A DNA stretch of 64,000 nt from Gemmatimonadota bacterium (GTDB lineage: Bacteria; Gemmatimonadota; Gemmatimonadetes; Longimicrobiales; Gaopeijiaceae), in the NCBI GenBank assembly GCA_030428885.1, contig JAUIEJ010000010.1:186001-250000 (forward strand), read 5' to 3'. Every line of letters starts with the position of its first letter. Position 1 is the stretch's first letter. The notes beneath the pieces are model-generated. The model was given only the letters and a program-made list of their open reading frames with translations, searched no databases and was not told the origin of the DNA. A program made the translations under genes and the position numbers. Positions 1-64,000 of this stretch are shown one piece after another.

Positions 1-925
1 CGCCGACCACGGCCACCCCGGTCAGGATCCCCACGCGTCCGGCCCCGACCCGCCCACGCCCCTGGACGCCCCATGCGGCCACCAGGGCGAGGACCGGCGC
101 GAGGCGGCTGAAGGGCGTCTCCAGGAACGACTGCTGGGCGACCTGAATGGCCAGGTTCCCGAGCCAGGTCCCGTCGATGTTGGTGCCCTGGTAGGCCATC
201 AGAGCCGGATACCCGATGGTCCCGTGGACGTGGAGGGCCCACGGGAGGTAGCAGAGGGCGGCCACCGCCGCCGCCACGCCCCAGGGCGCCACCCGCCGCA
301 CCCACGCCGCCGGCCCCCTGCGTCGGTCGTTCCACAGCCCCGGCACGAACGCGGCCGAACCCACCAGCAGAGCGAACCAGCCGTGGTACTTGGTGTTCCA
401 CGCGAGCCCCACGGCGATTCCCGCCGCCACTCCCCACCGCCACGACCCCTCTTCGGCGCTCCGCACCAGGAGGGCCACGGCGCCGATGAAGAGGAAGAGG
501 AACGTCACGTCGGTGAGGGCCGACCGGGAGAGGGCGACGTGCAACGGGTCCAGGGCCATCATCCACGCTGCGGCGGCGCCCGCCGCCTTCCCGAACCATC
601 GGGCGCCGACCCGACCCACGAGCGCCACGGTGGCGGTGCCCACCACGATGTTCACCAGAATCGCCTGCTCCGCAGCCACGCCCAGGAGCAGGTACGCCAG
701 CGCCACCAATGCCGGGTAGACGGGCGGCGAGAAGAGAATCTGGTCCGGGTAGGCGCCCAGCGGTTGGGCCGCGTCGACCCAGGCCCACGCCGTGAAGACG
801 TAGACCCCTTCATCGAAGTGGTCGATTCCCAGGGCGCCGAAGCCCCACCCCCGGGCCACCGCCGCCACCGCCACGGCGAGGACGAGGGCCAGGGAGAATC
901 GGCGCTGTTCGGCGTCGCCCGTCAC
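1..925 (-). CDS. GT-C/PMT-type membrane glycosyltransferase, 3' end missing
   Basis: This gene runs off the left window edge and is not in the ORF track; I translated the complement by hand. It starts at a GTG overlapping the stop of the upstream gene (GTGA). The visible ~308 residues have an N-terminal membrane segment, then a GIDHFDEGVY-like acidic loop, which matches the first extracytoplasmic D-E region of ArnT/PMT-type enzymes that use polyprenyl-phosphate sugars. Several more hydrophobic segments and an LDPLHVALSR stretch follow, also typical of PMT_2 proteins. Together with the next two genes it forms a translationally coupled minus-strand operon. I infer transfer of a sugar from a lipid carrier on the outer face of the inner membrane. 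Acceptor and sugar are unknown. Confidence 0.75.
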   Translation of the reverse strand, partial: MTGDAEQRRFSLALVLAVAVAAVARGWGFGALGIDHFDEGVYVFTAWAWVDAAQPLGAYPDQILFSPPVYPALVALAYLLLGVAAEQAILVNIVVGTATVALVGRVGARWFGKAAGAAAAWMMALDPLHVALSRSALTDVTFLFLFIGAVALLVRSAEEGSWRWGVAAGIAVGLAWNTKYHGWFALLVGSAAFVPGLWNDRRRGPAAWVRRVAPWGVAAAVAALCYLPWALHVHGTIGYPALMAYQGTNIDGTWLGNLAIQVAQQSFLETPFSRLAPVLALVAAWGVQGRGRVGAGRVGILTGVAVVG

Positions 926-2565
926 GGAGTCCCCCGGACTCGGAAGAGGGTCCCCACGGCGTTGTCCGCCACCACCTCGACCCCGGGCCGCCCCCGGAGC
1001 ATGGGGCCCACGGGAGCCCCGGCCGGGACGAACGCGAGATCGATGCCCCGATCCTCGAGGAAGGACGGCTCGGCCTCGCCGTCGAAGAACCGCCGGGCCT
1101 CGGCGGCGCGGCGATCCCATTGGGAGGTGAGGAAGAAGTGGGCCACCCAGGGGCGCCCCCGGTTCCGGGGCACGAGCCAGAGAACGTCCGGTTCTCCGGC
1201 CAACAGCACCGATTCCGGTGAAGAGGCCGTCTCCAGGGCGTCCAGGATCCGGAGGTGGTCCGGCGTCAGGTAGCTCCAGGGCTTGTCGTCGGCCACCGCC
1301 ACCCGCTGGACGTTCACACCCATTCTCCAGGCCAGGGTCGAGCCGGTGAGAACCAGAACCGTCAGCAGCGCCGGGCCGCCGATGCGGCGCCCACCCCGGA
1401 TCCAGGCCAGGGCGGCCAGCGCCGTGAGGGGATAGGCGAGGGTCATGGTGCCCCGGGACGGGTAGGGGTAGAACGGCCCCGCCAGGGTGAGGACCAGGCA
1501 TCCCAGGGCCCACCCGAAGAGCGCCCGTGTGTCGTCGTCCCGGTGACGCCAGACGGCCCCGCCACGCCACGCCAACAGGGCGAACTGGAGGGGGAAGGCC
1601 AGGAGGAGGGTGGTGGGGAGGATCAGGGGCTCCCGCCACCGGGGCATGGGGAATCCCGAGGCCCGCTGTCGGGCCAGCATCCACAGCAGGACGCCGGCCA
1701 CGGTCATGACGGACACCACGGCGCGCGCCAGGTCGGCCCGACGAAACCGCCCGTCCAGGGCGTCCAGGAGGAGCACGAACACGCCGATGGACACCAGGGT
1801 CAGCCCGGTGTAGACGTGGGCGAGGGAGGTGACGCCCCACAGGAGGGCGGTGACCGCGGTCCACCCGGCTCCGCCCCGTCCACGCCCGGCGAGGAAGGCC
1901 AGTACCGAGAGCGTCGCCAGCACCCAGATGAAGAGGAAATGGGTGTCGAAGAAGACGTTGACGAAATAGTGCTGGCGATAGTCCTCGAAGAGGGGGACGA
2001 GGCGGGTCGGCTCCAGGAGGTAGATGTCGAAGGCCGCCACCGAGGCGAAGACCCCGGTCATCTCCGCCAGCCGGAGGAAGCCCCCGATACCCCCACCCAC
2101 CAGGAGAACCGCCAGGGCCACCGAACGCGGTCGGCCGGACGGAACGAACCGCCGCAGGACACCCCACGCGAGCACCGCCAGGATCGCCGCCAGCACCCCG
2201 CCGGCGTACTGGTAGACGAATTCCGGCCGCCACCCTCCCCAGGCCGCGAGATGGCCCAGGATCCAGTAGAGGAGGACCGGGAGGAATCGGCCGGTGGGAT
2301 CGGGCGTGAGGCCGTTGCTCACCACCATGCCCTCGTCCAGCACCTGCTGCATCCACACCCGGTACTGCATGTAGTCGGGAGACTGGGTCAGGATCCCCGA
2401 GAACACCCACCCGTCGGGGGTGGAGGCCTGGGCGATCCACACCGGCGCCATGTGGAGGAGCGCCGCCCCGGCCGCCAGGGCCCAGACCCCCCGGGGCATG
2501 CCCACGAAGGGGGCCCGGAACGCGGCGAGGGCCGAGTCCTCCGGTGGATCAGGCCGTTCGGACAT
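922..2565 (-). CDS. Polytopic membrane protein, probable GT-C glycosyltransferase
   Basis: The 547-residue protein has about ten or more hydrophobic segments and a soluble C-terminal tail of about 110 residues, the layout of GT-C glycosyltransferases. An early loop contains SPDYMQYRVW and a conserved-looking VVSNGLTPDPTGRF stretch, between the first and second membrane segments where GT-C enzymes place catalytic acids. Its start overlaps the end of the flippase/methyltransferase gene by 17 bases, and its stop overlaps the next GTG start, so translation is probably coupled. I do not recognise a specific subfamily; the glycosyltransferase call rests on topology and neighbours. A polymerase or ligase of a surface glycan is an alternative. 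Confidence 0.6.
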   Translation of the reverse strand: MSERPDPPEDSALAAFRAPFVGMPRGVWALAAGAALLHMAPVWIAQASTPDGWVFSGILTQSPDYMQYRVWMQQVLDEGMVVSNGLTPDPTGRFLPVLLYWILGHLAAWGGWRPEFVYQYAGGVLAAILAVLAWGVLRRFVPSGRPRSVALAVLLVGGGIGGFLRLAEMTGVFASVAAFDIYLLEPTRLVPLFEDYRQHYFVNVFFDTHFLFIWVLATLSVLAFLAGRGRGGAGWTAVTALLWGVTSLAHVYTGLTLVSIGVFVLLLDALDGRFRRADLARAVVSVMTVAGVLLWMLARQRASGFPMPRWREPLILPTTLLLAFPLQFALLAWRGGAVWRHRDDDTRALFGWALGCLVLTLAGPFYPYPSRGTMTLAYPLTALAALAWIRGGRRIGGPALLTVLVLTGSTLAWRMGVNVQRVAVADDKPWSYLTPDHLRILDALETASSPESVLLAGEPDVLWLVPRNRGRPWVAHFFLTSQWDRRAAEARRFFDGEAEPSFLEDRGIDLAFVPAGAPVGPMLRGRPGVEVVADNAVGTLFRVRGTP

Positions 2566-4189
2566 GGGGTCGAGCCTCGGAGGCGGACGTGGGGGAGTCG
2601 GGGACCCGGCGAAGCTCCGCCAGGTAGTGGACGGACCACGATCGGACCGGGCTCGATTCCAGCCATCGCTGGATCGTGAGCGCCGGTCCGAGGAGGATCG
2701 CCGGGACGAAGTCGGGAATGAAGGTGAAGTACCGCACCCGGGCCACCTCGAACCCCTCGAGTTCCTCGAGTCGCGCCGGAGGGATCCACTGTTCGATTCC
2801 CTCGTCGATCTCCTTCAGGAGGGGAAAGACGTAGCCCATGTAGAACCGGAAAAGGGGGTTTCGGGGATTGGTCTCGTGGATCAGGAACGCCCCCCCGGGG
2901 CGCAGGACCCGACGCACCTCCCGCATCACGGCCTCCTGCCCACCGGGCCCGGGCACGTGGTGGAGCACCCCCACCGTGTACACCCAATCGAACGACTCGT
3001 CGGGGAACGGCAGGGCTTCACCTCGGGCCGCACCCACGGGGACGTCGGCGCCCCGAGCTCCCCGGAGCAGCCCGAACGAAGGATCCACGCCCACAACCCC
3101 ATACCCTCGATTCCGAGCGTGGCGGGCCTGGCGGCCCAGGCCGCACCCCAGGTCGAGGCCCCGCCCGGCGCTGTCGGCCGAACCGAGGGCCTCGTAGAGC
3201 ATGCCCATCTTGCGCCCCATGAGGTGCCGCCAGACGTGCTCGGTCCACTCGCCGTGGTAGTCGGCGGCGATGTCGTCGAAGTGGGCCGCGGCATCGGTGG
3301 TGTCGGGCTGGGATCGGGCGAGCTCCCGCACCAGGGCCGCCACCCCCACGGCCAGGGCGACGCCGGCGCTCCCCACCCGCATGACCGACACCACGGCCAC
3401 GGCCAGATGGAGCTCGAAGCCCCGCTCCTGGAGACTCAGGATCGCCAGGCTCCCCACCGACCCCATGCCCGCCGGCATGAGGGAGAGGGCCCCGCCGAGG
3501 GTGGCCCCGGCGAACACCGCTTCCGACGACGTCGGAGGCAGCGAGGCCCCGAGGGTCATGGCCGCGGCCGCCGGCAGGGCGCCGGCCACGAGCCACAGAG
3601 CGGCCGACGCCCCCAGGGCGACGCCCAGGGGCCCGGGCTTCACCACCCCCCAGGCCCCGGCCCACCGGCGCTTCCCACCCCAGAGGACCCCGCCGGCCAG
3701 GGCGACCAGGGCCACCGCCAGTCCCACACCCGAGATCAGGTGGACGCGCGGGTCGGTGGTGGTGAGGAGGAGCACGACCAGGAGGATGCCCACGTCCATG
3801 GCCCGTTCCACGATCCAGACCGGTACGGTGCGGCGCAGGGGGACGGAGAACCGCCGCCGGATCAGGACCGGCCGCACCACCTCTCCCAGGTAGGCCGGTG
3901 TGGCGGTGCCCACCAACCCCGCCAGGTAGATCGAGCCGCTGGCCCGGATGGGGATGCGCACGCCGGCCCGGCGGAGGAGGTACTGCCAGCGGAGAAAACG
4001 AAGGAAGAGCCAGATCGCCGTCAGGGAGAGGACGACCGCGACTCCCAACGGTCGGATCCGGGCGAGATCGGCAGACAGCGCTTCGATCCCCGACACCGCG
4101 ATCCAGCCTGCGGCGACGACGACGCCCAGCAGGAGCGGGAGTCCCAGGCCCAGGGCCCGGGTCGCGATGGAGGTGGAAGACGGTGCCAT
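2549..4189 (-). CDS. Flippase-like membrane domain fused to SAM methyltransferase
   Basis: Two families are joined in one 546-residue frame. Residues about 1-290 are a polytopic lysylphosphatidylglycerol-synthase-type membrane domain (UPF0104/flippase-like), with the characteristic GTATPAYLGEVVRP and LMPAGMGSVGSLAI motifs. Residues about 300-546 are a class I SAM-dependent methyltransferase of the Methyltransf_11 type, with DLGCGLGR at 346-353, an acidic GVDPS strand end and an RVLRPGGAFLIHE motif. In most genomes these families are separate proteins. The gene heads a glycosyltransferase operon, so a role in moving and methylating a lipid-linked glycan intermediate is plausible but inferred. 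The ATG is internally consistent and no frameshift is visible. Confidence 0.85.
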   Translation of the reverse strand: MAPSSTSIATRALGLGLPLLLGVVVAAGWIAVSGIEALSADLARIRPLGVAVVLSLTAIWLFLRFLRWQYLLRRAGVRIPIRASGSIYLAGLVGTATPAYLGEVVRPVLIRRRFSVPLRRTVPVWIVERAMDVGILLVVLLLTTTDPRVHLISGVGLAVALVALAGGVLWGGKRRWAGAWGVVKPGPLGVALGASAALWLVAGALPAAAAMTLGASLPPTSSEAVFAGATLGGALSLMPAGMGSVGSLAILSLQERGFELHLAVAVVSVMRVGSAGVALAVGVAALVRELARSQPDTTDAAAHFDDIAADYHGEWTEHVWRHLMGRKMGMLYEALGSADSAGRGLDLGCGLGRQARHARNRGYGVVGVDPSFGLLRGARGADVPVGAARGEALPFPDESFDWVYTVGVLHHVPGPGGQEAVMREVRRVLRPGGAFLIHETNPRNPLFRFYMGYVFPLLKEIDEGIEQWIPPARLEELEGFEVARVRYFTFIPDFVPAILLGPALTIQRWLESSPVRSWSVHYLAELRRVPDSPTSASEARPHVRTA

Positions 4190-4251
4190 CTACGACACTA
4201 CGCTCCCCCCGGGCGCTCGGTCCAGTCGGGCCGGTTCCACGCCGATCGCTC

Positions 4252-5145
4252 CTACCCCCCGTCCTCCAGCACCGGAGCGGCACCCCCGTCAGGACGACCG
4301 TACCCGTCGACCACGTAGGCCGGGAGGTCGATGTCGGCGTCCACCCGTTCGGCCCAGGCCAGGGCCGCCGCCTCCAGGGCGGTGACGTCGAGGGCGACCT
4401 CGCTCCCGCCGGCCACGAGAATCCGCTGACGGCGCCCGGGCACGTCGACTTCGGCGACCTGGGCGAACACGGCGGCGTAGGTGGCCACCATGGAGGGATA
4501 CTCGGGGACGGCGGTGTGGAGATTGCTCACCACCACGCCCCCCGGGGCGAGGCTCGCCCGGACCGCCTCGAGGAACGTCCGGGTGGTGAGGGATCGGGGA
4601 ATGCCCTCGGCGGAGAAGGCGTCCAGCACCACGAGATCCCACGATTCGGGCGGGGCCTCCTCGATGAAGGCGCGCCCGTCGCCCACGTGCACCCGGAGCG
4701 ACGCATCGGGGCGGAAGCCGAACCAGTCCCGGGCCACCTGCACCACGAGGGAGTCGATCTCCACCACGTCGATCTCGGCATCCGGGTGGGTGAGACGCAC
4801 GAAGGTGGGCATGGCTCCGCCCCCCAGCCCCACGAAGAGCATCCGGGCGTCGGAGGGCACCAGAGCCGGACCGATCATGGCGACCCGCGAGTAGGGCAAC
4901 ACCAGGCGCCGCGGGAAGCGGGGATAGACGGCACTCTGTCGACCCGGCCCACCGTCGAAGTAGAGCTCCACGAGCCCGTCGGGGCGCTCGTCCACCCGTA
5001 CCGTGCCGAAGCGCCCCTCGGCCTCGAACCGCACCACGGGGCGCGCCCGCAGCACCAGGACCACGGCGATGGCGAGAGCCACCACCACCACCACCGGCGC
5101 GCCCCACCGGCGCATGGCCGGTCCGGCCCCTCCGTCTCGGTTCAC
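4252..5145 (-). CDS. Spermidine-synthase-like methyltransferase-fold protein with N-terminal membrane anchor
   Basis: A single membrane segment near residues 14-32 precedes a spermidine-synthase-fold domain. The nucleotide-binding motif FVGLGGGAMP, the acidic VVEID strand end and the HVGDGRAFI motif match the aminopropyltransferase/spermidine synthase superfamily. The catalytic gate motif of true spermidine synthases is replaced by LDAFSAEGIP, as in the C-terminal half of bacterial MFS-fused spermidine-synthase-like proteins, so the substrate is probably not putrescine. It lies 62 bases upstream of the flippase/methyltransferase gene on the same strand. The reaction is unknown; polyamine synthesis is possible but I would not assign it. 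Confidence 0.75.
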   Translation of the reverse strand: MNRDGGAGPAMRRWGAPVVVVVALAIAVVLVLRARPVVRFEAEGRFGTVRVDERPDGLVELYFDGGPGRQSAVYPRFPRRLVLPYSRVAMIGPALVPSDARMLFVGLGGGAMPTFVRLTHPDAEIDVVEIDSLVVQVARDWFGFRPDASLRVHVGDGRAFIEEAPPESWDLVVLDAFSAEGIPRSLTTRTFLEAVRASLAPGGVVVSNLHTAVPEYPSMVATYAAVFAQVAEVDVPGRRQRILVAGGSEVALDVTALEAAALAWAERVDADIDLPAYVVDGYGRPDGGAAPVLEDGG

Positions 5146-5180
5146 CCCGACCTCCCGTGGCCCTCAGGTCGCGCCGGAAT

Positions 5181-8100
5181 TCACTGGCGCCCCATGGGCC
5201 CCTGGGGAACCCGCTCGTGGGCCAGGGCCGGACGAGCCCCCGGATGGTTGCCCACCTGATCCATGGTGCGGGCGTCGAACAGGCGGCCGTTGACCATGAC
5301 CAGGGCCACCGACTCGGTGTTGCGGATGTCGTCGAGGGGGTTGGCGTCGAGAACCAGGAGGTCGGCCAGTTTGCCCTCTTCCAGCGACCCCAGATCGGCG
5401 TCCATGCCCAGGGAGGCGGCGGGGTGCATGGTGGCCGAGCGGATAGCCTCCATCTCGCTCATCCCCCCCTGGGCGAACATCCAGATCTCCCAGTGGGCGG
5501 CGAGCCCTTGAAGCTGTCCGTGGGCGCCGATGTTGGTCCGGACGCCCCGCTGGTTGAGGGCGTTGACGTGGCGGGAGACGGCGATGTGATGGTAGTCGCC
5601 CTCGCCGGCCATCTTCAGCCGGCGGCGGGAGCGGGCGTCGACCCCCTCCCGGGGCGTGAAGGTCAGGAGGCGTTCGTTCTCCCAGACATCGGTGTGCTCG
5701 TACCAGTAGTACTCGCCCGAGATGCCGCCGTAGCTCACCACCAGGGTGGGCGTGTATCCCACGTCGGTAGCGGCCCACAGGTTCAGCACGTCGTCGTAGA
5801 GGGTGCCCGGGGGCAGGTTGTGCTCGATGGTGGTGTGGCCGTCGATGACCTGACTCACGTTCTGGTAGAGGGTCGAGCCTCCCTCGGGCACCACGTTGAT
5901 CCCCTCGGCCCGGGCGGCCTCCAGGATCCACTGCCGGGCGTCCCGGCGCCGCTGGTTGTAGGACTTCACGCTGGGTGCGCCGTCGGCTTTCTGACGCCGC
6001 ACGTGCATGAGGGCGTCGTCGTAGCTCGTGGTGAGGGACCGGAACGGCGTCACGGCGCCGTAGAGGATCGTGCCCGTGGAGAAGATGCGGGGACCGGTCT
6101 TCAACCCGGCCCGCACCATCTCGCCGTCGGTGAAGATCATCTCGTTGGTGTTGGACGGGTCGTGGGCCGTGGTCACCCCGAAGGCCAGGTTCACGTAGAA
6201 CGGCCAGTCGGTCTCGGCGGTCATCCCTCCCCCGGCCGAGCCGATGTGGGCGTGGGCGTCGATGATGCCGGGCATGAGGGTCTTGCCGGCGGCGTCGACG
6301 ATGTGGGCCCCGGCGGGCACTTCGACCTCGGAGCGAGGGCCCACCGCCACGATGCGGTTCCCCTCCACCACCACCGTGCCGTCGGCGATGACGCCGCCCG
6401 TGGCGCCCTCCGCCGTGGGGTCGTCGGCGGCCGTGATGACGCGTCCGCCCACGAACGCCACGGTGCCGGTGGGGACGTCGGCGGGCACGGTGAAGCCCAG
6501 ATCGACACCCGCGGTCTCGGGCTCGGCCGTCTCTCCGTCCGTCGCCTCGCCGACGAACGCGAAGCTCTCGGCCACCGAGCGGGTGAAGTACTCCGACCCC
6601 ATGGTCCAGTGGAGCGTCTCGGAGTCCGACCAGTGGAGAAACGCCCCCGACTCGGCCGACACCCGGGTCACCGGGTAGCCCCCGGCGCCGGCGTCGAGGG
6701 TCACGACCCTCCCGGCCCGGGGGAAGCGGGCCAGGCTGGTGCGCCATCCCTGGACGAAGGCCACCCATTCGCCGTCGGGCGAGACGGCCCAGTCCTGCAC
6801 CTGGCCACCCCGGAGGTGAGTCACCACGTCGGTGCCGTCGAGGGCCATGGACTGGAGCGCCGCACCGCCGTCGAAGCCCTGGAAGACGATGCGGGCGCCG
6901 TCGGCCGAGAAGAACGGCGCGCTCCCCCCCTCCCGAACGAGGGTCGGCTCACCGCCGGCCGCGGGAACCGTGTAGAGGCCCGTCTCCCCGGTGTACAGAC
7001 TGCCCCGCCGGGAGTCGCCCCCGGTGCGCCGGTAGACGATGAGGCGTCCGTCGGGAGAGAACGCGGGCTCGGCGTACTGGCCGGGGGCATCCACCACCGC
7101 CCGGGGAGTCCCCCCCACGGCGGGCACCACCTTCACGGCCCCCATGGCCTCGTCGTCCCAGGTGGCGTACACGAGAGATCGCCCGTCCGGTGACCACTTC
7201 GGAAACGCCTCGACCTCGTCGGCGTCGGTGACCCGCCGGGCCGTCCCGCTGCCGTCGGCGGCCGTCAACCAGAGGCGGCCCAGGGCCGAGAACGCCACCT
7301 GCGACCCGTCGGGCGACGTCGCCACGTGGCGCAGCATCTTCACGTCGACGTCGGCGGGGGCCACGTCGACGGGCGCCCGCACGGCCTGGCTCACCCGGAT
7401 GTCGACGTCGGCGCTGAACGGAATCACCCGGGCCTCGCCGGTCTCGGTGTCGACCCGGTGGATCCGGCCCTGGGCCCAGACCACCACGTCGTCCGTGCCC
7501 GGCACCCAGGCATAGCGGGTGTAGGGCCCGTGGATCGCCCACGCCTCCTGCATGTCGTGCTCGAGCCCGTCCCAGACGGGCCATTCGGCCCCCGACTCCA
7601 GGTCCTTGATGAACAGGACCGTGTTCTCACGAACCCGGCGAATGAACGCCAGCTTGTCGCCGTCGGGATGGGGCATGGGGGTGATGGCGCCTCCGGCGCC
7701 CCGGGTTACCGTCTCCTCCTCACCGGTCACCAGGTTCCTGCGCCGGACTGCGTAGATGCCCGGATAGGGGTCCTTGTTGTACTGGAAGAGGGGTCCCTGG
7801 GTGACGTCCTGGGAGTAGTAGACCCACATCCCGTCGGGCGACGCCGCGGGCTCTCCCTGATCCTGCTGCTCGTTGGGTCGGTCGGTGACCTGGAGTCCCG
7901 AGCCACCGGTGCGATGGACCATCCAGATCTCCCCGGCCCCCAACGACCGGGAGAACACGAAGTGCTTCCGCACGAAGAGGTGTTCCCCGTCCGCCGACCA
8001 CTCGGGGGAATTGACGTCCCGCTCCCGTTCCCGGGTGATCTGCGTGGCGTCGGAGCCGTCCACGGCCATGGTCCAGATGTTGTTCAGGCCGTCCCGGTCC

Positions 8101-8441
8101 GAGACGAAGGCGATGCGGGCCCCGTCGGGAGAGAATCGGGGGTGGAACTCGAAGGCCGCCCCCCCCGAGATGCGGGTCGCCGCCCCCCCGTCCACGGGCA
8201 GGGTGTAGATGTCGCCGAGGAGATCGAACACGAGCGTCGATCCGTCGGGCGAGACGTCGACGTTCATCCAGGTGCCTTCGTCCACGGTGAACTGCACCTG
8301 CTCCGTCTCGCCCCACGTGTGGTCGATGGTCCACGCCTCCCGGTCGCCGGCCTCCTGCGCGGCCAGCGGTCCCCCACCCCACGCACCGGCCGCCAGTACC
8401 GCGACCCACATCCCCGTACGTCCCCCGTACCTCTTGCCCAT
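5181..8441 (-). CDS. Secreted TolB-propeller/amidohydrolase fusion
   Basis: The protein has a signal peptide, a long array of PD40/TolB-type propeller repeats (recurring SPDG motifs over residues about 50-610), then a metal-dependent amidohydrolase domain. The amidohydrolase entry motif is PGIIDAHAHIGS (H-x-H), followed by VKSYNQ, which could carry the carbamylated lysine, TTIEHNL, and the C-terminal EEGKLADLLVLD motif. The family is known as periplasmic or secreted amidohydrolases of unknown substrate, possibly peptide-like or cyclic amide compounds. The ORF track begins at 8477, but the internal ATG at 8441 has GGAG nine bases upstream and starts directly before the signal peptide (MGKRYGG...GPLAAQ), giving 1086 residues. 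It seems monocistronic. Confidence 0.88.
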   Translation of the reverse strand: MGKRYGGRTGMWVAVLAAGAWGGGPLAAQEAGDREAWTIDHTWGETEQVQFTVDEGTWMNVDVSPDGSTLVFDLLGDIYTLPVDGGAATRISGGAAFEFHPRFSPDGARIAFVSDRDGLNNIWTMAVDGSDATQITRERERDVNSPEWSADGEHLFVRKHFVFSRSLGAGEIWMVHRTGGSGLQVTDRPNEQQDQGEPAASPDGMWVYYSQDVTQGPLFQYNKDPYPGIYAVRRRNLVTGEEETVTRGAGGAITPMPHPDGDKLAFIRRVRENTVLFIKDLESGAEWPVWDGLEHDMQEAWAIHGPYTRYAWVPGTDDVVVWAQGRIHRVDTETGEARVIPFSADVDIRVSQAVRAPVDVAPADVDVKMLRHVATSPDGSQVAFSALGRLWLTAADGSGTARRVTDADEVEAFPKWSPDGRSLVYATWDDEAMGAVKVVPAVGGTPRAVVDAPGQYAEPAFSPDGRLIVYRRTGGDSRRGSLYTGETGLYTVPAAGGEPTLVREGGSAPFFSADGARIVFQGFDGGAALQSMALDGTDVVTHLRGGQVQDWAVSPDGEWVAFVQGWRTSLARFPRAGRVVTLDAGAGGYPVTRVSAESGAFLHWSDSETLHWTMGSEYFTRSVAESFAFVGEATDGETAEPETAGVDLGFTVPADVPTGTVAFVGGRVITAADDPTAEGATGGVIADGTVVVEGNRIVAVGPRSEVEVPAGAHIVDAAGKTLMPGIIDAHAHIGSAGGGMTAETDWPFYVNLAFGVTTAHDPSNTNEMIFTDGEMVRAGLKTGPRIFSTGTILYGAVTPFRSLTTSYDDALMHVRRQKADGAPSVKSYNQRRRDARQWILEAARAEGINVVPEGGSTLYQNVSQVIDGHTTIEHNLPPGTLYDDVLNLWAATDVGYTPTLVVSYGGISGEYYWYEHTDVWENERLLTFTPREGVDARSRRRLKMAGEGDYHHIAVSRHVNALNQRGVRTNIGAHGQLQGLAAHWEIWMFAQGGMSEMEAIRSATMHPAASLGMDADLGSLEEGKLADLLVLDANPLDDIRNTESVALVMVNGRLFDARTMDQVGNHPGARPALAHERVPQGPMGRQ

Positions 8442-8504
8442 GCCGATCCACTCCGTCGGAAGCACCCCGGGACCCACGCCCTCCGCGGGCCCACGGGGGC
8501 GATT

Positions 8505-9038
8505 CTAACGGAGTGAAGGGGACCCCGCACTCGGCGCGGTGAAGGTCCCCGCGACCACGAGGATCCGTGTGGGCTCCCCCGTCACCGAGGTGGCGAGCTC
8601 GAAGTGGCCCTCCACCACCGAGGGCGTCGACACGGTCACGGTCAGGGTCCCGGCGAGGAAGTCGAAGCCCCCCTGCCCCGGGAACGCCCCCGGGGGAAGC
8701 TCCACGCGGGCCAGGACGAAGACCTCGTCGTCGCCGCCCCCGTCTCCCGTGGTGAAGTCCACGAGGGGGTACGCCCCGGCGGCGGGTCGGCCCATGCCCG
8801 GTGGCGTCACCATGGTGATGACGCCCCCCGAGTCGATCCCGCCCAGGGCGAGGGTCCACCCGCCGGCGTCCTCGGAGCTCCCCGCCGGCCCGGTCAGGCT
8901 TCCGTCCACCAGCCCCCCGAGTTCGGCGGCAAACCAACCCGGCGCCGGCTCGTCCGGCCCCGTGGTCCCGCCACACGCCGCCACGGCGAAGAGGAGAACG
9001 GCCAAGGTGGACCTGAGGCGCAGGTGAACGTGCGGCAT
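8505..9038 (-). CDS. Small lipoprotein of unknown function
   Basis: The 177-residue protein begins with a lipoprotein signal, LLFAVAAC, followed by GGTTGPDEP. I chose the ATG at 9038 because it has CCGGAG seven bases upstream and places the lipobox correctly; the ORF track's longer start at 9380 adds a low-complexity extension overlapping the divergent gene. The mature part is predicted to be beta-rich, with repeated glycine-rich strands and the motif GHFELATSVTG. It resembles the many Gemmatimonadota and Bacteroidetes secreted lipoproteins with a single beta-sandwich domain, but I recognise no named family. It is divergent from the secreted protein at 9193, sharing a 154-base intergenic region. 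Confidence 0.65.
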   Translation of the reverse strand: MPHVHLRLRSTLAVLLFAVAACGGTTGPDEPAPGWFAAELGGLVDGSLTGPAGSSEDAGGWTLALGGIDSGGVITMVTPPGMGRPAAGAYPLVDFTTGDGGGDDEVFVLARVELPPGAFPGQGGFDFLAGTLTVTVSTPSVVEGHFELATSVTGEPTRILVVAGTFTAPSAGSPSLR

Positions 9039-9192
9039 GGGGCACTCCGGGAGAGGGTCGGGACTCGGGTTCACCCCGCAACTGCGTGAGGCCGTCGGCC
9101 CAGGTGACACGGGTCCGCAGGTCGACTGTCCGCTTTCGGGCCCGGAGGCCGCGTTCAGGGTCGACCGAACCCATTCCACCGGGAGGACACCC

Positions 9193-9828
9193 ATGAAGAC
9201 CATCGCCACCCGCATGGCGGGCCTCGCCCTGGCCGCGATGCTCGCCACGATCCCCACGCCCGCCGACGCCGCCGCCCAGAACCTGGTCATCACCAACGGC
9301 GCCGGATGGCGGAGCACGACCGGGAACGGCGGTTCGCACGCCCCGCACACCCTCACCGCCCCGGCCGGAATGGTCCTCATCGGACTCCGCTACGCCGAGG
9401 CCCGGAACGTCCCCTGCTTCATGGAGGCGACCTGGTGGCGCCCCGGCGCCTCCTCGGTGAGGACGCAGTGGCAAATGTGGGACTCCTGCGACAACCAGCC
9501 GCACTATCTGGGGGTGAACGCGACGACCGCGGTGCCTCGGGCCCTGCGCCTCGTGCGGGTCTGCAACCGGCGATCCAACGACCGCATCAAGGGCATCCGG
9601 GTGCGGGGGGCCAACATCACGGCGTCGGGCGCACAACCCGACCCGGGCCTCTTCCGGGAACACGACCGTCCCAACTGCAACGGCAACTGGTCGTCGGCCA
9701 CCTCCCAGTGCCCGAGCGGCCAGGCCATCACCCGCTTGCGGATCGAGACCCGGGACGCCGGCGTCTACAACCACCGAGGGGCGGTGGGGTTGGCCGTGTT
9801 CTGCTCGCGAGTCCGGGTGTCGGCCTGA
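9193..9828 (+). CDS. Secreted cysteine-containing protein, function unknown
   Basis: The ATG at 9193 has a strong Shine-Dalgarno (GGGAGGA, 9181-9187), and the next 26 residues form a signal peptide ending near ADAAAQ. The mature ~185 residues contain seven or so cysteines (PCFME, DSCDN, RVCNR, PNCNGNW, SQCPSG, VFCSR), tryptophan-rich strands, and two similar halves each carrying a hydrophobic GLRY or ITRLRIE strand with nearby cysteines, which suggests an internal duplication in a beta-prism or lectin-like fold. I do not recognise the family. The exported, probably disulphide-bonded nature is clear from sequence; carbohydrate binding would be a guess. Confidence 0.7.
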   Translation: MKTIATRMAGLALAAMLATIPTPADAAAQNLVITNGAGWRSTTGNGGSHAPHTLTAPAGMVLIGLRYAEARNVPCFMEATWWRPGASSVRTQWQMWDSCDNQPHYLGVNATTAVPRALRLVRVCNRRSNDRIKGIRVRGANITASGAQPDPGLFREHDRPNCNGNWSSATSQCPSGQAITRLRIETRDAGVYNHRGAVGLAVFCSRVRVSA

Positions 9829-9867
9829 CGGGGGGCCTCCGCCGACGCCCGAACTCGGCGGGGGCCT

Positions 9868-10626
9868 TCAGCCTCCCTTCGTCCACACCACGATGACGCC
9901 GCATCCGTCCTGGGCCGTGTTGAACTCGATGGGGGCCTCGCTCCCCGACCGGTAGACCTCCAGGGCGTGGACGTTGGAGAGGGGCACCACGGCATCGATC
10001 CGATCGTCGTACAGATCGAGCCGGATCCCGTCGACCCAGAGGGTGGGCACGCAGTAGCGTCCCCACGAATCCCGCATGACGATGCGATCGCCCCCGATCC
10101 GGTAGTCCTGGGCCACGCGTCCCGTGCGAGACAGGAGTTCGGCGGTGGAGCTCACGTGGGCCTCCTGCACTTCAGCGGGCGTCACGAACCGCCCGAATCC
10201 GCCCTGAGCTCGACGAACGAACCCGTTCTGGACGAGCCGGGGCTGATCCACCACGGACTCCACGTCCACCGTCAGTCCCCCGATCTCCACGGGCTGGGAC
10301 TCGATGCGGAACTCCAGCGTCATGCTCGACCCCTCGGGGAGTTCCAGGACGCTGGCCGCCACCGTGGGGCGGTACCCCAGGGCCGTGGCCGACAACCGGT
10401 AGTCGCCGCCCTCGGGCGCCTCGAGTTGGAACCGGCCGCGATCGTCGGTGACGTCGGCATCGACGGAGTCGCCGGCGAGGTCGACCAGCGTCACCAGGGC
10501 GAGGTCGACGGGGGCATCCGAACCGCGGGCCAGCAGGACTCCCGCGACGGTCTGGGCGGACAGGCCACACGGAAGGAGAAGCGCCCCGAGGGCGATGGCT
10601 CTCCACACCCACAACCGTCGTTCCAC
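9868..10626 (-). CDS. Carboxypeptidase-regulatory-like domain protein with TonB-plug-like C-terminus
   Basis: The likely start is a GTG at 10626 with GGAGGA seven bases upstream; the longer track start at 11004 would run through the divergent padR gene. The 252-residue product has a signal peptide ending at GLSAQ, then a carboxypeptidase-regulatory-like/transthyretin-fold domain (VTDDRGRFQLEAPEGG..YRLSATALGY), followed by a domain like a TonB-receptor plug (CVPTLWVDGIRL, VHALEVYRSGSEAPIEFN, CGVIVVWTK). There is no beta-barrel. Such short plug-like proteins are common in Gemmatimonadota; they may work with a separate transporter or simply be periplasmic. It is divergent from padR, so its promoter may be co-regulated. 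Confidence 0.75.
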   Translation of the reverse strand: MERRLWVWRAIALGALLLPCGLSAQTVAGVLLARGSDAPVDLALVTLVDLAGDSVDADVTDDRGRFQLEAPEGGDYRLSATALGYRPTVAASVLELPEGSSMTLEFRIESQPVEIGGLTVDVESVVDQPRLVQNGFVRRAQGGFGRFVTPAEVQEAHVSSTAELLSRTGRVAQDYRIGGDRIVMRDSWGRYCVPTLWVDGIRLDLYDDRIDAVVPLSNVHALEVYRSGSEAPIEFNTAQDGCGVIVVWTKGG

Positions 10627-10714
10627 CCGGCATTCCTCCGATCCGTCGACCGCACGTGCTCGATCATTCCCTTCGACTGGTGGCCCCTGCGCAACCGACG
10701 CGCAAGTCCACCGA

Positions 10715-10766
10715 CCCTTGACGTCACAAAGGGAAGATGGCGAGCTTTCCCTGACGTGACCAAGGG
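10715..10766 (+). promoter_or_regulatory. Two operator-like palindromes upstream of padR
   Basis: Two related imperfect palindromes with CCCT..AAGGG ends and a TGACGT(C/G)A centre occur at about 10715-10733 and 10749-10766, in the intergenic region between padR and the divergent gene. They are direct repeats of each other about 33 bases apart. PadR proteins bind such palindromes as dimers and commonly repress their own operon. The position 20-70 bases before the padR start fits autoregulation. No convincing -10 box was found. Confidence 0.6.
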
Positions 10767-10786
10767 AACATTTCCGGGAGACCCCC

Positions 10787-11122
10787 ATGACCCGCACCCA
10801 CGCCAACCTCCTTCGGGGCGCCCTCGACCTCCTCATCCTCCGGGCGCTGCACGGGGAGCCGCGCCATGGATACGGTGTGCTGGAGTGGATCGAAGAGCGC
10901 ACCGGCCCCGACCTGCTCCTGGAGGAAGGCACCCTGTACCCCGCCCTGCACCGCCTCGAGGAGCGGGGCTGGATCGAAGCCTCCTGGGGGCGGTCGGAGA
11001 ACAACCGGAAGGCGAAGTTCTACGCTCTGACCGCCGAGGGTGCGGCCCGACTGAAGCAGGACGTCCCGGAGTGGCACGCATTCACGGCGGCCGTTTCCCG
11101 GGCCCTGGGGGGTGAGGCGTGA
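10787..11122 (+). CDS. PadR-family transcriptional regulator
   Basis: The 111-residue protein is a PadR-type winged helix: LRGALDLLILRALHGEPRHGYGV (first helices), a recognition region with EEGTLYPALHRLEERGWI, and the wing motif KAKFYALTAEG. This matches the acidobacterial-type PadR subfamily usually encoded with ADOP permeases. Its TGA overlaps the GTG start of the downstream permease (GTGA), so the two are translationally coupled. The gene probably represses the permease operon from the palindromes just upstream. The inducing ligand is unknown, though PadR regulators often respond to small phenolic or drug-like molecules. Confidence 0.92.
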   Translation: MTRTHANLLRGALDLLILRALHGEPRHGYGVLEWIEERTGPDLLLEEGTLYPALHRLEERGWIEASWGRSENNRKAKFYALTAEGAARLKQDVPEWHAFTAAVSRALGGEA

Positions 11123-13767
11123 TCCCACGGGACCCCACGTCCGACGTGGACCGGGAGATCGAGGACCACATCGAACGCCGGACCGCCGCCCTGGTGGCCC
11201 GGGGCATGAGCGAAACCGAGGCCCGCTCCGAGGCCCGTGCTCGATTCGGAGACCGGGGCCGGGTTCGGGCCGAGTGCGTTCGGATCCAGCGCCGCCGTCG
11301 GCGGCGTTCCGAGTTCCGCACCCTGGTCGCCTCCTGCCTCGAGGACGGCCTCTCGGCGCTTCGAGGGTTCCGGCACCGTCCCGCGTTCACGGCCCTGGCC
11401 GTGGGGACCCTGGCCCTGGGCATGGGGGCCACGGCCGGCGTCTTCTCGGTGGTGCACGCGGTCCTTCTCCGGCCCCTTCCCTTCCCCCAGCCCGAGGGGC
11501 TGCATCGCGTCGTGACCGCCGACCGGCCCACCGGCGTGCCCGTGGCCCCGGCGGCCGTGACGGTGTGGTCGGAGGCGAGCCCCCTCTGGACCGACGTGGC
11601 GGCGTTCTCCCCCGTCCGCACGGCCCTCACCGGGCCGGACGTGCCCCGGATTCTCGACGGATGGCGGGCGTCGGCGTCGCTGTTCGGCGCCCTGGGCGTC
11701 GACTTCGCCCGGGGTCGGAGCTTCGGCCCCACGGACGACCGCCCGGGCGCCGCTCCCGTGGTGGTCCTCTCTCACCGGGTCTGGCAACGGGACCTGGCGG
11801 GAGCGGACATCCGGGGCCGCTCCGTGGCCCTGGACGGGGTGGATCACGAGATCGTGGGGGTGCTGCCTCCCTCCTTCGACCTCGAGCGGGCCACTCCCGA
11901 CTTCGTCGTTCCGCTGGCGCTGCCCCCTGAGCAGTGGACGAATCCCACCCCCTGGCTCGGCGTGCTGATCCGCCTGGGGCCGGACGCGCCCCCCGCCGCC
12001 GTGGCCGATGAACTCCGGCGCCGCGCCGAAACGGCCGGACTCGACGCCGGCGACGGCCCGTCCCCCCGCCTGGCGACCCGCCCCCTGGCCGACGTGTTGA
12101 CCGAGGGACTGGGATCGCCCCTCTGGCTTCTCCTGGGAGCCGTGGGAGCCCTCCTGCTCATCGGCTGCGTCAACGTGGCCAACCTGCTCCTGGCTAGGGG
12201 CACCCGGCGGGCCGACGAACTGGCCCTCCGAGCCGCCCTCGGCGCGGGCCGCGGTCGGATCGTGCGGCACCTGCTGGCGGAAAGCCTGCTCCTCGGGGTC
12301 CTCGGCGCCCTGGCGGCCCTCCCCCTCGCCGCCCTGGTGGCGCAGGGCATCCGCGTGCTGGCTCCCGCCGGCATCCCCCGGATCCAGGAGGCGGGCATGG
12401 ACGTGGCCACCCTGGGGGTGACCCTCCTGCTCGGCGTGGTCACCGCCCTGGTGGCCGGCGTCCTTCCCGCGGTGCGGGCGGGTCGCACCGACGTGCACGG
12501 CGTCCTGAAGCGGGGCTCGGGTCGCCTCGCCGGCACCCCCGGGGGAGAAGGACTGCGCTCGGCCCTGGTCGTTGCCGAGATCGCCCTCTGCCTCCTGCTC
12601 CTGGGCGGAGCGGGCCTCCTGATCCGGAGTGCCCACGCGCTCTCCCAGGTGGACCGGGGCTTCCAGGAACAGGTCCTCACCGCTCGCCTCGCGGTGCCCG
12701 CGAGCCGCTACCCGGCCCTGGACGACGCCCTTCGCGCCCTGGACGACGTCCGGGCCGCCGCCGCGGGCGTCCCGGGCGTTCGCTCGGTGGAATACACCTC
12801 CCGCGTGCCCCTGGCCGGAAACAGCTTCGGTCTCCCGGTGGCTCCCGCCTTCGCCCCGGACGACACCGAACCCGTGGGGCAGCCCCGGATGCGCATCGCC
12901 ACCCCCGGGTATTTCGAAGCCATGGGACTCCGTCTCGTGGACGGCCGCCTTCCCGGGCCCACCGACGACGTGGAGGGAAACGTCGCGGTGGTGGTCAATC
13001 ACCCCCTGGCCCGCGATCTCGCCCGGGAACTCGGAGACGACGCCTCGGTGGTGGGCTCCTCCATCGTCGCCCGGGGCGGCGATTTCACCGACGGGAGCGG
13101 TGCGTACCGCCAATGGACCGTGATCGGTGTGGTGGAGGGGGTGCGCGACGACGGACTCCGGGCCGAGGCGCCGGCCGAACTCTACTTCCTGCCCCGGGCC
13201 GTCCCTCCCGCCCCGTGGAACTGGATCGGGCGGGAAGTCCTCCTCACGGTGGCCCTGGAGGGTCCGGGCGTCGACGGAGCCGCCCTCCGCTCCGCGGTGT
13301 CCAGCGTGGCGCCGGAACTGGCGCTCCACGACGTGGAGACCATGGCTCAACGCCTCGCCGCGTCCCTGGCCGTCGAACGACTCGTCCGGCTCGTGATGAC
13401 CGTGCTCGCGGTGCTCGGCGTGATGCTCGCCGCCGGCGGGATCGTGGGCGTAGTCGCCAGTTTCGTCGCCCGGCGGATTCCCGAAGTGGGACTCCGCATG
13501 GCCCTGGGTGCGTCCGGTGCCCGGGTCACGGGCGAAGTCGTGCGTCGTCTGCTCACCCCGGTGGTGCTCGGGGTGGCGACCGGACTTCTCGTCCTTCGCC
13601 TCGCCGCACCGATCCTCGGCGAACTGCTCTTCGATGTGGGGCCCGCCGACCCGCTCACCCTGTTGGGGACCACCGGCGTGGTGGGCGCCGTCGCCGTTCT
13701 GGCCGCCTGGATCCCCGCCCGGCGCGCGGCCCGGGTGGATCCGATCCGGTCCCTCACCCGGGACTGA
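11119..13767 (+). CDS. ADOP-family ABC-transporter-like permease
   Basis: The 882-residue protein starts with a permease prefix domain (DVDREIEDHIERRTAALVARGMSETEARSEARARFGD) followed by two MacB/FtsX permease modules. Each module has a first membrane helix and periplasmic core (residues about 90-330 and 480-740) and a trio of C-terminal membrane helices (RRADELALRAALGAGR..., RRIPEVGLRMALGASG...). This is the layout of acidobacterial duplicated orphan permeases (ADOP). No ATPase gene lies nearby, as is usual for the family, so the energy source and substrate are unknown; by homology with MacB a role in exporting lipophilic compounds or in envelope maintenance is possible. It is coupled to padR by GTGA overlap. 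Confidence 0.93.
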   Translation: MIPRDPTSDVDREIEDHIERRTAALVARGMSETEARSEARARFGDRGRVRAECVRIQRRRRRRSEFRTLVASCLEDGLSALRGFRHRPAFTALAVGTLALGMGATAGVFSVVHAVLLRPLPFPQPEGLHRVVTADRPTGVPVAPAAVTVWSEASPLWTDVAAFSPVRTALTGPDVPRILDGWRASASLFGALGVDFARGRSFGPTDDRPGAAPVVVLSHRVWQRDLAGADIRGRSVALDGVDHEIVGVLPPSFDLERATPDFVVPLALPPEQWTNPTPWLGVLIRLGPDAPPAAVADELRRRAETAGLDAGDGPSPRLATRPLADVLTEGLGSPLWLLLGAVGALLLIGCVNVANLLLARGTRRADELALRAALGAGRGRIVRHLLAESLLLGVLGALAALPLAALVAQGIRVLAPAGIPRIQEAGMDVATLGVTLLLGVVTALVAGVLPAVRAGRTDVHGVLKRGSGRLAGTPGGEGLRSALVVAEIALCLLLLGGAGLLIRSAHALSQVDRGFQEQVLTARLAVPASRYPALDDALRALDDVRAAAAGVPGVRSVEYTSRVPLAGNSFGLPVAPAFAPDDTEPVGQPRMRIATPGYFEAMGLRLVDGRLPGPTDDVEGNVAVVVNHPLARDLARELGDDASVVGSSIVARGGDFTDGSGAYRQWTVIGVVEGVRDDGLRAEAPAELYFLPRAVPPAPWNWIGREVLLTVALEGPGVDGAALRSAVSSVAPELALHDVETMAQRLAASLAVERLVRLVMTVLAVLGVMLAAGGIVGVVASFVARRIPEVGLRMALGASGARVTGEVVRRLLTPVVLGVATGLLVLRLAAPILGELLFDVGPADPLTLLGTTGVVGAVAVLAAWIPARRAARVDPIRSLTRD

Positions 13768-13773
13768 CGGGCC

Positions 13774-15603
13774 TCACCAGAAGATCGCGTACAGCGCCAG
13801 CGTCGCCACCACCACGAATGCACCGGCGATCTTCGCGCCGTTGGACGGCACCAACTCGATGGTGGGGCGATGCTCCACCACGTCGGGGTCGGTCTTGGGA
13901 CGCACCAGGGTCATGGTGGTGAGCACCGCCAGGACCACGACGAACGCGATGGCCATGCGGTCCAGGAACGCGATGCTGGGCATGGTGACCTTCAGGACCC
14001 CGAAGATCACGGGGCAGATCAGGAGTCCCACGGCACCCGCCCAACGGTTGGCCCGCTTGACGAAGAACCCGAAGAGGAAGACGGCCAGGATCCCCGGCGA
14101 GATGAAGCCCTGGAACTCCTGGATGAAGGTGAAGATGCCCCCGAAGCGGGGGTTGCCCAGAAGGGGGGCCACCAGGCACCCCACCGCGGCGAAGACCACC
14201 ACGGTGGAGCGGCCCGTCACCACCAGACCCGCCTCGGAGGAGTCGGGCCGCACGTACCGTCGCCACAGGTCCATGGTGAAGATGGTGGACGCCGCGTTGA
14301 GCATGGAGGCGAGGGAACTCACCACCGCGCCCAGGAGGGCAGCGAGGACGAAGCCCTGGAGTCCCACGCCCGACGGGACCAGCCGCCCGATGAGCAGGGG
14401 GAGGGCCGTGTCGTACTTGTATCCCACGAGGCGCACGTGCTCCACGTTGCGCCCGAACGATGCTTCCACCGCCCGATTGTGGGCGTCCACCGGGGCCACC
14501 CGATCCGGGTTCGCCTCGGCCCAGGCGTCGTCGAAGTCGAAGAGCACCGGGGGCGCCTCCGCCGCCTGGCTGACGTCCTGGAATCGAACCCAGGCCGCCT
14601 CGTTGCCCGCGGCGATCTGGGGATCCCGGGCGGCTTCGGCGGCCATCTCGTCACTGAAGAGGTTGAAGGCCGCGATCCCCGGAAACACGATGACGAAGGG
14701 AATCACCAGCTTGAGCGCCGCAGCGAACACCGTCCCCCGCTGCCCTTCGGCCAGGGAATGGGCGCCGAGGGTGCGCTGGATGATGTACTGGTTGAGGCCC
14801 CAGTAGTAGATGTTGGGGATCCAGAGACCCACCACGAGGGCGGTCCAGGGCAGGACCAGGTCCCACGCCGGAAGCACCATGTGGAGCTTCTCGGAGTTGA
14901 GCTCCATGAGCTTGGTCCATCCCCCGGCATCGTCGGGGATCCCCGTGGCGACGCCCGAGTGGGCCAGCTCGGCCACCGGCGCGTCTCCCAGGGCGTTCAG
15001 GGCGAGGATCAGCAGCACCGCCCCGGCCAGGATGAGGGCCGACCCCTGGATCAGGTCGGCCCACGCCACGGCCTTCAGCCCGCCGCTCACCACGTACACG
15101 GCGGCGATCACCCCGATGACCCACGCCGCGGGAATCAGGCTCATGGCGGGAAACAGCGTGCTGAGGGTCAGGGCCCCCGAGTAGATGACGGCCGAGATCG
15201 TCACGCCCACGTACATGATCATGGTGAAGACGGCCATGATGAGGCGGGCCGACTCGTTGAACCGGATCCGGAGGAACTCGGGCGCCGTGTAGACCCCGCT
15301 CTGCAGGAACTTCGGCAGGAAGAAGAACGCCACCATCACCAGGGTCACGGCGGCCATCCACTCGTAGCTCGCGATGGCGATGCCGATGTAGTCCGCCGCC
15401 TGACCCGACATGCCCACGAACTGCTCGGTGGAGATGTTGGCCGCGATGAGGGAGAAGCCGATGAGCCACCACCGGAGTCCCCGCCCCGCCAGGAAGTACG
15501 ACTCGCTGTCCTTCTCGTCGCGGCTCTTGGAGAGGCCCAGGCCCACCACCACGGCCACGAAGACGACGAAGACGGCGATGTCGACGCCGGAAAGGGTGAT
15601 CAT
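13774..15603 (-). CDS. Sodium:solute symporter (SSS family)
   Basis: The 609-residue protein has about 13 hydrophobic segments and the family signatures: GRGLRWWLIGFSLIAANISTEQFVG in the first helices, an APEFLRIRF loop, GGLKAVAWADLIQG, IPNIYYWGLNQYIIQRTLGA and SSLASMLNAASTIFTMDLWRR. These are typical of SGLT-like sodium-coupled sugar or solute transporters in the inner membrane. I moved the start from 15765 to ATG 15603, which has GGGAG upstream and begins MITLSGVDIAVF. A periplasmic insertion around residues 330-400 is larger than usual. It converges with the ADOP permease, the two stops being a few bases apart. Substrate is likely a sugar or myo-inositol, from family knowledge only. Confidence 0.9.
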   Translation of the reverse strand: MITLSGVDIAVFVVFVAVVVGLGLSKSRDEKDSESYFLAGRGLRWWLIGFSLIAANISTEQFVGMSGQAADYIGIAIASYEWMAAVTLVMVAFFFLPKFLQSGVYTAPEFLRIRFNESARLIMAVFTMIMYVGVTISAVIYSGALTLSTLFPAMSLIPAAWVIGVIAAVYVVSGGLKAVAWADLIQGSALILAGAVLLILALNALGDAPVAELAHSGVATGIPDDAGGWTKLMELNSEKLHMVLPAWDLVLPWTALVVGLWIPNIYYWGLNQYIIQRTLGAHSLAEGQRGTVFAAALKLVIPFVIVFPGIAAFNLFSDEMAAEAARDPQIAAGNEAAWVRFQDVSQAAEAPPVLFDFDDAWAEANPDRVAPVDAHNRAVEASFGRNVEHVRLVGYKYDTALPLLIGRLVPSGVGLQGFVLAALLGAVVSSLASMLNAASTIFTMDLWRRYVRPDSSEAGLVVTGRSTVVVFAAVGCLVAPLLGNPRFGGIFTFIQEFQGFISPGILAVFLFGFFVKRANRWAGAVGLLICPVIFGVLKVTMPSIAFLDRMAIAFVVVLAVLTTMTLVRPKTDPDVVEHRPTIELVPSNGAKIAGAFVVVATLALYAIFW

Positions 15604-15741
15604 GGCGGCACTCCCTGCGGGGGACGAGGCGACTCGACCGCCACGATACGTCTCCGAGGCGCGGCAAGCGAGACGCAAACCCTGGCGTCTCGTGCGGCCG
15701 GGGCGCACCCTGGTGGCATACCCGAACCGCCAGGAGGTCCC

Positions 15742-16992
15742 GTGCCCCGTCCCCATTCGCGCCACCCCGCAGGGCTGACCATCGCAGCCGTGGCGATCTC
15801 AGCGTGTGGGTCGGGAGACTCCACGGCGACCCCTCGCGTGGCCCGGGTGGACAGCTCGGGAATCGAGATCGTCACCTCCACCGACTCCGTGTGGACAGCC
15901 GGGACCCGGTGGACGGTCTCCGCCGCACCGGTGCTCGTCGTCGGCGACGACCCCGACGCACCGGGGGCCTATCAGTTTCTCTACGTCGGGGACGTGTCCC
16001 GGAGGCCCGACGGGACCCTGGTGGTGGTGGACGGCGGAAGTCGCGAGGTGCGGCTGTTCGACCCGTCGGGTTCTCTCGTGCGCGTCGCCGCGGGACAGGG
16101 AGAAGGCCCCGGCGACTTCGGCTACCCCCGCTTCGTGAGGAACGAACCCGGCGAAGGCTTTGCCGTGCTCGATCGAACCATGGATCGCGTCGCCTTCGAT
16201 GCCGACGGCAACTTCGTGGGACGTACGAGGTTCGATCGCGCCGCGTGGAATCGGGTCCTCGAGCCCCTGGGTCGGGGAGAGGGGTTCGAGGCCCTCCCCG
16301 ACGGATCGGGGCTCTTTCCCGTCTACGGTGAGGATTTCTGGGGCCCGGGTCCCCCACCGGCCGGACCTCCCCACCGGCCCGAGATCACGGTCCTTCGGGT
16401 GCGGCCATCGGGGGCGGCCGACACCCTGGCCCGGATCGGGGGAATCCTCCAGCAATTCGTGGATGTGGGCGGTGGGCGCGCCTCGTCGGTCATTCCCCCG
16501 TTCGCGCCGTCGGGACGTTCGTTCGTGGGTCGAGACGGCGGGGTCGTGGTGTACGACGGCGCCCTCCCGGAGGTGCACCGGCTGGACGCCAACGGAACCC
16601 ACCGGATCCTGCGATGGACCCCCGATCCCGAGCCGGTGACCCCCGCCGAAGTGGAGGCGTTCTTGAACCAGCAGCGCAACGCTTCCTGGACCCAGGATCG
16701 CCTGCCCCAGCTCGAACGGCAGTGGGCCGCCATGGAGGTCCCCAGCCACAAGCCACTGGTGACCCTGGCTCACCCGGCGCTGGACGGTTCCACCTGGGTT
16801 CGCACCGGGCAATACGGGCCCGGCCCCACGACCTGGCGGGTCTTCGCCGCCGACGGCGCCTGGCTCGGCAGCGTGGAGTTGCCCGGCACGTTCCGGCCCA
16901 CGGAGATCGGCGCCGACTACGTGCTCGGGGTGGACACCGACCCGGAGACCGAGGTCGAGACGATCGCGATGTTCGAAGTCGTGAAGCCGTAG
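15742..16992 (+). CDS. 6-bladed beta-propeller lipoprotein
   Basis: The GTG at 15742 has AGGAGG five bases upstream and yields a lipoprotein signal with the lipobox ISAC at residue 22. The mature 395 residues contain propeller-type strands (VSRRPDGTLVVVDGGSREVRLFDPSG, GEGPGDFGYPRFVR, EGFAVLDRTMDRVAFDADGNFVG). The GQGEGPGDF motif is the hallmark of the bacterial 6-bladed propeller family (pfam17170-like). Function unknown; these are periplasmic or surface binding scaffolds. The same family recurs at 63623. It is divergent from the symporter, sharing a 138-base region. Confidence 0.85.
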   Translation: MPRPHSRHPAGLTIAAVAISACGSGDSTATPRVARVDSSGIEIVTSTDSVWTAGTRWTVSAAPVLVVGDDPDAPGAYQFLYVGDVSRRPDGTLVVVDGGSREVRLFDPSGSLVRVAAGQGEGPGDFGYPRFVRNEPGEGFAVLDRTMDRVAFDADGNFVGRTRFDRAAWNRVLEPLGRGEGFEALPDGSGLFPVYGEDFWGPGPPPAGPPHRPEITVLRVRPSGAADTLARIGGILQQFVDVGGGRASSVIPPFAPSGRSFVGRDGGVVVYDGALPEVHRLDANGTHRILRWTPDPEPVTPAEVEAFLNQQRNASWTQDRLPQLERQWAAMEVPSHKPLVTLAHPALDGSTWVRTGQYGPGPTTWRVFAADGAWLGSVELPGTFRPTEIGADYVLGVDTDPETEVETIAMFEVVKP

Positions 16993-16997
16993 ACCGC

Positions 16998-17591
16998 CTA
17001 CCGTACCCGCTCGAGCGCCGCCACCAGGGCCCGACCGAGCTGGTGGTGGAAGGCGGGATCGAGCATGCGGGCCCGTTCTTCGGGGTTGGTCAGGTGAGCC
17101 AACTCGATCATGGCGGTGCGGGCCGTGCCGGACTTCAGGAACGGCCAGGGGCGCGGATCCACCAGCACCCGCGACCCCAGGCCCTCGAGTTCCCGGGCCA
17201 CGGCCCGGGCCAGGGCCGACGACGCCTCGTTGGACTCGTCGAAATAGACCTCGGCACCCGCGTCTGCGGGGTCGTCGGACTGCATGGCGTGCAACATGAA
17301 GAGGGCCACGGCGCCGGCGCTATCGGCCCGCGCCCTGCGATCGTCCCAGGCGACGGCGACATCGGTGGTCCGCGTGAAGACCACATCGTAGCCGGCCGCG
17401 GCGAACTCCGCGCCGATCGCCAGCGACACGGGCACGATCAGGTCCTTCTCGATCAGGTCGCCCGCCACGACCCCCACCTCGTCCCCGCCGTGCCCGGGAT
17501 CGATGACGACGAGGGGTCGATCCTGGGCGGCACCGGGCGAAACCGCCGCGGCCGCGAGCAGGAACGCCGCACGAGGGGTGAGGAGCTTCAT
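16998..17591 (-). CDS. N-acetylmuramoyl-L-alanine amidase (Amidase_3)
   Basis: The 197-residue exported enzyme carries the zinc amidase motifs: IDPGHGG (first zinc ligand), LIEKDLIVPVSLAIG (glutamate ligand), ALFMLHAMQSD (second histidine) and AMIELAHLTNPEE (catalytic glutamate). These cleave the amide between N-acetylmuramic acid and L-alanine in peptidoglycan. The ATG at 17591 has CGGAG upstream and starts a signal peptide ending at PGAAQ; the track's longer start adds a proline-rich overlap. The protein is at the short end for this family and has no AMIN or SPOR domain, so it probably has a recycling or daughter-cell-separation role in the periplasm. Confidence 0.88.
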   Translation of the reverse strand: MKLLTPRAAFLLAAAAVSPGAAQDRPLVVIDPGHGGDEVGVVAGDLIEKDLIVPVSLAIGAEFAAAGYDVVFTRTTDVAVAWDDRRARADSAGAVALFMLHAMQSDDPADAGAEVYFDESNEASSALARAVARELEGLGSRVLVDPRPWPFLKSGTARTAMIELAHLTNPEERARMLDPAFHHQLGRALVAALERVR

Positions 17592-17688
17592 GGGGGACTC
17601 CGGGCCGAAGGAAGGGACGACCCGAAGATAGGGGCGGGACGCACTCGGCGCCCCGCCCCCGGGAGTCTCGATGAAACGGGACGCCGCA

Positions 17689-20538
17689 TCAGCCGCCGGC
17701 CACGCCCTCCTTGGCGCCGGCGTCGGGCGCGCCGTCGCTCCGGGCCGCGCCGGTCTGGTCGTCGGTGACGCCGGCATCGACCCCCGCATCCAGCACCGGG
17801 CTTCCGGCCAGGGGCGCGTGGGTCGGGGTCGATCCGCCGTTGTCGGCCAGGGTCGGATCCACCATGGGGTCGACCCCCGACTGGTCCGACGCCTCGGCGA
17901 ACCCGCACGAGGTGTCGTCGGTGACGTTGCCACCGCTGGAGGCGGCGCTGCCCCCGGCCACGGTGCAGCTCAACGCCCCGGCCGGACCGGTGTTGCCCTG
18001 GAAGACCGTGTTGGTGGCCTGGAGCGCCCCGACGATGCTGTTCGACCCGGTGGAGTAGACGTAGGCGCCGCCGCCCGAGGCCGTGCCCATGTTGCCCACG
18101 AGAGAGACGTGGATCAGGTCGAGGGCGCCGAGGGTGGCGACCCCACCCCCATCCAGGGCCGTGTTGCCCGAGATGGTCGTATTCACGATCCGGGGAGTCG
18201 CGGCCTGATCCTGGACCACGAAGATCCCGCCGCCCTTTGCGCCGGCCGTGTTTCCGTCGAAGGTCGACCGGGTCACGGTGGTGGGGCTGCCGCCGATGAA
18301 GCCTCCGCCGTTGGACCCGGCGTCGTTGCCCTGGAAATGGCTCGTGGTGATGGTGGTCGGACCCCGCGTCCAGAGGCCGCCTCCCGACACCGTCGCCCGG
18401 TTGTTCGTCAGCACGCTCCCGGACACGTCCACGGCGACGGGAGCGAAGGCGAAGATGCCCCCGCCGGATCCGTCTTCGGCCTCGTTGTCGGTGATGGTGG
18501 AGTTGGTGATGGTGATGGCGCCGTCGCCCTCGGCGAAGAGGCCTCCACCGGAGAAGCCCTGCCCCGTGGCGTGGTTGCCGCTGATGGCGGCATCGTCGAG
18601 GGCCAGGGTCGAACCGGCGGCGCCGGCGTAGTAGATGCCGCCGCCGGCGCCCGCCATGTTGTCCCGAAGTTCGATGCTCGTGCCGGTGAGTTGGGAGTTG
18701 CCGAACAGCGACATGGCACCCCCCACGGACGTGGCGGGAACCTGGTTCCCCACGAAGACCGTGCCCATGAACTCCACGTCGGAGTCCTGCTGGGCCACCA
18801 TGCCGGCCCCGTCGCCGGTGCCGGTCGAGTTGCCGCTCACCGAGCCGCCCGTGGTCATCAACGACGTGGTGCCGGCGGAGAAGATCCCGCCGCCCCGCTG
18901 CTGACCCGTGTTGCCGTCCACCGCCGTCTCCGTGAGGGTGACGTCGGCGTCCCCAAGGTAGATCCCGCCGCCGATCTGGGCAGCGTTCCCCTGAATGGTG
19001 GAGTTGGTGATGGTCACCTGGGACCCCTGGAGATGAAGGCCGCCCCCCCACCCGGTATCGCTTCCGTCGTTGCCGGTGATGGTGGCGTCGGTGATGGTGA
19101 CGTCCAGCCCCGAGCGGAGGTAGGCTCCGCCGCCGCCGTTTCCGCCGGTGGCCGTGGTGTTGTCGGTGATGGTGACGCCGTCGAGGATCACCACGCCGTC
19201 TTCGCCCGCCGGGTTCTCGATGAACATGGCGCCGCCGCCGAACCCTCCGGCGAGGACCGCGTTCCCGTCGAACACCGTGCCCTCGAAGTGGACCCGGTCC
19301 GTGTTGAACCCGCGCACGGCCCCGCCCCACGCAGGGGACTGATTGTTGGTGAAGCTGCCGCCCCGCATGGAGAACGACCCCCCGGCCAGTTCGAGAGCGC
19401 CGCCGGGGTAGTTGCCCAGGGTCCGGTTGTCGTCGAAGTCGACGTTGTCGAGAACGACCACCGTCTCGCTGCCCACCACCACCATGGCGCCCCCGGATCC
19501 GGCCACGGCCCGATGGCCTCGGAACGCCAGGTCCATGCCGTGGAAGACCGCGCCGTCGCGCACCACCAGGCCGCCCCCGGCCTGGGATCCGTTCCGCACC
19601 GTTAGCCCGCGGATCGTCACGTTCGCCGGGCCGCCCTCTGCGCTGACGTCGAAGGCCCGTCCGGCGCCGCCGAGGTCGATGTCCGTCAGGTCCGGGCCCT
19701 CGCCGATGATGGCGAGGTCCGAAGTGATGGTGGGAAGCGGGGCATCCACCGTGATCACGGCCGCCGGCCCCGAGGCCGCGGCGCTCACGCCGGCCGCCGC
19801 CGTGGACAGATAGATGGTGTCGGTGCCGGCGGCGGTGTTGGCCGCATCGATGGCTTCCCGCAGGGAGCAGTCGTCCCAGGTGCAGGCGCCGTCGTCGGCG
19901 TCCCCCTCGACGCTGACCACCGACGCCGCCCGCACCGCCACCTGAGCCGTGCCCGACATGGTGGCGTCCAGAGCGCTGGTGGCCGTCACCTCACAGGTGC
20001 CGGACTCCAGGGGCGCCTCGTAGTCGGCCGTGGCGCCGTTGGCGGTGAGCGTGCCGCAGGTCGCCGTCCAGGTGACGTCGGTGGACGCCGCAGTGCCCGA
20101 CACCGCCGCCGTGAACGTCGTGGGCTCCCCCCTCAACAGGGCCGGGGCTGCCGGGCTCACCGACACCTGCACCGGAGTCACGGTGATGGTGGCCGACGCG
20201 CTGGCCGAGGCGTCTTCCGCACTGGTGGCGGTCACCGTGTACGAGCCCCCGGTCACCGGGGCCGTCCAGGTCACCGACGACCCCGATCCCGACACGCTCC
20301 CCCCCGAGCTGGTCCAGGTCACCGACGTGTTGTCGGCATTGGAGACGGTGGCGGTGAGGGACTGCTGGCCGGCGGCCCCCACCGTAGCGCTGGAAGGGGT
20401 CACCGAGACCGTCACCGGAAGCGGGGCCGGCTCGGTGCCGCTGTCGCCGCAGGCGGCCACGGCCACCACGGCCAGACCGGCGAGCCACCGCCGCGCCGGC
20501 CGACGGGAACGAGGGGAGGGGGAAGAGGCGGAATGCAT
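17689..20538 (-). CDS. Large surface lipoprotein: Ig-like domains plus CSLREA/right-handed beta-helix
   Basis: The 949-residue protein starts at ATG 20538 (GGAGAG upstream) with a lipobox AVAAC at residue 30. Two bacterial Ig-like repeats (VTVSVTPSSATVGAAGQQSL; VQVSVSPAAPALLRGE) occupy residues about 40-200. A CSLREA motif (CTWDDCSLREAIDAAN) follows near residue 225, and the remaining ~700 residues are dozens of short glycine- and asparagine-rich repeats (GGG-I, TITNSTITDN, SGNTA) characteristic of a polymorphic-outer-membrane or right-handed beta-helix stalk. I infer an adhesin or carbohydrate-binding surface protein. A C-terminal sorting signal is not obvious; the lipid anchor probably does the work. 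Confidence 0.85.
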   Translation of the reverse strand: MHSASSPSPRSRRPARRWLAGLAVVAVAACGDSGTEPAPLPVTVSVTPSSATVGAAGQQSLTATVSNADNTSVTWTSSGGSVSGSGSSVTWTAPVTGGSYTVTATSAEDASASASATITVTPVQVSVSPAAPALLRGEPTTFTAAVSGTAASTDVTWTATCGTLTANGATADYEAPLESGTCEVTATSALDATMSGTAQVAVRAASVVSVEGDADDGACTWDDCSLREAIDAANTAAGTDTIYLSTAAAGVSAAASGPAAVITVDAPLPTITSDLAIIGEGPDLTDIDLGGAGRAFDVSAEGGPANVTIRGLTVRNGSQAGGGLVVRDGAVFHGMDLAFRGHRAVAGSGGAMVVVGSETVVVLDNVDFDDNRTLGNYPGGALELAGGSFSMRGGSFTNNQSPAWGGAVRGFNTDRVHFEGTVFDGNAVLAGGFGGGAMFIENPAGEDGVVILDGVTITDNTTATGGNGGGGAYLRSGLDVTITDATITGNDGSDTGWGGGLHLQGSQVTITNSTIQGNAAQIGGGIYLGDADVTLTETAVDGNTGQQRGGGIFSAGTTSLMTTGGSVSGNSTGTGDGAGMVAQQDSDVEFMGTVFVGNQVPATSVGGAMSLFGNSQLTGTSIELRDNMAGAGGGIYYAGAAGSTLALDDAAISGNHATGQGFSGGGLFAEGDGAITITNSTITDNEAEDGSGGGIFAFAPVAVDVSGSVLTNNRATVSGGGLWTRGPTTITTSHFQGNDAGSNGGGFIGGSPTTVTRSTFDGNTAGAKGGGIFVVQDQAATPRIVNTTISGNTALDGGGVATLGALDLIHVSLVGNMGTASGGGAYVYSTGSNSIVGALQATNTVFQGNTGPAGALSCTVAGGSAASSGGNVTDDTSCGFAEASDQSGVDPMVDPTLADNGGSTPTHAPLAGSPVLDAGVDAGVTDDQTGAARSDGAPDAGAKEGVAGG

Positions 20539-20623
20539 GGTAGGTCTCTCCGACAGAGGAGGGGCGCGCGAGCTCGGGAGTTCACGCGCAGAACGACCTG
20601 CCCAGGGGATCATCCGCCCCCGT

Positions 20624-22858
20624 TTACGCGCCGTCGAGCCCCTCCACGATCCGGTTCAGGGTGGCGCTGGGGCGCATGGCCGCCTCGACGAGAGACTCGG
20701 CCGGGTGGTAGTAGCCCCCCATCTCCACGGGATCCCCCTGCGCGGCGTTCAGCTCGTCGACGATCCGGGCCTCGTTCTCCCGCAACGCCTCGGCCACGGG
20801 AGCGAACACCGCCGCCAGGTCGCCGTCGGCGGTCTGTTCGGCCAGGGCCTCGGCCCAGTAGAGCGCCAGATAGAAGGTGCTGCCCCGGTTGTCCAGCTCG
20901 TGGACCTTCCGGGACGGCGACCGGGAGTGTTCGAGGTATCGCGACGTGGCCTCGTCCAGGGCGTCGCCCAGGAGGCGGGCGCCGGGGTTGTCGAACGATT
21001 CCCCGAGGTGCTGGAGCGAGGCGGCCAGGGCCATGTACTCGCCCAGGGAGTCCCACCGCAGGTGTCCCTCCTTCTGGAACTGCTGGACGTGCTTCGGCGC
21101 CGATCCGCCGGCGCCGGTTTCGAAGAGGCCGCCGCCGTTGAGGAGCGGCACGATGGAGAGCATGCGGGCGCTGGTGCCGATCTCCAGGATGGGAAAGAGG
21201 TCGGTGAGGTAGTCGCGGAGCACGTTGCCCGTGACCGAGATCGTGTCCTCGCCCCGGCGAATGCGCTCCAGGGAATACGCCATGGCCTCCACGGGGGGGA
21301 GGATCTTCAGGGTGAGGCCGTCGGTGTCGTGATCCCCCAGGTACCGCTCCACCTTGGCGATGAGCTGGGCGTCGTGAGCCCGATCGCCGTCGAGCCAGAA
21401 GACGGCGTGGTCGCCCGTGGCCCGAGCACGGGTCACGGCGAGCTTCACCCAGTCCCGGATCGCCACGTCCTTGGTCTGGCACGCCCGCCAGATGTCCCCT
21501 TCCCCCACGGGCTGCTCCAGGAGCGCGGTCCCGTCGGCGTCCACGATCCGCACCAGGCCCGCGGAGGCGATCTCGAAGGTCTTGTCGTGGGAGCCGTACT
21601 CCTCGGCCTTCTGGGCCATGAGTCCCACGTTGGGTACGCTGCCCATGGTCGAGGCGTCCAGGGGACCGTGGGCCTGACAATCCCGCACCACGGCGTCGTA
21701 GATTCCGGCGTAGCTCGAGTCGGGAATCACCGCCTTGGTGTCCTGCAGTTCGCCGTCGGCGTTCCACATGCGGCCTCCGTCCCGGATCATGGGAGGCATG
21801 GACGCATCGATGATGATGTCGCTGGGCACGTGGAGGTTGGTGATGCCCCGGTCCGAATCCACCATGGCCAGCGCCGGACCCTCCTCGTACGACGCCTGGA
21901 TGTCGGCCTCGATGGCAGCCCGCTGGTCGGGCGGAAGGGTCGCGATCTTCGCCAGCAGATCTCCGAACCCCTGGTTCACGTCCACGCCGCACTCCTCCAG
22001 CACCTCGGCGTGGTTGGCGAACACCCGATGGAAGTACACCCGCACGGCGTGTCCGAAGATGATGGGGTCGGACACCTTCATCATGGTGGCCTTCATGTGG
22101 AGGGAGAACAGCACCCCCTCCTCCGCGGCGGCGTCGACCTCCCGGCGCAGGAAGGACACCAGCGCGTCCCGGCTCATCCAGGTCGCGTCGAGCACTTCTC
22201 CGGCCAGGAGCGGAAGGGACGCCTTCAGCACCGTCACCGTGCCGTCGGTGGCCACGTGCTCGATGCGAGCCGTGGTATCGGAACCGAGCGTGATGGCCGC
22301 CTCGTTGTGTCGGAAATCCCCGGCGTCCATGGACGCCACGTGGGTTCGGGAATCCTCGGGCCAGGGGCGGTTTCGGGGCGGGTGCTTTCGGGCGAACTGC
22401 TTCACCGGACGGGGCGCCCGTCGGTCCGAATTCCCCTGCCGCAGCACCGGGTTCACGGCGCTCCCCTTCACCTTGTCGTACCGGGCCTTCACGGCGCGCT
22501 CGGCGTCGTCGGACGGTTCGTCGGGGTACTCGGGAAGGGCGAATCCCTGAGACTGCAGCTCGGCGATGCACGCCTTCAACTGGGGAATGGAAGCACTGAT
22601 ATTGGGGAGCTTGATGACGTTGGCTTCCGGGCGCTCCACGAGCCGCCCCAACTCGGCCAGATCGTCGGACACCCTCTGGTCGTCCGAGAGGACATCGGGG
22701 AACACCGCAAGGATCCGGCCCGCCAGGGAGATGTCCCGGGTGTCCACCGGGACTCCGGTGACGCCGGCGAACGCCCGGATCACCGGTAGGAAGGCGTGGG
22801 TGGCCAGAAAGGGCGCTTCGTCGGTCCAGGTGTAGAGGATCGAAGGAGACGTAGGCAT
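20624..22858 (-). CDS. icd: Monomeric NADP-dependent isocitrate dehydrogenase
   Basis: The 744-residue protein matches the monomeric (IDH II) family rather than the ~420-residue dimeric one. Clear signatures include [10 protein letters not shown] at the N-terminus, [51 protein letters not shown] and [24 protein letters not shown]. It oxidatively decarboxylates isocitrate to 2-oxoglutarate with NADP in the cytoplasm. The ORF track extends the frame to 27259, but that is antisense to tamB; the start MPTSPSI at 22858 agrees with the family. It is divergent from tamB with about 157 bases between them. No operon partner is visible. Confidence 0.96.
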
Positions 22859-23015
22859 TGCGGTCCGTGGGTGATGAGGTCCGGCGGGACGGGAGCGGGG
22901 TTCATATAGCCCCTCGACGAGCCCGGGTCCAGCACGGCGGGAAGTGGACCGTCCGGGATCTCCGGAAGGCCCGCCCGCCCGCGTCCCCACGGGCTCCGCG
23001 TGGCAGGAAGTTTGC

Positions 23016-26000
23016 ATGAACGACTCCCACCCCCGTCGCCCTTCCGACCCCCGCACTCCGGACTCCGAGCCCGTGGACTCCCCCGAGGATCCCTCCTCGG
23101 CCGAACGCCGTCGGTCCCAACGCCCCTCTCCCGCGCGCCGCGCGCTGAAGACGGGCGGAATCGCATGCGCGATCCTGGCCGGAGTGCTCCTGACGGCCGT
23201 CGGGCTCCTCCAGTTCGACGCCGTGGGCACCGCCGTGGCCCGATCGGTGGCCGGACGGGTCGCCCCCGCCGGCCTCGACGTGGCTCTGGACCGCGTGTCG
23301 GGAAGCTGGATCCGGTCGTTTCGGATGACGGGTCTGGAGGTTTCGGGTCCCGGCGGCGGGGTCGTCGCGCGGGTGGACACCCTGGCCCTGACCTGGTCCC
23401 TCCCGGCCCTCCTGGGGCGGCGCATCGCCCTCGGGCAGGTCTCCGCGTCGGGGATTCGCGCCGATCTGGTGCGGGATCCCACCGGCGCCGTTCTCCTCCG
23501 GGGCATGGAGCCGTCACCCCCGGCCCCCGACTCCGTCGCTCCTTCGCGCTGGACGGTGTCCCTCGGCTCGGCGACGGTGCGCCGCGTGGCCGGTGAACTC
23601 CGGACCGCCGGCGACGCCGTTCCCACCCTCCGGTGGTCCGACGGGGGGCTCCGGGTGTCGGACCTTCGCCTCGATGGACCGTCACTTTCCCTCGACTCGG
23701 CCTTCGCCCGACTCGACCTCCCGGGTCTGCCCGGCGCAGAGACGGTGGGACCGGTCGAGGTGAGGGCCGCCGCCCGCGTGGACCCCGGTCGACTCCGTCT
23801 CGACACGCTGATCGTCCGCGGGCGCGACGGCGGGCTCACCGGGTCGGGCACGGCCGCCATCCCGTCGGCCGAGGGCGACCCGGGGCCCCTGTCCCTCGAC
23901 CTCCGGGCCGACGGGTTTCCCCTGGCCGTGGTCCACGGGGCGCTGGGCCGCACGCCCGACCCCGCCGCCCGGGTCGACGGTACCCTGCGGTTGTCGGGAA
24001 CGACCCGGATCCCGTCGGCCGCCGTGGATCTGTCCCTCCGAGGCGCCGGGCGCCTCGAAGGCACGGCGGGAGCCTCCCTGGGCGACGGGCCGGCGAGTCT
24101 CGCCGCGGACCTCACCCTCTCCGCTCTGGATCCTTCGGCCCTCCTCGCCGACGCGGCCTGGGCGGGTCGGATCGACGGTCGGCTGACGGCCGCCCTGAGT
24201 GGCGCCGACCTCCAGCATCTCGGCGGCGAAGCGGCCTTCCGTCTCGACGCCGTGGCCCTGGCCGGACTTCCCCTCCGATCGGCGCAGTTCACCAGCGTGT
24301 GGGACGACGGCACGGCGTCCCTGGAACTCGCCGTGCAGGGCGAGCCCGGAACCCTGGGCCTCGCGGGGACCGCCCGCCCCCTCGACTCCCTGCCGACGTA
24401 CGACCTGGAGGGCCCTCTGGAGGTGGACCTCCGGGGGGACTCCCTGCCGGCGACGACGGCCGCCGGGCGGCTCACCGTGCGCGGCTCCGGCGTCACGCCC
24501 GAAACCGCCGACGCCACGGCGCGCCTGGCGCTCAGCAGCGTGGGCGTGGGGGACGCACGACTCGACACCGCCACCGTCCGGGCCCGATTCGTCGGCGGCG
24601 TGCTCGACTGGCGAATCGAAGCCCGGGATGCCGCCTCCGGGACCCTGCGCGCATCCGGCTCGGCGACCCCGGGGTCGGCCCCCACGGTCCGGGTGGACAG
24701 CGCCGTGGTGCGCGACCTCGACGTGGCCGGCCTCCTGGGCGACAGCGTCGAGAGCCGGGTCGACGGGCGCTTCGACGGATCGGCGACCCTGGGCGCCCCG
24801 GACCGCACCGAAGCCCGCTTCGACCTGGCCGTCCGCGACGCCCGCTGGGGCGCGGTGCAGGTCGACAGCGCCCGGGCCCAGGGCGCCCTGACCGGCGGCC
24901 GGCTCACCGCCGACCTGGGCCTCCGCTCCTCGGCCGGGCGACTCGACGGGGCCGTGTCGGCCCGCCCCTTCGACGACGTCCCGAGCGTGGAGGTGGAGCG
25001 CCTCGCCTTCGCCGACGTGGACGCCGGCGCCGTGGCCGGACCCGCCGACTCCGTCCCGGTCACCCGACTGGCGGGGACCCTCCGGGGCCGACTCCGAGGC
25101 GCCCGACCCGAAACGGTGGCCGGCACCTTCGACGTGCGCCTCGACTCCTCGCGCGTGAACCGCCAGGCGGTCACCGGCGGCGATGGACATCTGCGCCTGG
25201 ACGCGGGGAGGGTCGACGCCGAGCTCACCCTGAGCCTCCCGGACTCGGGGCGGATCGCCCTCGCGGCCCGGGCCCGACCGTTCGCGGACCGCCCCGAGAT
25301 CGACGTGGAGCGGCTCGAGTTCGCCGACCTCGATCCGTTCGCCCTCGCTGGGATCCCGGCCGCGGCCGACGCCCGCCTGGCCGGCCGGGCCACGGCCACG
25401 ATCCGGGGACTGGAGCCCGGCACACTCGACGCCGACGTCGGCCTGGATCTCGCCCCGTCCCGGGTGAATGGCGAGACCCTTCCCCGGGGCCGGATCGACG
25501 CCGCCGTCCGGGCCGGCCGGGTGGAGGCCACCGCCGACGTGGGCCTCTCGTCCGGGCGGTTCACCGCCGACGCCGCAGCGGACCTGGTGCGGGACACGGC
25601 CACGTGGTCGCTGGACGCTCGCCTGCGCACCAACGCCCCGGGCCCCCTTCTGGGCGCCGACTCCCTGGGAGGGCATCTGGACGCCACCCTCCGCGCCGAG
25701 GGCCGGGGCGTGGATCTGCCCGACCTGGACGGCCGGTTCCACGCCGCCGCCGACAGCGCCCTCCTGGGCGACCTCCGGATCGACACCGCCCGGGTGGCCG
25801 GGGCGATCTCCGGCGGGTTCGTGCGGATCGACACGCTGACGCTCCGCTCCAACGTGGCCGACGTCACCGGCGCGGGACGGGTGGCCCTGGCCGACTCCAT
25901 GTCCGGCGCCGACTCCGACCTGGTGGTGGAGGCGACCCTGGGGTCCCTCGCTCCCCTGGAGCCGTGGGTGGGGATCCGCCCGCTGGGACTCGGCGAGGGG

Positions 26001-28238
26001 CACCTGCGCGCCGAGATCCGGGGCGCGCCCAACGCCCTTCGCTGGACCGCGTCGGCCGAGGCCTCGGCCCTGCTCGTGGGCAGTACGGAACTGCTGGGCC
26101 TGGCCACCGACGCTTCGGGACGGTTGGGTCCGGGATTGGCGTTGCGGTCCTTCGACGGGGAACTCCATCTGGACCGCCTCACCGCCGCCGGCGTCGAGGT
26201 GCGCCTCTCCCGCATGGCCGCCCGCTGGGACGGCGAGGAGATCACGGTCGAAGGCGACGCCACCGTGGACGATCGACGGGACGTCGCCCTCTCCCTCCGG
26301 GCCGACCTCCGGGCCGCACAGCCCCGGGCCGAGCTCGACCGCTTCGACGTACGGGTGGACGACGACCGCTGGGTCCTCACGGGATCGCCATCGGTGGCGT
26401 GGGGCGACGGCGTGGTGTTCGACAGCCTGGCGCTGTCGGCGGGCGACCAATCGGTGCTCCTGGACGGTCGCTTCGATCTGGCGGGAACCAGCGACCTGGA
26501 GGCCCGCCTCGAGGGACTCCGCCTCGGAGGACTGACCGACCTGATGGGCCTGGACCGGCTCGACGGCACCCTCTCCACCGACCTGACCCTCCAGGGTCCC
26601 GCCGCCGACCCCCGATTCCGGGGCACCGTGGAGGCCACCCTGGTGCGGGACGGGGACGCCCGAAGCCGGGTGCGAGCGAGCCTGGCGTACGACACGCTCC
26701 TCCTCGACGTGGACGCGGGCATCGACGTGGACGAAGGGGGAACCCTCGAGGTGGTGGGGTCCGTCCCCGTGGACCTCGCCCTCACCCCCGGGGCCGAGGG
26801 GGACTCCACCCGCCTGGCCTCGGCCGCCGCGGGCGCCGTGGACCTCTCGGTGCGGGCCGACTCGTTCGCGGTGCGATGGGCCGAGCCCTTCCTGGATCCG
26901 TCTGTGGTGCGCGGCCTCGGCGGCCACCTCGAAATCGATGCCCGGGTCGGGGGCACGCAGGCGTCACCGTCCCTGTCGGGAACGGCCCGGCTTCGGAACG
27001 GCCGCCTGACGCTGCCCACCCTCGGCGTCACGTACCAGCGGGCCCGCATGGACGTGGCCCTGGAAGGCGACCGGGCCCGGATCGACTCGGCCCAGCTCCG
27101 GACCGACGACGGCACCCTCTCCCTGGAGGGCGGTGTGAACCTGCCCGAGCTGTCCCTCGGGGAGTTCGACATCCAGGCCCGACTCGACCGATTCCAGGCG
27201 ATCCACAACGACGCCTTCCGCGTCCGGTTGTCGGGCACGGCGGAGCTGGTGGGCACCACCCTCGAGCCCCGCCTCGAGGGCGACGTGCAGCTCGTGGAGA
27301 CCGACGTCTACCTGGACGACGCCGTGCCCTCTGGCGCCTCGGTCCGCCCCGTGGAGCTCACCGACGAGGAGATCCGCGAGCTGGAGGAGTATCTGGGCTT
27401 CAGTGTCACGCGTCCCGAGCGCGAACCCGGTGCCCTCTTCGACGCCCTCGCCCTGAACGTGGCCGTGTCGGCGAGTCGGGACACGTGGATCCGCCAACGG
27501 GCCAACCCCCAACTCGAGATCCAGGTCACCGGCGCCACCACCGTGACGAAGGAGCCGTCGGACTCCCTGCGGTTCGACGGACGGATCGAGGCCGTGCCGC
27601 GCCGGAGCTGGGTCGAGCAGTTCGGCCGCCGATTCGCCATCCGGGAGGGCATCGTCGAACTCCGGGGTACGGCCGCCGAGACCCGGATCGACGTGGAGGC
27701 GGCGTACGAAGTCCCCTCGTCCAACGACACGGAGGCCGAGGCCACCATCACCCTCGATATCGAAGGCACTCTCGACGATCTCAGCCTCACGCTGGGCTCG
27801 GACCCCGCCATGGAGAACGCCGACATCGTCTCCTACCTCGCCACGGGACGCCCGGCCTCGTCCACCCTCGACTTCCGGAGCAACGGCGAGGAGGGACAGG
27901 GGGGCGGCCTGCGGTCCATCGGATCCGAGTTCGCCCTGGGGCAGGTCACCGGGCTCGTGGAGGGATTGGCGGCGGAAGGGGTGGGCCTCGACGTGGTGGA
28001 GATCCGCACCGACGGCCTCCGGGGCGCCACGCTCATCGCCGGGCGGTTCGTCCGCCCCGATCTCTACGTCGGGTTCAAGCAGCCGGTGGGGCGGGATCCC
28101 GACGACCCCGACGCCGATTCGGGCTTCGACCGGACCGAGGTGGAACTCGAACTCCAGGCGCTGCGCTGGCTCCTGCTGAACATGGAGGCCAGCAACTCGG
28201 CGGTGAGCTTCCTCTTCCGCTTCCGCTATGCGTACTGA
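23016..28238 (+). CDS. tamB: TamB-like translocation/assembly inner-membrane protein
   Basis: The 1740-residue protein has one N-terminal membrane helix (residues about 47-68) and then a very long repetitive beta-strand region rich in DGR/DLDL-type repeats, as in AsmA/TamB hydrophobic-groove proteins that bridge the periplasm. The C-terminal TamB/DUF490 domain is recognisable ([55 protein letters not shown]-like [13 protein letters not shown]). It overlaps the downstream Omp85 gene by 11 bases, the usual tamB-tamA pairing in reverse order. I chose ATG 23016, with GGAAG five bases upstream. Likely role: lipid transport and beta-barrel assembly. Confidence 0.9.
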
Positions 28239-30405
28239 CGCCCCGCGGCACCGAGCCGGAGCCGCCCGGCGTCTCAGGGTCCTCCTCGGGGCCCTGGCCG
28301 TCGCCCTCGCGGCGACGGGCGCGTCGGCCCAGGCGCCCCTCTTCCTCATCGACGGCGACACCCGGGTGTCGTCCGTCGACCTGCGGTTCGCCGAGACCCG
28401 CACGCTGGACGCCGCCGCGATCCGGCAGCGTCTCGCCCTGCGGGGGCCGAGTTTCGCCGACCGACTCAAGGGCGTCCTGGACGTGCTTCCCTTCGTGGGA
28501 TCGCCGCGGCCCCAGCCCTTCGTGGCGCTGGAGGTCGCCCGGGATGCGGCCCGCATCGAACGCTACTACCGGGAGAACGGCTTCCTGGACCCCGACGTGG
28601 AGTACGAGGTGCGCCTCGACACGGCGAGCAACGCCGTGGACGTCACCTACCGGATCCACGAGGGGCTGCCCATTCGCCTCGATACCCTGGTGGTGACCCC
28701 CCTGGACGGCGCGGCCCCCCTGGACTCGACCCTGGTGGCGCCCTGGCGTTCGTTCGTGGACGGTCTTCGGCGGGAACACGGGATCCGCCTGGGTGAGGTG
28801 GATCGGGTGCGGGTGCGCTCCCAGCCCCTGGATTGGCTCCGGACCCGGGGGTACGCCTTCGCCCGGGTCCGGGACACGGTGGCGGTGGACTCCACCTCGG
28901 CCTCGGCCCGCCTGGAGATTCGCTACGACCCCGGTCCCCGGGCTCGGGTGGACTCCATCGCCGTGGAGGGCCGGGGGGCCCTGAGCTATCGCACGGTGCT
29001 CCGGGAGATTCCCCTCCATCGGGGGGATTGGTTCAACGCCGGACGCATGGCCGAAGGGCAGCGCCAGGTGTTCGGCCTCGACCTGGTGCGCCTCGCCCTC
29101 TTCGACGTGGATCCGGATCAGCCCCGGGACTCCACCGTCACGCTGCGCATGCGCCTCCAGGAAGGGAGTCGGCGGGCCGTGGGTGGAGAGGTCGGATACG
29201 CCACGGAACGGGGCGCCGTCGCCGAGGCCCGGTGGGAGCATCGGGACTTCCTGGGGGGGGCCCGGACCTTCACCGTCTCCGGGGTGGCCAACACGGGGTG
29301 GCTCGCCGCCACCGACGAGGTCGACCGCCGCTTCGGCACGTCGGTGTCGTTGCGCCAGCCCTGGATCCTCGACCACCGCCTGTCGGGCACGGTACGCCCC
29401 TTCGCCGAATACCGGGACGACACCCGGGACGAGTCCCGGAGCTTCGGGACCGACCTCTCCCTCCTCTTCGAGCGGGGCTCCCTGGACCGGGCCTCCCTGA
29501 CCTACACGATCTCCACCCGGCAGATCATCGACGCCCCCACCCTCACGGCCCGGGGCGACACCCCCGACACGCTGCTGCTGTCGGCCCTGCCGGTGGACGT
29601 GGGGGACGTGCGCACGAGCCGCCTGGGCCTGGACCTGGTCTACGGCGAGGTGGACGATCCCCTGGGCCCGCGTCGGGGATACGTCGTCCGGGCGGGCACC
29701 GAGGTGGCGGGGCCCGACGCCCTGTCCAACGTCCAGTACTCCCGGATCGAGGGCAGCCTCACCGGCTTCTGGCCCGTCAATCGTTCGCTGGGGGTCGTGG
29801 CCCGCGTCTCCGGCGGCCGCCTCTTTCCCCGGGGGGAGAGCGTGCCCCGGGACGTCGACGACATCCTGCCCCAACTGCTCCGGCTCCGGGACGCCGTGTT
29901 CACGGCGGGGGGCACCGGCGACGTGCGGGGGTGGGGCGCCGGGCTCCTGGGACCCAAGGTGCCCGATCTCCGTCTCGTGGAGCAGGGGGACTCGGTGGTG
30001 GCCTCGGCCGATCGGTGGCTCGTGCTCACCGGCCTCGCCCGGTTCACGGCCTCCGTGGAGCTCCGCTTGCCCTTCCCCCTCCTGGGTCCGAACCACGGCA
30101 CCCACCTCTTCCTCGACGGGGGGCGGGTGTGGAACCCCGATTCCCGCTTCCGGGACCTGGCCCTGCCCCGGGACCCTCTCGACCAGGAGCGCATGTTCTT
30201 CGGCACGGGGGCCGGCGTCGAGTTCGGCACCCTGGTGGGTCCGCTGCGCATCGACGTGGGCTACAAGCTCAACCCCTCGCCCCTGGATCTCCGGGATCCC
30301 GACGCCGTGGCCCGGGCCCTGGTGGCCGGCGAGCCCATCGCGTCGGTTCCCACGGGATCGCTGGCCCGCTGGCATCTCCACATCGCCATCGGACGGGTCT
30401 ACTGA
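28228..30405 (+). CDS. tamA: TamA-like Omp85 outer-membrane protein
   Basis: The 725-residue protein has a signal peptide ending ATGASAQ, three POTRA-like beta-alpha modules (residues about 35-320, each with a YYRENGFLDPDVEYEV or LRTRGYAFARV pattern) and a C-terminal Omp85/BamA beta-barrel (residues about 330-725) with the family motifs YRDDTRDESRSF, GGTGDVRGWG and GTGAGVEFGTLVGPLRIDVGYKLN. The motif VRGWG is the lid-lock-like signature of the barrel. It partners TamB for insertion or export of outer-membrane proteins. The gene begins inside the end of tamB and ends in a TGATG overlap with the yihY-like gene, so the three form a coupled operon. Confidence 0.9.
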   Translation: MRTDAPRHRAGAARRLRVLLGALAVALAATGASAQAPLFLIDGDTRVSSVDLRFAETRTLDAAAIRQRLALRGPSFADRLKGVLDVLPFVGSPRPQPFVALEVARDAARIERYYRENGFLDPDVEYEVRLDTASNAVDVTYRIHEGLPIRLDTLVVTPLDGAAPLDSTLVAPWRSFVDGLRREHGIRLGEVDRVRVRSQPLDWLRTRGYAFARVRDTVAVDSTSASARLEIRYDPGPRARVDSIAVEGRGALSYRTVLREIPLHRGDWFNAGRMAEGQRQVFGLDLVRLALFDVDPDQPRDSTVTLRMRLQEGSRRAVGGEVGYATERGAVAEARWEHRDFLGGARTFTVSGVANTGWLAATDEVDRRFGTSVSLRQPWILDHRLSGTVRPFAEYRDDTRDESRSFGTDLSLLFERGSLDRASLTYTISTRQIIDAPTLTARGDTPDTLLLSALPVDVGDVRTSRLGLDLVYGEVDDPLGPRRGYVVRAGTEVAGPDALSNVQYSRIEGSLTGFWPVNRSLGVVARVSGGRLFPRGESVPRDVDDILPQLLRLRDAVFTAGGTGDVRGWGAGLLGPKVPDLRLVEQGDSVVASADRWLVLTGLARFTASVELRLPFPLLGPNHGTHLFLDGGRVWNPDSRFRDLALPRDPLDQERMFFGTGAGVEFGTLVGPLRIDVGYKLNPSPLDLRDPDAVARALVAGEPIASVPTGSLARWHLHIAIGRVY

Positions 30406-31310
30406 TGGGCCCCCGGGAGGTGGGTCGGCTCGCCCTCCGGACCGTGAGGCGCTTCGACGCCCAGGGCGGCATGCGCCACGGCGCGGCCCTGGCGTTCTAC
30501 GCGACCCTCTCCCTGGCGCCCCTGGCGCTCCTGGCCGTCTCCGCGATGTCCATGCTGCCCCGCACCGGCGACACCGGGCAGCTCATCGCCGACCGCCTGA
30601 CCCTCCTGGTGGGCGACTCGGGCACCGACCTGGTGCGTTCGGTGGTGGAGCAGGCCCCGGACCGGGGGGGAGGCGTCTGGGGCGTCCTGGGGAGTCTGGG
30701 GCTGCTGGCGTTCAGCGGCTCGGTGCTCTTCGTGAACATCCAGGCGATCCTGGACGACATCTGGGAGGTTCGACCGCGGGATCGCGGCGTCGTGAGGGGG
30801 TTCCTGCGCAACCGTCTCACGGCCCTGGTCATGATGGGGGCCACCGGCCTGATCCTCCTGGGGTCCACGCTTCTCGGGGCGTCCGTGGCCTGGCTCGGCC
30901 CCCGGGTCGAGATGGTGGTCCCGGTGGCCGCCGAACTGGTGGGGGTCGTGGAACTGGCCGTGTCGTTCGTGCTCCTCACCGGCCTCTGCGCAGCCACGTA
31001 CCGGATCCTGCCCGCCGTGGACATCGCCTGGCGGGACGTCCTGCTGGGGGCGGGCCTCACGGCAGTCCTCTTCCTCTTGGGGCGCTCGGCCATCGGCTGG
31101 TACCTGGGCCGCGCCGCCACGGCGTCGAACTTCGGCGCCGCCGGCTCCCTCATGGTGTTCCTCATGTGGGTCTACTACTCCGCCCAGATCTTCCTCCTGG
31201 GGGCCGAGTTCACCCAGGTCCAGGCGGAGGCCCGGGGGGCGCCGCTCCGTCCGGAGCCGGGAGCCCATCGGGTGGAGCGCACCACCGTGGGGGAGTCCCG
31301 GGGGAGCTGA
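30405..31310 (+). CDS. YihY/BrkB-family inner-membrane protein
   Basis: The 301-residue protein has six hydrophobic helices and YihY/virulence factor BrkB signatures: GAALAFYATLSLAPLALL near the start, an AILDDIWEV motif, and YRILPAVDIAWRDVLLGA followed by SNFGAAGSLMVFLMWVYYSAQIFLLGAEFTQV. The family was once called ribonuclease BN but is not a nuclease; recent structural views place it with membrane lipid or envelope transport. ATG 30405 overlaps the tamA stop (TGATG), so it belongs to the tamBA operon, which fits an envelope role. The exact substrate is unknown. Confidence 0.9.
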   Translation: MGPREVGRLALRTVRRFDAQGGMRHGAALAFYATLSLAPLALLAVSAMSMLPRTGDTGQLIADRLTLLVGDSGTDLVRSVVEQAPDRGGGVWGVLGSLGLLAFSGSVLFVNIQAILDDIWEVRPRDRGVVRGFLRNRLTALVMMGATGLILLGSTLLGASVAWLGPRVEMVVPVAAELVGVVELAVSFVLLTGLCAATYRILPAVDIAWRDVLLGAGLTAVLFLLGRSAIGWYLGRAATASNFGAAGSLMVFLMWVYYSAQIFLLGAEFTQVQAEARGAPLRPEPGAHRVERTTVGESRGS

Positions 31311-31313
31311 GGG

Positions 31314-32648
31314 TCAGGCCGCCCCCGATTCCCCGGGCTCGTCCACGGACTCGTCGGAGAGCGGCGCGTCGCCGCTCCGGGCCCGGTAGAGCATGTCCTC
31401 TTCGATGAGGTAGTAGAACTGCTCCCGGAACTCGTCCAGCGACACGCCCGCGGTGGACGCGAACTTGGCCAGCTCGTGGGGGTCGGCGAAGTCGTCCCGG
31501 GTGAGGCGCAGCATGTAGCTCCGGGCGATCTCGAACGACTCGGCCCCCACGTCCACCATGCGCACCTTGGTGCGGTTCGTCACCGGATCGAAGATCTCGG
31601 CGAAGCGCAGGGGCACGAAGTGGCCGTTCTGGATCGAGACCATGGCGCCGTTGCCTCCGTCCAGCAGGAACTTGGCGGCGATGTAGCCCAGGTCCCGGGT
31701 GTACTCCATGTCGAAGGGAATCGGGTCGGCGCAGCGCAGCTCGTAGCCGATGTTCTTGGCGATGATGGTGGGCTTGATGCCGTAGGCCTTGAGGCGATCC
31801 TGGACCGCCATCTTCACGATCTCGCCGAAGGTCACCTCGGCGAGTCGGATGTTGCCGTGGGCGTCCCGCTCCACCTGCTCCAGGATCTCCAGGTCCTGGG
31901 GCGCCGTGTGCTCCAGGAGCCCCTCGGCCAGAATGGCCACGCCGTCGGTGCGCCCCTGGCTCAACCGCTTGATGATGGCGCCGGCCAGGATGTCCACCAC
32001 CTGGCGCAGCCGGATCACGTCGTTGGGGAACTCCTCGGGGATCAGCGTCAGGGTCGCCCCCGCCGCCTTGCCGATTCCCAGGGCCAGGTGCCCGGCCTTT
32101 CGTCCCATGGAGACGATGAAATACCACCGGGAGGTGGTGAGGGCGTCGACCATGAGGTTTTCGACCATCTCCACGCCCAGGTGCCGGGCCGTGTTGTAGC
32201 CGAACGTCGGGATCCCGTGGGGGAGAGCCAGATCGTTGTCGATGGTCTTGGGCACGTGGGCGACCCGGATCCGTCCGTCGGCCTTCTGCTCCACCCGAAG
32301 CGCGCTGTAGGCCGTGTCGTCGCCCCCGATGGTGATGAGCTTGTCGACGTTGAGGCGAAGCAGCGAGGTCACCGTGTTCTCGAGGTGCTCCTCGTTCTTC
32401 GTCGGGTTGTCCCGGGCGATACCGATGAACGACCCCCCCCGGAAGTGGATGCGGCTGACGTTGTCGATGGTCAGCGGCTCCACCTTCGACACGTCGCCCC
32501 GCATGATCCACTTGAAGCCGTCCCGGACCCCCACCACCTCCACCCCCTCGGTGGCGGCCCGGATGGTGGCGGCGGCGATGACGCTGTTGATCCCCGGGGC
32601 CGGTCCCCCGGCCACGAGGATCGCGAGCTTCTTCGGCGACTTGCTCAT
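31314..32648 (-). CDS. pfp: Pyrophosphate-dependent 6-phosphofructokinase
   Basis: The 444-residue enzyme interconverts fructose 6-phosphate and fructose 1,6-bisphosphate using pyrophosphate. The second aspartate of GGDDT (instead of GGDGS of ATP enzymes) and the PKTIDND motif, with lysine before TIDND, are known determinants of PPi use. Other family motifs: [33 protein letters not shown] and [15 protein letters not shown]. The start overlaps the stop of fbaB by four bases (ATGA), so aldolase and PFK are translationally coupled. Because the PPi reaction is reversible, the pair can serve glycolysis and gluconeogenesis. Confidence 0.93.
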
Positions 32649-33721
32649 GCGATGTCGACGGAGGCGTCGAGATACACGTCCTGGATGGCGTGGAGGATCT
32701 CCACCCCTTCGTCCATGGGGCGCTGGAACGCCTTCCGCCCGGAAATCAGCCCCTGGCCGCCCGCCCGCTTGTTGATGACCGCGGTTTTCACGGCCTGCTG
32801 CAGGTCGTTCGTGCCCGAGGCGCCCCCGGAGTTGATCAGGCCGCAGCGCCCCATGTAGCAGTTCGCCACCTGGTACCGGGTCAGGTCGATGGGGTGGTCC
32901 GTGGCCAGCTCCGAATACATGCGCTCATCGTACTTTCCGAAGCTCCCGTCCTTGTTCAGGGCCGGATAGCCGCCGTTGGACGTGGGCTGCTTCTGCTTGA
33001 TGATGTCGGCTTCGATGGTGACGCCGAGGTGGTTGGCCTGACCGGTGAGGTCGGCCGACGCCTCGTGGTTCACCCCGTCGACCTTGAAGGCCGAATTCCG
33101 CACGTAGCACCAGAGGATCGTCACCATGCCCAGCTCGTGGGCCAGGGCGAAGGCCTCCGAGACCTCCTGGATCTGCCGGGACGACTCCTCGGAGCCGAAA
33201 TAGATCGTGGCCCCGACCCCGACGCACCCCATCTCCCACGCGTGCTGCACCTGGGCGAAGGGGATCTGGTCGTACTGGTTGGGATACGACAGCAGCTCGT
33301 TGTGGTTGAACTTCAGGATGAACGGGATCCGGTGGGCGTACTTCCGGGCCACCGCCCCGAGCACCCCGTAGGTCGACGCCACCCCGTTGCATCCGCCCTC
33401 CATGGCCAGACGCACGATGTTCTCGGGGTCGAAATACACCGGGTTGGGGGCGAACGACGCCCCGGCGGAGTGCTCGATTCCCTGGTCCACGGGCAGGATC
33501 GACACGTAACCCGTACCCCCGAGGCGTCCATGCCCGTACAGGGACTGCATGGACCGGAGGACCCGGGGGGACCGGTCGGAGGCCGCCCACACCCGGTCCA
33601 CGAAGTCGGACCCGGGAAGGTGGAGCGAGTCCTTCGGGATCGCCGTGGACCGATGGTTCAGAAGGGAATCCGCTTCGTCACCGAGGATGTCGGCGATTCG
33701 AGTGGTGGAATCGGTGCTCAC
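32645..33721 (-). CDS. fbaB: Class I fructose-bisphosphate aldolase, DhnA/FbaB type
   Basis: The 358-residue enzyme is closely similar along its whole length to the DhnA/FbaB family: [72 protein letters not shown] and [15 protein letters not shown]. Lysine in the DIIKQK segment is the probable Schiff-base residue (family knowledge, not tested here). It splits fructose 1,6-bisphosphate into dihydroxyacetone phosphate and glyceraldehyde 3-phosphate. The gene overlaps pfp by four bases, giving a two-gene glycolytic operon on the minus strand. A role in archaeal-type aromatic synthesis is unlikely given the neighbour. Confidence 0.95.
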
Positions 33722-33811
33722 CGGGAAAACCTCTGCGCTCGTGGTTGATCCTGCTCCGGCGCCGAACTCGATTCGACGCCCGTTCGACCGTACACCATCG
33801 GCCCGCCGGGG

Positions 33812-34597
33812 TCAACGCGCCCGGGGCCGGATCCGGATGTTGCGGAACTGGACCGGGTGGCTCTCGCTCTGCACGGCAATCCACCCCCGGTCGAGGCGGG
33901 TCCCGTCGACCTTCGCTTCGGGGGGGAATCCGCTCACCACGCCGCCTCCCACCACCGGGGCCTCGTAGGCGATGACGGTGTCCCCCTGAACGAGGTGGAC
34001 GATGCGGTCGCCACCCCGGACCACCAGTTCCACCGTGACCCATTCGTGACCCGGAAACGTCGGCGAGTCCGACTCGATGCAATGGGCCTCCACCAGGGCC
34101 CCGTTCATCTCCACGTGGGTGCCGGGGGTGCAGAGGTTGGCGGTGGGGCGGTGTCCCGACCCGTCGTCGGCCAGGAACTGTGCCTCCAGGGAGATGGGAA
34201 AGTCCTGATCCAGTCCCATGGTCTCCGGAGATTGGGCGTGGAGCATGACTCCGCTGTTGAGCAGCGCCCACCCCGGTCCGCCCGGGGCCTGTTCCCCCAC
34301 GAAGCGGTAATCGAGCTGGAGGTCGTAGTCGGTGTACGGCACCTCGTGGAAGAGGTGGCCGAACCGCTCGTCGAAGCCGTCGTACCCCTCGTATCCCACG
34401 GTCAGGAGCCCGTCTTCCACCCGGAACGTGCCGTAGGGATCGTCGCCCACGGGGTGCCCACGGATCTTCACGGTCCATCCGTCCAGGGACCGACCGTCGA
34501 AGAGGGATTGCCATTCCTGGCCCTGGAGCGCCGCCGGGACGGCCAACACCCCGAGAAGCCACACGCCTGCGCGAACCGGATTCATGACCGACAACAT
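33812..34597 (-). CDS. Secreted DUF1080 (3-keto-disaccharide hydrolase-like) protein
   Basis: The 261-residue protein has a signal peptide (start near MNPVRAGVWLLGVLAVPAALQGQ) and one DUF1080 domain, a concanavalin-like beta-jellyroll: WQSLFDGRSLDGWTVK at the start, YTDYDLQLDYRF in the first sheet, NSGVMLHAQ, and RGWIAVQSESHPVQFRNIRIR at the end. Members are known as 3-keto-glycoside hydrolases in Bacteroidetes and Planctomycetes. The active residues cannot be fixed from this sequence alone. Either ATG (34597 or the one four codons on) could be used. It lies 51 bases downstream of a GNAT gene on the same strand. Confidence 0.87.
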   Translation of the reverse strand: MLSVMNPVRAGVWLLGVLAVPAALQGQEWQSLFDGRSLDGWTVKIRGHPVGDDPYGTFRVEDGLLTVGYEGYDGFDERFGHLFHEVPYTDYDLQLDYRFVGEQAPGGPGWALLNSGVMLHAQSPETMGLDQDFPISLEAQFLADDGSGHRPTANLCTPGTHVEMNGALVEAHCIESDSPTFPGHEWVTVELVVRGGDRIVHLVQGDTVIAYEAPVVGGGVVSGFPPEAKVDGTRLDRGWIAVQSESHPVQFRNIRIRPRAR

Positions 34598-34648
34598 GGG
34601 ACTCCGGACCCGGCGAGGCCACGGACCCGGCCTTTCGCCACCTCTCGG

Positions 34649-35185
34649 TCAGGTCACCGACGAACGGTCGCGCACGTAGCGCACCACCGGCACGCCGTCT
34701 TCCTCCGATTCCCCGTCGAACCGGAATCCCGTCTTGTGGAGGACGCCGATGGAGGGCACGAGATGGGCCAGGGTGTGGGCCTCCACCCGGTCCACGTCGG
34801 GGGTGCCGAAGGCGTGGTCCACCAGACCCAGCACCGCCTCCGTGGCCAGGCCCCGCCGTTGATACGAGGGCACGATGCTGTACCCCACCTCGACGAGGCC
34901 GTCGGCCGGGGGGCCCTTGAATCCCGCCACGCCCACGGCTTCGGGCCCGCCAAGGTCCGACTCCCGCACCACCACGTAGCGCATGCCCCACGCCTCGAAC
35001 CGGGGATCGGCCCGGACCTGGTCCAGCGACCACTCCAGGGTGTCGGCGTCGTAGAGGGGAGGTGGCCACTCCGGCCCGACCCGCGCCCCCAGCATCCGCC
35101 CGAGATCGTCGGGTCCGCTCATCTCGGCCATGAGGAGGGGCGCCGTGGCCGGAACGAGATCGAGACGGGGGGTGGCGAGGGTCAT
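34649..35185 (-). CDS. GNAT-family N-acetyltransferase
   Basis: The 178-residue protein is a RimJ/RimL-type GNAT: TPRLDLVPATAPL at the N-terminus, YVVVRESDLGGPEAVGVAGFKG, EVGYSIVPSYQRRGLATEAVLGLVDHAF (acetyl-CoA binding motif A, Q/R-x-x-G-x-A), and VEAHTLAHLVPSIGVLHKTGFRF. It transfers an acetyl group from acetyl-CoA to an amine, target unknown. The ATG at 35185 overlaps the TGA of the upstream SnoaL-like gene (ATGA), so the two are coupled; the longer track ORF to 35794 is antisense read-through. Confidence 0.88.
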   Translation of the reverse strand: MTLATPRLDLVPATAPLLMAEMSGPDDLGRMLGARVGPEWPPPLYDADTLEWSLDQVRADPRFEAWGMRYVVVRESDLGGPEAVGVAGFKGPPADGLVEVGYSIVPSYQRRGLATEAVLGLVDHAFGTPDVDRVEAHTLAHLVPSIGVLHKTGFRFDGESEEDGVPVVRYVRDRSSVT

Positions 35186-35715
35186 CCGGGCCGGTGCCAC
35201 ATGTCGATTTCGATGCGCCATCGACCGTCGGCGCCCCGCCGCCAGACCACGAGGTAGCGCTCCTCGGCCCGGGAGGGCTCGCCTCCGCCGATTCGCCACG
35301 TGTTGCTCCACGTTCCCAGATCCACGGCCCGGTCTCCGTCGATGCGAAGCTCCGACGACGTCATGGCGTGGGCCTCGTTGACCCGGCGAGGGCCCGGGGC
35401 GAAGTAGCGCACGATGGCGTCCCGCCCCCGAACCTCGCCCCCGGGGGGCAGAAGCACCGCGTCGTCGGTGTAGAGATCCCGGATGGAGGCCGTGTCCCCC
35501 GCGACGTAGGCCGCCGAGAAGGCCCGACTGGCTTCGGTGATGGCCTGGCGGTCGGCCTCCTCCGACGCCCCCGCGCCGGCGCTTCCGGTGCCCGGGTCCT
35601 GGGCGCCCGATCCACAGGCCGCGACACACAACCACACCGTCGCGGCCACCGTTCCCCGCCGTCCCCACCCGTTTCGCCCCGTCACGCGTCCCCCCCTGCT
35701 GAAATCGGTCGCCAT
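35182..35715 (-). CDS. SnoaL-like/DUF4440 lipoprotein
   Basis: A lipobox (LCVAACGSG, cysteine near residue 34) precedes a SnoaL/NTF2-like domain with the family pattern ADRQAITEASRAFSAAYVAGDTASIRDLYTDDAVLLPPGG and RWRIEIDMWHRPG. The alpha+beta cone fold often serves as an enzyme or binding domain in small-molecule metabolism; here, being lipid-anchored, it is likely a periplasmic protein of unknown ligand. It overlaps the GNAT gene by ATGA. Which of the first methionines is used is uncertain, but the signal is clear. Confidence 0.8.
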   Translation of the reverse strand: MATDFSRGGRVTGRNGWGRRGTVAATVWLCVAACGSGAQDPGTGSAGAGASEEADRQAITEASRAFSAAYVAGDTASIRDLYTDDAVLLPPGGEVRGRDAIVRYFAPGPRRVNEAHAMTSSELRIDGDRAVDLGTWSNTWRIGGGEPSRAEERYLVVWRRGADGRWRIEIDMWHRPG

Positions 35716-35857
35716 CGTCTCGGGCCAAGGTTCGGCGCCGTCCGCCGACGGGCAAGGGGGACTTCCCTACGAGCGGTCGCGGGTCGCGCCCCACCGCTCA
35801 GGGCGGTCGCCCGGGGCATCTTTCGAGTCAGGCCCTCCTTTTCGTCCGGAGGTTCGT

Positions 35858-38119
35858 ATGGTCGAGATCCGGATCCACGGCCGGGGCGGCCAGGGCGGCG
35901 TCACCCTGGCCAAGCTGGTGGCGGCGTCCCGATTCCTGCAGGGGCGGTCCGTCCAGGCGTTCGGCCTCTATGCCGCCGAACGTTCGGGGGCCCCCGTCCA
36001 GGCGTTCTGCCGCTTCGACGACGCCCCCATCACCAACCGGAACCTGATCTACGAGCCCGACCACGTGATCGTGCTCGATCCCACCCTGGTGGGCCCCACC
36101 ATCGCGGCCGGCCTCCGACCCGGCGGGTGGATCCTCCTCAACACCGAAGACCCCCCGGACGCCTTCGGCGACCGGTTTCCCCACAACCGCATCGCCACGG
36201 TCGACGCCACGGCGGTGGCCCGGGGCCACGGCCTCGGGACCCGGTCGGTACCCATCGTGAACACGGCCCTCGCGGGGGCCGTGGGCCGCATGCTGGGCTT
36301 CCCCCTGAACGACATGCTGGCGGCCGTGGAGCACCTGGGCTTCGGGGGCGCGAATCTCCACGCCGCGCGCGACGCCTTCGACGCCGTGCGGACGCGGGAC
36401 GCACCCTGGGACCCCACCCCCCTGGACACGCCCGCCCCGGGCCCGGGCTTCGGGGGCGTGGGCCGGACGCCCGGGTTCGTGGAGGGCGCCGGCGGAGAAC
36501 GGCCCCGGATCGAGACGGGGCGGTGGGCATCGGAGCAGCCCCGGCGACAGCAGTTCGTGCCGCCGTGCAACCACGTCTGCCCCGCCGGCAACGACGTCCA
36601 GGGCTTTCTCCACGCCCTGGCCGACGAACGCATCGACGACGCCCTGGAGATCCTCCTCCGCACGACCCCCTTCCCCTCGGTGTGCGGTCGGGTCTGCCCC
36701 GCCCCGTGCATGGCGTCGTGCAACCGACGCGATCTGGACGGCGCGGTGGACGTCCGGGATCTGGAGCGGCTGGCAGGCGACCGGGGCTCGGCCCGCCTCG
36801 TGCCGGCCGAGGCCCGGGACCGCCACGTGGCCGTGGTGGGGTCGGGTCCGGCGGGACTCGCCGCGGCGTACCACCTGGCCCTCTTCGGATACCGGGTCAC
36901 CATCCTGGAAGCCGACACGGTCCTGGGCGGGCTGCTTCGCACCGGCATTCCCGACTTCCGCCTCCCTCCGGACGTGCTGGACCGGGAGATCGACCGGATC
37001 CTCGCCCTGGGCGTGGAGGTGCGGTTCGGCGGCGCCGTGGACCGGCGACGCCTCTTCGCCGTGGCGCAGGAGTACGACGCGGTTCTGGTGGCCACGGGCC
37101 TCCAGCAGGCCCGCTCCCTCCACCTGGGGGTGGGCGACGACGATGGGGTGGAGCAGGGCATCGCCTTCCTGGATCGCATCAAGCGCGGCCACGGGCCCCA
37201 CCTGGACGGCGAGGCCGTGGTGGTGGTGGGCGGCGGAAACACGGCCATGGACGCCGCCCGCTCGGCCCTGCGCCTGGGCGCGGCGTCGGTGCGGGTGGTC
37301 TACCGCCGCACCCGGGCCGAAATGCCCGCCATCGCCGAAGAGATCGACGAGGCCCTGGATGAGGGGGTGGAGATCGACTTCCTGACCCAGCCGCTGGCGG
37401 TCCGCCGCAGCGCTCAGGCCGACGGCGACGGGGGCCAACCCGAGCTCGTCTGCCGACGCATGGCCCTGGGCGCACCCGACGCATCGGGCCGACGCTCCCC
37501 CGTGGCCGTGCCCGACTCCGAGTTCACCGTCGGATGCCACCGGCTGATCCTGGCCCTGGGCCAGTCCCCGGATCTGGCGGTCTTCCCCGAGGGGACCGAG
37601 GTCCGGGAGGGCGCCGAGCTGCTGGGGATCCTGGAGACTCCGGTCTACGCCGTGGGCGATCTCGCCACCCACGACGGCACGGTGGCCGGGGCCATCGGGA
37701 GCGGGCGCCGGGCGGCGCTCCACGTCCACCAGACCTTCACCGGTCGGGTGGAGGTGGACGGCGACCGGACCCGGGTGCGGTCCGACGTGGACGAATGGCA
37801 CGACGAGGTGATCCGGACCGACGCGCTGCGCGCCCATCTCTTCGAGCGCCAGGCGCCGGCCCACGCACCTACCCTGGGACTCCGGGATCGTCGCACCACC
37901 TTCGACGAGGTCCACGGCGGCCTGGCCGATGCGGCCGATGCCCGTCGGTGCCTGTCGTGCGGCGTGTGCAACGAATGTGACCTGTGCGTGACCTACTGCC
38001 CCGAGGGCGTCCTCAAGCGTGTGGGCCACGATCTCGTCTTCGACTACGCCCACTGCAAGGGCTGCGGGATCTGCGTCACCGAGTGCCCCCGCAACGTCGT
38101 CTTCATGAACCACCTGTAG
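35858..38119 (+). CDS. Fused 2-oxoacid oxidoreductase gamma subunit, GltD-like flavoprotein and 4Fe-4S ferredoxin
   Basis: The 753-residue protein joins three modules normally on separate chains. Residues 1-190 are a POR gamma domain (IRIHGRGGQGGVTLAKLVA). Residues about 225-640 are a GltD/DPYD-type NAD(P)H-dependent flavoprotein: cysteine-rich lead (PCNHVCPAGND, SVCGRVCPAPCMASC), FAD motif VGSGPAGLAAAYHL and NAD(P) motif VVGGGNTAMDAARS. Residues about 695-753 are a two-cluster ferredoxin (CLSCGVCNECDLCVTYC; CKGCGICVTECP). I chose ATG 35858, with CCGGAGG five bases upstream. It is the first gene of a coupled gamma-alpha-beta operon. The flavoprotein suggests the enzyme exchanges electrons directly with NAD(P)H as well as ferredoxin. 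Confidence 0.9.
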   Translation: MVEIRIHGRGGQGGVTLAKLVAASRFLQGRSVQAFGLYAAERSGAPVQAFCRFDDAPITNRNLIYEPDHVIVLDPTLVGPTIAAGLRPGGWILLNTEDPPDAFGDRFPHNRIATVDATAVARGHGLGTRSVPIVNTALAGAVGRMLGFPLNDMLAAVEHLGFGGANLHAARDAFDAVRTRDAPWDPTPLDTPAPGPGFGGVGRTPGFVEGAGGERPRIETGRWASEQPRRQQFVPPCNHVCPAGNDVQGFLHALADERIDDALEILLRTTPFPSVCGRVCPAPCMASCNRRDLDGAVDVRDLERLAGDRGSARLVPAEARDRHVAVVGSGPAGLAAAYHLALFGYRVTILEADTVLGGLLRTGIPDFRLPPDVLDREIDRILALGVEVRFGGAVDRRRLFAVAQEYDAVLVATGLQQARSLHLGVGDDDGVEQGIAFLDRIKRGHGPHLDGEAVVVVGGGNTAMDAARSALRLGAASVRVVYRRTRAEMPAIAEEIDEALDEGVEIDFLTQPLAVRRSAQADGDGGQPELVCRRMALGAPDASGRRSPVAVPDSEFTVGCHRLILALGQSPDLAVFPEGTEVREGAELLGILETPVYAVGDLATHDGTVAGAIGSGRRAALHVHQTFTGRVEVDGDRTRVRSDVDEWHDEVIRTDALRAHLFERQAPAHAPTLGLRDRRTTFDEVHGGLADAADARRCLSCGVCNECDLCVTYCPEGVLKRVGHDLVFDYAHCKGCGICVTECPRNVVFMNHL

Positions 38120-38129
38120 GAGGGGGCCC

Positions 38130-39335
38130 ATGCCTCTCCGGATCGTCACCGGCAACCACGCCGCGGGCCACGCCCTCTCCCTGGCGGGAGAAGCCAACCG
38201 GACGGCCCGGGGCACGGCCTGCGGGATCTATCCCATCACCCCCCAGACCGAGATCGTGGAACGGGTGGCCGCCTTCCCCTTCTCCAGGGGGCGGGTGGTG
38301 GCCGTGGAGAGCGAACACTCGGCCATGGCCGTGACCATGGGGGCCTCGGTGTCGGGAGCCCGGGCGTTCACCGCGAGTTCGTCCAACGGAATCGCCTACA
38401 TGGTGGAAAACATCATGGTGGCGGGCTTCTATCGGCTCCCCATTGTCATGGTGGCGGTGAACCGCACCCTGGGCCCGCCCTGGAACATCTGGGCGGACCA
38501 GGGCGACACCCTCATGCTCCGGGACTTCCCCTGGATCCAGCTCTACGCCGCCGACAACCAGGAGGTGCACGATCTCACCCTCCTGGCCTTCCGGCTGGCG
38601 GAAGACCCGCGGATCCTGCTTCCGGTCCTGGTGTGCATGGACGCCTTCATCGTGTCCCACACCCAGGCCGAGACCGAGCTGGCGAGCCCGGACGAAGTCG
38701 ACGCCTTCCTCCCGGACCTGGACCTCCCCCATCGCCTCGACCCGGCCCACCCCCGGGCCCTGGGCAGCATGGTGTGGCCCGATGCCACCGTGTCCCACCG
38801 CATGGAGATCGACGAGGCCATGGCCCGGGTCCCGAACGTGATGGCCGAGTGCCGGGCCCGGTTCCGGGAGGTGTTCGGGCGAGATCCCGGGGGACCCCTG
38901 GACGCCCTCCACACCGACGCCGCCGACGCCGTGCTCGTGGCCTCGGCCACGGTGGCCACCACGGCCCGGGGCGTCGTGGAACGCCGCCGCGCCGCGGGGG
39001 AGCGGGTGGGGCTGGTGAAGATGCGCCGGTACCGGCCGTTCCCCGAGGCCGAACTGGTCCAGGCGTGTGGAGGAGCAGGGCGGATCGGAGTGCTGGACCG
39101 GGACTACGCCGCCGGCGCCGGGGGCGTCTGGTGGCAGGACGTCCGGGCCGGCTTCCAGGGCCGGGACGAGACGCCCCTGATCCAGGACTATCTGCTGGGC
39201 ATCGGGGGGGGCGACGTGACCCCGGCCCTGGTGAACCAGGTGCTGGACGACCTTCTGAACCGACGGGCCGCGGGGCCCCCGGTATGGGCCGACGCCTCCG
39301 GCGCCTTCGGGCCCCCGGCGGAGGTGGGCGCATGA
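38130..39335 (+). CDS. porA: 2-oxoacid:ferredoxin oxidoreductase alpha subunit
   Basis: The 401-residue subunit has the conserved YPITPQTEI motif near residue 35, VVAVESEHSAMAVTMGASVSGARAFTASSSNG and ADQGDTLMLRDFPWIQLYA, typical of pyruvate:ferredoxin oxidoreductase alpha (domains I and II). A RRYRPFPEAEL stretch near the C-terminus matches the domain-II end. It starts ten bases after the fused gamma gene and its TGA overlaps the beta ATG. Substrate could be pyruvate or another 2-oxoacid; the sequence alone does not fix it, though overall length and motifs favour pyruvate. Confidence 0.92.
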   Translation: MPLRIVTGNHAAGHALSLAGEANRTARGTACGIYPITPQTEIVERVAAFPFSRGRVVAVESEHSAMAVTMGASVSGARAFTASSSNGIAYMVENIMVAGFYRLPIVMVAVNRTLGPPWNIWADQGDTLMLRDFPWIQLYAADNQEVHDLTLLAFRLAEDPRILLPVLVCMDAFIVSHTQAETELASPDEVDAFLPDLDLPHRLDPAHPRALGSMVWPDATVSHRMEIDEAMARVPNVMAECRARFREVFGRDPGGPLDALHTDAADAVLVASATVATTARGVVERRRAAGERVGLVKMRRYRPFPEAELVQACGGAGRIGVLDRDYAAGAGGVWWQDVRAGFQGRDETPLIQDYLLGIGGGDVTPALVNQVLDDLLNRRAAGPPVWADASGAFGPPAEVGA

Positions 39336-40222
39336 AGATCCCCGACATCGCCTGCAGCGAGGAGTGCCTGCTCCGGGCCGGCAACACGAACTGCGGCGGG
39401 TGCGGCATGAGCCTGGGGCTGAACTTCCTGGCTCGGGCCCTGGCCGAGGCCGACGAGACCTGTCAGCTCGCCATTCCCGCCTGCTGCGGCATCGTGGCCG
39501 CCGGGGCGTTCCCCACCACGGCGTACTCCGTGCCCACCGTGGCCACCACCTTCGCCGCCGCGGCGGCCGTGGCCTCGGGCATGGCCGCCATCCGGGACCT
39601 GAACGGCGAGACCCACCAGGTGATCTGCTGGGCCGGCGACGGGGGCACGTACGACATCGGCCTCGCCACCCTCTCGGCCGCCGCCGAACGTAACGAAGAC
39701 ATCGTCTACGTCTGCTACGACAACGAGATCTACGGCAACACCGGAGGCCAGCGCTCCAGCGCCACCCCGCCGGGAGCCCGCACCACCACGACGCCCGCCG
39801 GGAAGCGGGAGGCCAAGAAGGACATCGTGGGCATTCTGGCGGCCCACGGCGTACCCTACGCCGCCACCGTCTCCATCGCCCATCCCGACGACGCGGCCCG
39901 CAAGTTCCGGACGGCCTTCGAGACCACCGGGACGAGCTTCCTCCTGCTCCATTCCCCCTGCCCCACCGGCTGGAAGTCGGAACCAGGCGACTCGGTCCAC
40001 CTGGTGCGCCTGGCGGTGCGCTCGGGCCTCTTCCCTCTCTACGAGGTCTTCGACGGCGTCCGCTACCGGATCAACGACGCCCCCGACTGGACCGACCCCG
40101 GCGAGTACTTCGCCCGACAGCGACGCTTCGCCACCGACGCCGTGGACCTGGACGCCACCCGGGCTTCGTGCCGCCGCCGCTTCGCCCGGCTCGAGACCCT
40201 GGCCGAGGCCTTCCCCGCCTGA
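39332..40222 (+). CDS. porB: 2-oxoacid:ferredoxin oxidoreductase beta subunit
   Basis: The 296-residue subunit binds thiamine diphosphate and one 4Fe-4S cluster. Cluster cysteines are seen in NTNCGGCGMSLGL plus a later SPCPTGW cysteine; the TPP motif runs from WAGDGGTYDIGLATL to CYDNEIYGNTGGQ. These are the defining motifs of POR beta. Its ATG lies inside the stop of alpha (ATGA), consistent with co-translation. Members of this family are oxygen-sensitive in many bacteria, so the operon points to anaerobic or microaerobic 2-oxoacid oxidation or reductive carboxylation. Confidence 0.94.
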   Translation: MKIPDIACSEECLLRAGNTNCGGCGMSLGLNFLARALAEADETCQLAIPACCGIVAAGAFPTTAYSVPTVATTFAAAAAVASGMAAIRDLNGETHQVICWAGDGGTYDIGLATLSAAAERNEDIVYVCYDNEIYGNTGGQRSSATPPGARTTTTPAGKREAKKDIVGILAAHGVPYAATVSIAHPDDAARKFRTAFETTGTSFLLLHSPCPTGWKSEPGDSVHLVRLAVRSGLFPLYEVFDGVRYRINDAPDWTDPGEYFARQRRFATDAVDLDATRASCRRRFARLETLAEAFPA

Positions 40223-40272
40223 CCCCGCCCGGACTGGACCCGACACCGGGCCCCGTGGCCCGGGACCCTCTC

Positions 40273-40319
40273 TTGACCCGGGCCTCGTTCCATCGTATTG
40301 ACTACAATATCGTCAATAC
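40273..40319 (+). promoter_or_regulatory. Promoter with overlapping PadR-type operator
   Basis: TTGACC (40273-40278) and TATTGA (40296-40301) are 17 bases apart. A perfect inverted repeat, GTATTGAC-N9-GTCAATAC (40295-40319), covers the -10 box and the start region. PadR repressors act on such sites; the padR gene is the second gene of the operon, at 40729. The same TTGACC/17/TATT arrangement appears before the third PadR operon at 60444. Confidence 0.68.
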
Positions 40320-40334
40320 ATACCTGGAGGAGAG

Positions 40335-40736
40335 ATGTCGGAAAACGGGGGTTGGATCCGGTCGCGCTGGATCGGCGGAATCGTGGGGGTGTTCGCCGGC
40401 GGAATCGTGATCCTCCTGGTGGAGTCGGCGGGGCACCGCCTCTTCGGCACCGCTCCTCCCGGCGACCTCTCGGCGGTCACGGGACCCATGTTCGCCTCGG
40501 TCCTGGTGGCGTGGATCCTGGGAGCGGCCGTGGCCGGCGCCCTGGCGACCTACTGGACCCGCGCCTCGACCCGGGTCACGGGCGCCGTGGCCGGGTTGGT
40601 GCTCCTGGCCGGGTCCGTGGCCAACCTCCTCGCCTTTCCCCACCCCACCTGGATGGCGGTGGCGGCCGTGGTGGGGATGCCTACGGCGGCGCTCCTGGCG
40701 GCCTCCTTCACCCGGCGGAGGGCGTTCGGTGGGTAG
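40335..40736 (+). CDS. Small membrane protein in PadR operon
   Basis: The 133-residue protein has four hydrophobic segments (residues about 12-30, 48-68, 76-96, 100-120) and little else. GGAGGAGAG lies directly before ATG 40335. It is the first gene behind the PadR-type operator, and its end overlaps the padR start by 8 bases, so padR is translated after it. No family is recognised. I infer a membrane protein under repression by its downstream neighbour, perhaps related to envelope stress or small-molecule efflux. Confidence 0.7.
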   Translation: MSENGGWIRSRWIGGIVGVFAGGIVILLVESAGHRLFGTAPPGDLSAVTGPMFASVLVAWILGAAVAGALATYWTRASTRVTGAVAGLVLLAGSVANLLAFPHPTWMAVAAVVGMPTAALLAASFTRRRAFGG

Positions 40737-41064
40737 CGGCCCCCTGGGCGACCTCGAACGCCTCGTCCTCCTGGCGGTGCTTCGCCGGGGAGACGACGCC
40801 TATGCCGTGACGGTCCGGGACGAAATCGAACGCCGGGCCGGGCGCGCGGTCACCCGGGGGGCGATCTACGTGACCCTGGACCGGCTGGCCCGGAAGGGCT
40901 ACCTGTCGTCCCATATGAGCGAACCGATCCAGGAACGGGGGGGTAAGGCCCGGCGGTTGTTCCGCCTGGAGCCGTCGGGCCGGACGGCCCTGCAGGAGTC
41001 CCTCGACGAAATCACCGGGATGCTGCGGGAGCTGGACACGGACCTGCGATGGGACCCCGCGTGA
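40729..41064 (+). CDS. PadR-family transcriptional regulator (second)
   Basis: The 111-residue protein starts at a GTG inside the preceding gene. It shows PadR motifs: LGDLERLVLLAVLRRGDDAYAVTVRDEIE, VTRGAIYVTLDRLARKGYLSS, and RRLFRLEPSG. It is more distant from the PadR at 10787 and lacks the GTLYPALHRLEE form. Its operator is probably the perfect inverted repeat at 40295-40319. Its stop overlaps the next ORF start by 16 bases. Confidence 0.88.
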   Translation: MGSGPLGDLERLVLLAVLRRGDDAYAVTVRDEIERRAGRAVTRGAIYVTLDRLARKGYLSSHMSEPIQERGGKARRLFRLEPSGRTALQESLDEITGMLRELDTDLRWDPA

Positions 41065-41573
41065 CCCGGCTCCTCCTTCGCCTGATTCCCGAACGGGACC
41101 GGGAGGCCGTGGAGGGCGACCTCCTGGAGGCGGGGCCACCGCCCGGGGTCCGCCGCCTCGTCGCCCTGGTCGGCATCGCACTCCACGCTCAACTGGAGCC
41201 GTGGCGGGACTCCCGAACCCGCCTCGGCGCCGCGTCCCTGTGGCTCGTCGCCCTGGCGCTCCTCTGGTCGATTCCGGCGGCGGCCGGGGCGGGCACGCCG
41301 GACCCCACGGTCTATTCCGGCCTCCTCCTGGCGTTCGCCACCCTTCTGTGGGCACACGCCCACCTCGCGGCCGCCGTCGCCGCGGGACTCGTGCTGGGCC
41401 ACGGCCCGGGGGTGCCGTCCTGGGCCGACGGGACACGGGGGCACGGCGCCCTCCTCCTGGCCCTTCCGGCGGCGACCCTGGCCCCGGGCCTCCTGCACGG
41501 TCTCGTCACGGTGGCGGTGCTCTGGGGCGCCGCGTGGTTCGGGGCCCGCGCCCGGCGCCTGCCCGTCGCCTGA
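41049..41573 (+). CDS. Permease-prefix-like small membrane protein
   Basis: The 174-residue protein begins with RLLLRLIPERDREAVEGDLLEA, which resembles permease prefix domain 2, normally found at the N-terminus of PadR-linked ADOP permeases. The rest is only four to five hydrophobic helices; the large periplasmic cores and FtsX modules are missing. The gene overlaps padR by 16 bases. It is either a decayed relic of an ADOP permease or a distinct short membrane protein that kept only the prefix. The frame is intact and not degraded in composition, which favours a functional short gene. Confidence 0.65.
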   Translation: MGPRVTRLLLRLIPERDREAVEGDLLEAGPPPGVRRLVALVGIALHAQLEPWRDSRTRLGAASLWLVALALLWSIPAAAGAGTPDPTVYSGLLLAFATLLWAHAHLAAAVAAGLVLGHGPGVPSWADGTRGHGALLLALPAATLAPGLLHGLVTVAVLWGAAWFGARARRLPVA

Positions 41574-41705
41574 GGCACGGGCCTTGCAAATCGAAGGGGC
41601 TCCCACCGCAGGATTCTGCCGCATTACGTGGGACTGCACGCCGAATCGGTCACTTCGTGCAGGGTGGGCGGCAGGGAGTCCCCCGTGGCACGGACGGAGA
41701 ATCGC

Positions 41706-42299
41706 ATGGACGGCGCAAAATCGATGGCGAAGCTGGTGGTGGCGGTGGGCGTCGTGTCCATCGGAACGGCCATGGGTCCCGTGGCCTGGTTCCGCGACGC
41801 CCTGTTCCCCCAGGTCGAAGTGACCGCGGCGCCCATGCATCCGACCCCGACGGCCACCGCCGGCGGCGACTGGTTCACGTCGGCCAAGCCCTTCTGCAAC
41901 GGGGTGGAGGCTCGCACCTGGATCCGGACCCACCCGTACCCGGACGGGTGGAACGGCTCCGGACAGGGGGCGGCCTGCCTCGCCCTCGCGGGCCACGTGG
42001 ACGAGGCCCGCGCGGTCATCGACGCCCTGGAGGGCGAGGCCCGCTGGCGCGCCGCCGGGGTCGTGTTCGAAGCCGGACACCCCGCCGCGGACGCCGGCGA
42101 CGACCTGGCGGCCGGCCCCCTCATGGAGTTGGTGGTGGAGTTCTGGCCCAACCACTACATGGCCCTCTACCACGCCGGAGTCGCTCGCTACGAACGGGGC
42201 GACGCCGAGGGCGGTCGACCTCTCCTGGAGCGCTTCCTCGAAGAGTACCCCGTCGACGACGGCTTTACCGGGTACGCCCGGGCCCTCCTGGAGGGGTGA
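41706..42299 (+). CDS. Membrane-anchored TPR-like protein, function unknown
   Basis: The start at ATG 41706 is preferred because GGAGA lies five bases upstream; the track start at 41628 is in a poor context. The 197-residue protein has one N-terminal membrane helix (MAKLVVAVGVVSIGTAMGPVAW) and then helical, TPR-like material (GAACLALAGHVDEARAVIDALEGEARW; MALYHAGVARYERGDAEGGRPLLERFLEEYP), with tryptophan-rich loops. It resembles membrane-anchored TPR scaffolds but I see no match to a named protein. It precedes the first HDOD gene by 85 bases, same strand. Confidence 0.65.
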   Translation: MDGAKSMAKLVVAVGVVSIGTAMGPVAWFRDALFPQVEVTAAPMHPTPTATAGGDWFTSAKPFCNGVEARTWIRTHPYPDGWNGSGQGAACLALAGHVDEARAVIDALEGEARWRAAGVVFEAGHPAADAGDDLAAGPLMELVVEFWPNHYMALYHAGVARYERGDAEGGRPLLERFLEEYPVDDGFTGYARALLEG

Positions 42300-42384
42300 G
42301 GGGCTCAAGCCGCCCCTGGCGAGCCCGATACTCCACCACAGGCCGCCGAATCCCGGCGGTCGTTCCCGTTTTCACACCCCTTCG

Positions 42385-43602
42385 ATGCGCCTCCTCATCG
42401 TCGATGACGACGCAGGCCTGCTGGACAGCCTGCGGCGCTACCTGCAGCGACTCCGCCCCGAGTGGGATGCGGAGTACGCCGACGACGGGGAAGCGGCCCT
42501 CCGCCTCCTGGCTCGGGGCGACGTGGACATCCTCGTCTCCGACCTGGAGATGCCCGGGATCGACGGCGCCGAACTGCTGGCCCGCACCCGGGAGTCGCAC
42601 CCGGCTACGGTGCGCATCGCCCTCTCGGGCCAGTCGAGTCGGGACATGGTGCTCAAGGTGGTGGGCCCGGCCCACCAGTACCTGGCCAAGCCCTGTGAAC
42701 CCGCCGAACTGCTGGCGGTGGTGGAGCGGGCTTGGGCTCTGCGTCAGCGGTTGGCCTCGGAAGACCTCCGGAAGGTCGTGGGCGGGGTCGACAGTCTGCC
42801 CACCCTGCCCTCCCTCTACGCCGAGATCACCCGGGCGCTGAACGGCCCCGATTCACGGCTTGCCCGCGTGGCCGAGATCGTGGAGGGCGACCCCGCCACC
42901 TCGGCCAACGTCCTGAAGCTGGTGAACTCGGCGTGGTTCGGCATGCGCAGGGAAGTGACCAACATCGGCCACGCCCTCAACCTGCTGGGGACCGACACCA
43001 TCTCGGCCCTGGTCCTGGCCCGGGGCTTCTTCCGGCAGTTCGACCAGGATACGGTGACGGCCCTGGCCATCGAGCCCCTGTGGGAGCAGAGCCTGGTCAC
43101 GCGCACGCTCGCCGTGGAACTGGCCCGGGCCGACGGCGCCGGAGCCGGCATGGAGGAACTGGCCGGTACGGCGGGGCTCCTCCACGACATCGGTCTCCTG
43201 GTCCTGGCCTCGACCTTCCCCGGGCCGTTCTCCGAGGTGGTGCGCGACGCCGACGGGTCGGCGGTGGCGCGATCGTCGCTGGAGCGGGCCCTCATCGGTG
43301 CGTCCCACGGTGAGATCGGCGCGTACCTTCTGGGCCTCTGGGGCCTCCCGGATCCCATCGTCTCGGCCGTGGCCAACCACGACACCCCCTCGGTGGACGT
43401 GGCTGCCGGGGTCGACGCCCTCACCTACGTCCACGTGGCGGCCACCCTGGTGGATCACGCCGCGGCCCTGGTCCACACGCCGGAGTCGGTGGACACGATT
43501 CCCGTGGACCGGGACTACCTGGCCGCCGTGGGCCGTCTCGAGGCCCTCCCCCAGTGGATCGACGTCGGGATGGAACATCTGGCGCCGGAACCCATGCCCT
43601 GA
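42385..43602 (+). CDS. Response regulator receiver fused to HDOD domain (1)
   Basis: The 405-residue protein has an N-terminal CheY-like receiver (residues 1-~118) with acidic triad D7-D9, phospho-acceptor D53 (DILVSDLEMPG) and K102 (LAKPCEP), then an HDOD domain (residues about 135-335). The HDOD core shows SANVLKLVNSAWFGMRREVTNIGHALNLLG and the HDIG motif in AGLLHDIGLLVLA. HDOD proteins are non-phosphodiesterase relatives of HD domains, used in signalling (often linked to motility, c-di-GMP or stress). No sensor kinase is adjacent. Its close paralogue is at 44331. Confidence 0.88.
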   Translation: MRLLIVDDDAGLLDSLRRYLQRLRPEWDAEYADDGEAALRLLARGDVDILVSDLEMPGIDGAELLARTRESHPATVRIALSGQSSRDMVLKVVGPAHQYLAKPCEPAELLAVVERAWALRQRLASEDLRKVVGGVDSLPTLPSLYAEITRALNGPDSRLARVAEIVEGDPATSANVLKLVNSAWFGMRREVTNIGHALNLLGTDTISALVLARGFFRQFDQDTVTALAIEPLWEQSLVTRTLAVELARADGAGAGMEELAGTAGLLHDIGLLVLASTFPGPFSEVVRDADGSAVARSSLERALIGASHGEIGAYLLGLWGLPDPIVSAVANHDTPSVDVAAGVDALTYVHVAATLVDHAAALVHTPESVDTIPVDRDYLAAVGRLEALPQWIDVGMEHLAPEPMP

Positions 43603-43749
43603 ACCGCCACAAGCGGCCCCACACCTCTTCCGCCGTTTTCGTTACAAAAGTTTTCCTGGCGTTTCCGACGTGCACCCCTGATTCTACGCGTCCGTTTCAC
43701 GCGCGGATCGAGGCAGCTTCAACGCCTCGACGACAACGGAGCAGTACGG

Positions 43750-44205
43750 ATGCACAGTCATTCTGGACGGAACCCGAGCCAAGACGGCCTCGTTTCGCCG
43801 GACTCCCTCGCCCGACGCCGGGCCCACCTGGCGGCGTTGAGGGAGCAGCTCGCCGACGCCCGGGTTCGGCACCTCGAGGTGGGCGTGTTCGCCTTCCGCC
43901 CCCTGGCCATGGCCATGGGCGTGGCCCTCATCGTCACCCTGGGCGTCCGCGGCTTCGGAGCCGAGAGCGTGGCCTGGGTCCTGGGCGGCGGCTCGTTCGG
44001 CGCCTTCCTCGTGTGGGCCGGCCTGGCCGTCCTGGTCGTACGATTCCGGCGGCTCGGCATCGAGGCCGAGGTGGCCGAACTGGAGCGGGACATCGAGGTA
44101 GCCCGGGCGGACCTGGACCGGTCCACCGTCGTCCAGAGCCCCATGGCCGCCGACGCCCCCCGGTGGCCCCATCGCTCCACGGACTTCCGCGCGGCGCTCC
44201 ACTGA
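43750..44205 (+). CDS. Small coiled-coil membrane protein between HDOD paralogues
   Basis: The 151-residue protein has a predicted coiled-coil segment (LARRRAHLAALREQLADARVRHLEVG, residues 21-46), two membrane helices (residues about 50-96) and another coiled-coil helix (LGIEAEVAELERDIEVARADLDRS). GGAG lies ~10 bases upstream of the ATG. No family recognised. Because it sits between two nearly identical RR-HDOD genes, it might be a membrane partner for them, but only by position. It could also be a LemA- or SHOCT-like small scaffold; I cannot tell. Confidence 0.6.
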   Translation: MHSHSGRNPSQDGLVSPDSLARRRAHLAALREQLADARVRHLEVGVFAFRPLAMAMGVALIVTLGVRGFGAESVAWVLGGGSFGAFLVWAGLAVLVVRFRRLGIEAEVAELERDIEVARADLDRSTVVQSPMAADAPRWPHRSTDFRAALH

Positions 44206-44330
44206 GCACCCCCTGAGCGGTCGGGAACGCCACTCGGCGACCTCCCCAGTGCTTCAACTCCGGCACCCACCTGCCGAAACTCGCCCCTACCTCGTCTGCA
44301 CCATACGCCGCGGGAAGGGGGAGACACTGC

Positions 44331-45548
44331 ATGATCCGGGTCCTGTTCGTCGTCGATGACGCCGATCCGCTGAACGGCACTCGACAGACCCTCGGCGAGG
44401 TTCGCCCCGAGTGGACGGTTCACCTCGCCGCCGACGCGCGGGCCGCGCTGGGCCGGCTCGACGCCGCCCTGTACGACGTGGTGGTCTGCGACATGAGCCT
44501 GACCGGCATGGGGGGCTCGGCGCTCCTCGGCCGCATCAAGGATCAGCACCCCGCCACGGTACGCGTCGCCCTCTCGGGCCGGGCCGGGCCCGAGGAGTTC
44601 CTCAAGGTCGTGGGCCCGGCGCACCAGTATCTCGCCAAACCGTGTGACACCGGCGACCTCATCACCACCATCGAGCGGTCGGTGGCCCTTCGGCGAACCC
44701 TGGCCAACGACCAACTCCTGCAGGTCGTCTCCCGGATCGAGTCTCTGCCGACCCTTCCCCAACTGTACGCCGAGATGCAGAAGGCCCTGAACGGGCCCGA
44801 CTCCAGCCTCTCCCGTGTGGCCGCGATCCTCGAGCAGGATCCGGCCATGTCGACGAACGTCCTGAAGCTGGTCAACTCGGCCTTCTTCGGCCAACGACGA
44901 CAGGTTCGGGACATCGGCCACGCCCTCAACCTCCTGGGCACCGACCACATCGCGGCGTTGGTCCTGGCCCGGGGGTTCTTCCGCCAGTTCGACTCCTACT
45001 CGGCCCGAGCACTCGAGGTCTCGCACATCTGGGAACGGAGCTTGATGGCGGGCCAGATCGCCGCGACGCTCGCGCGCGCCGACGGTGCCGGTCGCTCCAT
45101 GGAAGAGCATGCGGCCACCGCCGGATTGCTCCACGACGTGGGGATTCTCGTCCTGGCCACGACCTTTCCCCGGTATGTCGAGCTGGCCCCCAGACTGGCC
45201 GCCACCGACGCCCGGCGCTCGGAGCTCGAGACGGAGCACATCGGGGCGTCCCACGCCGAGGTCGGGGCCTATCTCCTGGGGATCTGGGGGCTACCGGACA
45301 CCATCGTCTCGGCCGTGGCGTACCACGAATCCCCCGCCCTCGAGACCCACTCGACGCTCGGGGTCCTGACCTACGTCCACGTCGCTTCGGTCATCACGGA
45401 GTTCGGCTTCCAGTTGAGCCCGGAGAGCCCGGAGTGGGACATGCTCCCCTTCGACTACGAGTACCTCGCCTCCGTGAACCGCCTGGGCGAGCTCTCGACC
45501 TGGTTGGACGCCGTTCGAACCCGAATGCAGGAGACCCAGCCCTCGTGA
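44331..45548 (+). CDS. Response regulator receiver fused to HDOD domain (2)
   Basis: This 405-residue protein is a full-length paralogue of the one at 42385 with identical architecture: receiver with D9/D10, phospho-acceptor D54 (DVVVCDMSLTG) and lysine 103 (LAKPCDT), HDOD core STNVLKLVNSAFFGQRRQVRDIGHALNLLG and HDVG in AGLLHDVGILVLA. A GGGGGAG Shine-Dalgarno precedes ATG 44331. The residues after the phospho-acceptor aspartate differ from copy 1 (MSLTGM for LEMPGI), suggesting different input partners. The copies probably arose by duplication before divergence, with the 43750 gene between them. It ends 12 bases before the split tRNA-Lys half. Confidence 0.88.
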   Translation: MIRVLFVVDDADPLNGTRQTLGEVRPEWTVHLAADARAALGRLDAALYDVVVCDMSLTGMGGSALLGRIKDQHPATVRVALSGRAGPEEFLKVVGPAHQYLAKPCDTGDLITTIERSVALRRTLANDQLLQVVSRIESLPTLPQLYAEMQKALNGPDSSLSRVAAILEQDPAMSTNVLKLVNSAFFGQRRQVRDIGHALNLLGTDHIAALVLARGFFRQFDSYSARALEVSHIWERSLMAGQIAATLARADGAGRSMEEHAATAGLLHDVGILVLATTFPRYVELAPRLAATDARRSELETEHIGASHAEVGAYLLGIWGLPDTIVSAVAYHESPALETHSTLGVLTYVHVASVITEFGFQLSPESPEWDMLPFDYEYLASVNRLGELSTWLDAVRTRMQETQPS

Positions 45549-45559
45549 CCGCGTTCCAA

Positions 45560-45606
45560 TGAGCCGGCTGGGGATCGAACCCAGGACCTACGGATTAAAA
45601 GTCCGT
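45560..45606 (-). pseudogene. 3' half of interrupted host tRNA-Lys (attL side)
   Basis: On the minus strand the sequence runs from the anticodon-stem 5' strand (ACGGA) through loop CTTTTAA, TCCGT, the T arm CTGGG..CCCAG and the acceptor strand CCGGCTC plus A. There is no 5' half here. Joined to the fragment at 53669-53707 it makes a complete 73-nt tRNA with perfect acceptor, D, anticodon and T stems. It includes the 13-bp att core (45594-45606). It is not expected to give a functional tRNA in the integrated state. Confidence 0.9.
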
Positions 45607-45638
45607 GACCCCGCGCCCGGATCTCCTGGCCTGCTGCG

Positions 45639-45699
45639 GCGTTTCGAGGTCCCGCCCCGGAAACGGTGGGTGAAACAGTGGGGCGGGACTCCGAAACGC
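45639..45699. repeat. Long imperfect inverted repeat beside attL
   Basis: Arms 45639-45658 and 45680-45699 pair at 18 of 20 positions (GCGTTTCG..CCCGCCCC with its complement), with a 21-base loop. It begins three bases past the 3' end of the surrogate tRNA on the minus strand. It could be a structured end for tRNA transcription (no T run follows) or part of the attachment site recognised by the integrase. Confidence 0.75.
45664..45687. repeat. Arm-type repeat, copy near attL (partner 53554-53577)
   Basis: CGGTGGGTGAAACAGTGGGG... (24 bases) matches 21 of 24 bases of CGGTGGGTCAAACGGTGGGA... at 53554-53577, in the same orientation. The copies lie 58 and 92 bases inside the left and right att cores. 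Repeated sites flanking the core at both ends are what tyrosine-recombinase or excisionase arm sites look like; this role is inferred. Confidence 0.55.
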
Positions 45700-45702
45700 G
45701 AG

Positions 45703-45775
45703 TGAGCCGGCTGGGGATCGAACCCAGGACCTGCTGATTAAAAGTCAGCTGCTCTGCCAGCTGAGCTACCGGCTC
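45703..45775 (-). tRNA. tRNA-Lys (UUU anticodon), surrogate copy in the element
   Basis: The minus strand folds into a complete 73-nt tRNA: acceptor GAGCCGG/CCGGCTC, D arm GCTC..GAGC, anticodon stem GCTGA/TCAGC with loop CTTTTAA (anticodon UUU), T arm CTGGG TTCGATC CCCAG and discriminator A. CCA is not encoded. Only the anticodon stem and nearby bases differ from the host tRNA; the T arm and acceptor are identical. Its 5' end lies 12 bases after the integrase stop; the stop codon TAG forms part of a TAGGTT -10-like box. It most likely replaces the host gene destroyed by insertion. Confidence 0.95.
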
Positions 45776-45787
45776 GGGCCTCATAAC

Positions 45788-46858
45788 CTAGGCCCCCTGC
45801 TTGCGATTGAGTAGTACGTCGCCAACCACCCGCGCGGCGTCGCCTCGATCCCTCTGCTTCGTGTACCGGCGCGTCATGGCCGGGGTCACGTGGCGGAGGG
45901 AGGCTTGGATCTTCGATTCGGGCACGTTCGCATCGGCCAGCATCTGCCCGTGAAGGTGCCGGAGATCGTGGAGCCGAAGGTCCGGCTTCCCGATCCGCTC
46001 GGCGGCTTCCTTGAAGTGGAGCCGGAGCGCCTTGTACCGGAACGGCGACGGGACCGCCGCCAGCACCCACGGCCACAACTCCTCATCCACGTAGATGAGG
46101 GCCGCGCTCCCAGCCGTCTTCGTGCCGGGCACCTTCACCTGGCGTGTCAGCGGGAGAAGGTGGTGCTCCTCCAGGGCGAGGTATTCCCCCACTCGGAGGC
46201 CCGTCGTGGCGAGGAAGACGATGGCGCCCCGGATCGGTTCGGCGGCCGTATCGACGAGCCGCCACAACTCGGCCGGGGTGAGGTCCGGCACGCGGGCCGG
46301 AACCTCTTGATCCCGCTTCAACCGCTTCATGACGTCGCGGCGAAAGGGGTGCAGCTTGTCCTCCTCGAGGATCATCGTGAGGAAGCGGCTGACGGCGGCC
46401 CGGAGGCGGTTCCAGTCGGACCCGCTGTTGGGCCAGCGGTCGCGGAGGCCGATCCAGTCCACGTCCCGCAGGTCGGAGACCTCCGCGCCTTCCTTGAGGA
46501 CCCCGGCGCGGCGGAGCGCCTTGAAGGACGTCTCGTAGCGCTTGCGCGTGGATTCGGCCTTCGCACTCCTGGGCACCCACTCCGCCACGGAGTCCCATAG
46601 GGGCCGGCTGAGCTCGATGCTAGCGGGAAGATGCGTGAGCTTCTTGGCGCGGAACGCCGAGTAAGCTTCGAGGGGCGAGACCCGGCCGTCCTTGATCGCT
46701 TTCAGGATCTCAAGCTTCCCGTCTTCGTAGAGCCGGGTGAGGAGGTCGTTGATCTCGCGGTGGACCTTTCTCTTACTCGTCCCGCTGGCACGGACGATCC
46801 GACCGACTCCCGCGAACTTCCGATCCAGCTTGAGTGACCTGCTTCGCTTGCCGCTCAT
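45788..46858 (-). CDS. int: Tyrosine recombinase (integrase)
   Basis: The 356-residue protein has a SAM-like core-binding domain (residues about 85-170) and a tyrosine recombinase catalytic domain with R222 (TTGLRVGEY), HDLR (H297, R300), H323 (LRHVTPAMTRRY) and nucleophile Y332. All catalytic residues are present. I chose ATG 46858, which overlaps the excisionase-like gene's stop by four bases and has GGGAGGGGAG upstream; the longer track start at 46981 adds an unrelated stretch. It sits at the left end next to the surrogate tRNA, as expected for the enzyme that integrates the element. The target, an anticodon loop, is a known but less common site class for this family. Confidence 0.95.
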   Translation of the reverse strand: MSGKRSRSLKLDRKFAGVGRIVRASGTSKRKVHREINDLLTRLYEDGKLEILKAIKDGRVSPLEAYSAFRAKKLTHLPASIELSRPLWDSVAEWVPRSAKAESTRKRYETSFKALRRAGVLKEGAEVSDLRDVDWIGLRDRWPNSGSDWNRLRAAVSRFLTMILEEDKLHPFRRDVMKRLKRDQEVPARVPDLTPAELWRLVDTAAEPIRGAIVFLATTGLRVGEYLALEEHHLLPLTRQVKVPGTKTAGSAALIYVDEELWPWVLAAVPSPFRYKALRLHFKEAAERIGKPDLRLHDLRHLHGQMLADANVPESKIQASLRHVTPAMTRRYTKQRDRGDAARVVGDVLLNRKQGA

Positions 46859-47070
46859 GGGGTCTCCCCTCCCTGATGGAAGAGGAAGTCCTCGACAGCC
46901 TCGCGACCGAAATAGCAGCGGCGACCGATCTTGATCGCGTGCGGGACGTTCTCCCGGATCCACCGCGCCGTCGGTCGGCATTCCTCGGGGAAGTACTCGT
47001 CGAGAACCTCATGCTCAGTGATGAGGCGCCCCGGAGACTTGGCCGGGACGGCACTTGGCACTACACTCAT
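46855..47070 (-). CDS. Small winged-helix excisionase-like protein
   Basis: This 71-residue ORF begins after a near-ideal AAGGAGG Shine-Dalgarno and overlaps int (ATGA). Residues 19-65 fit an AlpA/MerR-type helix-turn-helix: LITEHEVLDEYFPEECRPTARWIRENVPHAIKIGRRCYFGREAVEDFL, with the KIGRR..YF pattern of helix-turn-helix DNA-binding proteins used as excisionases. Genes of this type directly upstream of integrases usually encode the recombination directionality factor. The excisionase role is inferred from position and fold. Confidence 0.8.
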   Translation of the reverse strand: MSVVPSAVPAKSPGRLITEHEVLDEYFPEECRPTARWIRENVPHAIKIGRRCYFGREAVEDFLFHQGGETP

Positions 47071-47135
47071 AGCATCCTCCTTGGTAAGGGGATTGGAGGG
47101 GATGCCCGGATGCCGTGCAAAGCTCAGGCTCCCCG

Positions 47136-47172
47136 AAGCGGTCCCGGCCCGATGTGGCCGGGGCCGCTTTTT
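47136..47172 (+). terminator. Strong rho-independent terminator on the plus strand
   Basis: AAGCGGTCCCGGCC (47136-47149), loop CGATGT, GGCCGGGGCCGCTT (47156-47169) and a T run (TTTTTCC) form a stable GC stem with 13-14 base pairs and a U tract when read on the plus strand. On the minus strand no T run follows, so it does not end the genes on that strand. No plus-strand gene is seen upstream of it, raising the possibility of an unannotated small RNA. Confidence 0.7.
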
Positions 47173-47194
47173 CCTTTAGGGCGGAAGGCGCCCG

Positions 47195-47581
47195 CTAGTA
47201 TTCGTCGTCGTCATCCCACTCGTCGCCTTCGTCATCGTCGTCGGAATCGTCGTCGTCGAAATCGTCCTCCGCCTCCTCCTCGAAGTCGTCGTCGTCGAGG
47301 TCGTCCTCGTACTGCTCCCTCAACACCTCACGTACCTCCGCGATGGGTATCATGAGGGGCGAGGATCCTCGGACGGTCTCGAGATCCCCGTCATCGATCC
47401 AGTTGTAGATCGACCGGGTGGAGACATCCAGAATTCGCGCGGCCTCTGCTACGGTGACGTCGTGTTCCTCGTCGTAGACCTCAATCACGCGACGGTTCGG
47501 CCTCCTGGTGTCTTGGTACTCCACCTGGAATTGGCCCGTCGGCGGATTGGGCTGAAGTCGAATCCTTCGCAAAGCTGCCAT
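47195..47581 (-). CDS. HTH DNA-binding protein with a poly-acidic tail
   Basis: The 128-residue protein has an N-terminal beta-rich stretch, then a helix-turn-helix (VTVAEAARILDVSTRSIYNWIDDGDL, residues about 42-68, of the helix_turn_helix_17/excisionase-like fold), then a 35-residue acidic tail of almost only Asp, Glu and hydroxyl residues (residues about 94-128). A perfect palindrome CTTTACGTAAAG sits at 47588-47599, directly in front of the ATG, and is a good candidate autoregulatory site. Acidic tails of this kind mimic DNA or recruit RNA polymerase in some regulators; neither is shown here. It might control int or the defence genes. Confidence 0.8.
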   Translation of the reverse strand: MAALRRIRLQPNPPTGQFQVEYQDTRRPNRRVIEVYDEEHDVTVAEAARILDVSTRSIYNWIDDGDLETVRGSSPLMIPIAEVREVLREQYEDDLDDDDFEEEAEDDFDDDDSDDDDEGDEWDDDDEY

Positions 47582-47587
47582 GCGCTA

Positions 47588-47599
47588 CTTTACGTAAAG
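47588..47599. promoter_or_regulatory. Palindrome CTTTACGTAAAG before the HTH gene
   Basis: A perfect 12-base palindrome lies 7 to 18 bases in front of the HTH gene's ATG; a further GTAAA half-site follows at 47602-47606. It is AT-rich compared with surrounding DNA. I infer binding of the HTH protein encoded just downstream, an autoregulatory arrangement typical of mobile-element repressors. Confidence 0.55.
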
Positions 47600-47627
47600 C
47601 CGTAAACCTTCGCAACCCCACCAACCG

Positions 47628-48881
47628 TCAGCCGCCCGGGCTTCCGTCCAGTTCCCGGATTCGGGCCTCGAGCCAACGACCGAACACAACGGGGCGCCAT
47701 TCCTTAGCCATCCGCTCCGCGAGGTGCTGGGTCAGAACGACCCCCGTACCCACACCTGACCCCACCAATGGGTCGGCAATCAGTCCCGATCCGAGCACCC
47801 CGGTGCCCACCAACCCAAATAGCTGAAGAGCCCTCTTCCCTGAACGGGCGAACCCCGAGGCCCTTGCCACTTCATGGTGGTATGCGATCAGGGCATCCCG
47901 GTCCCGCTCGGCTTCACCTTGCAGCCAGTGCCGGAAGCGCTTCGCCCTTCTCCTTAGTTCGAGGTAGCGCTCCAGGCTCAACCGGTCCTCGTTGACCATC
48001 GTCCGCACATCCGGAAACTGGACCTCCGCCTTGAGATTCTGGATGATCTCTTGCGGCCGGCCGATGCGGCTGGAAGCCTCATAGAGCTTATCGCCAACGA
48101 GTCGACTCATGGGACTCGCCAAGAAAAGGTCTGACTGGATCAACGAAGCTGACCTCAGGAGGCGATTCGCCACTGATCCGGCTGTTATCGGCGAGCCCGG
48201 ATGGAACCGCAGTCGACTGCCAGCGATCCGCTCGATCTCTCCGAAATCAATGCCCCAGGAGATCGTGTGGCCTTCGACCGACGGGGCCACAGCCGCCCGG
48301 ATCACCGGAGGGGTTCCAAGGCCTCGGAGTCGGAACAGATCATCAACGAGGGCCTGAATAATCAGGGAGTTGCGATCCGGATCCTCATGGTCTCGCCGTG
48401 CCTCCTCAACGGCGGGGCCAAAATCCTCTGCCTTGGCCTCGATCACCTGTTCCGCGATCGCGTGCCGCAGTTGTCTCTGCTTGCGCACCCCAGGTATCAC
48501 CGGCTTGAGTGCTTGGTGGGACAAGAACCGATCAGGGAAGCTGTTGGCCTCCGCCTGCTTCTCGTCCTGAAAGTTCAAGATGAGGTAGGTGCCATCCTTC
48601 CTGACCGCCGGGCTTAGAAACCCGTACTCGTAGACCGAGAGACTCCCATCTCTGAACAACCGGAGCAGATCTTCCCAGAGTCCGCGCTCGATAAACCAAC
48701 CAAGCACTGCACGGAATTGCTCGAGATTCGAGACAGCGAAGGCGGCATGATCGTAGTAGAGCAGAGCCTCCATCAGGAGCCCCATGTCGACCCTCTTCCC
48801 CATGTCGGCTACGTCGATCGAGCTGTAGGTCCATGCCTCGATCGGAACCAGAGTCGTCCGGTGATCAGTCATTGAATTCAC
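47628..48881 (-). CDS. Unrecognised protein of the defence cluster
   Basis: The 417-residue protein starts MNSMTDHRTTLVPIEAWTYSS. It is predominantly helical with an acidic middle and charged region (HAIAEQVIEAKAEDFGPAVEEARRDHEDPDRN). A ~30-residue hydrophobic stretch (LFGLVGTGVLGSGLIADPLVGSGVGTGVVL, near residues 362-392) is followed by a charged C-terminus. The hydrophobic stretch could be a membrane-inserting segment, as in abortive-infection effectors, but this is only a possibility. G+C is lower than the flanks. The gene is 44 bases downstream of the 48926 gene on the same strand. I do not recognise the family. Confidence 0.75.
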   Translation of the reverse strand: MNSMTDHRTTLVPIEAWTYSSIDVADMGKRVDMGLLMEALLYYDHAAFAVSNLEQFRAVLGWFIERGLWEDLLRLFRDGSLSVYEYGFLSPAVRKDGTYLILNFQDEKQAEANSFPDRFLSHQALKPVIPGVRKQRQLRHAIAEQVIEAKAEDFGPAVEEARRDHEDPDRNSLIIQALVDDLFRLRGLGTPPVIRAAVAPSVEGHTISWGIDFGEIERIAGSRLRFHPGSPITAGSVANRLLRSASLIQSDLFLASPMSRLVGDKLYEASSRIGRPQEIIQNLKAEVQFPDVRTMVNEDRLSLERYLELRRRAKRFRHWLQGEAERDRDALIAYHHEVARASGFARSGKRALQLFGLVGTGVLGSGLIADPLVGSGVGTGVVLTQHLAERMAKEWRPVVFGRWLEARIRELDGSPGG

Positions 48882-48925
48882 CCGAGGCTGTGGGCCGCCG
48901 CTCGGTTTTCGTGAGGTGCCATCAG

Positions 48926-49588
48926 CTAGACGGTGCCGCAGTACGCGACCTCGCCGAGGGTCTTGCTCACAATGCCATAGCCACGCTGCTCATACAACCG
49001 AAAGATCGCATCGACTAGCTGGACTGGCACATCGCAATCACTCGCCAGCTTCCTCCCATCCAGCCACGTCCCCTCCGAGCATGAATCGACGGCTTGGACG
49101 ACTCGATCGACGCCTTGGCCCGAGCCGAAGAGACGCGCCATGTAGACGGTGAAGGTCGGATCTCTCACCCGAAGGCCAGCCACGAAGCGCCCTCCGAGAG
49201 CATGACGACCGGCAATCAGGCCGAGGGACTCCAGCTCGGCAAGGCACCGCGCGAACGTCTTATAGGCACCGGGGTCGAGCTCGACAACTCGGCTGTCGGA
49301 CTCTCGAACCTGTTCCCAGATCAGCGAAGCGACCTCCCGCATGTCCGGGTGTAGGTCCGAGAGAGGGTCTTCAAGAGCTTGAACTCGCCTCTCAAGTTCC
49401 GCGGCCGCCAACTCGTCCTCCAATTGGACCAGCCATGCGGTGAGCGGATTCGAGGCGCCCGCAACCTTCGCCAATCTCACAAACCAATCCACGGGAATCC
49501 CTCCGATCAACTGGTGCTTCCGAAAGCGGCGGAGGGGGCAGGCGGTCGAGTGACCAGCCTCGGCACAGACGGGGTGCTCCCCGTCCAT
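48926..49588 (-). CDS. Unrecognised protein with N-terminal cysteine/histidine motif
   Basis: Residues about 7-20 contain the metal-site-like pattern HPVCAEAGHSTACPLRRF, followed by helical segments (PVDWFVRLAKVAGASNPLTAWLVQLEDELAAAELERRVQALED) and a C-terminal winged-helix-like region (VQLVDAIFRLYEQRGYGIVSKTLGEVAYCGTV). I prefer ATG 49588, 11 bases after the PLD gene stop; the track start at 49651 lies inside that gene. It could be a transcription factor or an adaptor for the nuclease/methyltransferase pair. No named family. Confidence 0.65.
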   Translation of the reverse strand: MDGEHPVCAEAGHSTACPLRRFRKHQLIGGIPVDWFVRLAKVAGASNPLTAWLVQLEDELAAAELERRVQALEDPLSDLHPDMREVASLIWEQVRESDSRVVELDPGAYKTFARCLAELESLGLIAGRHALGGRFVAGLRVRDPTFTVYMARLFGSGQGVDRVVQAVDSCSEGTWLDGRKLASDCDVPVQLVDAIFRLYEQRGYGIVSKTLGEVAYCGTV

Positions 49589-49598
49589 CGGGAGCGCG

Positions 49599-50609
49599 CT
49601 ATTGCCACCCGAAGAACCTAGTCCGCGTGTGCCCCCAGGTCCCGAGTGCACTCGAACGGTTCTGCAGTTCGTCCGCCTCAGAGCCAGGTCTGACGACCCG
49701 GAGCCTAAGAGCGACTCCCCCTTCCGGCCCGCGCGACAAGACGAGGAGCCCGGTGCGTTCCTTGCGAACCCAATCGACCCCCGGCGTATCGTTTGGGATG
49801 TTCAGACGGAACATCTGGTTGTCCTCATAGAACCTCAACAGCATGTCCCGAACGACCGAATCCGCTTCGCAGAGGATCGGGAGAGTGCCGTCCCCACCGC
49901 CGACGATACGCCGGAGGACCGCGGCTGGCTCCCTCGGAATCTCAACCTGAAGCGTATGCTCGCCCGTGAAGCTCTCAAGCCCAACCCAAATCAGCGACGC
50001 GAAGTCAGCGTCGACAGCGGCGTTCGCCTCTCTCCCCGAATCCTGAATTCCCAGGCTACGTAACTCCGACGGTGCTCGACGGCGCGATTCTTCAGCAAAG
50101 AGAGCCGCATAATTGGTAAGGCTTTCGGCAGTCAGGTCGTCAGAGTGCTCCCAGATCAGATTAAACCCTTCGAGCGAACTCTGAACAATCCGTCGGTCGC
50201 CGCCGACCACGTTGGCCTCGATGTTGGTCTCCAAGGCAGATGACGTGAGGTTCGCTGAACCAACGACGGCGAATCCGGGGGCCTCGGCGTCAGCGACATC
50301 CCAGTCTCTGGCCGCGACCAGCAGCTTTGGATGGAAGATTCCGTCCTTCCGGTTTGCCGTCCGAACCGCCCATCCCGCCTCCCGAGCCAACCGGAGAGCA
50401 TTGGGGTGTGTGATGACGTGGTTGAGGCCCGCCACCATTCGCACCTGCGCCACCCGACGCCTGACAAGAAGGTCGCGCAGCCAAAGGACGCCCCCCACGG
50501 AAACGAAGGCAGACGCCACGCCAAGCACCCCGGGGGTACACTTATTCAACTCAGCCTCCACCCGTGCCTTTAGCGGCGGATCCCCGTATCCCGACACCTC
50601 AAGTCGCAC
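49599..50609 (-). CDS. PLD-family nuclease-like protein
   Basis: The 336-residue protein carries one HKD half-site: H93-x-K95 (IFHPKLLV), then VGSANLTSSALETNIEANV (residues 116-134), the G-S-x-N and distal acidic positions of the phospholipase D superfamily. PLD proteins with a single HKD motif dimerise; DNA-cleaving members include restriction enzymes of the NgoFVII type and DISARM DrmC-like proteins. It begins with a GTG six bases after the methyltransferase stop, with the Shine-Dalgarno GGAG inside that gene's end, so the two are coupled. I infer an endonuclease whose target is protected by the methyltransferase. Confidence 0.82.
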   Translation of the reverse strand: MRLEVSGYGDPPLKARVEAELNKCTPGVLGVASAFVSVGGVLWLRDLLVRRRVAQVRMVAGLNHVITHPNALRLAREAGWAVRTANRKDGIFHPKLLVAARDWDVADAEAPGFAVVGSANLTSSALETNIEANVVGGDRRIVQSSLEGFNLIWEHSDDLTAESLTNYAALFAEESRRRAPSELRSLGIQDSGREANAAVDADFASLIWVGLESFTGEHTLQVEIPREPAAVLRRIVGGGDGTLPILCEADSVVRDMLLRFYEDNQMFRLNIPNDTPGVDWVRKERTGLLVLSRGPEGGVALRLRVVRPGSEADELQNRSSALGTWGHTRTRFFGWQ

Positions 50610-50615
50610 GCGAAG

Positions 50616-52241
50616 TCACTCCTCTCCGAATGGAAGACTGACCTGCAGTCTGCTCTTGTGCTTACCCTTTCGGGCCCGCTTGAACGTCCGGCCAACCTGA
50701 CGCGCGGGCGGTGCATCCAGGGCTTGGCCACCGAGTAGCTCTTCGACCGTCACGAGTTGCATTCTGGGATGGTCGCCCCAGGGTGACCTGTAGAAGCCGG
50801 CTGAGGCAGCCTCCGCCCTCATCTTCTTTGACGGCGAATCGAGTGAGATCAATACGCCGATCTCTGCCTCTTCGCGCTCCACGACACCCCTAAGGTCACG
50901 GATGTGCTCCGCCTTCAACTTCCCTGCCTTCACCGAGATCACAATCTGGTGGGTTTCGGCGGAATCCGGGTCGTGGAAGTAGATTCTTCCGTCGACGCCT
51001 TTGTCAGCACCCTTCCGCTGGTCGGCTGGGCGGGCACCAACCAGGTCTAAGGCCCACCACTGAAACTGATAGGGGTCCTCAGCCGCCAATTCGACAGCGC
51101 CTTCAAGGGTCGTCGGCTCTCCAACAACCTCGACGTCCGGCGACTCGGGGTAGAGATCGCGAAGTCGATTGCGAATTAGTGAGATCGCGAGGTGCGTAAT
51201 GTCGATACCAATCCAATCGCGGTCGAGGGCCTGGGCCGCCGCTACGGTGGTTCCACAACCACAGAATGGGTCGAGGACCACGTCCCCCGGCTCGGTGCTC
51301 GCATTGATGATCCTCTCCAAGAGCGCCTGAGGCTTCTGAGTCGGGTATCCGAGAGCCTCATTTCCAGCGACCTGCCCGATGTCGTCCCAGTCGTCGGTGA
51401 TGGTCCTTCCGCGGGAATCGTCGAGGTACTTCTTGTATTGCGGCACCGCGCCCGGTTTCAACTGGACAACTATCCCATCTTCGTAGGCCCGCTCCATCCT
51501 CTCGCGGGTCCACCTCCACACCCTTGTGACACCAAGGAACTCGTATGTGAGGTTGGGACGGTTGTCATTAGGATTGAGCAAAGGCAGTAGCCGATACCGC
51601 CGTCCGTCGTCATCAGTGTAGCGATACGCTTTCCGCACGTACTCTGGATCATGGTCACCGAACACCGGATTGAACTTCCAGTCTTCCGACCGAGAGTACC
51701 GCAAGATGACGTCACGGCAGTTGGGGAAGTTCCTCTTAGCTAGGCTCTTCGGATTCGACCGTCGCCATGAGATCTCATTCCTGAAATTCTCCGGTCCGAA
51801 GACCGAGTCCATCAGGAGCTTGAGGTAGTGGCTCGCGGTCGTATCGCAGTGCAGGTAGATCGAACCGGTGGCCTTGAGGACCCTCCTCAGCTCGATCAGC
51901 CGCGGCGCCATCATCGAAAGGTAGGCAAGCATGTCATTGTCGCCGAGGAACTTCCGAAACGCCTGCATCATCTCGGACGGGGCACCTCCAGCCTCCACGA
52001 CCTCTTGGAACGCGGCGGCGGCGGCTTGGTCCCACCGCCAGGTATCCTCGAAAGCGTGAATCTGAGCCGGCGAGAGATCGCCGTCTCGTCCGGTGAAGAG
52101 AACGTTGTAGTCCTGGTCGGACTTGAACGGTGGATCAAGGTACACCAGATCTACCGTGGAGTCGGGGATATGCAGACGCAGGACTGCGAGGTTGTCGCCG
52201 TAGTACAGTCGATTCATGTAGCTCGGAGCGGAGCGAGTCAC
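50616..52241 (-). CDS. DNA methyltransferase fused to Mrr-like endonuclease domain
   Basis: The 541-residue protein is a beta-class DNA methyltransferase: DPPF (residues 36-39, motif IV) precedes DPFCGCGTT (324-332, motif I), with GYPTQKP near 298. The C-terminal ~150 residues contain GADKGVDGRIYF and ETHQIVISVKAGKLK, the D-G and x-V-K signatures of Mrr/PD-(D/E)xK type nuclease domains, and SPWGDHPRMQLVTVEELL. I infer N6-adenine or N4-cytosine methylation with an intramolecular nuclease module. Start could be the GTG at 52241 or the ATG at 52217 (MNRLYYGDN); no clear Shine-Dalgarno decides. It probably modifies the host DNA against the adjacent PLD nuclease. Confidence 0.9.
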   Translation of the reverse strand: MTRSAPSYMNRLYYGDNLAVLRLHIPDSTVDLVYLDPPFKSDQDYNVLFTGRDGDLSPAQIHAFEDTWRWDQAAAAAFQEVVEAGGAPSEMMQAFRKFLGDNDMLAYLSMMAPRLIELRRVLKATGSIYLHCDTTASHYLKLLMDSVFGPENFRNEISWRRSNPKSLAKRNFPNCRDVILRYSRSEDWKFNPVFGDHDPEYVRKAYRYTDDDGRRYRLLPLLNPNDNRPNLTYEFLGVTRVWRWTRERMERAYEDGIVVQLKPGAVPQYKKYLDDSRGRTITDDWDDIGQVAGNEALGYPTQKPQALLERIINASTEPGDVVLDPFCGCGTTVAAAQALDRDWIGIDITHLAISLIRNRLRDLYPESPDVEVVGEPTTLEGAVELAAEDPYQFQWWALDLVGARPADQRKGADKGVDGRIYFHDPDSAETHQIVISVKAGKLKAEHIRDLRGVVEREEAEIGVLISLDSPSKKMRAEAASAGFYRSPWGDHPRMQLVTVEELLGGQALDAPPARQVGRTFKRARKGKHKSRLQVSLPFGEE

Positions 52242-52281
52242 GGTCGGGCTCGTCGAAGATAGGATGGGTGCTTGGGTTCGT

Positions 52282-52752
52282 CTAACTCCTCCCTGACGTT
52301 GCCAGGGGCCGGAGGGCGGCTGAATGGCTCCAAAGGGCGGCCAACCTGATCAGACTCCGAGAGGCGCGAGGCTCCTCGATCTCGTAGTGGCTCAGCTCCT
52401 TCGACACGTACTTCGCCACGTAGTGCGCTGCGCCTCGCTCAGGATCGTAGGGTAGGATCTGAGCGCGCCCGAATCGGTCGTGCCAACGTTTCCAGAGAGC
52501 CTTCCGGGAGGTGAAGGGCTCCATCCCACCGAGTAGGGCGTGGAGGTGGAGGCGGCCGAAGCTCCCCACCTCATGGGCGCAGAACCAACCGAGGCCGGGC
52601 GAGTCCTTTCGTAACCACCGCGTGAACGATCCAAACGCGCGGGTGGCTGAGGCGTGGGTCCTCTCCTCGCGGAACGTCAGCGTGCACCAGGCCTGCCACG
52701 GGTAGGTCGCGAGCCAGTCCCCCCATGCCTCGTTCAAGCGTCTTGCGTCCAT
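52282..52752 (-). CDS. rep: Small HUH rolling-circle replication initiator (Rep)
   Basis: From ATG 52752 the 156-residue protein has the three HUH motifs in order: motif I CTLTFREE (residues 23-30), motif II H69-L-H71 in GRLHLHALLGG, and motif III Y111-V-A-K-Y115-V-S-K (YVAKYVSKE). This is the endonuclease core of rolling-circle Rep and of microviral/plasmid initiators; there is no helicase domain. The track ORF extends to 53640, but the upstream 296 residues are low-complexity repeats without protein character. It lies between the DNA methyltransferase and the hairpin at 52770, which is probably its origin. The tyrosine-based nicking is family knowledge. Confidence 0.8.
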   Translation of the reverse strand: MDARRLNEAWGDWLATYPWQAWCTLTFREERTHASATRAFGSFTRWLRKDSPGLGWFCAHEVGSFGRLHLHALLGGMEPFTSRKALWKRWHDRFGRAQILPYDPERGAAHYVAKYVSKELSHYEIEEPRASRSLIRLAALWSHSAALRPLATSGRS

Positions 52753-52769
52753 CGTGTCCCATCGCTCCA

Positions 52770-52812
52770 GGGCACACCGGGGGCTACAAGGATGGAAGCC
52801 CCCGGTGTGCCC
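52770..52812. repeat. Perfect 16-bp inverted repeat, candidate replication origin
   Basis: GGGCACACCGGGGGCT and its complement (52770-52785, 52797-52812) flank an 11-base loop, 18 bases before the rep ATG. In rep's own direction the loop reads TCCATCCTTGT, with a CTTG tetranucleotide resembling nick sites in pC194/phiX174-type origins (CTTG followed by A there). No T run follows, so it is not a terminator. Perfect hairpins next to rep are a standard double-strand-origin arrangement. Confidence 0.72.
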
Positions 52813-53160
52813 TTCTCGGCGGCCCTCCACCGACGCGGCAACGGAATGTCCGTCGATGCACGCGCGTTCCTCTCTCTCCGGCCTGGAGCGGCGTCCAGGG
52901 GCTGTCTCGGTCCCCTGGGCCGCCTCTCCGGCCTCTCGATCCTTCTGCGGGCGTCCCGGCCGTCCTGGCGGTCCCCGCGCGGTCGGGGCCTCGTAGGGCG
53001 CCGGGGCGCCCGCTCCCGCCCGCCCCGGGCAGTCGGACTCGATCCTCGGTCGGCGCGACCCAGCCGGGTGACGTCCGGCTCCGGAACGGTTGACGCTTCG
53101 ATCCGCTTGCGGGTGAAGGCTGACCGGGGTGCGGGTGACGCGGGTTGAAGGCGCTCGGCC

Positions 53161-53230
53161 AAGCCGGGGACAAGCCAGGGAGAAGGCGGGGGAAAGGCGG
53201 TGGGAACGCAGTGGGAAGATGGTGGGAAAC
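53161..53230. repeat. Series of ~11-base G-rich direct repeats
   Basis: Units AAGCCGGGGAC, AAGCCAGGGAG, AAGGCGGGGGA, AAGGCGGTGGGAA, CGCAGTGGGAAG and ATGGTGGGAAAC follow each other with an 11- to 13-base period, matching a helical-turn spacing. Iteron-like arrays bind replication initiators or accessory proteins. The role is inferred from position near rep. Confidence 0.55.
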
Positions 53231-53405
53231 CACCTGCCACCCCCTAGCGAATCCCTTGCTGAACCCTTGCCCGCGCCTACAGCCGCGTAGGGCCACGTCG
53301 CGGTGAGCGCGTGGAAACCCCATGCGGTGGGCGTGCGGAAACCGTGGGGAAACGCTGCGCAAAGCGTGGGGCTCGACCCGAGGGCCTGGGCACCACCTCC
53401 GCGGC

Positions 53406-53451
53406 GTGTGACGCGGCGTGTGGGCCGGTGTGTGACGCGGTGTGTGGGCCG
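53406..53451. repeat. Two 22-base tandem repeats
   Basis: GTGTGACGCGGCGTGTGGGC... (53406-53427) and GTGTGACGCGGTGTGTGGGC... (53430-53451) differ at one base and are 24 bases apart. They lie in the non-coding stretch between rep and the right att core. They could be iterons or remnants of slippage. Confidence 0.7.
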
Positions 53452-53668
53452 GGGGAGACGACGCACCCGTGCGCCCCCCTGCGACTCGATCCAGGGAAAC
53501 TCGCGACGAAGGATCGAGGCCACGTGTTCGAGGCCGTACCGGCCCTCGTCCAGCGGTGGGTCAAACGGTGGGACGGGGGGCGGCCCGGCCGGGTCTGAGC
53601 GGGATACGAAACAGCCCAGATCCGCGCCAGAACCGCACAAATCCGGGCCGTGGAGTGGCCCCGTTTGA

Positions 53669-53707
53669 ATTAAAAGTCCGTTGCTCTGCCAGCTGAGCTA
53701 CCGGCTC
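53669..53707 (-). pseudogene. 5' half of interrupted host tRNA-Lys (attR side)
   Basis: On the minus strand from 53707 the sequence gives acceptor GAGCCGG, D arm GCTC AGCTGGCAGA GAGC-type, anticodon stem strand ACGGA and loop CTTTTAA. It then stops; the following element sequence (TCAAACGGGG) does not continue a tRNA. Joined to 45560-45606 the ACGGA/TCCGT stem pairs perfectly. It contains the right att core (53669-53681). A TAGGTT box lies upstream, so the host promoter probably remains and may transcribe into the element. Confidence 0.9.
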
Positions 53708-53843
53708 TGATCGAAGGAACCTAGGGGCTCCGAGCCGTCCTGAGTAGGACCGACGGGCGGGTGTGGTCTGGACGGACGACCCGGGGCGCGTAGGATTCCC
53801 AAAGCGCGGCTCTCGAGCGCGACCGCCTTCGACCCGGACCCCC

Positions 53844-54617
53844 GTGCCCGCCACTCCGCCTCCGCCCCCGACGCCCTGCCCCAACTGTGGCACCGCAGGG
53901 CCCGGACCCTACTGCTCCGGGTGCGGACGCCGACGGGTGAGCGCGCTTCCCACGACCCGGGAGTTCCTGGCGGGGGCGTGGGAGGAGTTCGGGGGCATCG
54001 AGCGGCGGTTCTTCCGCACCCTCCGCCAGGTGCTGCTCCGGCCCGGGCAGACCACCCGGGACATGGCCGAGGGTCGGGGGGCCATGCACGTCCCTCCCCT
54101 GCGCATGGTCCTCGCCCTGGCCCTCGTCTACTTCGCCGTGGCGGCGGCCACCCCTCTGGACGTGCCGCTGGTGGCGGGCTTCGGATTCGTGAACGGCGAC
54201 GACTTCGTCGATCGCTGGGTGCCCCGGATCGTGTTCGTGGCGATCCCGGCCTTCGCCGCGCTGCTCTGGCTGTTCTACCCGAAGGGCGGGTACGTGCGCC
54301 CCCTGGTGTTCGCCGTGTACTTCCACGGGGCCATCTACGCCATGAATGCCCTGTCCGAACTGGTGGTGCTGGGGGCGGGATGGGCGGGGGCGAACGCGGT
54401 GCCCTTCACGGCCCCGGCCCTCAACGTCTGGTTCGTCGTCTACCTCTTCGCGGCCCTGCGCCGGCTCCAGGGCGGGCGCATGAAGCCGGCGGTGGTGACC
54501 CTCGTGGTGACCCTGCTCTACGCGGTGGTCTGGGGCCTGCTGGTGGTGGGACTGCTCGTGGGATCGGGCACCTACACCCTGGACCAGCTCCTGTCGGGTA
54601 CGCGCCTGGACGGCTGA
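53844..54617 (+). CDS. DUF3667-type zinc-ribbon membrane protein
   Basis: The protein begins with a zinc ribbon (CPNCGTAGPGPYCSGCGRRRV) followed by a DUF3667 signature: FLAGAWEEFGGIERRFFRTLRQVLLRPGQTTRDMAEGRG and PPLRMVLALALVYF. Four to five membrane helices follow. The family is common in Bacteroidetes and Gemmatimonadota; function unknown. I place the start at GTG 53844, just before the ribbon; the track's 53763 start adds 27 unlikely residues and there is no clear Shine-Dalgarno for either. It is the first gene outside the element on the right. Confidence 0.85.
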   Translation: MPATPPPPPTPCPNCGTAGPGPYCSGCGRRRVSALPTTREFLAGAWEEFGGIERRFFRTLRQVLLRPGQTTRDMAEGRGAMHVPPLRMVLALALVYFAVAAATPLDVPLVAGFGFVNGDDFVDRWVPRIVFVAIPAFAALLWLFYPKGGYVRPLVFAVYFHGAIYAMNALSELVVLGAGWAGANAVPFTAPALNVWFVVYLFAALRRLQGGRMKPAVVTLVVTLLYAVVWGLLVVGLLVGSGTYTLDQLLSGTRLDG

Positions 54618-54631
54618 GGGGCGCGCTCAAC

Positions 54632-55495
54632 CTACCCGCAGGCCGCGAGCCCCTGCCCTACCCGGGCCTCGTCGATGGCGCGCCGCGCGTTCACGAGGAA
54701 CGCCGGGAGTCCCTCGGGATCCACGAACGCCTCGGCCTCGCCCGCCCGGACCCGCTCCGCCTTGCCGGCGAGACCGAAGAAGCCGCCGTGGTTGGAGAGG
54801 AAGACGTCGGCCTCCAGGGCCTCCAATCGCGTGAGGCTCCGGCAGAAGTCGTCGGCCTGACCGGCGTAGGTGGCGTCGTCGCCGGCGAGGTCGTAGAGGT
54901 CGAGGACGCTCAAGCTGCACACGAGCACGAACGGCCGCTCCACGCCGGCAACCCGCATGGTGCCTCGCCAACTCGTGCACCCGGGCGTGTGACCCGGGGT
55001 GAGCACCGCGGTCAGGGCGGCGTCGCCGACCCGCACCGTCTCGCCGTCGGCCACGAGGGCGTCGACCGTGGCGGCGGCGTACCCGTCGGAGGCGAACCCG
55101 AAGTCCGTCCCCGCTTCCACGAAGGGCGCGTCTGCCTCCGACACCCGCAGCTCGGCGCCGGTGGCGGCGAGAAGGGAGGCCAGCCCCCCCACGTGGTCCC
55201 AGTGGGCGTGGGTCACGAGCACCACGCGGATGTCGGCGGGATCGAAGCCCAGCGATCGCACGCTTTCCAGGATCCCGGGTACGTTCTCGTCCACCGTCGG
55301 ATCCACCAGGATGTGGCCGTCGGACGAGGTGAACAGGAACGACGACAGCCCGGCGCTGCCCACGTAGTACACGTCGTCCGCGATGCGTACCGGATCGAAG
55401 GGTTCGGTCCAGCTCGGGGACTGGGCCGCGGCCGGGCTCGAGAGGAGGGCGACGAATGCCGGCAGGACGACGACGGGGAGCGCACGGCGGTGCAT
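54632..55495 (-). CDS. Subclass B3-like metallo-beta-lactamase
   Basis: The 287-residue exported protein has a signal peptide and the zinc ligands of a subclass B3 metallo-beta-lactamase: H96-A-H98-W-D100-H101 (HAHWDHVGG), H169 (PGHTPGCTSW) and H236 (SNHGGFF). The GHTPGCTSW pattern is typical of B3 enzymes. Class B3 enzymes hydrolyse beta-lactams with two zinc ions, but environmental homologues without tested activity are very common, so beta-lactam resistance is only inferred. It lies convergent with the DUF3667 gene and diverges from the 55513 gene. ATG 55495 has CGGAG seven bases upstream. Confidence 0.85.
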   Translation of the reverse strand: MHRRALPVVVLPAFVALLSSPAAAQSPSWTEPFDPVRIADDVYYVGSAGLSSFLFTSSDGHILVDPTVDENVPGILESVRSLGFDPADIRVVLVTHAHWDHVGGLASLLAATGAELRVSEADAPFVEAGTDFGFASDGYAAATVDALVADGETVRVGDAALTAVLTPGHTPGCTSWRGTMRVAGVERPFVLVCSLSVLDLYDLAGDDATYAGQADDFCRSLTRLEALEADVFLSNHGGFFGLAGKAERVRAGEAEAFVDPEGLPAFLVNARRAIDEARVGQGLAACG

Positions 55496-55512
55496 GGGAC
55501 TCCGGGGCGAGG

Positions 55513-56313
55513 GTGTGCGACACGACCCCTCTCCAACACCGGCGGGTCCGCCGCGGATCCCCGGGGGCCGCGTGGGCGGCGGCCGCGACCGTCGTAGCCA
55601 TGGGTCCCACCCTCGCGGCCGCCCAGACCACGCCGACCTGGGAACTCGAGGTCGAGGGCGGCCCGGTCTGGCAAACCACCAACGACGTGCGGATCCCCAA
55701 CGACGCGTCGGCGACGCGGTTCTCCCTCCGGGAGCTGGCGGGCGCCGGCCCGTGGGCTGCGGGACGCGTGTACGTCACGTGGAACCTCTCCGAACGCCAC
55801 GGGCTCCGTGCCCTGGCCGCCCCCCTCACCGTGACGGGCACGGGCACGCCGGACCGGTCCATCTCGTTCGCCGGGGTCGACTACGAGGCCGGGGTGCCCG
55901 CCGACGCGACCTACACCTTCGATTCATACCGCCTCACCTACCGCTACCGGTGGCATCACGGTGCGTCGACCACGGCCTGGATCGGCTTCACCGCCAAGAT
56001 CCGGGACGCGGTGACCGCGCTGGAGCAGAGCGGACGATCGAGCCGGAAGACCAACGTGGGGTTCGTCCCGCTGCTGCATCTGGCCGGGGACTGGCGGCTG
56101 GCGCCTCGGTGGACCGCGAGCCTCGACGTCGACGCCCTGGCGGGGGGCCCGGGACGCGCCGAAGACGCCGCCGTGGAGATCGGCTACGACGTGGGCGACG
56201 CGTGGACGATCCAGGCCGGCTACCGCACCGTGGAGGGCGGCGCCGACGTGGACGAGGTCTACGCCTTCGCGTGGCTCCACTATGCCACGATGTCGGTGGT
56301 CTGGCGGCCCTGA
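55513..56313 (+). CDS. Outer-membrane-type beta-barrel protein, function unknown
   Basis: The 266-residue product has a signal peptide (RRVRRGSPGAAWAAAATVVAMGPTLAAAQ) and beta-strand-rich mature region with alternating aromatic/polar residues (YRLTYRYRWHH, TAWIGFTAKIRD, YAFAWLHYATMSVVWRP), and ends with an aromatic residue pattern near the C-terminus, fitting an outer-membrane barrel. I chose the GTG at 55513; a track start at 55456 would overlap the divergent lactamase gene. No family assigned. It could be a small porin-like or surface structural protein. Confidence 0.65.
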   Translation: MCDTTPLQHRRVRRGSPGAAWAAAATVVAMGPTLAAAQTTPTWELEVEGGPVWQTTNDVRIPNDASATRFSLRELAGAGPWAAGRVYVTWNLSERHGLRALAAPLTVTGTGTPDRSISFAGVDYEAGVPADATYTFDSYRLTYRYRWHHGASTTAWIGFTAKIRDAVTALEQSGRSSRKTNVGFVPLLHLAGDWRLAPRWTASLDVDALAGGPGRAEDAAVEIGYDVGDAWTIQAGYRTVEGGADVDEVYAFAWLHYATMSVVWRP

Positions 56314-56329
56314 ACCCGGGCCTACGCCC

Positions 56330-57628
56330 TCACGCCAACAGCTCCCGCTCCCTCTCGAGACGGGCCGCCATGGCCCGGCGGAAGTCGGCGCCGAGACCCA
56401 CCGCCCGGGCCCGGGCGTCCCACGTGGACACGGCCTCCAGGACCTCGTCCACGATGGCCCGGGCCTGGGCGCTGCGGATGTCGAAGGCGTGGGCGACCTT
56501 CAGGCAGTCCTCCCGATCGATGCCCACGAACTTTCCCGCCACCGACATCTGGTGCTGGCGGGTCCAGGCGTCGTTTTCGGCGAACGAGACGTCGTAGGCC
56601 GGCGAGAGCCGCCACTCGCCCTCCGGGCTCATGAGGAAGGCGAAGTTCTTGAGGTGGTCGTCGTAGTTGACCGTGGCCAGGGCGAAGACCATGCGGCGGA
56701 AGGCCTGCACCACGGCCGTCTGGGGCATTCCGAGGCGCCGGATCACGTCGAAGTAGTCCTCGTAGCCGATCTGGTACTGCACGTTGTAGTCCAGGTGCAG
56801 CATGCCCCCCAGGGTGTGCATGTGCACCTTCGAGCCATCGAGCTCCCGGTCGAAGCGGCGGGTCATGAAGTGGGCGAGACCGTCGTCGCCCTGGAGTAGA
56901 TGGGTCTCGGCCATGTCGATGCCGCAGTCCCCGGCCATCTGGGCGTAGACGTACTCGAGGCGGCCCCACGGTCCCGGCTCGTAGGTCACCCGGTTTTCGA
57001 TGCCTCCTGAGGCCTTCGTCACCCCGTCGAACTTGATGATCCAGGGCTCGTCCCCCTCCTCGGGCGGGGCGTGACCGGACCGGACCCGATCGTCGGCCCG
57101 GTTCCAGAGGATCCCGGCCTTGGGCCGGGCGCCCCCCACGGTGGCCCCGACGCTGATGATCTCGGCGATGGCGTCGGTGGTGGCGCCTTCGATGACCCGC
57201 CGGGCCTGCGCGACCAGCGAGCGGACTTCCAGCGCGTGGTCGATCTCGGGGGTGGTCCTGGCCGCGGGGTGATACTCCAGGGCCCCCGGGCCCCGGTCGC
57301 CGACGTAGAGGAGCTTCTGGAGCGGCGTGACGCGCCGGCCCCGCAACGCCCCGTCGAAGTGGGCCTGGATGAGCGCCGTGCCGAAGCGATCGGGGAGTGA
57401 ATCGGCGACAACGCCCGGAAGGCCCTCGAAGGCCGGGGAGCGGGCCAGCTCGGGAAAGGTGCGGGGCGTGGGGTCGGAGACCGGCAGGTTGAGGGGGGAG
57501 ATCTCGACACCCTTGGCGGCGAAGTCGGGGTCGTACTGGACGATGTGACGCCCGTCCGACTCGGACTCCAGCAGGCCCGCGACCCGCTCGCCGTGGAGGA
57601 CCACGTCGGCCCGGGAGTACTCAGCCAT
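56330..57628 (-). CDS. hipA: HipA-family serine/threonine kinase toxin
   Basis: The 432-residue protein has the HipA N-terminal couple domain (ADVVLHGERVAGLLE...FEGLPGVVADSLPDRFG) and C-terminal kinase (ISVGATVGGARPKAGIL, WIIKFDG, ATVNYDDHLKNFAFL, LSPAYDVSF). The NYDDHLKNF catalytic loop and DVSF metal-binding motif are intact; HipA phosphorylates glutamyl-tRNA synthetase (or in relatives other tRNA synthetases), giving growth arrest. It overlaps the antitoxin gene by 8 bases. The surroundings lack mobile signatures, so it appears chromosomal. Confidence 0.92.
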   Translation of the reverse strand: MAEYSRADVVLHGERVAGLLESESDGRHIVQYDPDFAAKGVEISPLNLPVSDPTPRTFPELARSPAFEGLPGVVADSLPDRFGTALIQAHFDGALRGRRVTPLQKLLYVGDRGPGALEYHPAARTTPEIDHALEVRSLVAQARRVIEGATTDAIAEIISVGATVGGARPKAGILWNRADDRVRSGHAPPEEGDEPWIIKFDGVTKASGGIENRVTYEPGPWGRLEYVYAQMAGDCGIDMAETHLLQGDDGLAHFMTRRFDRELDGSKVHMHTLGGMLHLDYNVQYQIGYEDYFDVIRRLGMPQTAVVQAFRRMVFALATVNYDDHLKNFAFLMSPEGEWRLSPAYDVSFAENDAWTRQHQMSVAGKFVGIDREDCLKVAHAFDIRSAQARAIVDEVLEAVSTWDARARAVGLGADFRRAMAARLERERELLA

Positions 57629-57950
57629 CGCCGTCGCCCTCGCCCCGCCCCGACCCCGAGGCCCGGCGGCGCGGCGTCCCCCGGGCCCCCGAGATCTCGA
57701 AGGGCGACACCTCCACGTCGGCCACCAGCACGTCGAGGTCGCCCAATCGACCCAGGGCCCGGAGCACCTGGATCAGGGTGGCCAGGTTCGTGTTGGCGCC
57801 GGTTTCGAGGCGCTGGACCGTGGCGATCCCGACACCGGCGGCGGCGGCCAATTCGGACTGGGTCTGGTTGCGCTGGAGTCGGAGCCGCTCGATGCGCCCT
57901 CCGATCTCCTCCAGGACGCCGGGCGTACGGGAGGTCTGGCGGATTTTCAT
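57621..57950 (-). CDS. hipB: HipB-family Xre antitoxin
   Basis: The 109-residue protein is an Xre-type helix-turn-helix antitoxin: GGRIERLRLQRNQTQSELAAAAGVGIATVQRLETGANTNLATLIQVLRALG. I start it at ATG 57950 (MKIRQTSRTPG) rather than the track's 57983, which lies in the AT-rich promoter region. An arginine/glycine-rich C-terminal tail (RGTPRRRASGSGRGEGDGDG) is unusual for HipB. It overlaps hipA by 8 bases, as in standard hipBA modules, and presumably neutralises HipA and represses the operon. Confidence 0.9.
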   Translation of the reverse strand: MKIRQTSRTPGVLEEIGGRIERLRLQRNQTQSELAAAAGVGIATVQRLETGANTNLATLIQVLRALGRLGDLDVLVADVEVSPFEISGARGTPRRRASGSGRGEGDGDG

Positions 57951-58020
57951 AATCACTCGTAAACGATGTGTTAAAGCCTGCACACCCTCATAATATATCA
58001 GATACGATCATTTCTCGAAA
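57951..58020 (-). promoter_or_regulatory. AT-rich promoter/operator region of hipBA
   Basis: The 70 bases before hipB are markedly AT-rich and contain TATATTA (minus strand, about 57991-57999) as a -10-like box and a palindrome TCGTAAACGA (57958-57967) with arms TCGT/ACGA just ahead of the ATG. HipB-type repressors bind palindromes here. Exact -35 not identified. Confidence 0.5.
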
Positions 58021-58106
58021 CATCTGAATCGCTGCGAGGCTCGGCCCGGGCGCCGCCGAAACGAAATGCTGGTCCGCTGGCCCCGCTTCCGCGTACCTTG
58101 GCCGCC

Positions 58107-60434
58107 ATGACGCCTTCTTCCCGTCGGACCCGGCCCTCCCCCGCCCCGGACGCCCCCACCCCGCGCCCGCCCTACCGCTGGGCGGCTCTGGCCGGCGTCG
58201 TGGTCTTCGCCCTCTACGCGCTGACGTTGGCGCGCTCCACCGCCTTCTGGGACGCCAGCGAATACATCGCCACGGGGCACATCCTGGGCATTCCCCATCC
58301 CCCGGGGAATCCCCTCTTCGTGGTGCTGGCCCGGGCGTGGTCGGTGCTGCTCGAGCCCACGGGTCTGTCGGTGGCGGTGCGCATCAACCTGTTCAGCGCC
58401 TTCATGAGCGCCGCGGCCCACGGCCTCTGGTTCCTGGTGCTCCACCACGTGCTGCGGTCGTTCTCGGCGGATCGGGTCTTCCGCCTGGTGGGCGCCGGTG
58501 TGGCCACCCTGGTGAGCGCCACGGCGTTCACCGTCTGGAACCAGTCGAACGTGAACGAGAAGGTCTACACGGTGTCGCTCCTCACCATCGCCCTGCTGTC
58601 GTGGCTGGCGGTGCGCTGGTTCGAACAGCGGGGCCGGCCACGGGCCCACCGCCTCCTGGTCCTCATGGCCTTCGTCCTGGCCCTGAGCGTGGGCAACCAC
58701 CTCATGGCCTTCCTGGCCGCGCCGGCCCTGGCGGTGTTCGTGCTCCGGGCCCAGCCCCGACTGCTCCTGAACTGGAAGCTCCTGCCCCCGGCGGCGGTGG
58801 CCGTGCTTCTGGGGCTCTCCATCCACCTGGTGCTCCCCATCCGGGCCGAGCTCGATCCGGTGATCAACGAGGCGGCGCCGGAGTGCGAGTCGCTGGGGAG
58901 CGCCCTGGGGGCCATCGCCACCTACGGTCGGGCGGGGTGTGCGCCCCTGAGCGCCGCCCTCACCCGGGCCCAGTACACGGTGGAGGGCGAACCGGGCCCG
59001 GGGCTCACCGGCCCCCGCCAGGCCCCGCTGAGCGCCCAGGTCCTGAACTACGCCCAGTACTTCGACTGGCAGTGGGGACGTTCGATCCAGGGCGACGATC
59101 GGCTGCTTCCGCCCCTCCGGGCCCTGGTGACGCTGCTGTTCCTGGGGCTCGGGCTGTGGGGCGCGCTGGAGCACCGCCGCCGGGACGGGCCGACCTTCGC
59201 CTACGTGGCCGTGCTCTTCGCCACGCTGTCGGTGGGGCTGGTCTGGTATCTCAACTTCCAGTGGGGGTTCTCGATCCCCGATCCGGCGGTCGACCCCACG
59301 GTCCACGAGGTACGGGAGCGCGACTACTTCTTCATTCTTTCGTTTTCGGTCTGGGGACTGTGGGCGGGCCTGGGGATCGTGGCGGCGTGGCACACCCTGG
59401 CGGAGCGGGCCGGCTCCCTCGCCCGGGGGGCTCCGGTGCTGGCCCTGGCCCTGATTCCCCTGGTGCTGAACGCCCCCTGGGCCGACCGCTCCGGTGACCG
59501 TGTCGCCCGGGACTTCGCCTACAACCTGCTCATGTCGGTGGAGCCGTACGGAGTCCTCTTCACCAACGGGGACAACGACACCTTCCCCCTCTGGTACCTC
59601 CAGGAGGTGGAGGGCATCCGCCGGGACGTGACCGTGGTGGTCTCGACCTACCTGGACACCGAATGGTACGCCCGGCAGCTCCGGGATCTCACCCGTCCGT
59701 GCGAGGACGGGCGGGACTGGGCCGACGATCCCACCCGCATCATCTGCCAGCGGCCCTACGCCACCGCCGACGTGGCCGCGGTCTACACCCACGACGCCGA
59801 CACGGTGGCGCCCCATCAGACGGCGCTGATGATGGACGCGCCGGTGAAGGTGCCGTCGCGGCCGATCCTGGATCTGGACGACGACACCCTGCGCCAGGTG
59901 GCCGGGCAGCTCTGGCCCCTGCCGGCGGGGCAGCGCTTCGCCTTCGGCGAGGTGCGCACCGCCCTCCCGGTGGACACGGTGCTGTACCCCCGGCACCAGT
60001 TCATGCTGGCGATCCTGGACGCCGCCGTGGGCGATCGGCCCGTCTACTTCTCCACCAGCACCAACGCCGGCGACTGGCTGGGCCTGGACCCCTACCTGGT
60101 GCGCCAGGGGTTCGCCTTCCGGCTTCACGAGGGACTCCTCCCAGACACGGCACCGGCGGGGGTGGTGGGACTCCCGGAAGACTGGCCCCTCACCGTGGTC
60201 ACGGGACGCTGGCTGGACCTGGACCGGACCCGAACCCTCCTGGACGACGTGTTCCTGCGCCGCGACGGGCTGCCCGACTGGGACCACTGGCCCGACATGG
60301 CGGCGGGGGCGTTTCCCATGTACTGGGCGTGGACCCACTACGCCCTGGCCCAGGGCGCTCTGGGCCAGGGCGATCGGGCCGAAGCCCAGCGCCACCTGGC
60401 CATGGGCGATCGCTGGGCGGACCTGGGGAGCTGA
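58107..60434 (+). CDS. DUF2723 family membrane protein, probable glycosyltransferase-like
   Basis: The 775-residue protein has a hydrophobic N-terminal half with about ten membrane helices and the DUF2723 signatures: TAFWDASEYIATGHILGIPHPPGNPLFVVLARAW and FTVWNQSNVNEKVYTVSLLTIALLSWL. The D-A-S-E-Y motif sits in the first periplasmic loop, as in GT-C enzymes. A large soluble C-terminal half contains LFTNGDNDTFPLWYLQEVEGIRRDVTVV and a TPR-like end. DUF2723 proteins are protein O-mannosyltransferase-like GT-C enzymes common in Bacteroidetes and Gemmatimonadota, role in glycoprotein or lipid modification not established. ATG 58107. Confidence 0.87.
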   Translation: MTPSSRRTRPSPAPDAPTPRPPYRWAALAGVVVFALYALTLARSTAFWDASEYIATGHILGIPHPPGNPLFVVLARAWSVLLEPTGLSVAVRINLFSAFMSAAAHGLWFLVLHHVLRSFSADRVFRLVGAGVATLVSATAFTVWNQSNVNEKVYTVSLLTIALLSWLAVRWFEQRGRPRAHRLLVLMAFVLALSVGNHLMAFLAAPALAVFVLRAQPRLLLNWKLLPPAAVAVLLGLSIHLVLPIRAELDPVINEAAPECESLGSALGAIATYGRAGCAPLSAALTRAQYTVEGEPGPGLTGPRQAPLSAQVLNYAQYFDWQWGRSIQGDDRLLPPLRALVTLLFLGLGLWGALEHRRRDGPTFAYVAVLFATLSVGLVWYLNFQWGFSIPDPAVDPTVHEVRERDYFFILSFSVWGLWAGLGIVAAWHTLAERAGSLARGAPVLALALIPLVLNAPWADRSGDRVARDFAYNLLMSVEPYGVLFTNGDNDTFPLWYLQEVEGIRRDVTVVVSTYLDTEWYARQLRDLTRPCEDGRDWADDPTRIICQRPYATADVAAVYTHDADTVAPHQTALMMDAPVKVPSRPILDLDDDTLRQVAGQLWPLPAGQRFAFGEVRTALPVDTVLYPRHQFMLAILDAAVGDRPVYFSTSTNAGDWLGLDPYLVRQGFAFRLHEGLLPDTAPAGVVGLPEDWPLTVVTGRWLDLDRTRTLLDDVFLRRDGLPDWDHWPDMAAGAFPMYWAWTHYALAQGALGQGDRAEAQRHLAMGDRWADLGS

Positions 60435-60443
60435 GCCCCTGGC

Positions 60444-60498
60444 TTGACCCCGGCGGAGGGATCCAGTATTTCAGTTACTGAAGCACTCAGTTACTGAA
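60444..60498 (+). promoter_or_regulatory. Promoter with two PadR-type palindromes
   Basis: TTGACC (60444-60449), 17 bases, then TATTTC (60467-60472). Two palindromes TTCAGTTACTGAA (60470-60482, perfect 13-mer) and TCAGTTACTGAA (60487-60498) are spaced 16 bases apart and cover the -10 region and downstream. The padR start follows 17 bases later. This is a clear autoregulatory operator layout, the third of its kind in this window. Confidence 0.75.
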
Positions 60499-60514
60499 AC
60501 ACTACGGTGGCTCC

Positions 60515-60865
60515 ATGTCGTCCCCTCCCCCGCCCCTGCCGTTCAAGGTCACGCCCCAGGTCTTCCACGTCCTGCTCTCTCTGGTGGACGGGGAGATGCA
60601 CGCGTACGGAATCATGAAGGCCGTGGAGTCCCGCACGGAGGGGAGCCTCCGCATCGCGCCGGGGTCGCTCCACTTCACCCTGACCAAGCTCCTGGACGCA
60701 TCGCTCCTGGAGGAAGTCGAGGGCGAGGCCGACGACACGGGCGACTCCCGGCGGCGGCTCTACCGCCTCACGGAACGGGGCCGCCGGGTGGTCTCGGCGG
60801 AAGCCACCCAGCTCGCCCGGACGGTGGAGTTCGCCCGGGAGCGAAATCTCATCGGAGAGCGCTGA
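60515..60865 (+). CDS. PadR-family transcriptional regulator (third)
   Basis: The 116-residue PadR protein shows VFHVLLSLVDGEMHAYGIMKAVESRTEGSLRIAPGSLHFTLTKLLDASLLEEVEG and RRRLYRLTERG. It is the usual length and has the wing motif but a different recognition helix from the first two. It presumably represses its own gene and the permease gene starting four bases downstream by binding the two TTCAGTTACTGAA sites at 60470-60498. Confidence 0.92.
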   Translation: MSSPPPPLPFKVTPQVFHVLLSLVDGEMHAYGIMKAVESRTEGSLRIAPGSLHFTLTKLLDASLLEEVEGEADDTGDSRRRLYRLTERGRRVVSAEATQLARTVEFARERNLIGER

Positions 60866-60868
60866 GCG

Positions 60869-63541
60869 GTGGGCGCCTTCCGCCGGGTGTTCGTCGCCTT
60901 CCTCCTGGCCCACTTCCCCCGAGACTTCCGGAAGGAGCGGGGGGACGAACTGCGGCGCAGCTACGAGGAGGCGTTCCGGGACGCCACACCCCCGTTCGCC
61001 CTGGCCACGGCGCTGCGCCTCTGGTGGGACGCGGGGACGACCTCGGTGCGGCTCCGACGGTGGGAGAGGGAACGACGACGACGAGGGACCAACACGGGGA
61101 GGTGGGAGATGGGAAGCGGATGGATGGACCTTCGAATCGCGCTCCGGTCGCTGCTGCGCAGCCCGGTCTTCACGGCGACCATGGTGGCGGTCATGGGCCT
61201 GGGCATCGGGGCCAACACGGCGATCTTCACCGTGGCCCACGGTCTGCTCCTGGCGCCCCTTCCGTACGAAGACGGAGCCCGCATCGTCCGCCTGGAGAAC
61301 CGCTACCTCCCGTCGGGCCGCACCGGGTGGGTGTCGGCCCCCGAGCTGGCCGAATACGGAACCGCCACCGACGCCCTGTCGTCGGTGGTGGCGCTGTCGC
61401 CCGAATCCATGAACCTCACCGGCATCGAGACGCCCCTGGCCCTGGACGGACTGCGGGCGAGTCCGGGCCTGCTGAGCCTGCTGGGGGCCGCCCCGGCGCT
61501 GGGACGGGGCTTCGAGGCGGACGAGGGACGGCCCGGAGCCCCGCCCACGGTGATCCTCGGCCAAGGGCTGTGGCAGCGGGCCTTCGGATCGGATCCCGGG
61601 GTGCTGGGCCGCACCGTGGAGCTGGACGGCGTCGCCCGCATCGTCGTGGGCGTCCTTCCCCCGACCTACCGACCCATCTCCGAATACCTCTTCCCCGGGC
61701 GGGACGAGGACTTCGTGGTGCCCCTGGTCACCGATCCCGCCACCTTCGACGACCGCTCGGTGGAACACCACAACCTGCTGCCCCTGGCCCGCCTCCCCGG
61801 CGCCGTCGAGCCGGCGGAGGCCGAGGTGCGTCTCCGGGCGGCGGTGGAGCGGGTGGAGGCGCGGTATCCGGGCATCTCGTCGGCCGGCTCCCGGGACGTG
61901 GCCCTCACGCCGTTGCGGGAGGCCGCCGTGGGGGCCGCGGGCCGAACGCTGGACCTGCTGTTCGTGGGGGTGGGGCTGGTGCTCCTGGTGGCCTCCATCA
62001 ACGTCGCCCTCCTGCTCCTGGCTCGGGCCGAAGCCCGCCAGGGCGAGGCGGCGGTCCGGGCGGCCCTGGGGGCGGGTCGGGCGCGACTCGCCTGGTCCAG
62101 CGCCGCCGAGGCCCTGTTGATCGGGCTGGCCGGGGGCGCGGCGGGTCTGGCGGCGGCCGCCCTGGGCGGCGGAGCCATCCGGCGGCTCCTGCCCTCGGCG
62201 CTGACCGTTCCCGGCGGCATGGAGCTGGGGGCGCCGGCCCTGGTGTTCACCCTGGGCGTGTCGGTGGCCGCGGGACTGCTGGCCGGCGCGATCCCCTCCC
62301 TGGTCACGGCCCGCTCGGGACTCCAGGGGGCCCTGCGGTCGGGCCGGAGGCGGGGCGGTCCGGCCCGGTCCCAGGTGCGCAGCGCCCTGGTGATCGGCCA
62401 GATCGCCGGGGCGGTGGTGCTCGCCGCGGGGGCGACCCTCCTGGTCCGGAGCCTCCAGGGCCTTCGGTCGGTGGACCCGGGCTTCGAGTCCCAGGGGCGG
62501 CACCTGGTGGAGATCAGCGCGCCCCGATCGGGATACGGCGACGCCGACGCGGTCCGGCGCCTGTACACCGCGGTCGTGGAGGGACTCCAGGCCCGGGCCG
62601 GAATCGAATCGGCCGCCGCCTCGTGGCAGACCCCGCAGCAGGCCCAGGTCAGCGACTGGCCGGTCTACCCGGAGCGAGCGGGAGAATCGGAGTGGGTGGC
62701 GGCGGATCCGAACCTGGTCAGCCCCGGCTATTTCGACACCTTCGGCATCCGGCTCGTGGAGGGCCGGGGGTTCGACGCGGACGACGCGGATCGCCCGGTG
62801 GGCCCGGTGATCCTGAACGAGACCGCCGCGGCCGCGCTGTGGCCCGGGGAGTCGGCCGTGGGCCGCCGGGTCAACCTGAGCTTCGGCGAGCCCGTGTGGC
62901 GGGAGGTGGTGGGTGTGGTGGCCGACGTGCGAGGGCGGGGGCTCGGCGAAGCGCCGCGGGTCCAGACCTACATGACGTTCGGGGAGGGGCCGTTCGGCAC
63001 GGTCCCGGCCCTCACGATCACCACCCGGGGCCGCCTCGAAGGCGCCGGCCTCGCCCAGGCCGTACGGGAGACCCTCGCCGGAATCGACCCGAACCTGCCC
63101 GTGGGGGACGTGCGCTCCCTGGACGCCCAGGTGGCGGCCTCGGTGGAGCGGGAACGCCTGGTGACCGTGCTGGTGAGTCTCTTCGCCTCGGTGGCCCTCC
63201 TCCTCGGCGCCGTGGGGGTCTACGGAGCCGTGGCCTTCGAGGTGCGACGCCGCACCCCGGAGATCGGCCTCCGCATCGCCATCGGCGCCCCCCCACGCGG
63301 CGTGGTGGGCAGCGTCCTGGGCGACGGCGCGCGGCTGGGCGCGGCGGGCATCGCCCTGGGCCTCGCCGGAGCCCTGGCCTCGGGCCGGCTCCTGGAGAGC
63401 TTCCTGTTCGACGTGTCGCGGAACGACCCGCTGACCCTGGCCCTGGTGAGCGCCGGCGTCCTGCTGGTGGTGGTGGCCGCGAGCTTCCTGCCGGCCCACC
63501 GCGCCTCGACGCTGGACCCGGGAGTGGCGTTCCGGGAGTGA
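60869..63541 (+). CDS. ADOP-family ABC-transporter-like permease (second)
   Basis: The 890-residue protein has a short N-terminal prefix (FRRVFVAFLLAHFPRDFRKERGDELRRSYEEAF), then two MacB/FtsX modules: first helix SLLRSPVFTATMVAVMGLGIGANTAIFTVAHG, MacB core, helices GLVLLVASINVALLLLARAEARQGEAAVRAALGAGR, and the second set with EVRRRTPEIGLRIAIGAPPRG. It is similar in layout to the permease at 11119 but its prefix differs, so the paralogues diverged. It is encoded 4 bases after padR in a PadR-permease operon. Substrate unknown; no ATPase adjacent. Confidence 0.92.
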   Translation: MGAFRRVFVAFLLAHFPRDFRKERGDELRRSYEEAFRDATPPFALATALRLWWDAGTTSVRLRRWERERRRRGTNTGRWEMGSGWMDLRIALRSLLRSPVFTATMVAVMGLGIGANTAIFTVAHGLLLAPLPYEDGARIVRLENRYLPSGRTGWVSAPELAEYGTATDALSSVVALSPESMNLTGIETPLALDGLRASPGLLSLLGAAPALGRGFEADEGRPGAPPTVILGQGLWQRAFGSDPGVLGRTVELDGVARIVVGVLPPTYRPISEYLFPGRDEDFVVPLVTDPATFDDRSVEHHNLLPLARLPGAVEPAEAEVRLRAAVERVEARYPGISSAGSRDVALTPLREAAVGAAGRTLDLLFVGVGLVLLVASINVALLLLARAEARQGEAAVRAALGAGRARLAWSSAAEALLIGLAGGAAGLAAAALGGGAIRRLLPSALTVPGGMELGAPALVFTLGVSVAAGLLAGAIPSLVTARSGLQGALRSGRRRGGPARSQVRSALVIGQIAGAVVLAAGATLLVRSLQGLRSVDPGFESQGRHLVEISAPRSGYGDADAVRRLYTAVVEGLQARAGIESAAASWQTPQQAQVSDWPVYPERAGESEWVAADPNLVSPGYFDTFGIRLVEGRGFDADDADRPVGPVILNETAAAALWPGESAVGRRVNLSFGEPVWREVVGVVADVRGRGLGEAPRVQTYMTFGEGPFGTVPALTITTRGRLEGAGLAQAVRETLAGIDPNLPVGDVRSLDAQVAASVERERLVTVLVSLFASVALLLGAVGVYGAVAFEVRRRTPEIGLRIAIGAPPRGVVGSVLGDGARLGAAGIALGLAGALASGRLLESFLFDVSRNDPLTLALVSAGVLLVVVAASFLPAHRASTLDPGVAFRE

Positions 63542-63622
63542 GCGGCCGCCTCAGGGGCGGGCGCCGCCGGTTGTGGGGAGTTCGCGTCGCAACCCGGGCC
63601 CGGAACCCGGTGTCGAAGGAGC

Positions 63623-64000
63623 ATGACCACGATTCCGACGCGGTTCCGTACGGGCCCCGGGGCCACGCTTGTGGTGGCCGGGGGCCTCCTTGCGAGCCCC
63701 TTGGCTGGGCAACTGCCCACCCTCGAGCCCCTGGGCGAGCCCATCGGGTGCGCAGCGTGCACCGACGCCCGGGCCTTCGGGGCGGTGATGGGCCTCTCGG
63801 TGCGGGCCGGCGGCGGTTTGGCCGTGGCCGACCGCGACGAGCCCATGGTGCGCCTCTTCGCGCCCGACGGGTCGCCGGAGGGCGCATTCGGGCGCCGGGG
63901 CGAAGGTCCGGGGGAGATCCGGCGCATCGAGAGCGTGGCGGCCACCGACGCCGGCACGTACCTGGTCAGTGATTTCATGGGCCGGGCCCTCACCGAGTTC
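63623..64000 (+). CDS. 6-bladed beta-propeller protein, C-terminus cut by window
   Basis: ATG 63623 has GAAGGAG directly upstream. The first 126 residues have a signal peptide (ending SPLAGQ) and the 6-bladed propeller signature LFAPDGSPEGAFGRRGEGPGEIRR. This is the same family as the lipoprotein at 15742 but without a lipobox. The protein continues beyond the window. Function unknown. Confidence 0.8.
   Translation, partial: MTTIPTRFRTGPGATLVVAGGLLASPLAGQLPTLEPLGEPIGCAACTDARAFGAVMGLSVRAGGGLAVADRDEPMVRLFAPDGSPEGAFGRRGEGPGEIRRIESVAATDAGTYLVSDFMGRALTEF

Follow-up and report, generated by a model that had tools for sequence, protein, structure and literature searches.

A candidate rolling-circle replication module in a small integrative element of Gemmatimonadota that splits and replaces tRNA-Lys(UUU)

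The DNA analysed here (the window, a stretch of 64 kb in all) carries an integrative element of about 8.1 kb, and positions 52282-53668 are probably its replication module, with which the element would be copied by a rolling-circle mechanism after excision; we put the probability of this reading at roughly 0.8. The module combines a gene for a small HUH replication initiator (Rep), a perfect hairpin immediately in front of it and a gene-free stretch that runs to the end of the element. An earlier note on the same DNA had proposed a rolling-circle origin within an integrated element at 52282-53665, coordinates that are correct within a few bases. Its central idea is borne out by the HUH Rep and by a hairpin with a conserved motif resembling known nick sites, but the repeats that it counted as part of the origin are better assigned differently. 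The proposal also survived the two outcomes that the note had named as refuting it: the Rep model does have an HUH fold, and the nick-like motif of the hairpin recurs in front of related rep genes.

Structure of the element

The element spans 45594-53681 in its Gemmatimonadota host, the bounds being given by the att cores and by an empty site in a relative. The attR core, ACGGACTTTTAAT, lies at 53669-53681 (minus strand) in the anticodon stem-loop of tRNA-Lys(UUU), and an identical 13-bp attL core is found at 45594-45606 (minus strand). Fragments of tRNA-Lys(UUU) are present at both ends of the element and have this core in common. With a tyrosine integrase, att repeats and a relative that shows the empty site, the region has all the features by which integrative elements are recognised. 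The ends, the empty site and the split and replaced tRNA described below can be read directly from the sequence.

All genes of the element are located on the minus strand. The tyrosine recombinase (integrase; 45788-46981) retains the HxxR/H/Y pattern in its C-terminal sequence. It is followed by a small HTH-like open reading frame (46855-47070), a possible excisionase with a weak match (E 0.075), and by an HTH_17 protein (47195-47581) that is excisionase- or MerR-like according to Pfam and PHROGs. The next two genes encode a 417-aa protein (47628-48881) matching no family in Pfam, PHROGs, NCBIfam or PADLOC and a 241-aa protein (48926-49651) for which the same collections gave no convincing family. 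A PLD-like nuclease-fold protein (PLDc_2, distantly related to DrmC; 49599-50609) and an N6/N4 DNA methyltransferase with a C-terminal Mrr-like domain (50616-52241) precede rep. The tyrosine-recombinase element with a defence module described in the earlier note is thus present in the form of an integrase and restriction-type cargo. Beside the integration site we observed two adjacent response-regulator/HDOD-like genes (42385-43602 and 44331-45548) that are 54% identical to each other.

The Rep protein

The rep gene (52282-52752, minus strand) starts with an ATG at 52752, has its stop at 52282 and encodes a protein of 156 aa. It is an HUH Rep and a member of PF23343 (REP_ORF2-G2P), which it matches with 48.3 bits at a cut-off of 27.8; no other Pfam family appeared at E values up to 0.1. 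The three motifs that had been noticed before are all in place: WCTLTF represents motif I, HLH (H69/H71) motif II and YVAKYVSK (with Y111) motif III. The PHROGs matches are replication initiators, and all eight members of our core Rep alignment (A1) match PF23343. E61, H69, H71, Y111 and K114 are invariant in 11 aligned Rep sequences, leaving Y111 as the single conserved catalytic tyrosine. Because Y115, the second tyrosine of motif III in the window protein, varies among the relatives, this family more probably works with one tyrosine.

The structure prediction agrees with an HUH fold. An AlphaFold model computed from the 11 sequences reached a pLDDT of 84.5, and a Foldseek search of viral proteins returned 213 matches at E <= 1e-3, with E values down to 1e-9. 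Among the first 50 of these, the named ones were replication proteins, two of them from microviruses. Matches in the PDB were weaker (best E about 3e-3); they included the Rep domains of geminiviruses, circoviruses and nanoviruses and were intermixed with other ferredoxin-like folds. At the sequence level the relatives of Rep on phages and on one plasmid are distant (27-37% identity).

A conserved nick-like motif in front of rep

The candidate double-strand origin is located at 52769-52813 on the rep strand (minus). It consists of a perfect 17-bp hairpin with arms at 52769-52785 and 52797-52813 and an 11-nt loop, TCCATCCTTGT, that contains CTTG; 16 nt separate the arm from the ATG of rep. The inverted repeat is therefore perfect and has a CTTG loop, as originally described, but it is one base pair longer than the 16 bp then given and lies 16 rather than 18 nt from the gene. 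Its folding is clearly non-random compared with dinucleotide shuffles (z -4.9; none of 200 shuffles was as good). An intrinsic terminator could be dismissed, since there is no T run and the terminator scan was negative. Nor did a known RNA family account for the hairpin, as tRNAs alone reached their Rfam gathering score.

Conservation was assessed at 17 Rep loci of Gemmatimonadota, including that of the window. The loci were anchored at motif I, and hexamers on the rep strand were counted in the 340 nt preceding it. CTTGTA was the top-ranking hexamer: it occurred in 8 of the 17 regions against 0.51 expected from the same loci (p 1.3e-8, a value that assumes independence of the relatives and so holds only roughly). 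The second-ranked hexamer, CCTTGT, overlaps with it. Two further loci (G142 and G012) have a loop, AGACTTGAA, with CTTGAA, which is held by long-armed hairpins that are perfect in G142 and near-perfect in G012; their arms have diverged by one compensated pair (GTGGGC/GCCCAC against GGGGGC/GCCCCC). A third locus, G248, carries CTTGTG in place of CTTGTA. The remaining six, which mostly encode more distant Reps, possess neither CTTGTA nor an equivalent loop (G296 has CTTGAG only), so their origins either differ or were missed. Perfect hairpins are restricted to the window (G000) and G142, with the near-perfect one in G012, while elsewhere CTTGTA is found at a weak or rearranged stem. The distance between the motif and motif I also varies, from 92 to 216 nt. 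In the phage and plasmid Rep relatives that we retrieved, CTTG motifs revealed no clear common origin.

A strand-specific, nick-like motif before rep is thus conserved across the relatives, with stems that have diverged around it. A conserved nick site, CTTGATA, has been described for Rep_1-like proteins including the Rep of pC194 (PMC10378824), and rolling-circle origins display their nick sites in hairpins (PMC5714925). By analogy with these systems, the hairpin is best read as a double-strand origin with a predicted nick at CTTG^TA (the caret marks the cut). A single-strand origin was not identified in the element.

The gene-free right end

The 52814-53668 stretch, from the candidate origin to the att core at 53669 that bounds it, contains no open reading frame with coding-like codon use, in agreement with the roughly 850 gene-free bases reported earlier. 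G-rich units of 11-12 nt occur at 53160-53229 and 53332-53368. The tandem repeat nearby (53402-53449), thought to have a unit of 22 nt, consists of two copies of 24 nt and is possibly an excisionase site.

The distribution of one repeat motif suggests what part of the G-rich units may be. Exact copies of GAAACVGTGGG are found only three times in the 64 kb, at 45660 and 45672 near the left end of the element and at 53338 near the right end; a copy with one mismatch lies at 53562. All four are on the plus strand and within the end regions of the element. When up to two mismatches are allowed, the whole window contains 74 copies, no excess over the 64 ± 8 expected by chance. Other elements whose integrases are related to this one likewise carry short tandem repeats close to their two ends, though of other sequence (e.g. 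CCTGTGCG in L096). Because of this parallel and of the layout at both ends on one strand, the left-end pair with its 12-nt spacing (45660-45682) and the right-end copies (53338-53572) are better read as candidate arm sites of the integrase than as part of the replication origin.

Relatives, integrases and cargo

The 17 Gemmatimonadota genomes that were followed up (the host of the window included) have one rep each and are scattered over genera, as would be expected of a mobile gene. A scan of the genome contigs with the window Rep alone found none, and with alignment A2 two genomes that were both already among the relatives. In 11 of the 17 genomes (G000, G142, G012, G082, G129, G300, G176, G065, G031, G169 and G112) a PF00589 integrase is located no more than about 6.5 kb from rep, often beside a tRNA. 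By chance, such proximity would be expected in about 2% of cases, an estimate based on about 7 integrases per 4 Mb. In addition to these 11, G378 has a degraded integrase near rep, and in three of the five remaining genomes (G015, G294 and G296) the contig ends no more than about 1 kb from rep. Repeats corresponding to att sites were found in G378 (43 nt, tRNA-Met, 5.4 kb), G300 (45 nt, tRNA-Arg, 5.05 kb) and G176 (38 nt, tRNA-Lys).

The genes near rep vary and are mostly concerned with restriction or defence. G082 has BrxC/D-like genes; G129 an OLD-like ATPase, ArdC and a type III-like Res with an endonuclease domain; G012 an MmeI-type methylase and a ResIII helicase; and G176 an Eco57I-type gene. 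The 5.4-kb element of G378 (L022, 2019-7456) is satellite-like: its integrase is broken, and rep has a gene for a terminase small subunit as its neighbour. The window element therefore belongs to a recurrent type of integrative element of Gemmatimonadota.

This type is not an AICE: in the element ORFs tested, Pfam detected no FtsK/SpoIIIE transfer protein and no match to RepSA, RepAM or Prim-Pol. The earlier claim that such a combination is rare outside AICEs was too strong, since the pairing of Rep and integrase recurs across Gemmatimonadota and rolling-circle replication is also combined with an integrase in SNJ2 (PMC13107129) and ICEBs1 (PMC5714925).

A split and replaced tRNA-Lys

The host gene for tRNA-Lys(UUU) is interrupted by the element within the anticodon loop. 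The 5' half, GAGCCGGTAGCTCAGCTGGCAGAGCAACGGACTTTTAAT, is located at 53669-53707 (minus strand) and is 100% identical over 39 nt to the gene of a sister species, and the 3' half is at 45560-45606 (minus strand). When rejoined, the halves are identical at 73 of 73 positions to the intact tRNA-Lys of the sister species G069, which has, at a comparable distance from the 5' side of the tRNA, an orthologue (83% identical) of the window gene at 55600-56313. ARAGORN calls a whole tRNA-Lys at 45560-45632, but the 5' part of this call is element DNA and only the host 3' half is really there. The orphan 5' half has kept the region upstream of it (together 53669-53760), so that transcription from its promoter may now enter the element in the direction of rep.

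A complete tRNA-Lys(UUU) belonging to the element itself (71.9 bits, Rfam tRNA) is located at 45702-45775 (minus strand), between attL and the integrase. Compared with the rejoined host gene, 4 of 73 positions are changed, and they form two pairs in the anticodon stem, both of them compensated: pair 27-43 is changed from A-T to G-C and pair 29-41 from G-C to T-A, giving GCTGA/TCAGC instead of ACGGA/TCCGT. Because the changed pairs sit in the core used by the integrase, this copy should be a poor integrase target. The GCTGA/TCAGC stem with its flank was absent from all the others of the 121 family genomes searched. The host genome, which is 95% complete, yielded no further intact tRNA-Lys(UUU); its remaining lysine tRNA has the anticodon CTT.

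It might be asked why the host gene was left broken. Where relatives of the integrase have an adjoining tRNA, integrase and tRNA are convergent, and the distal repeat, where found, spans the 3' part of the tRNA. In the window the two are codirectional. The element was therefore inserted in reverse orientation with respect to its integrase relatives, which accounts for its failure to rebuild the 3' half of the host tRNA. The Rep element of G176 (L044, 7501-17931) is likewise codirectional with tRNA-Lys(UUU), where it duplicates the 5' rather than the usual 3' half. A second apparent swap, in G423 (stem GCCGA/TCGGC), was rejected as an element-borne case: there is no integrase homologue nearby and the gene looks chromosomal. 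A stem variant can thus arise without an element, so the stem change alone is no proof of selection for immunity.

Taken together with rolling-circle replication, these observations might be explained by a tRNA-based addiction. Reversed insertion would cut the only tRNA-Lys(UUU) of the host in the anticodon loop, the recoded copy would escape the integrase, and the host would need the element to read AAA codons. We regard this explanation as tentative and somewhat less probable than not. In the open-access literature searched there was no pertinent report of element-borne replacement tRNAs.

Proposed replication and alternative explanations

Replication could proceed as follows. The integrase would excise the element as a circle, and Rep would cut the loop of the hairpin at CTTG^TA, on the strand that encodes rep, and remain attached to the 5' end through Tyr111. 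With the free 3' end as primer, host enzymes would copy the circle by the rolling-circle mechanism. The released single strand would be re-closed by Rep and then made double-stranded by the host. The outcome would be either more copies of the excised element or a single strand available for helper-mediated transfer, and the element would afterwards re-integrate in tRNA-Lys(UUU). Excision, nicking at this base, rolling-circle copying and any transfer between cells are inferences from the sequence.

Rep might instead be mainly a relaxase and the hairpin an oriT, so that helper conjugation moves the element as an integrative mobilizable element. Plasmid Reps of the pC194 type can indeed serve as relaxases together with a helper ICE (PMC5714925), and Pfam recognised no conjugation or coupling gene among the element ORFs, so a helper would be needed to change cells. 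However, the family and fold matches of Rep are replication initiators rather than relaxases, which makes a predominantly conjugative function unlikely; as an additional role it would be compatible with replication. We also consider it improbable that the element is a phage satellite, amplified by Rep upon infection with a helper phage and packaged in phage particles. The terminase small subunit beside rep in G378 (PF03592, E 1.6e-36) speaks for a satellite, and so do the size of 5-10 kb, the integrase, the HTH genes, the defence-like cargo and the proximity of Rep to phage Reps. Against this, a terminase is present in only 1 of 17 relatives, no terminase, capsid or recognised phage-interference gene was detected in the window element by Pfam or PHROGs, and no viral contig or phage record contained a close relative of rep or the integrase.

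Two further explanations concern the state of the module. The element might be a decayed relic with non-functional rep and integrase, and broken copies of one or the other gene do occur in G300, G248, G112 and G378. In the window, by contrast, neither rep nor the integrase nor either att core is damaged, the integrase pattern is retained and the hairpin is perfect, so that decay appears quite unlikely. The hairpin, finally, might act as a cis-regulatory RNA or a transcription signal for rep, given its position directly before the ribosome-binding region, where stable hairpins can control translation. Yet what the relatives conserve is CTTG(T/A)A, which resembles a known nick site, while the spacing to rep is variable and a terminator T run is missing; a purely regulatory function is very unlikely. 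Rolling-circle copying from the hairpin thus remains our preferred reading.

Comparison with known systems

The closest functional model is the pC194/phiX174 superfamily, with which the element shares the HUH motifs, CTTG before the predicted cut and a hairpin origin located on the strand that codes for rep. It differs in having CTTG^TA(G) rather than CTTG^ATA, in being an integrative element and in its 156-aa Rep, which belongs to PF23343 and not to Rep_1 or Phage_GPA. The best explanation of these similarities is that the element works like a pC194/phiX-type replicon residing in an integrative element. The REP_ORF2-G2P Reps of microviruses and inoviruses fall into the same Pfam family and gave the best phage matches in fold and sequence. 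Their identity to the window Rep is low, as stated above, and the element has an integrase-driven tRNA site and no capsid or coat genes detectable by Pfam or PHROGs, as an integrated microvirus or inovirus would have.

Other integrated elements offer parallels in organisation. AICEs of the pSAM2 type also combine an integrase with a rolling-circle Rep (PMC3218068), but the present element lies outside Actinobacteria. ICEs of the ICEBs1 type replicate by rolling circle after excision (PMC5714925), as is predicted here from sequence; they use a Rep_trans relaxase in a conjugative element, whereas we found an HUH Rep and no recognised conjugation genes. SNJ2 and related archaeal elements (Rep-Arvir) share the integrase, the rolling-circle Rep and an adjoining hairpin origin (PMC13107129), but SNJ2 is an archaeal virus with a Rep_trans-like initiator and a hairpin downstream of rep. 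Satellites of the PICI type resemble our element as small integrase elements with their own replication gene, and one relative even has a terminase small subunit; the lack of terminase and recognised phage-interference genes sets the window element apart.

Significance

The analysis points to recurrent small integrative elements in Gemmatimonadota that unite a microvirus-like Rep, a candidate CTTG^TA origin, tRNA-targeting integrases and restriction or defence cargo. We found no description of rolling-circle integrative elements of Gemmatimonadota in the open-access literature searched. The predicted nick site is short and hence open to a test with one protein and one oligonucleotide. If the proposed dependence is true, tRNA-Lys, split and replaced in this way, would clearly exemplify the supply of an essential tRNA by a mobile element. 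Elements of this kind may also be a route by which defence genes spread in Gemmatimonadota.
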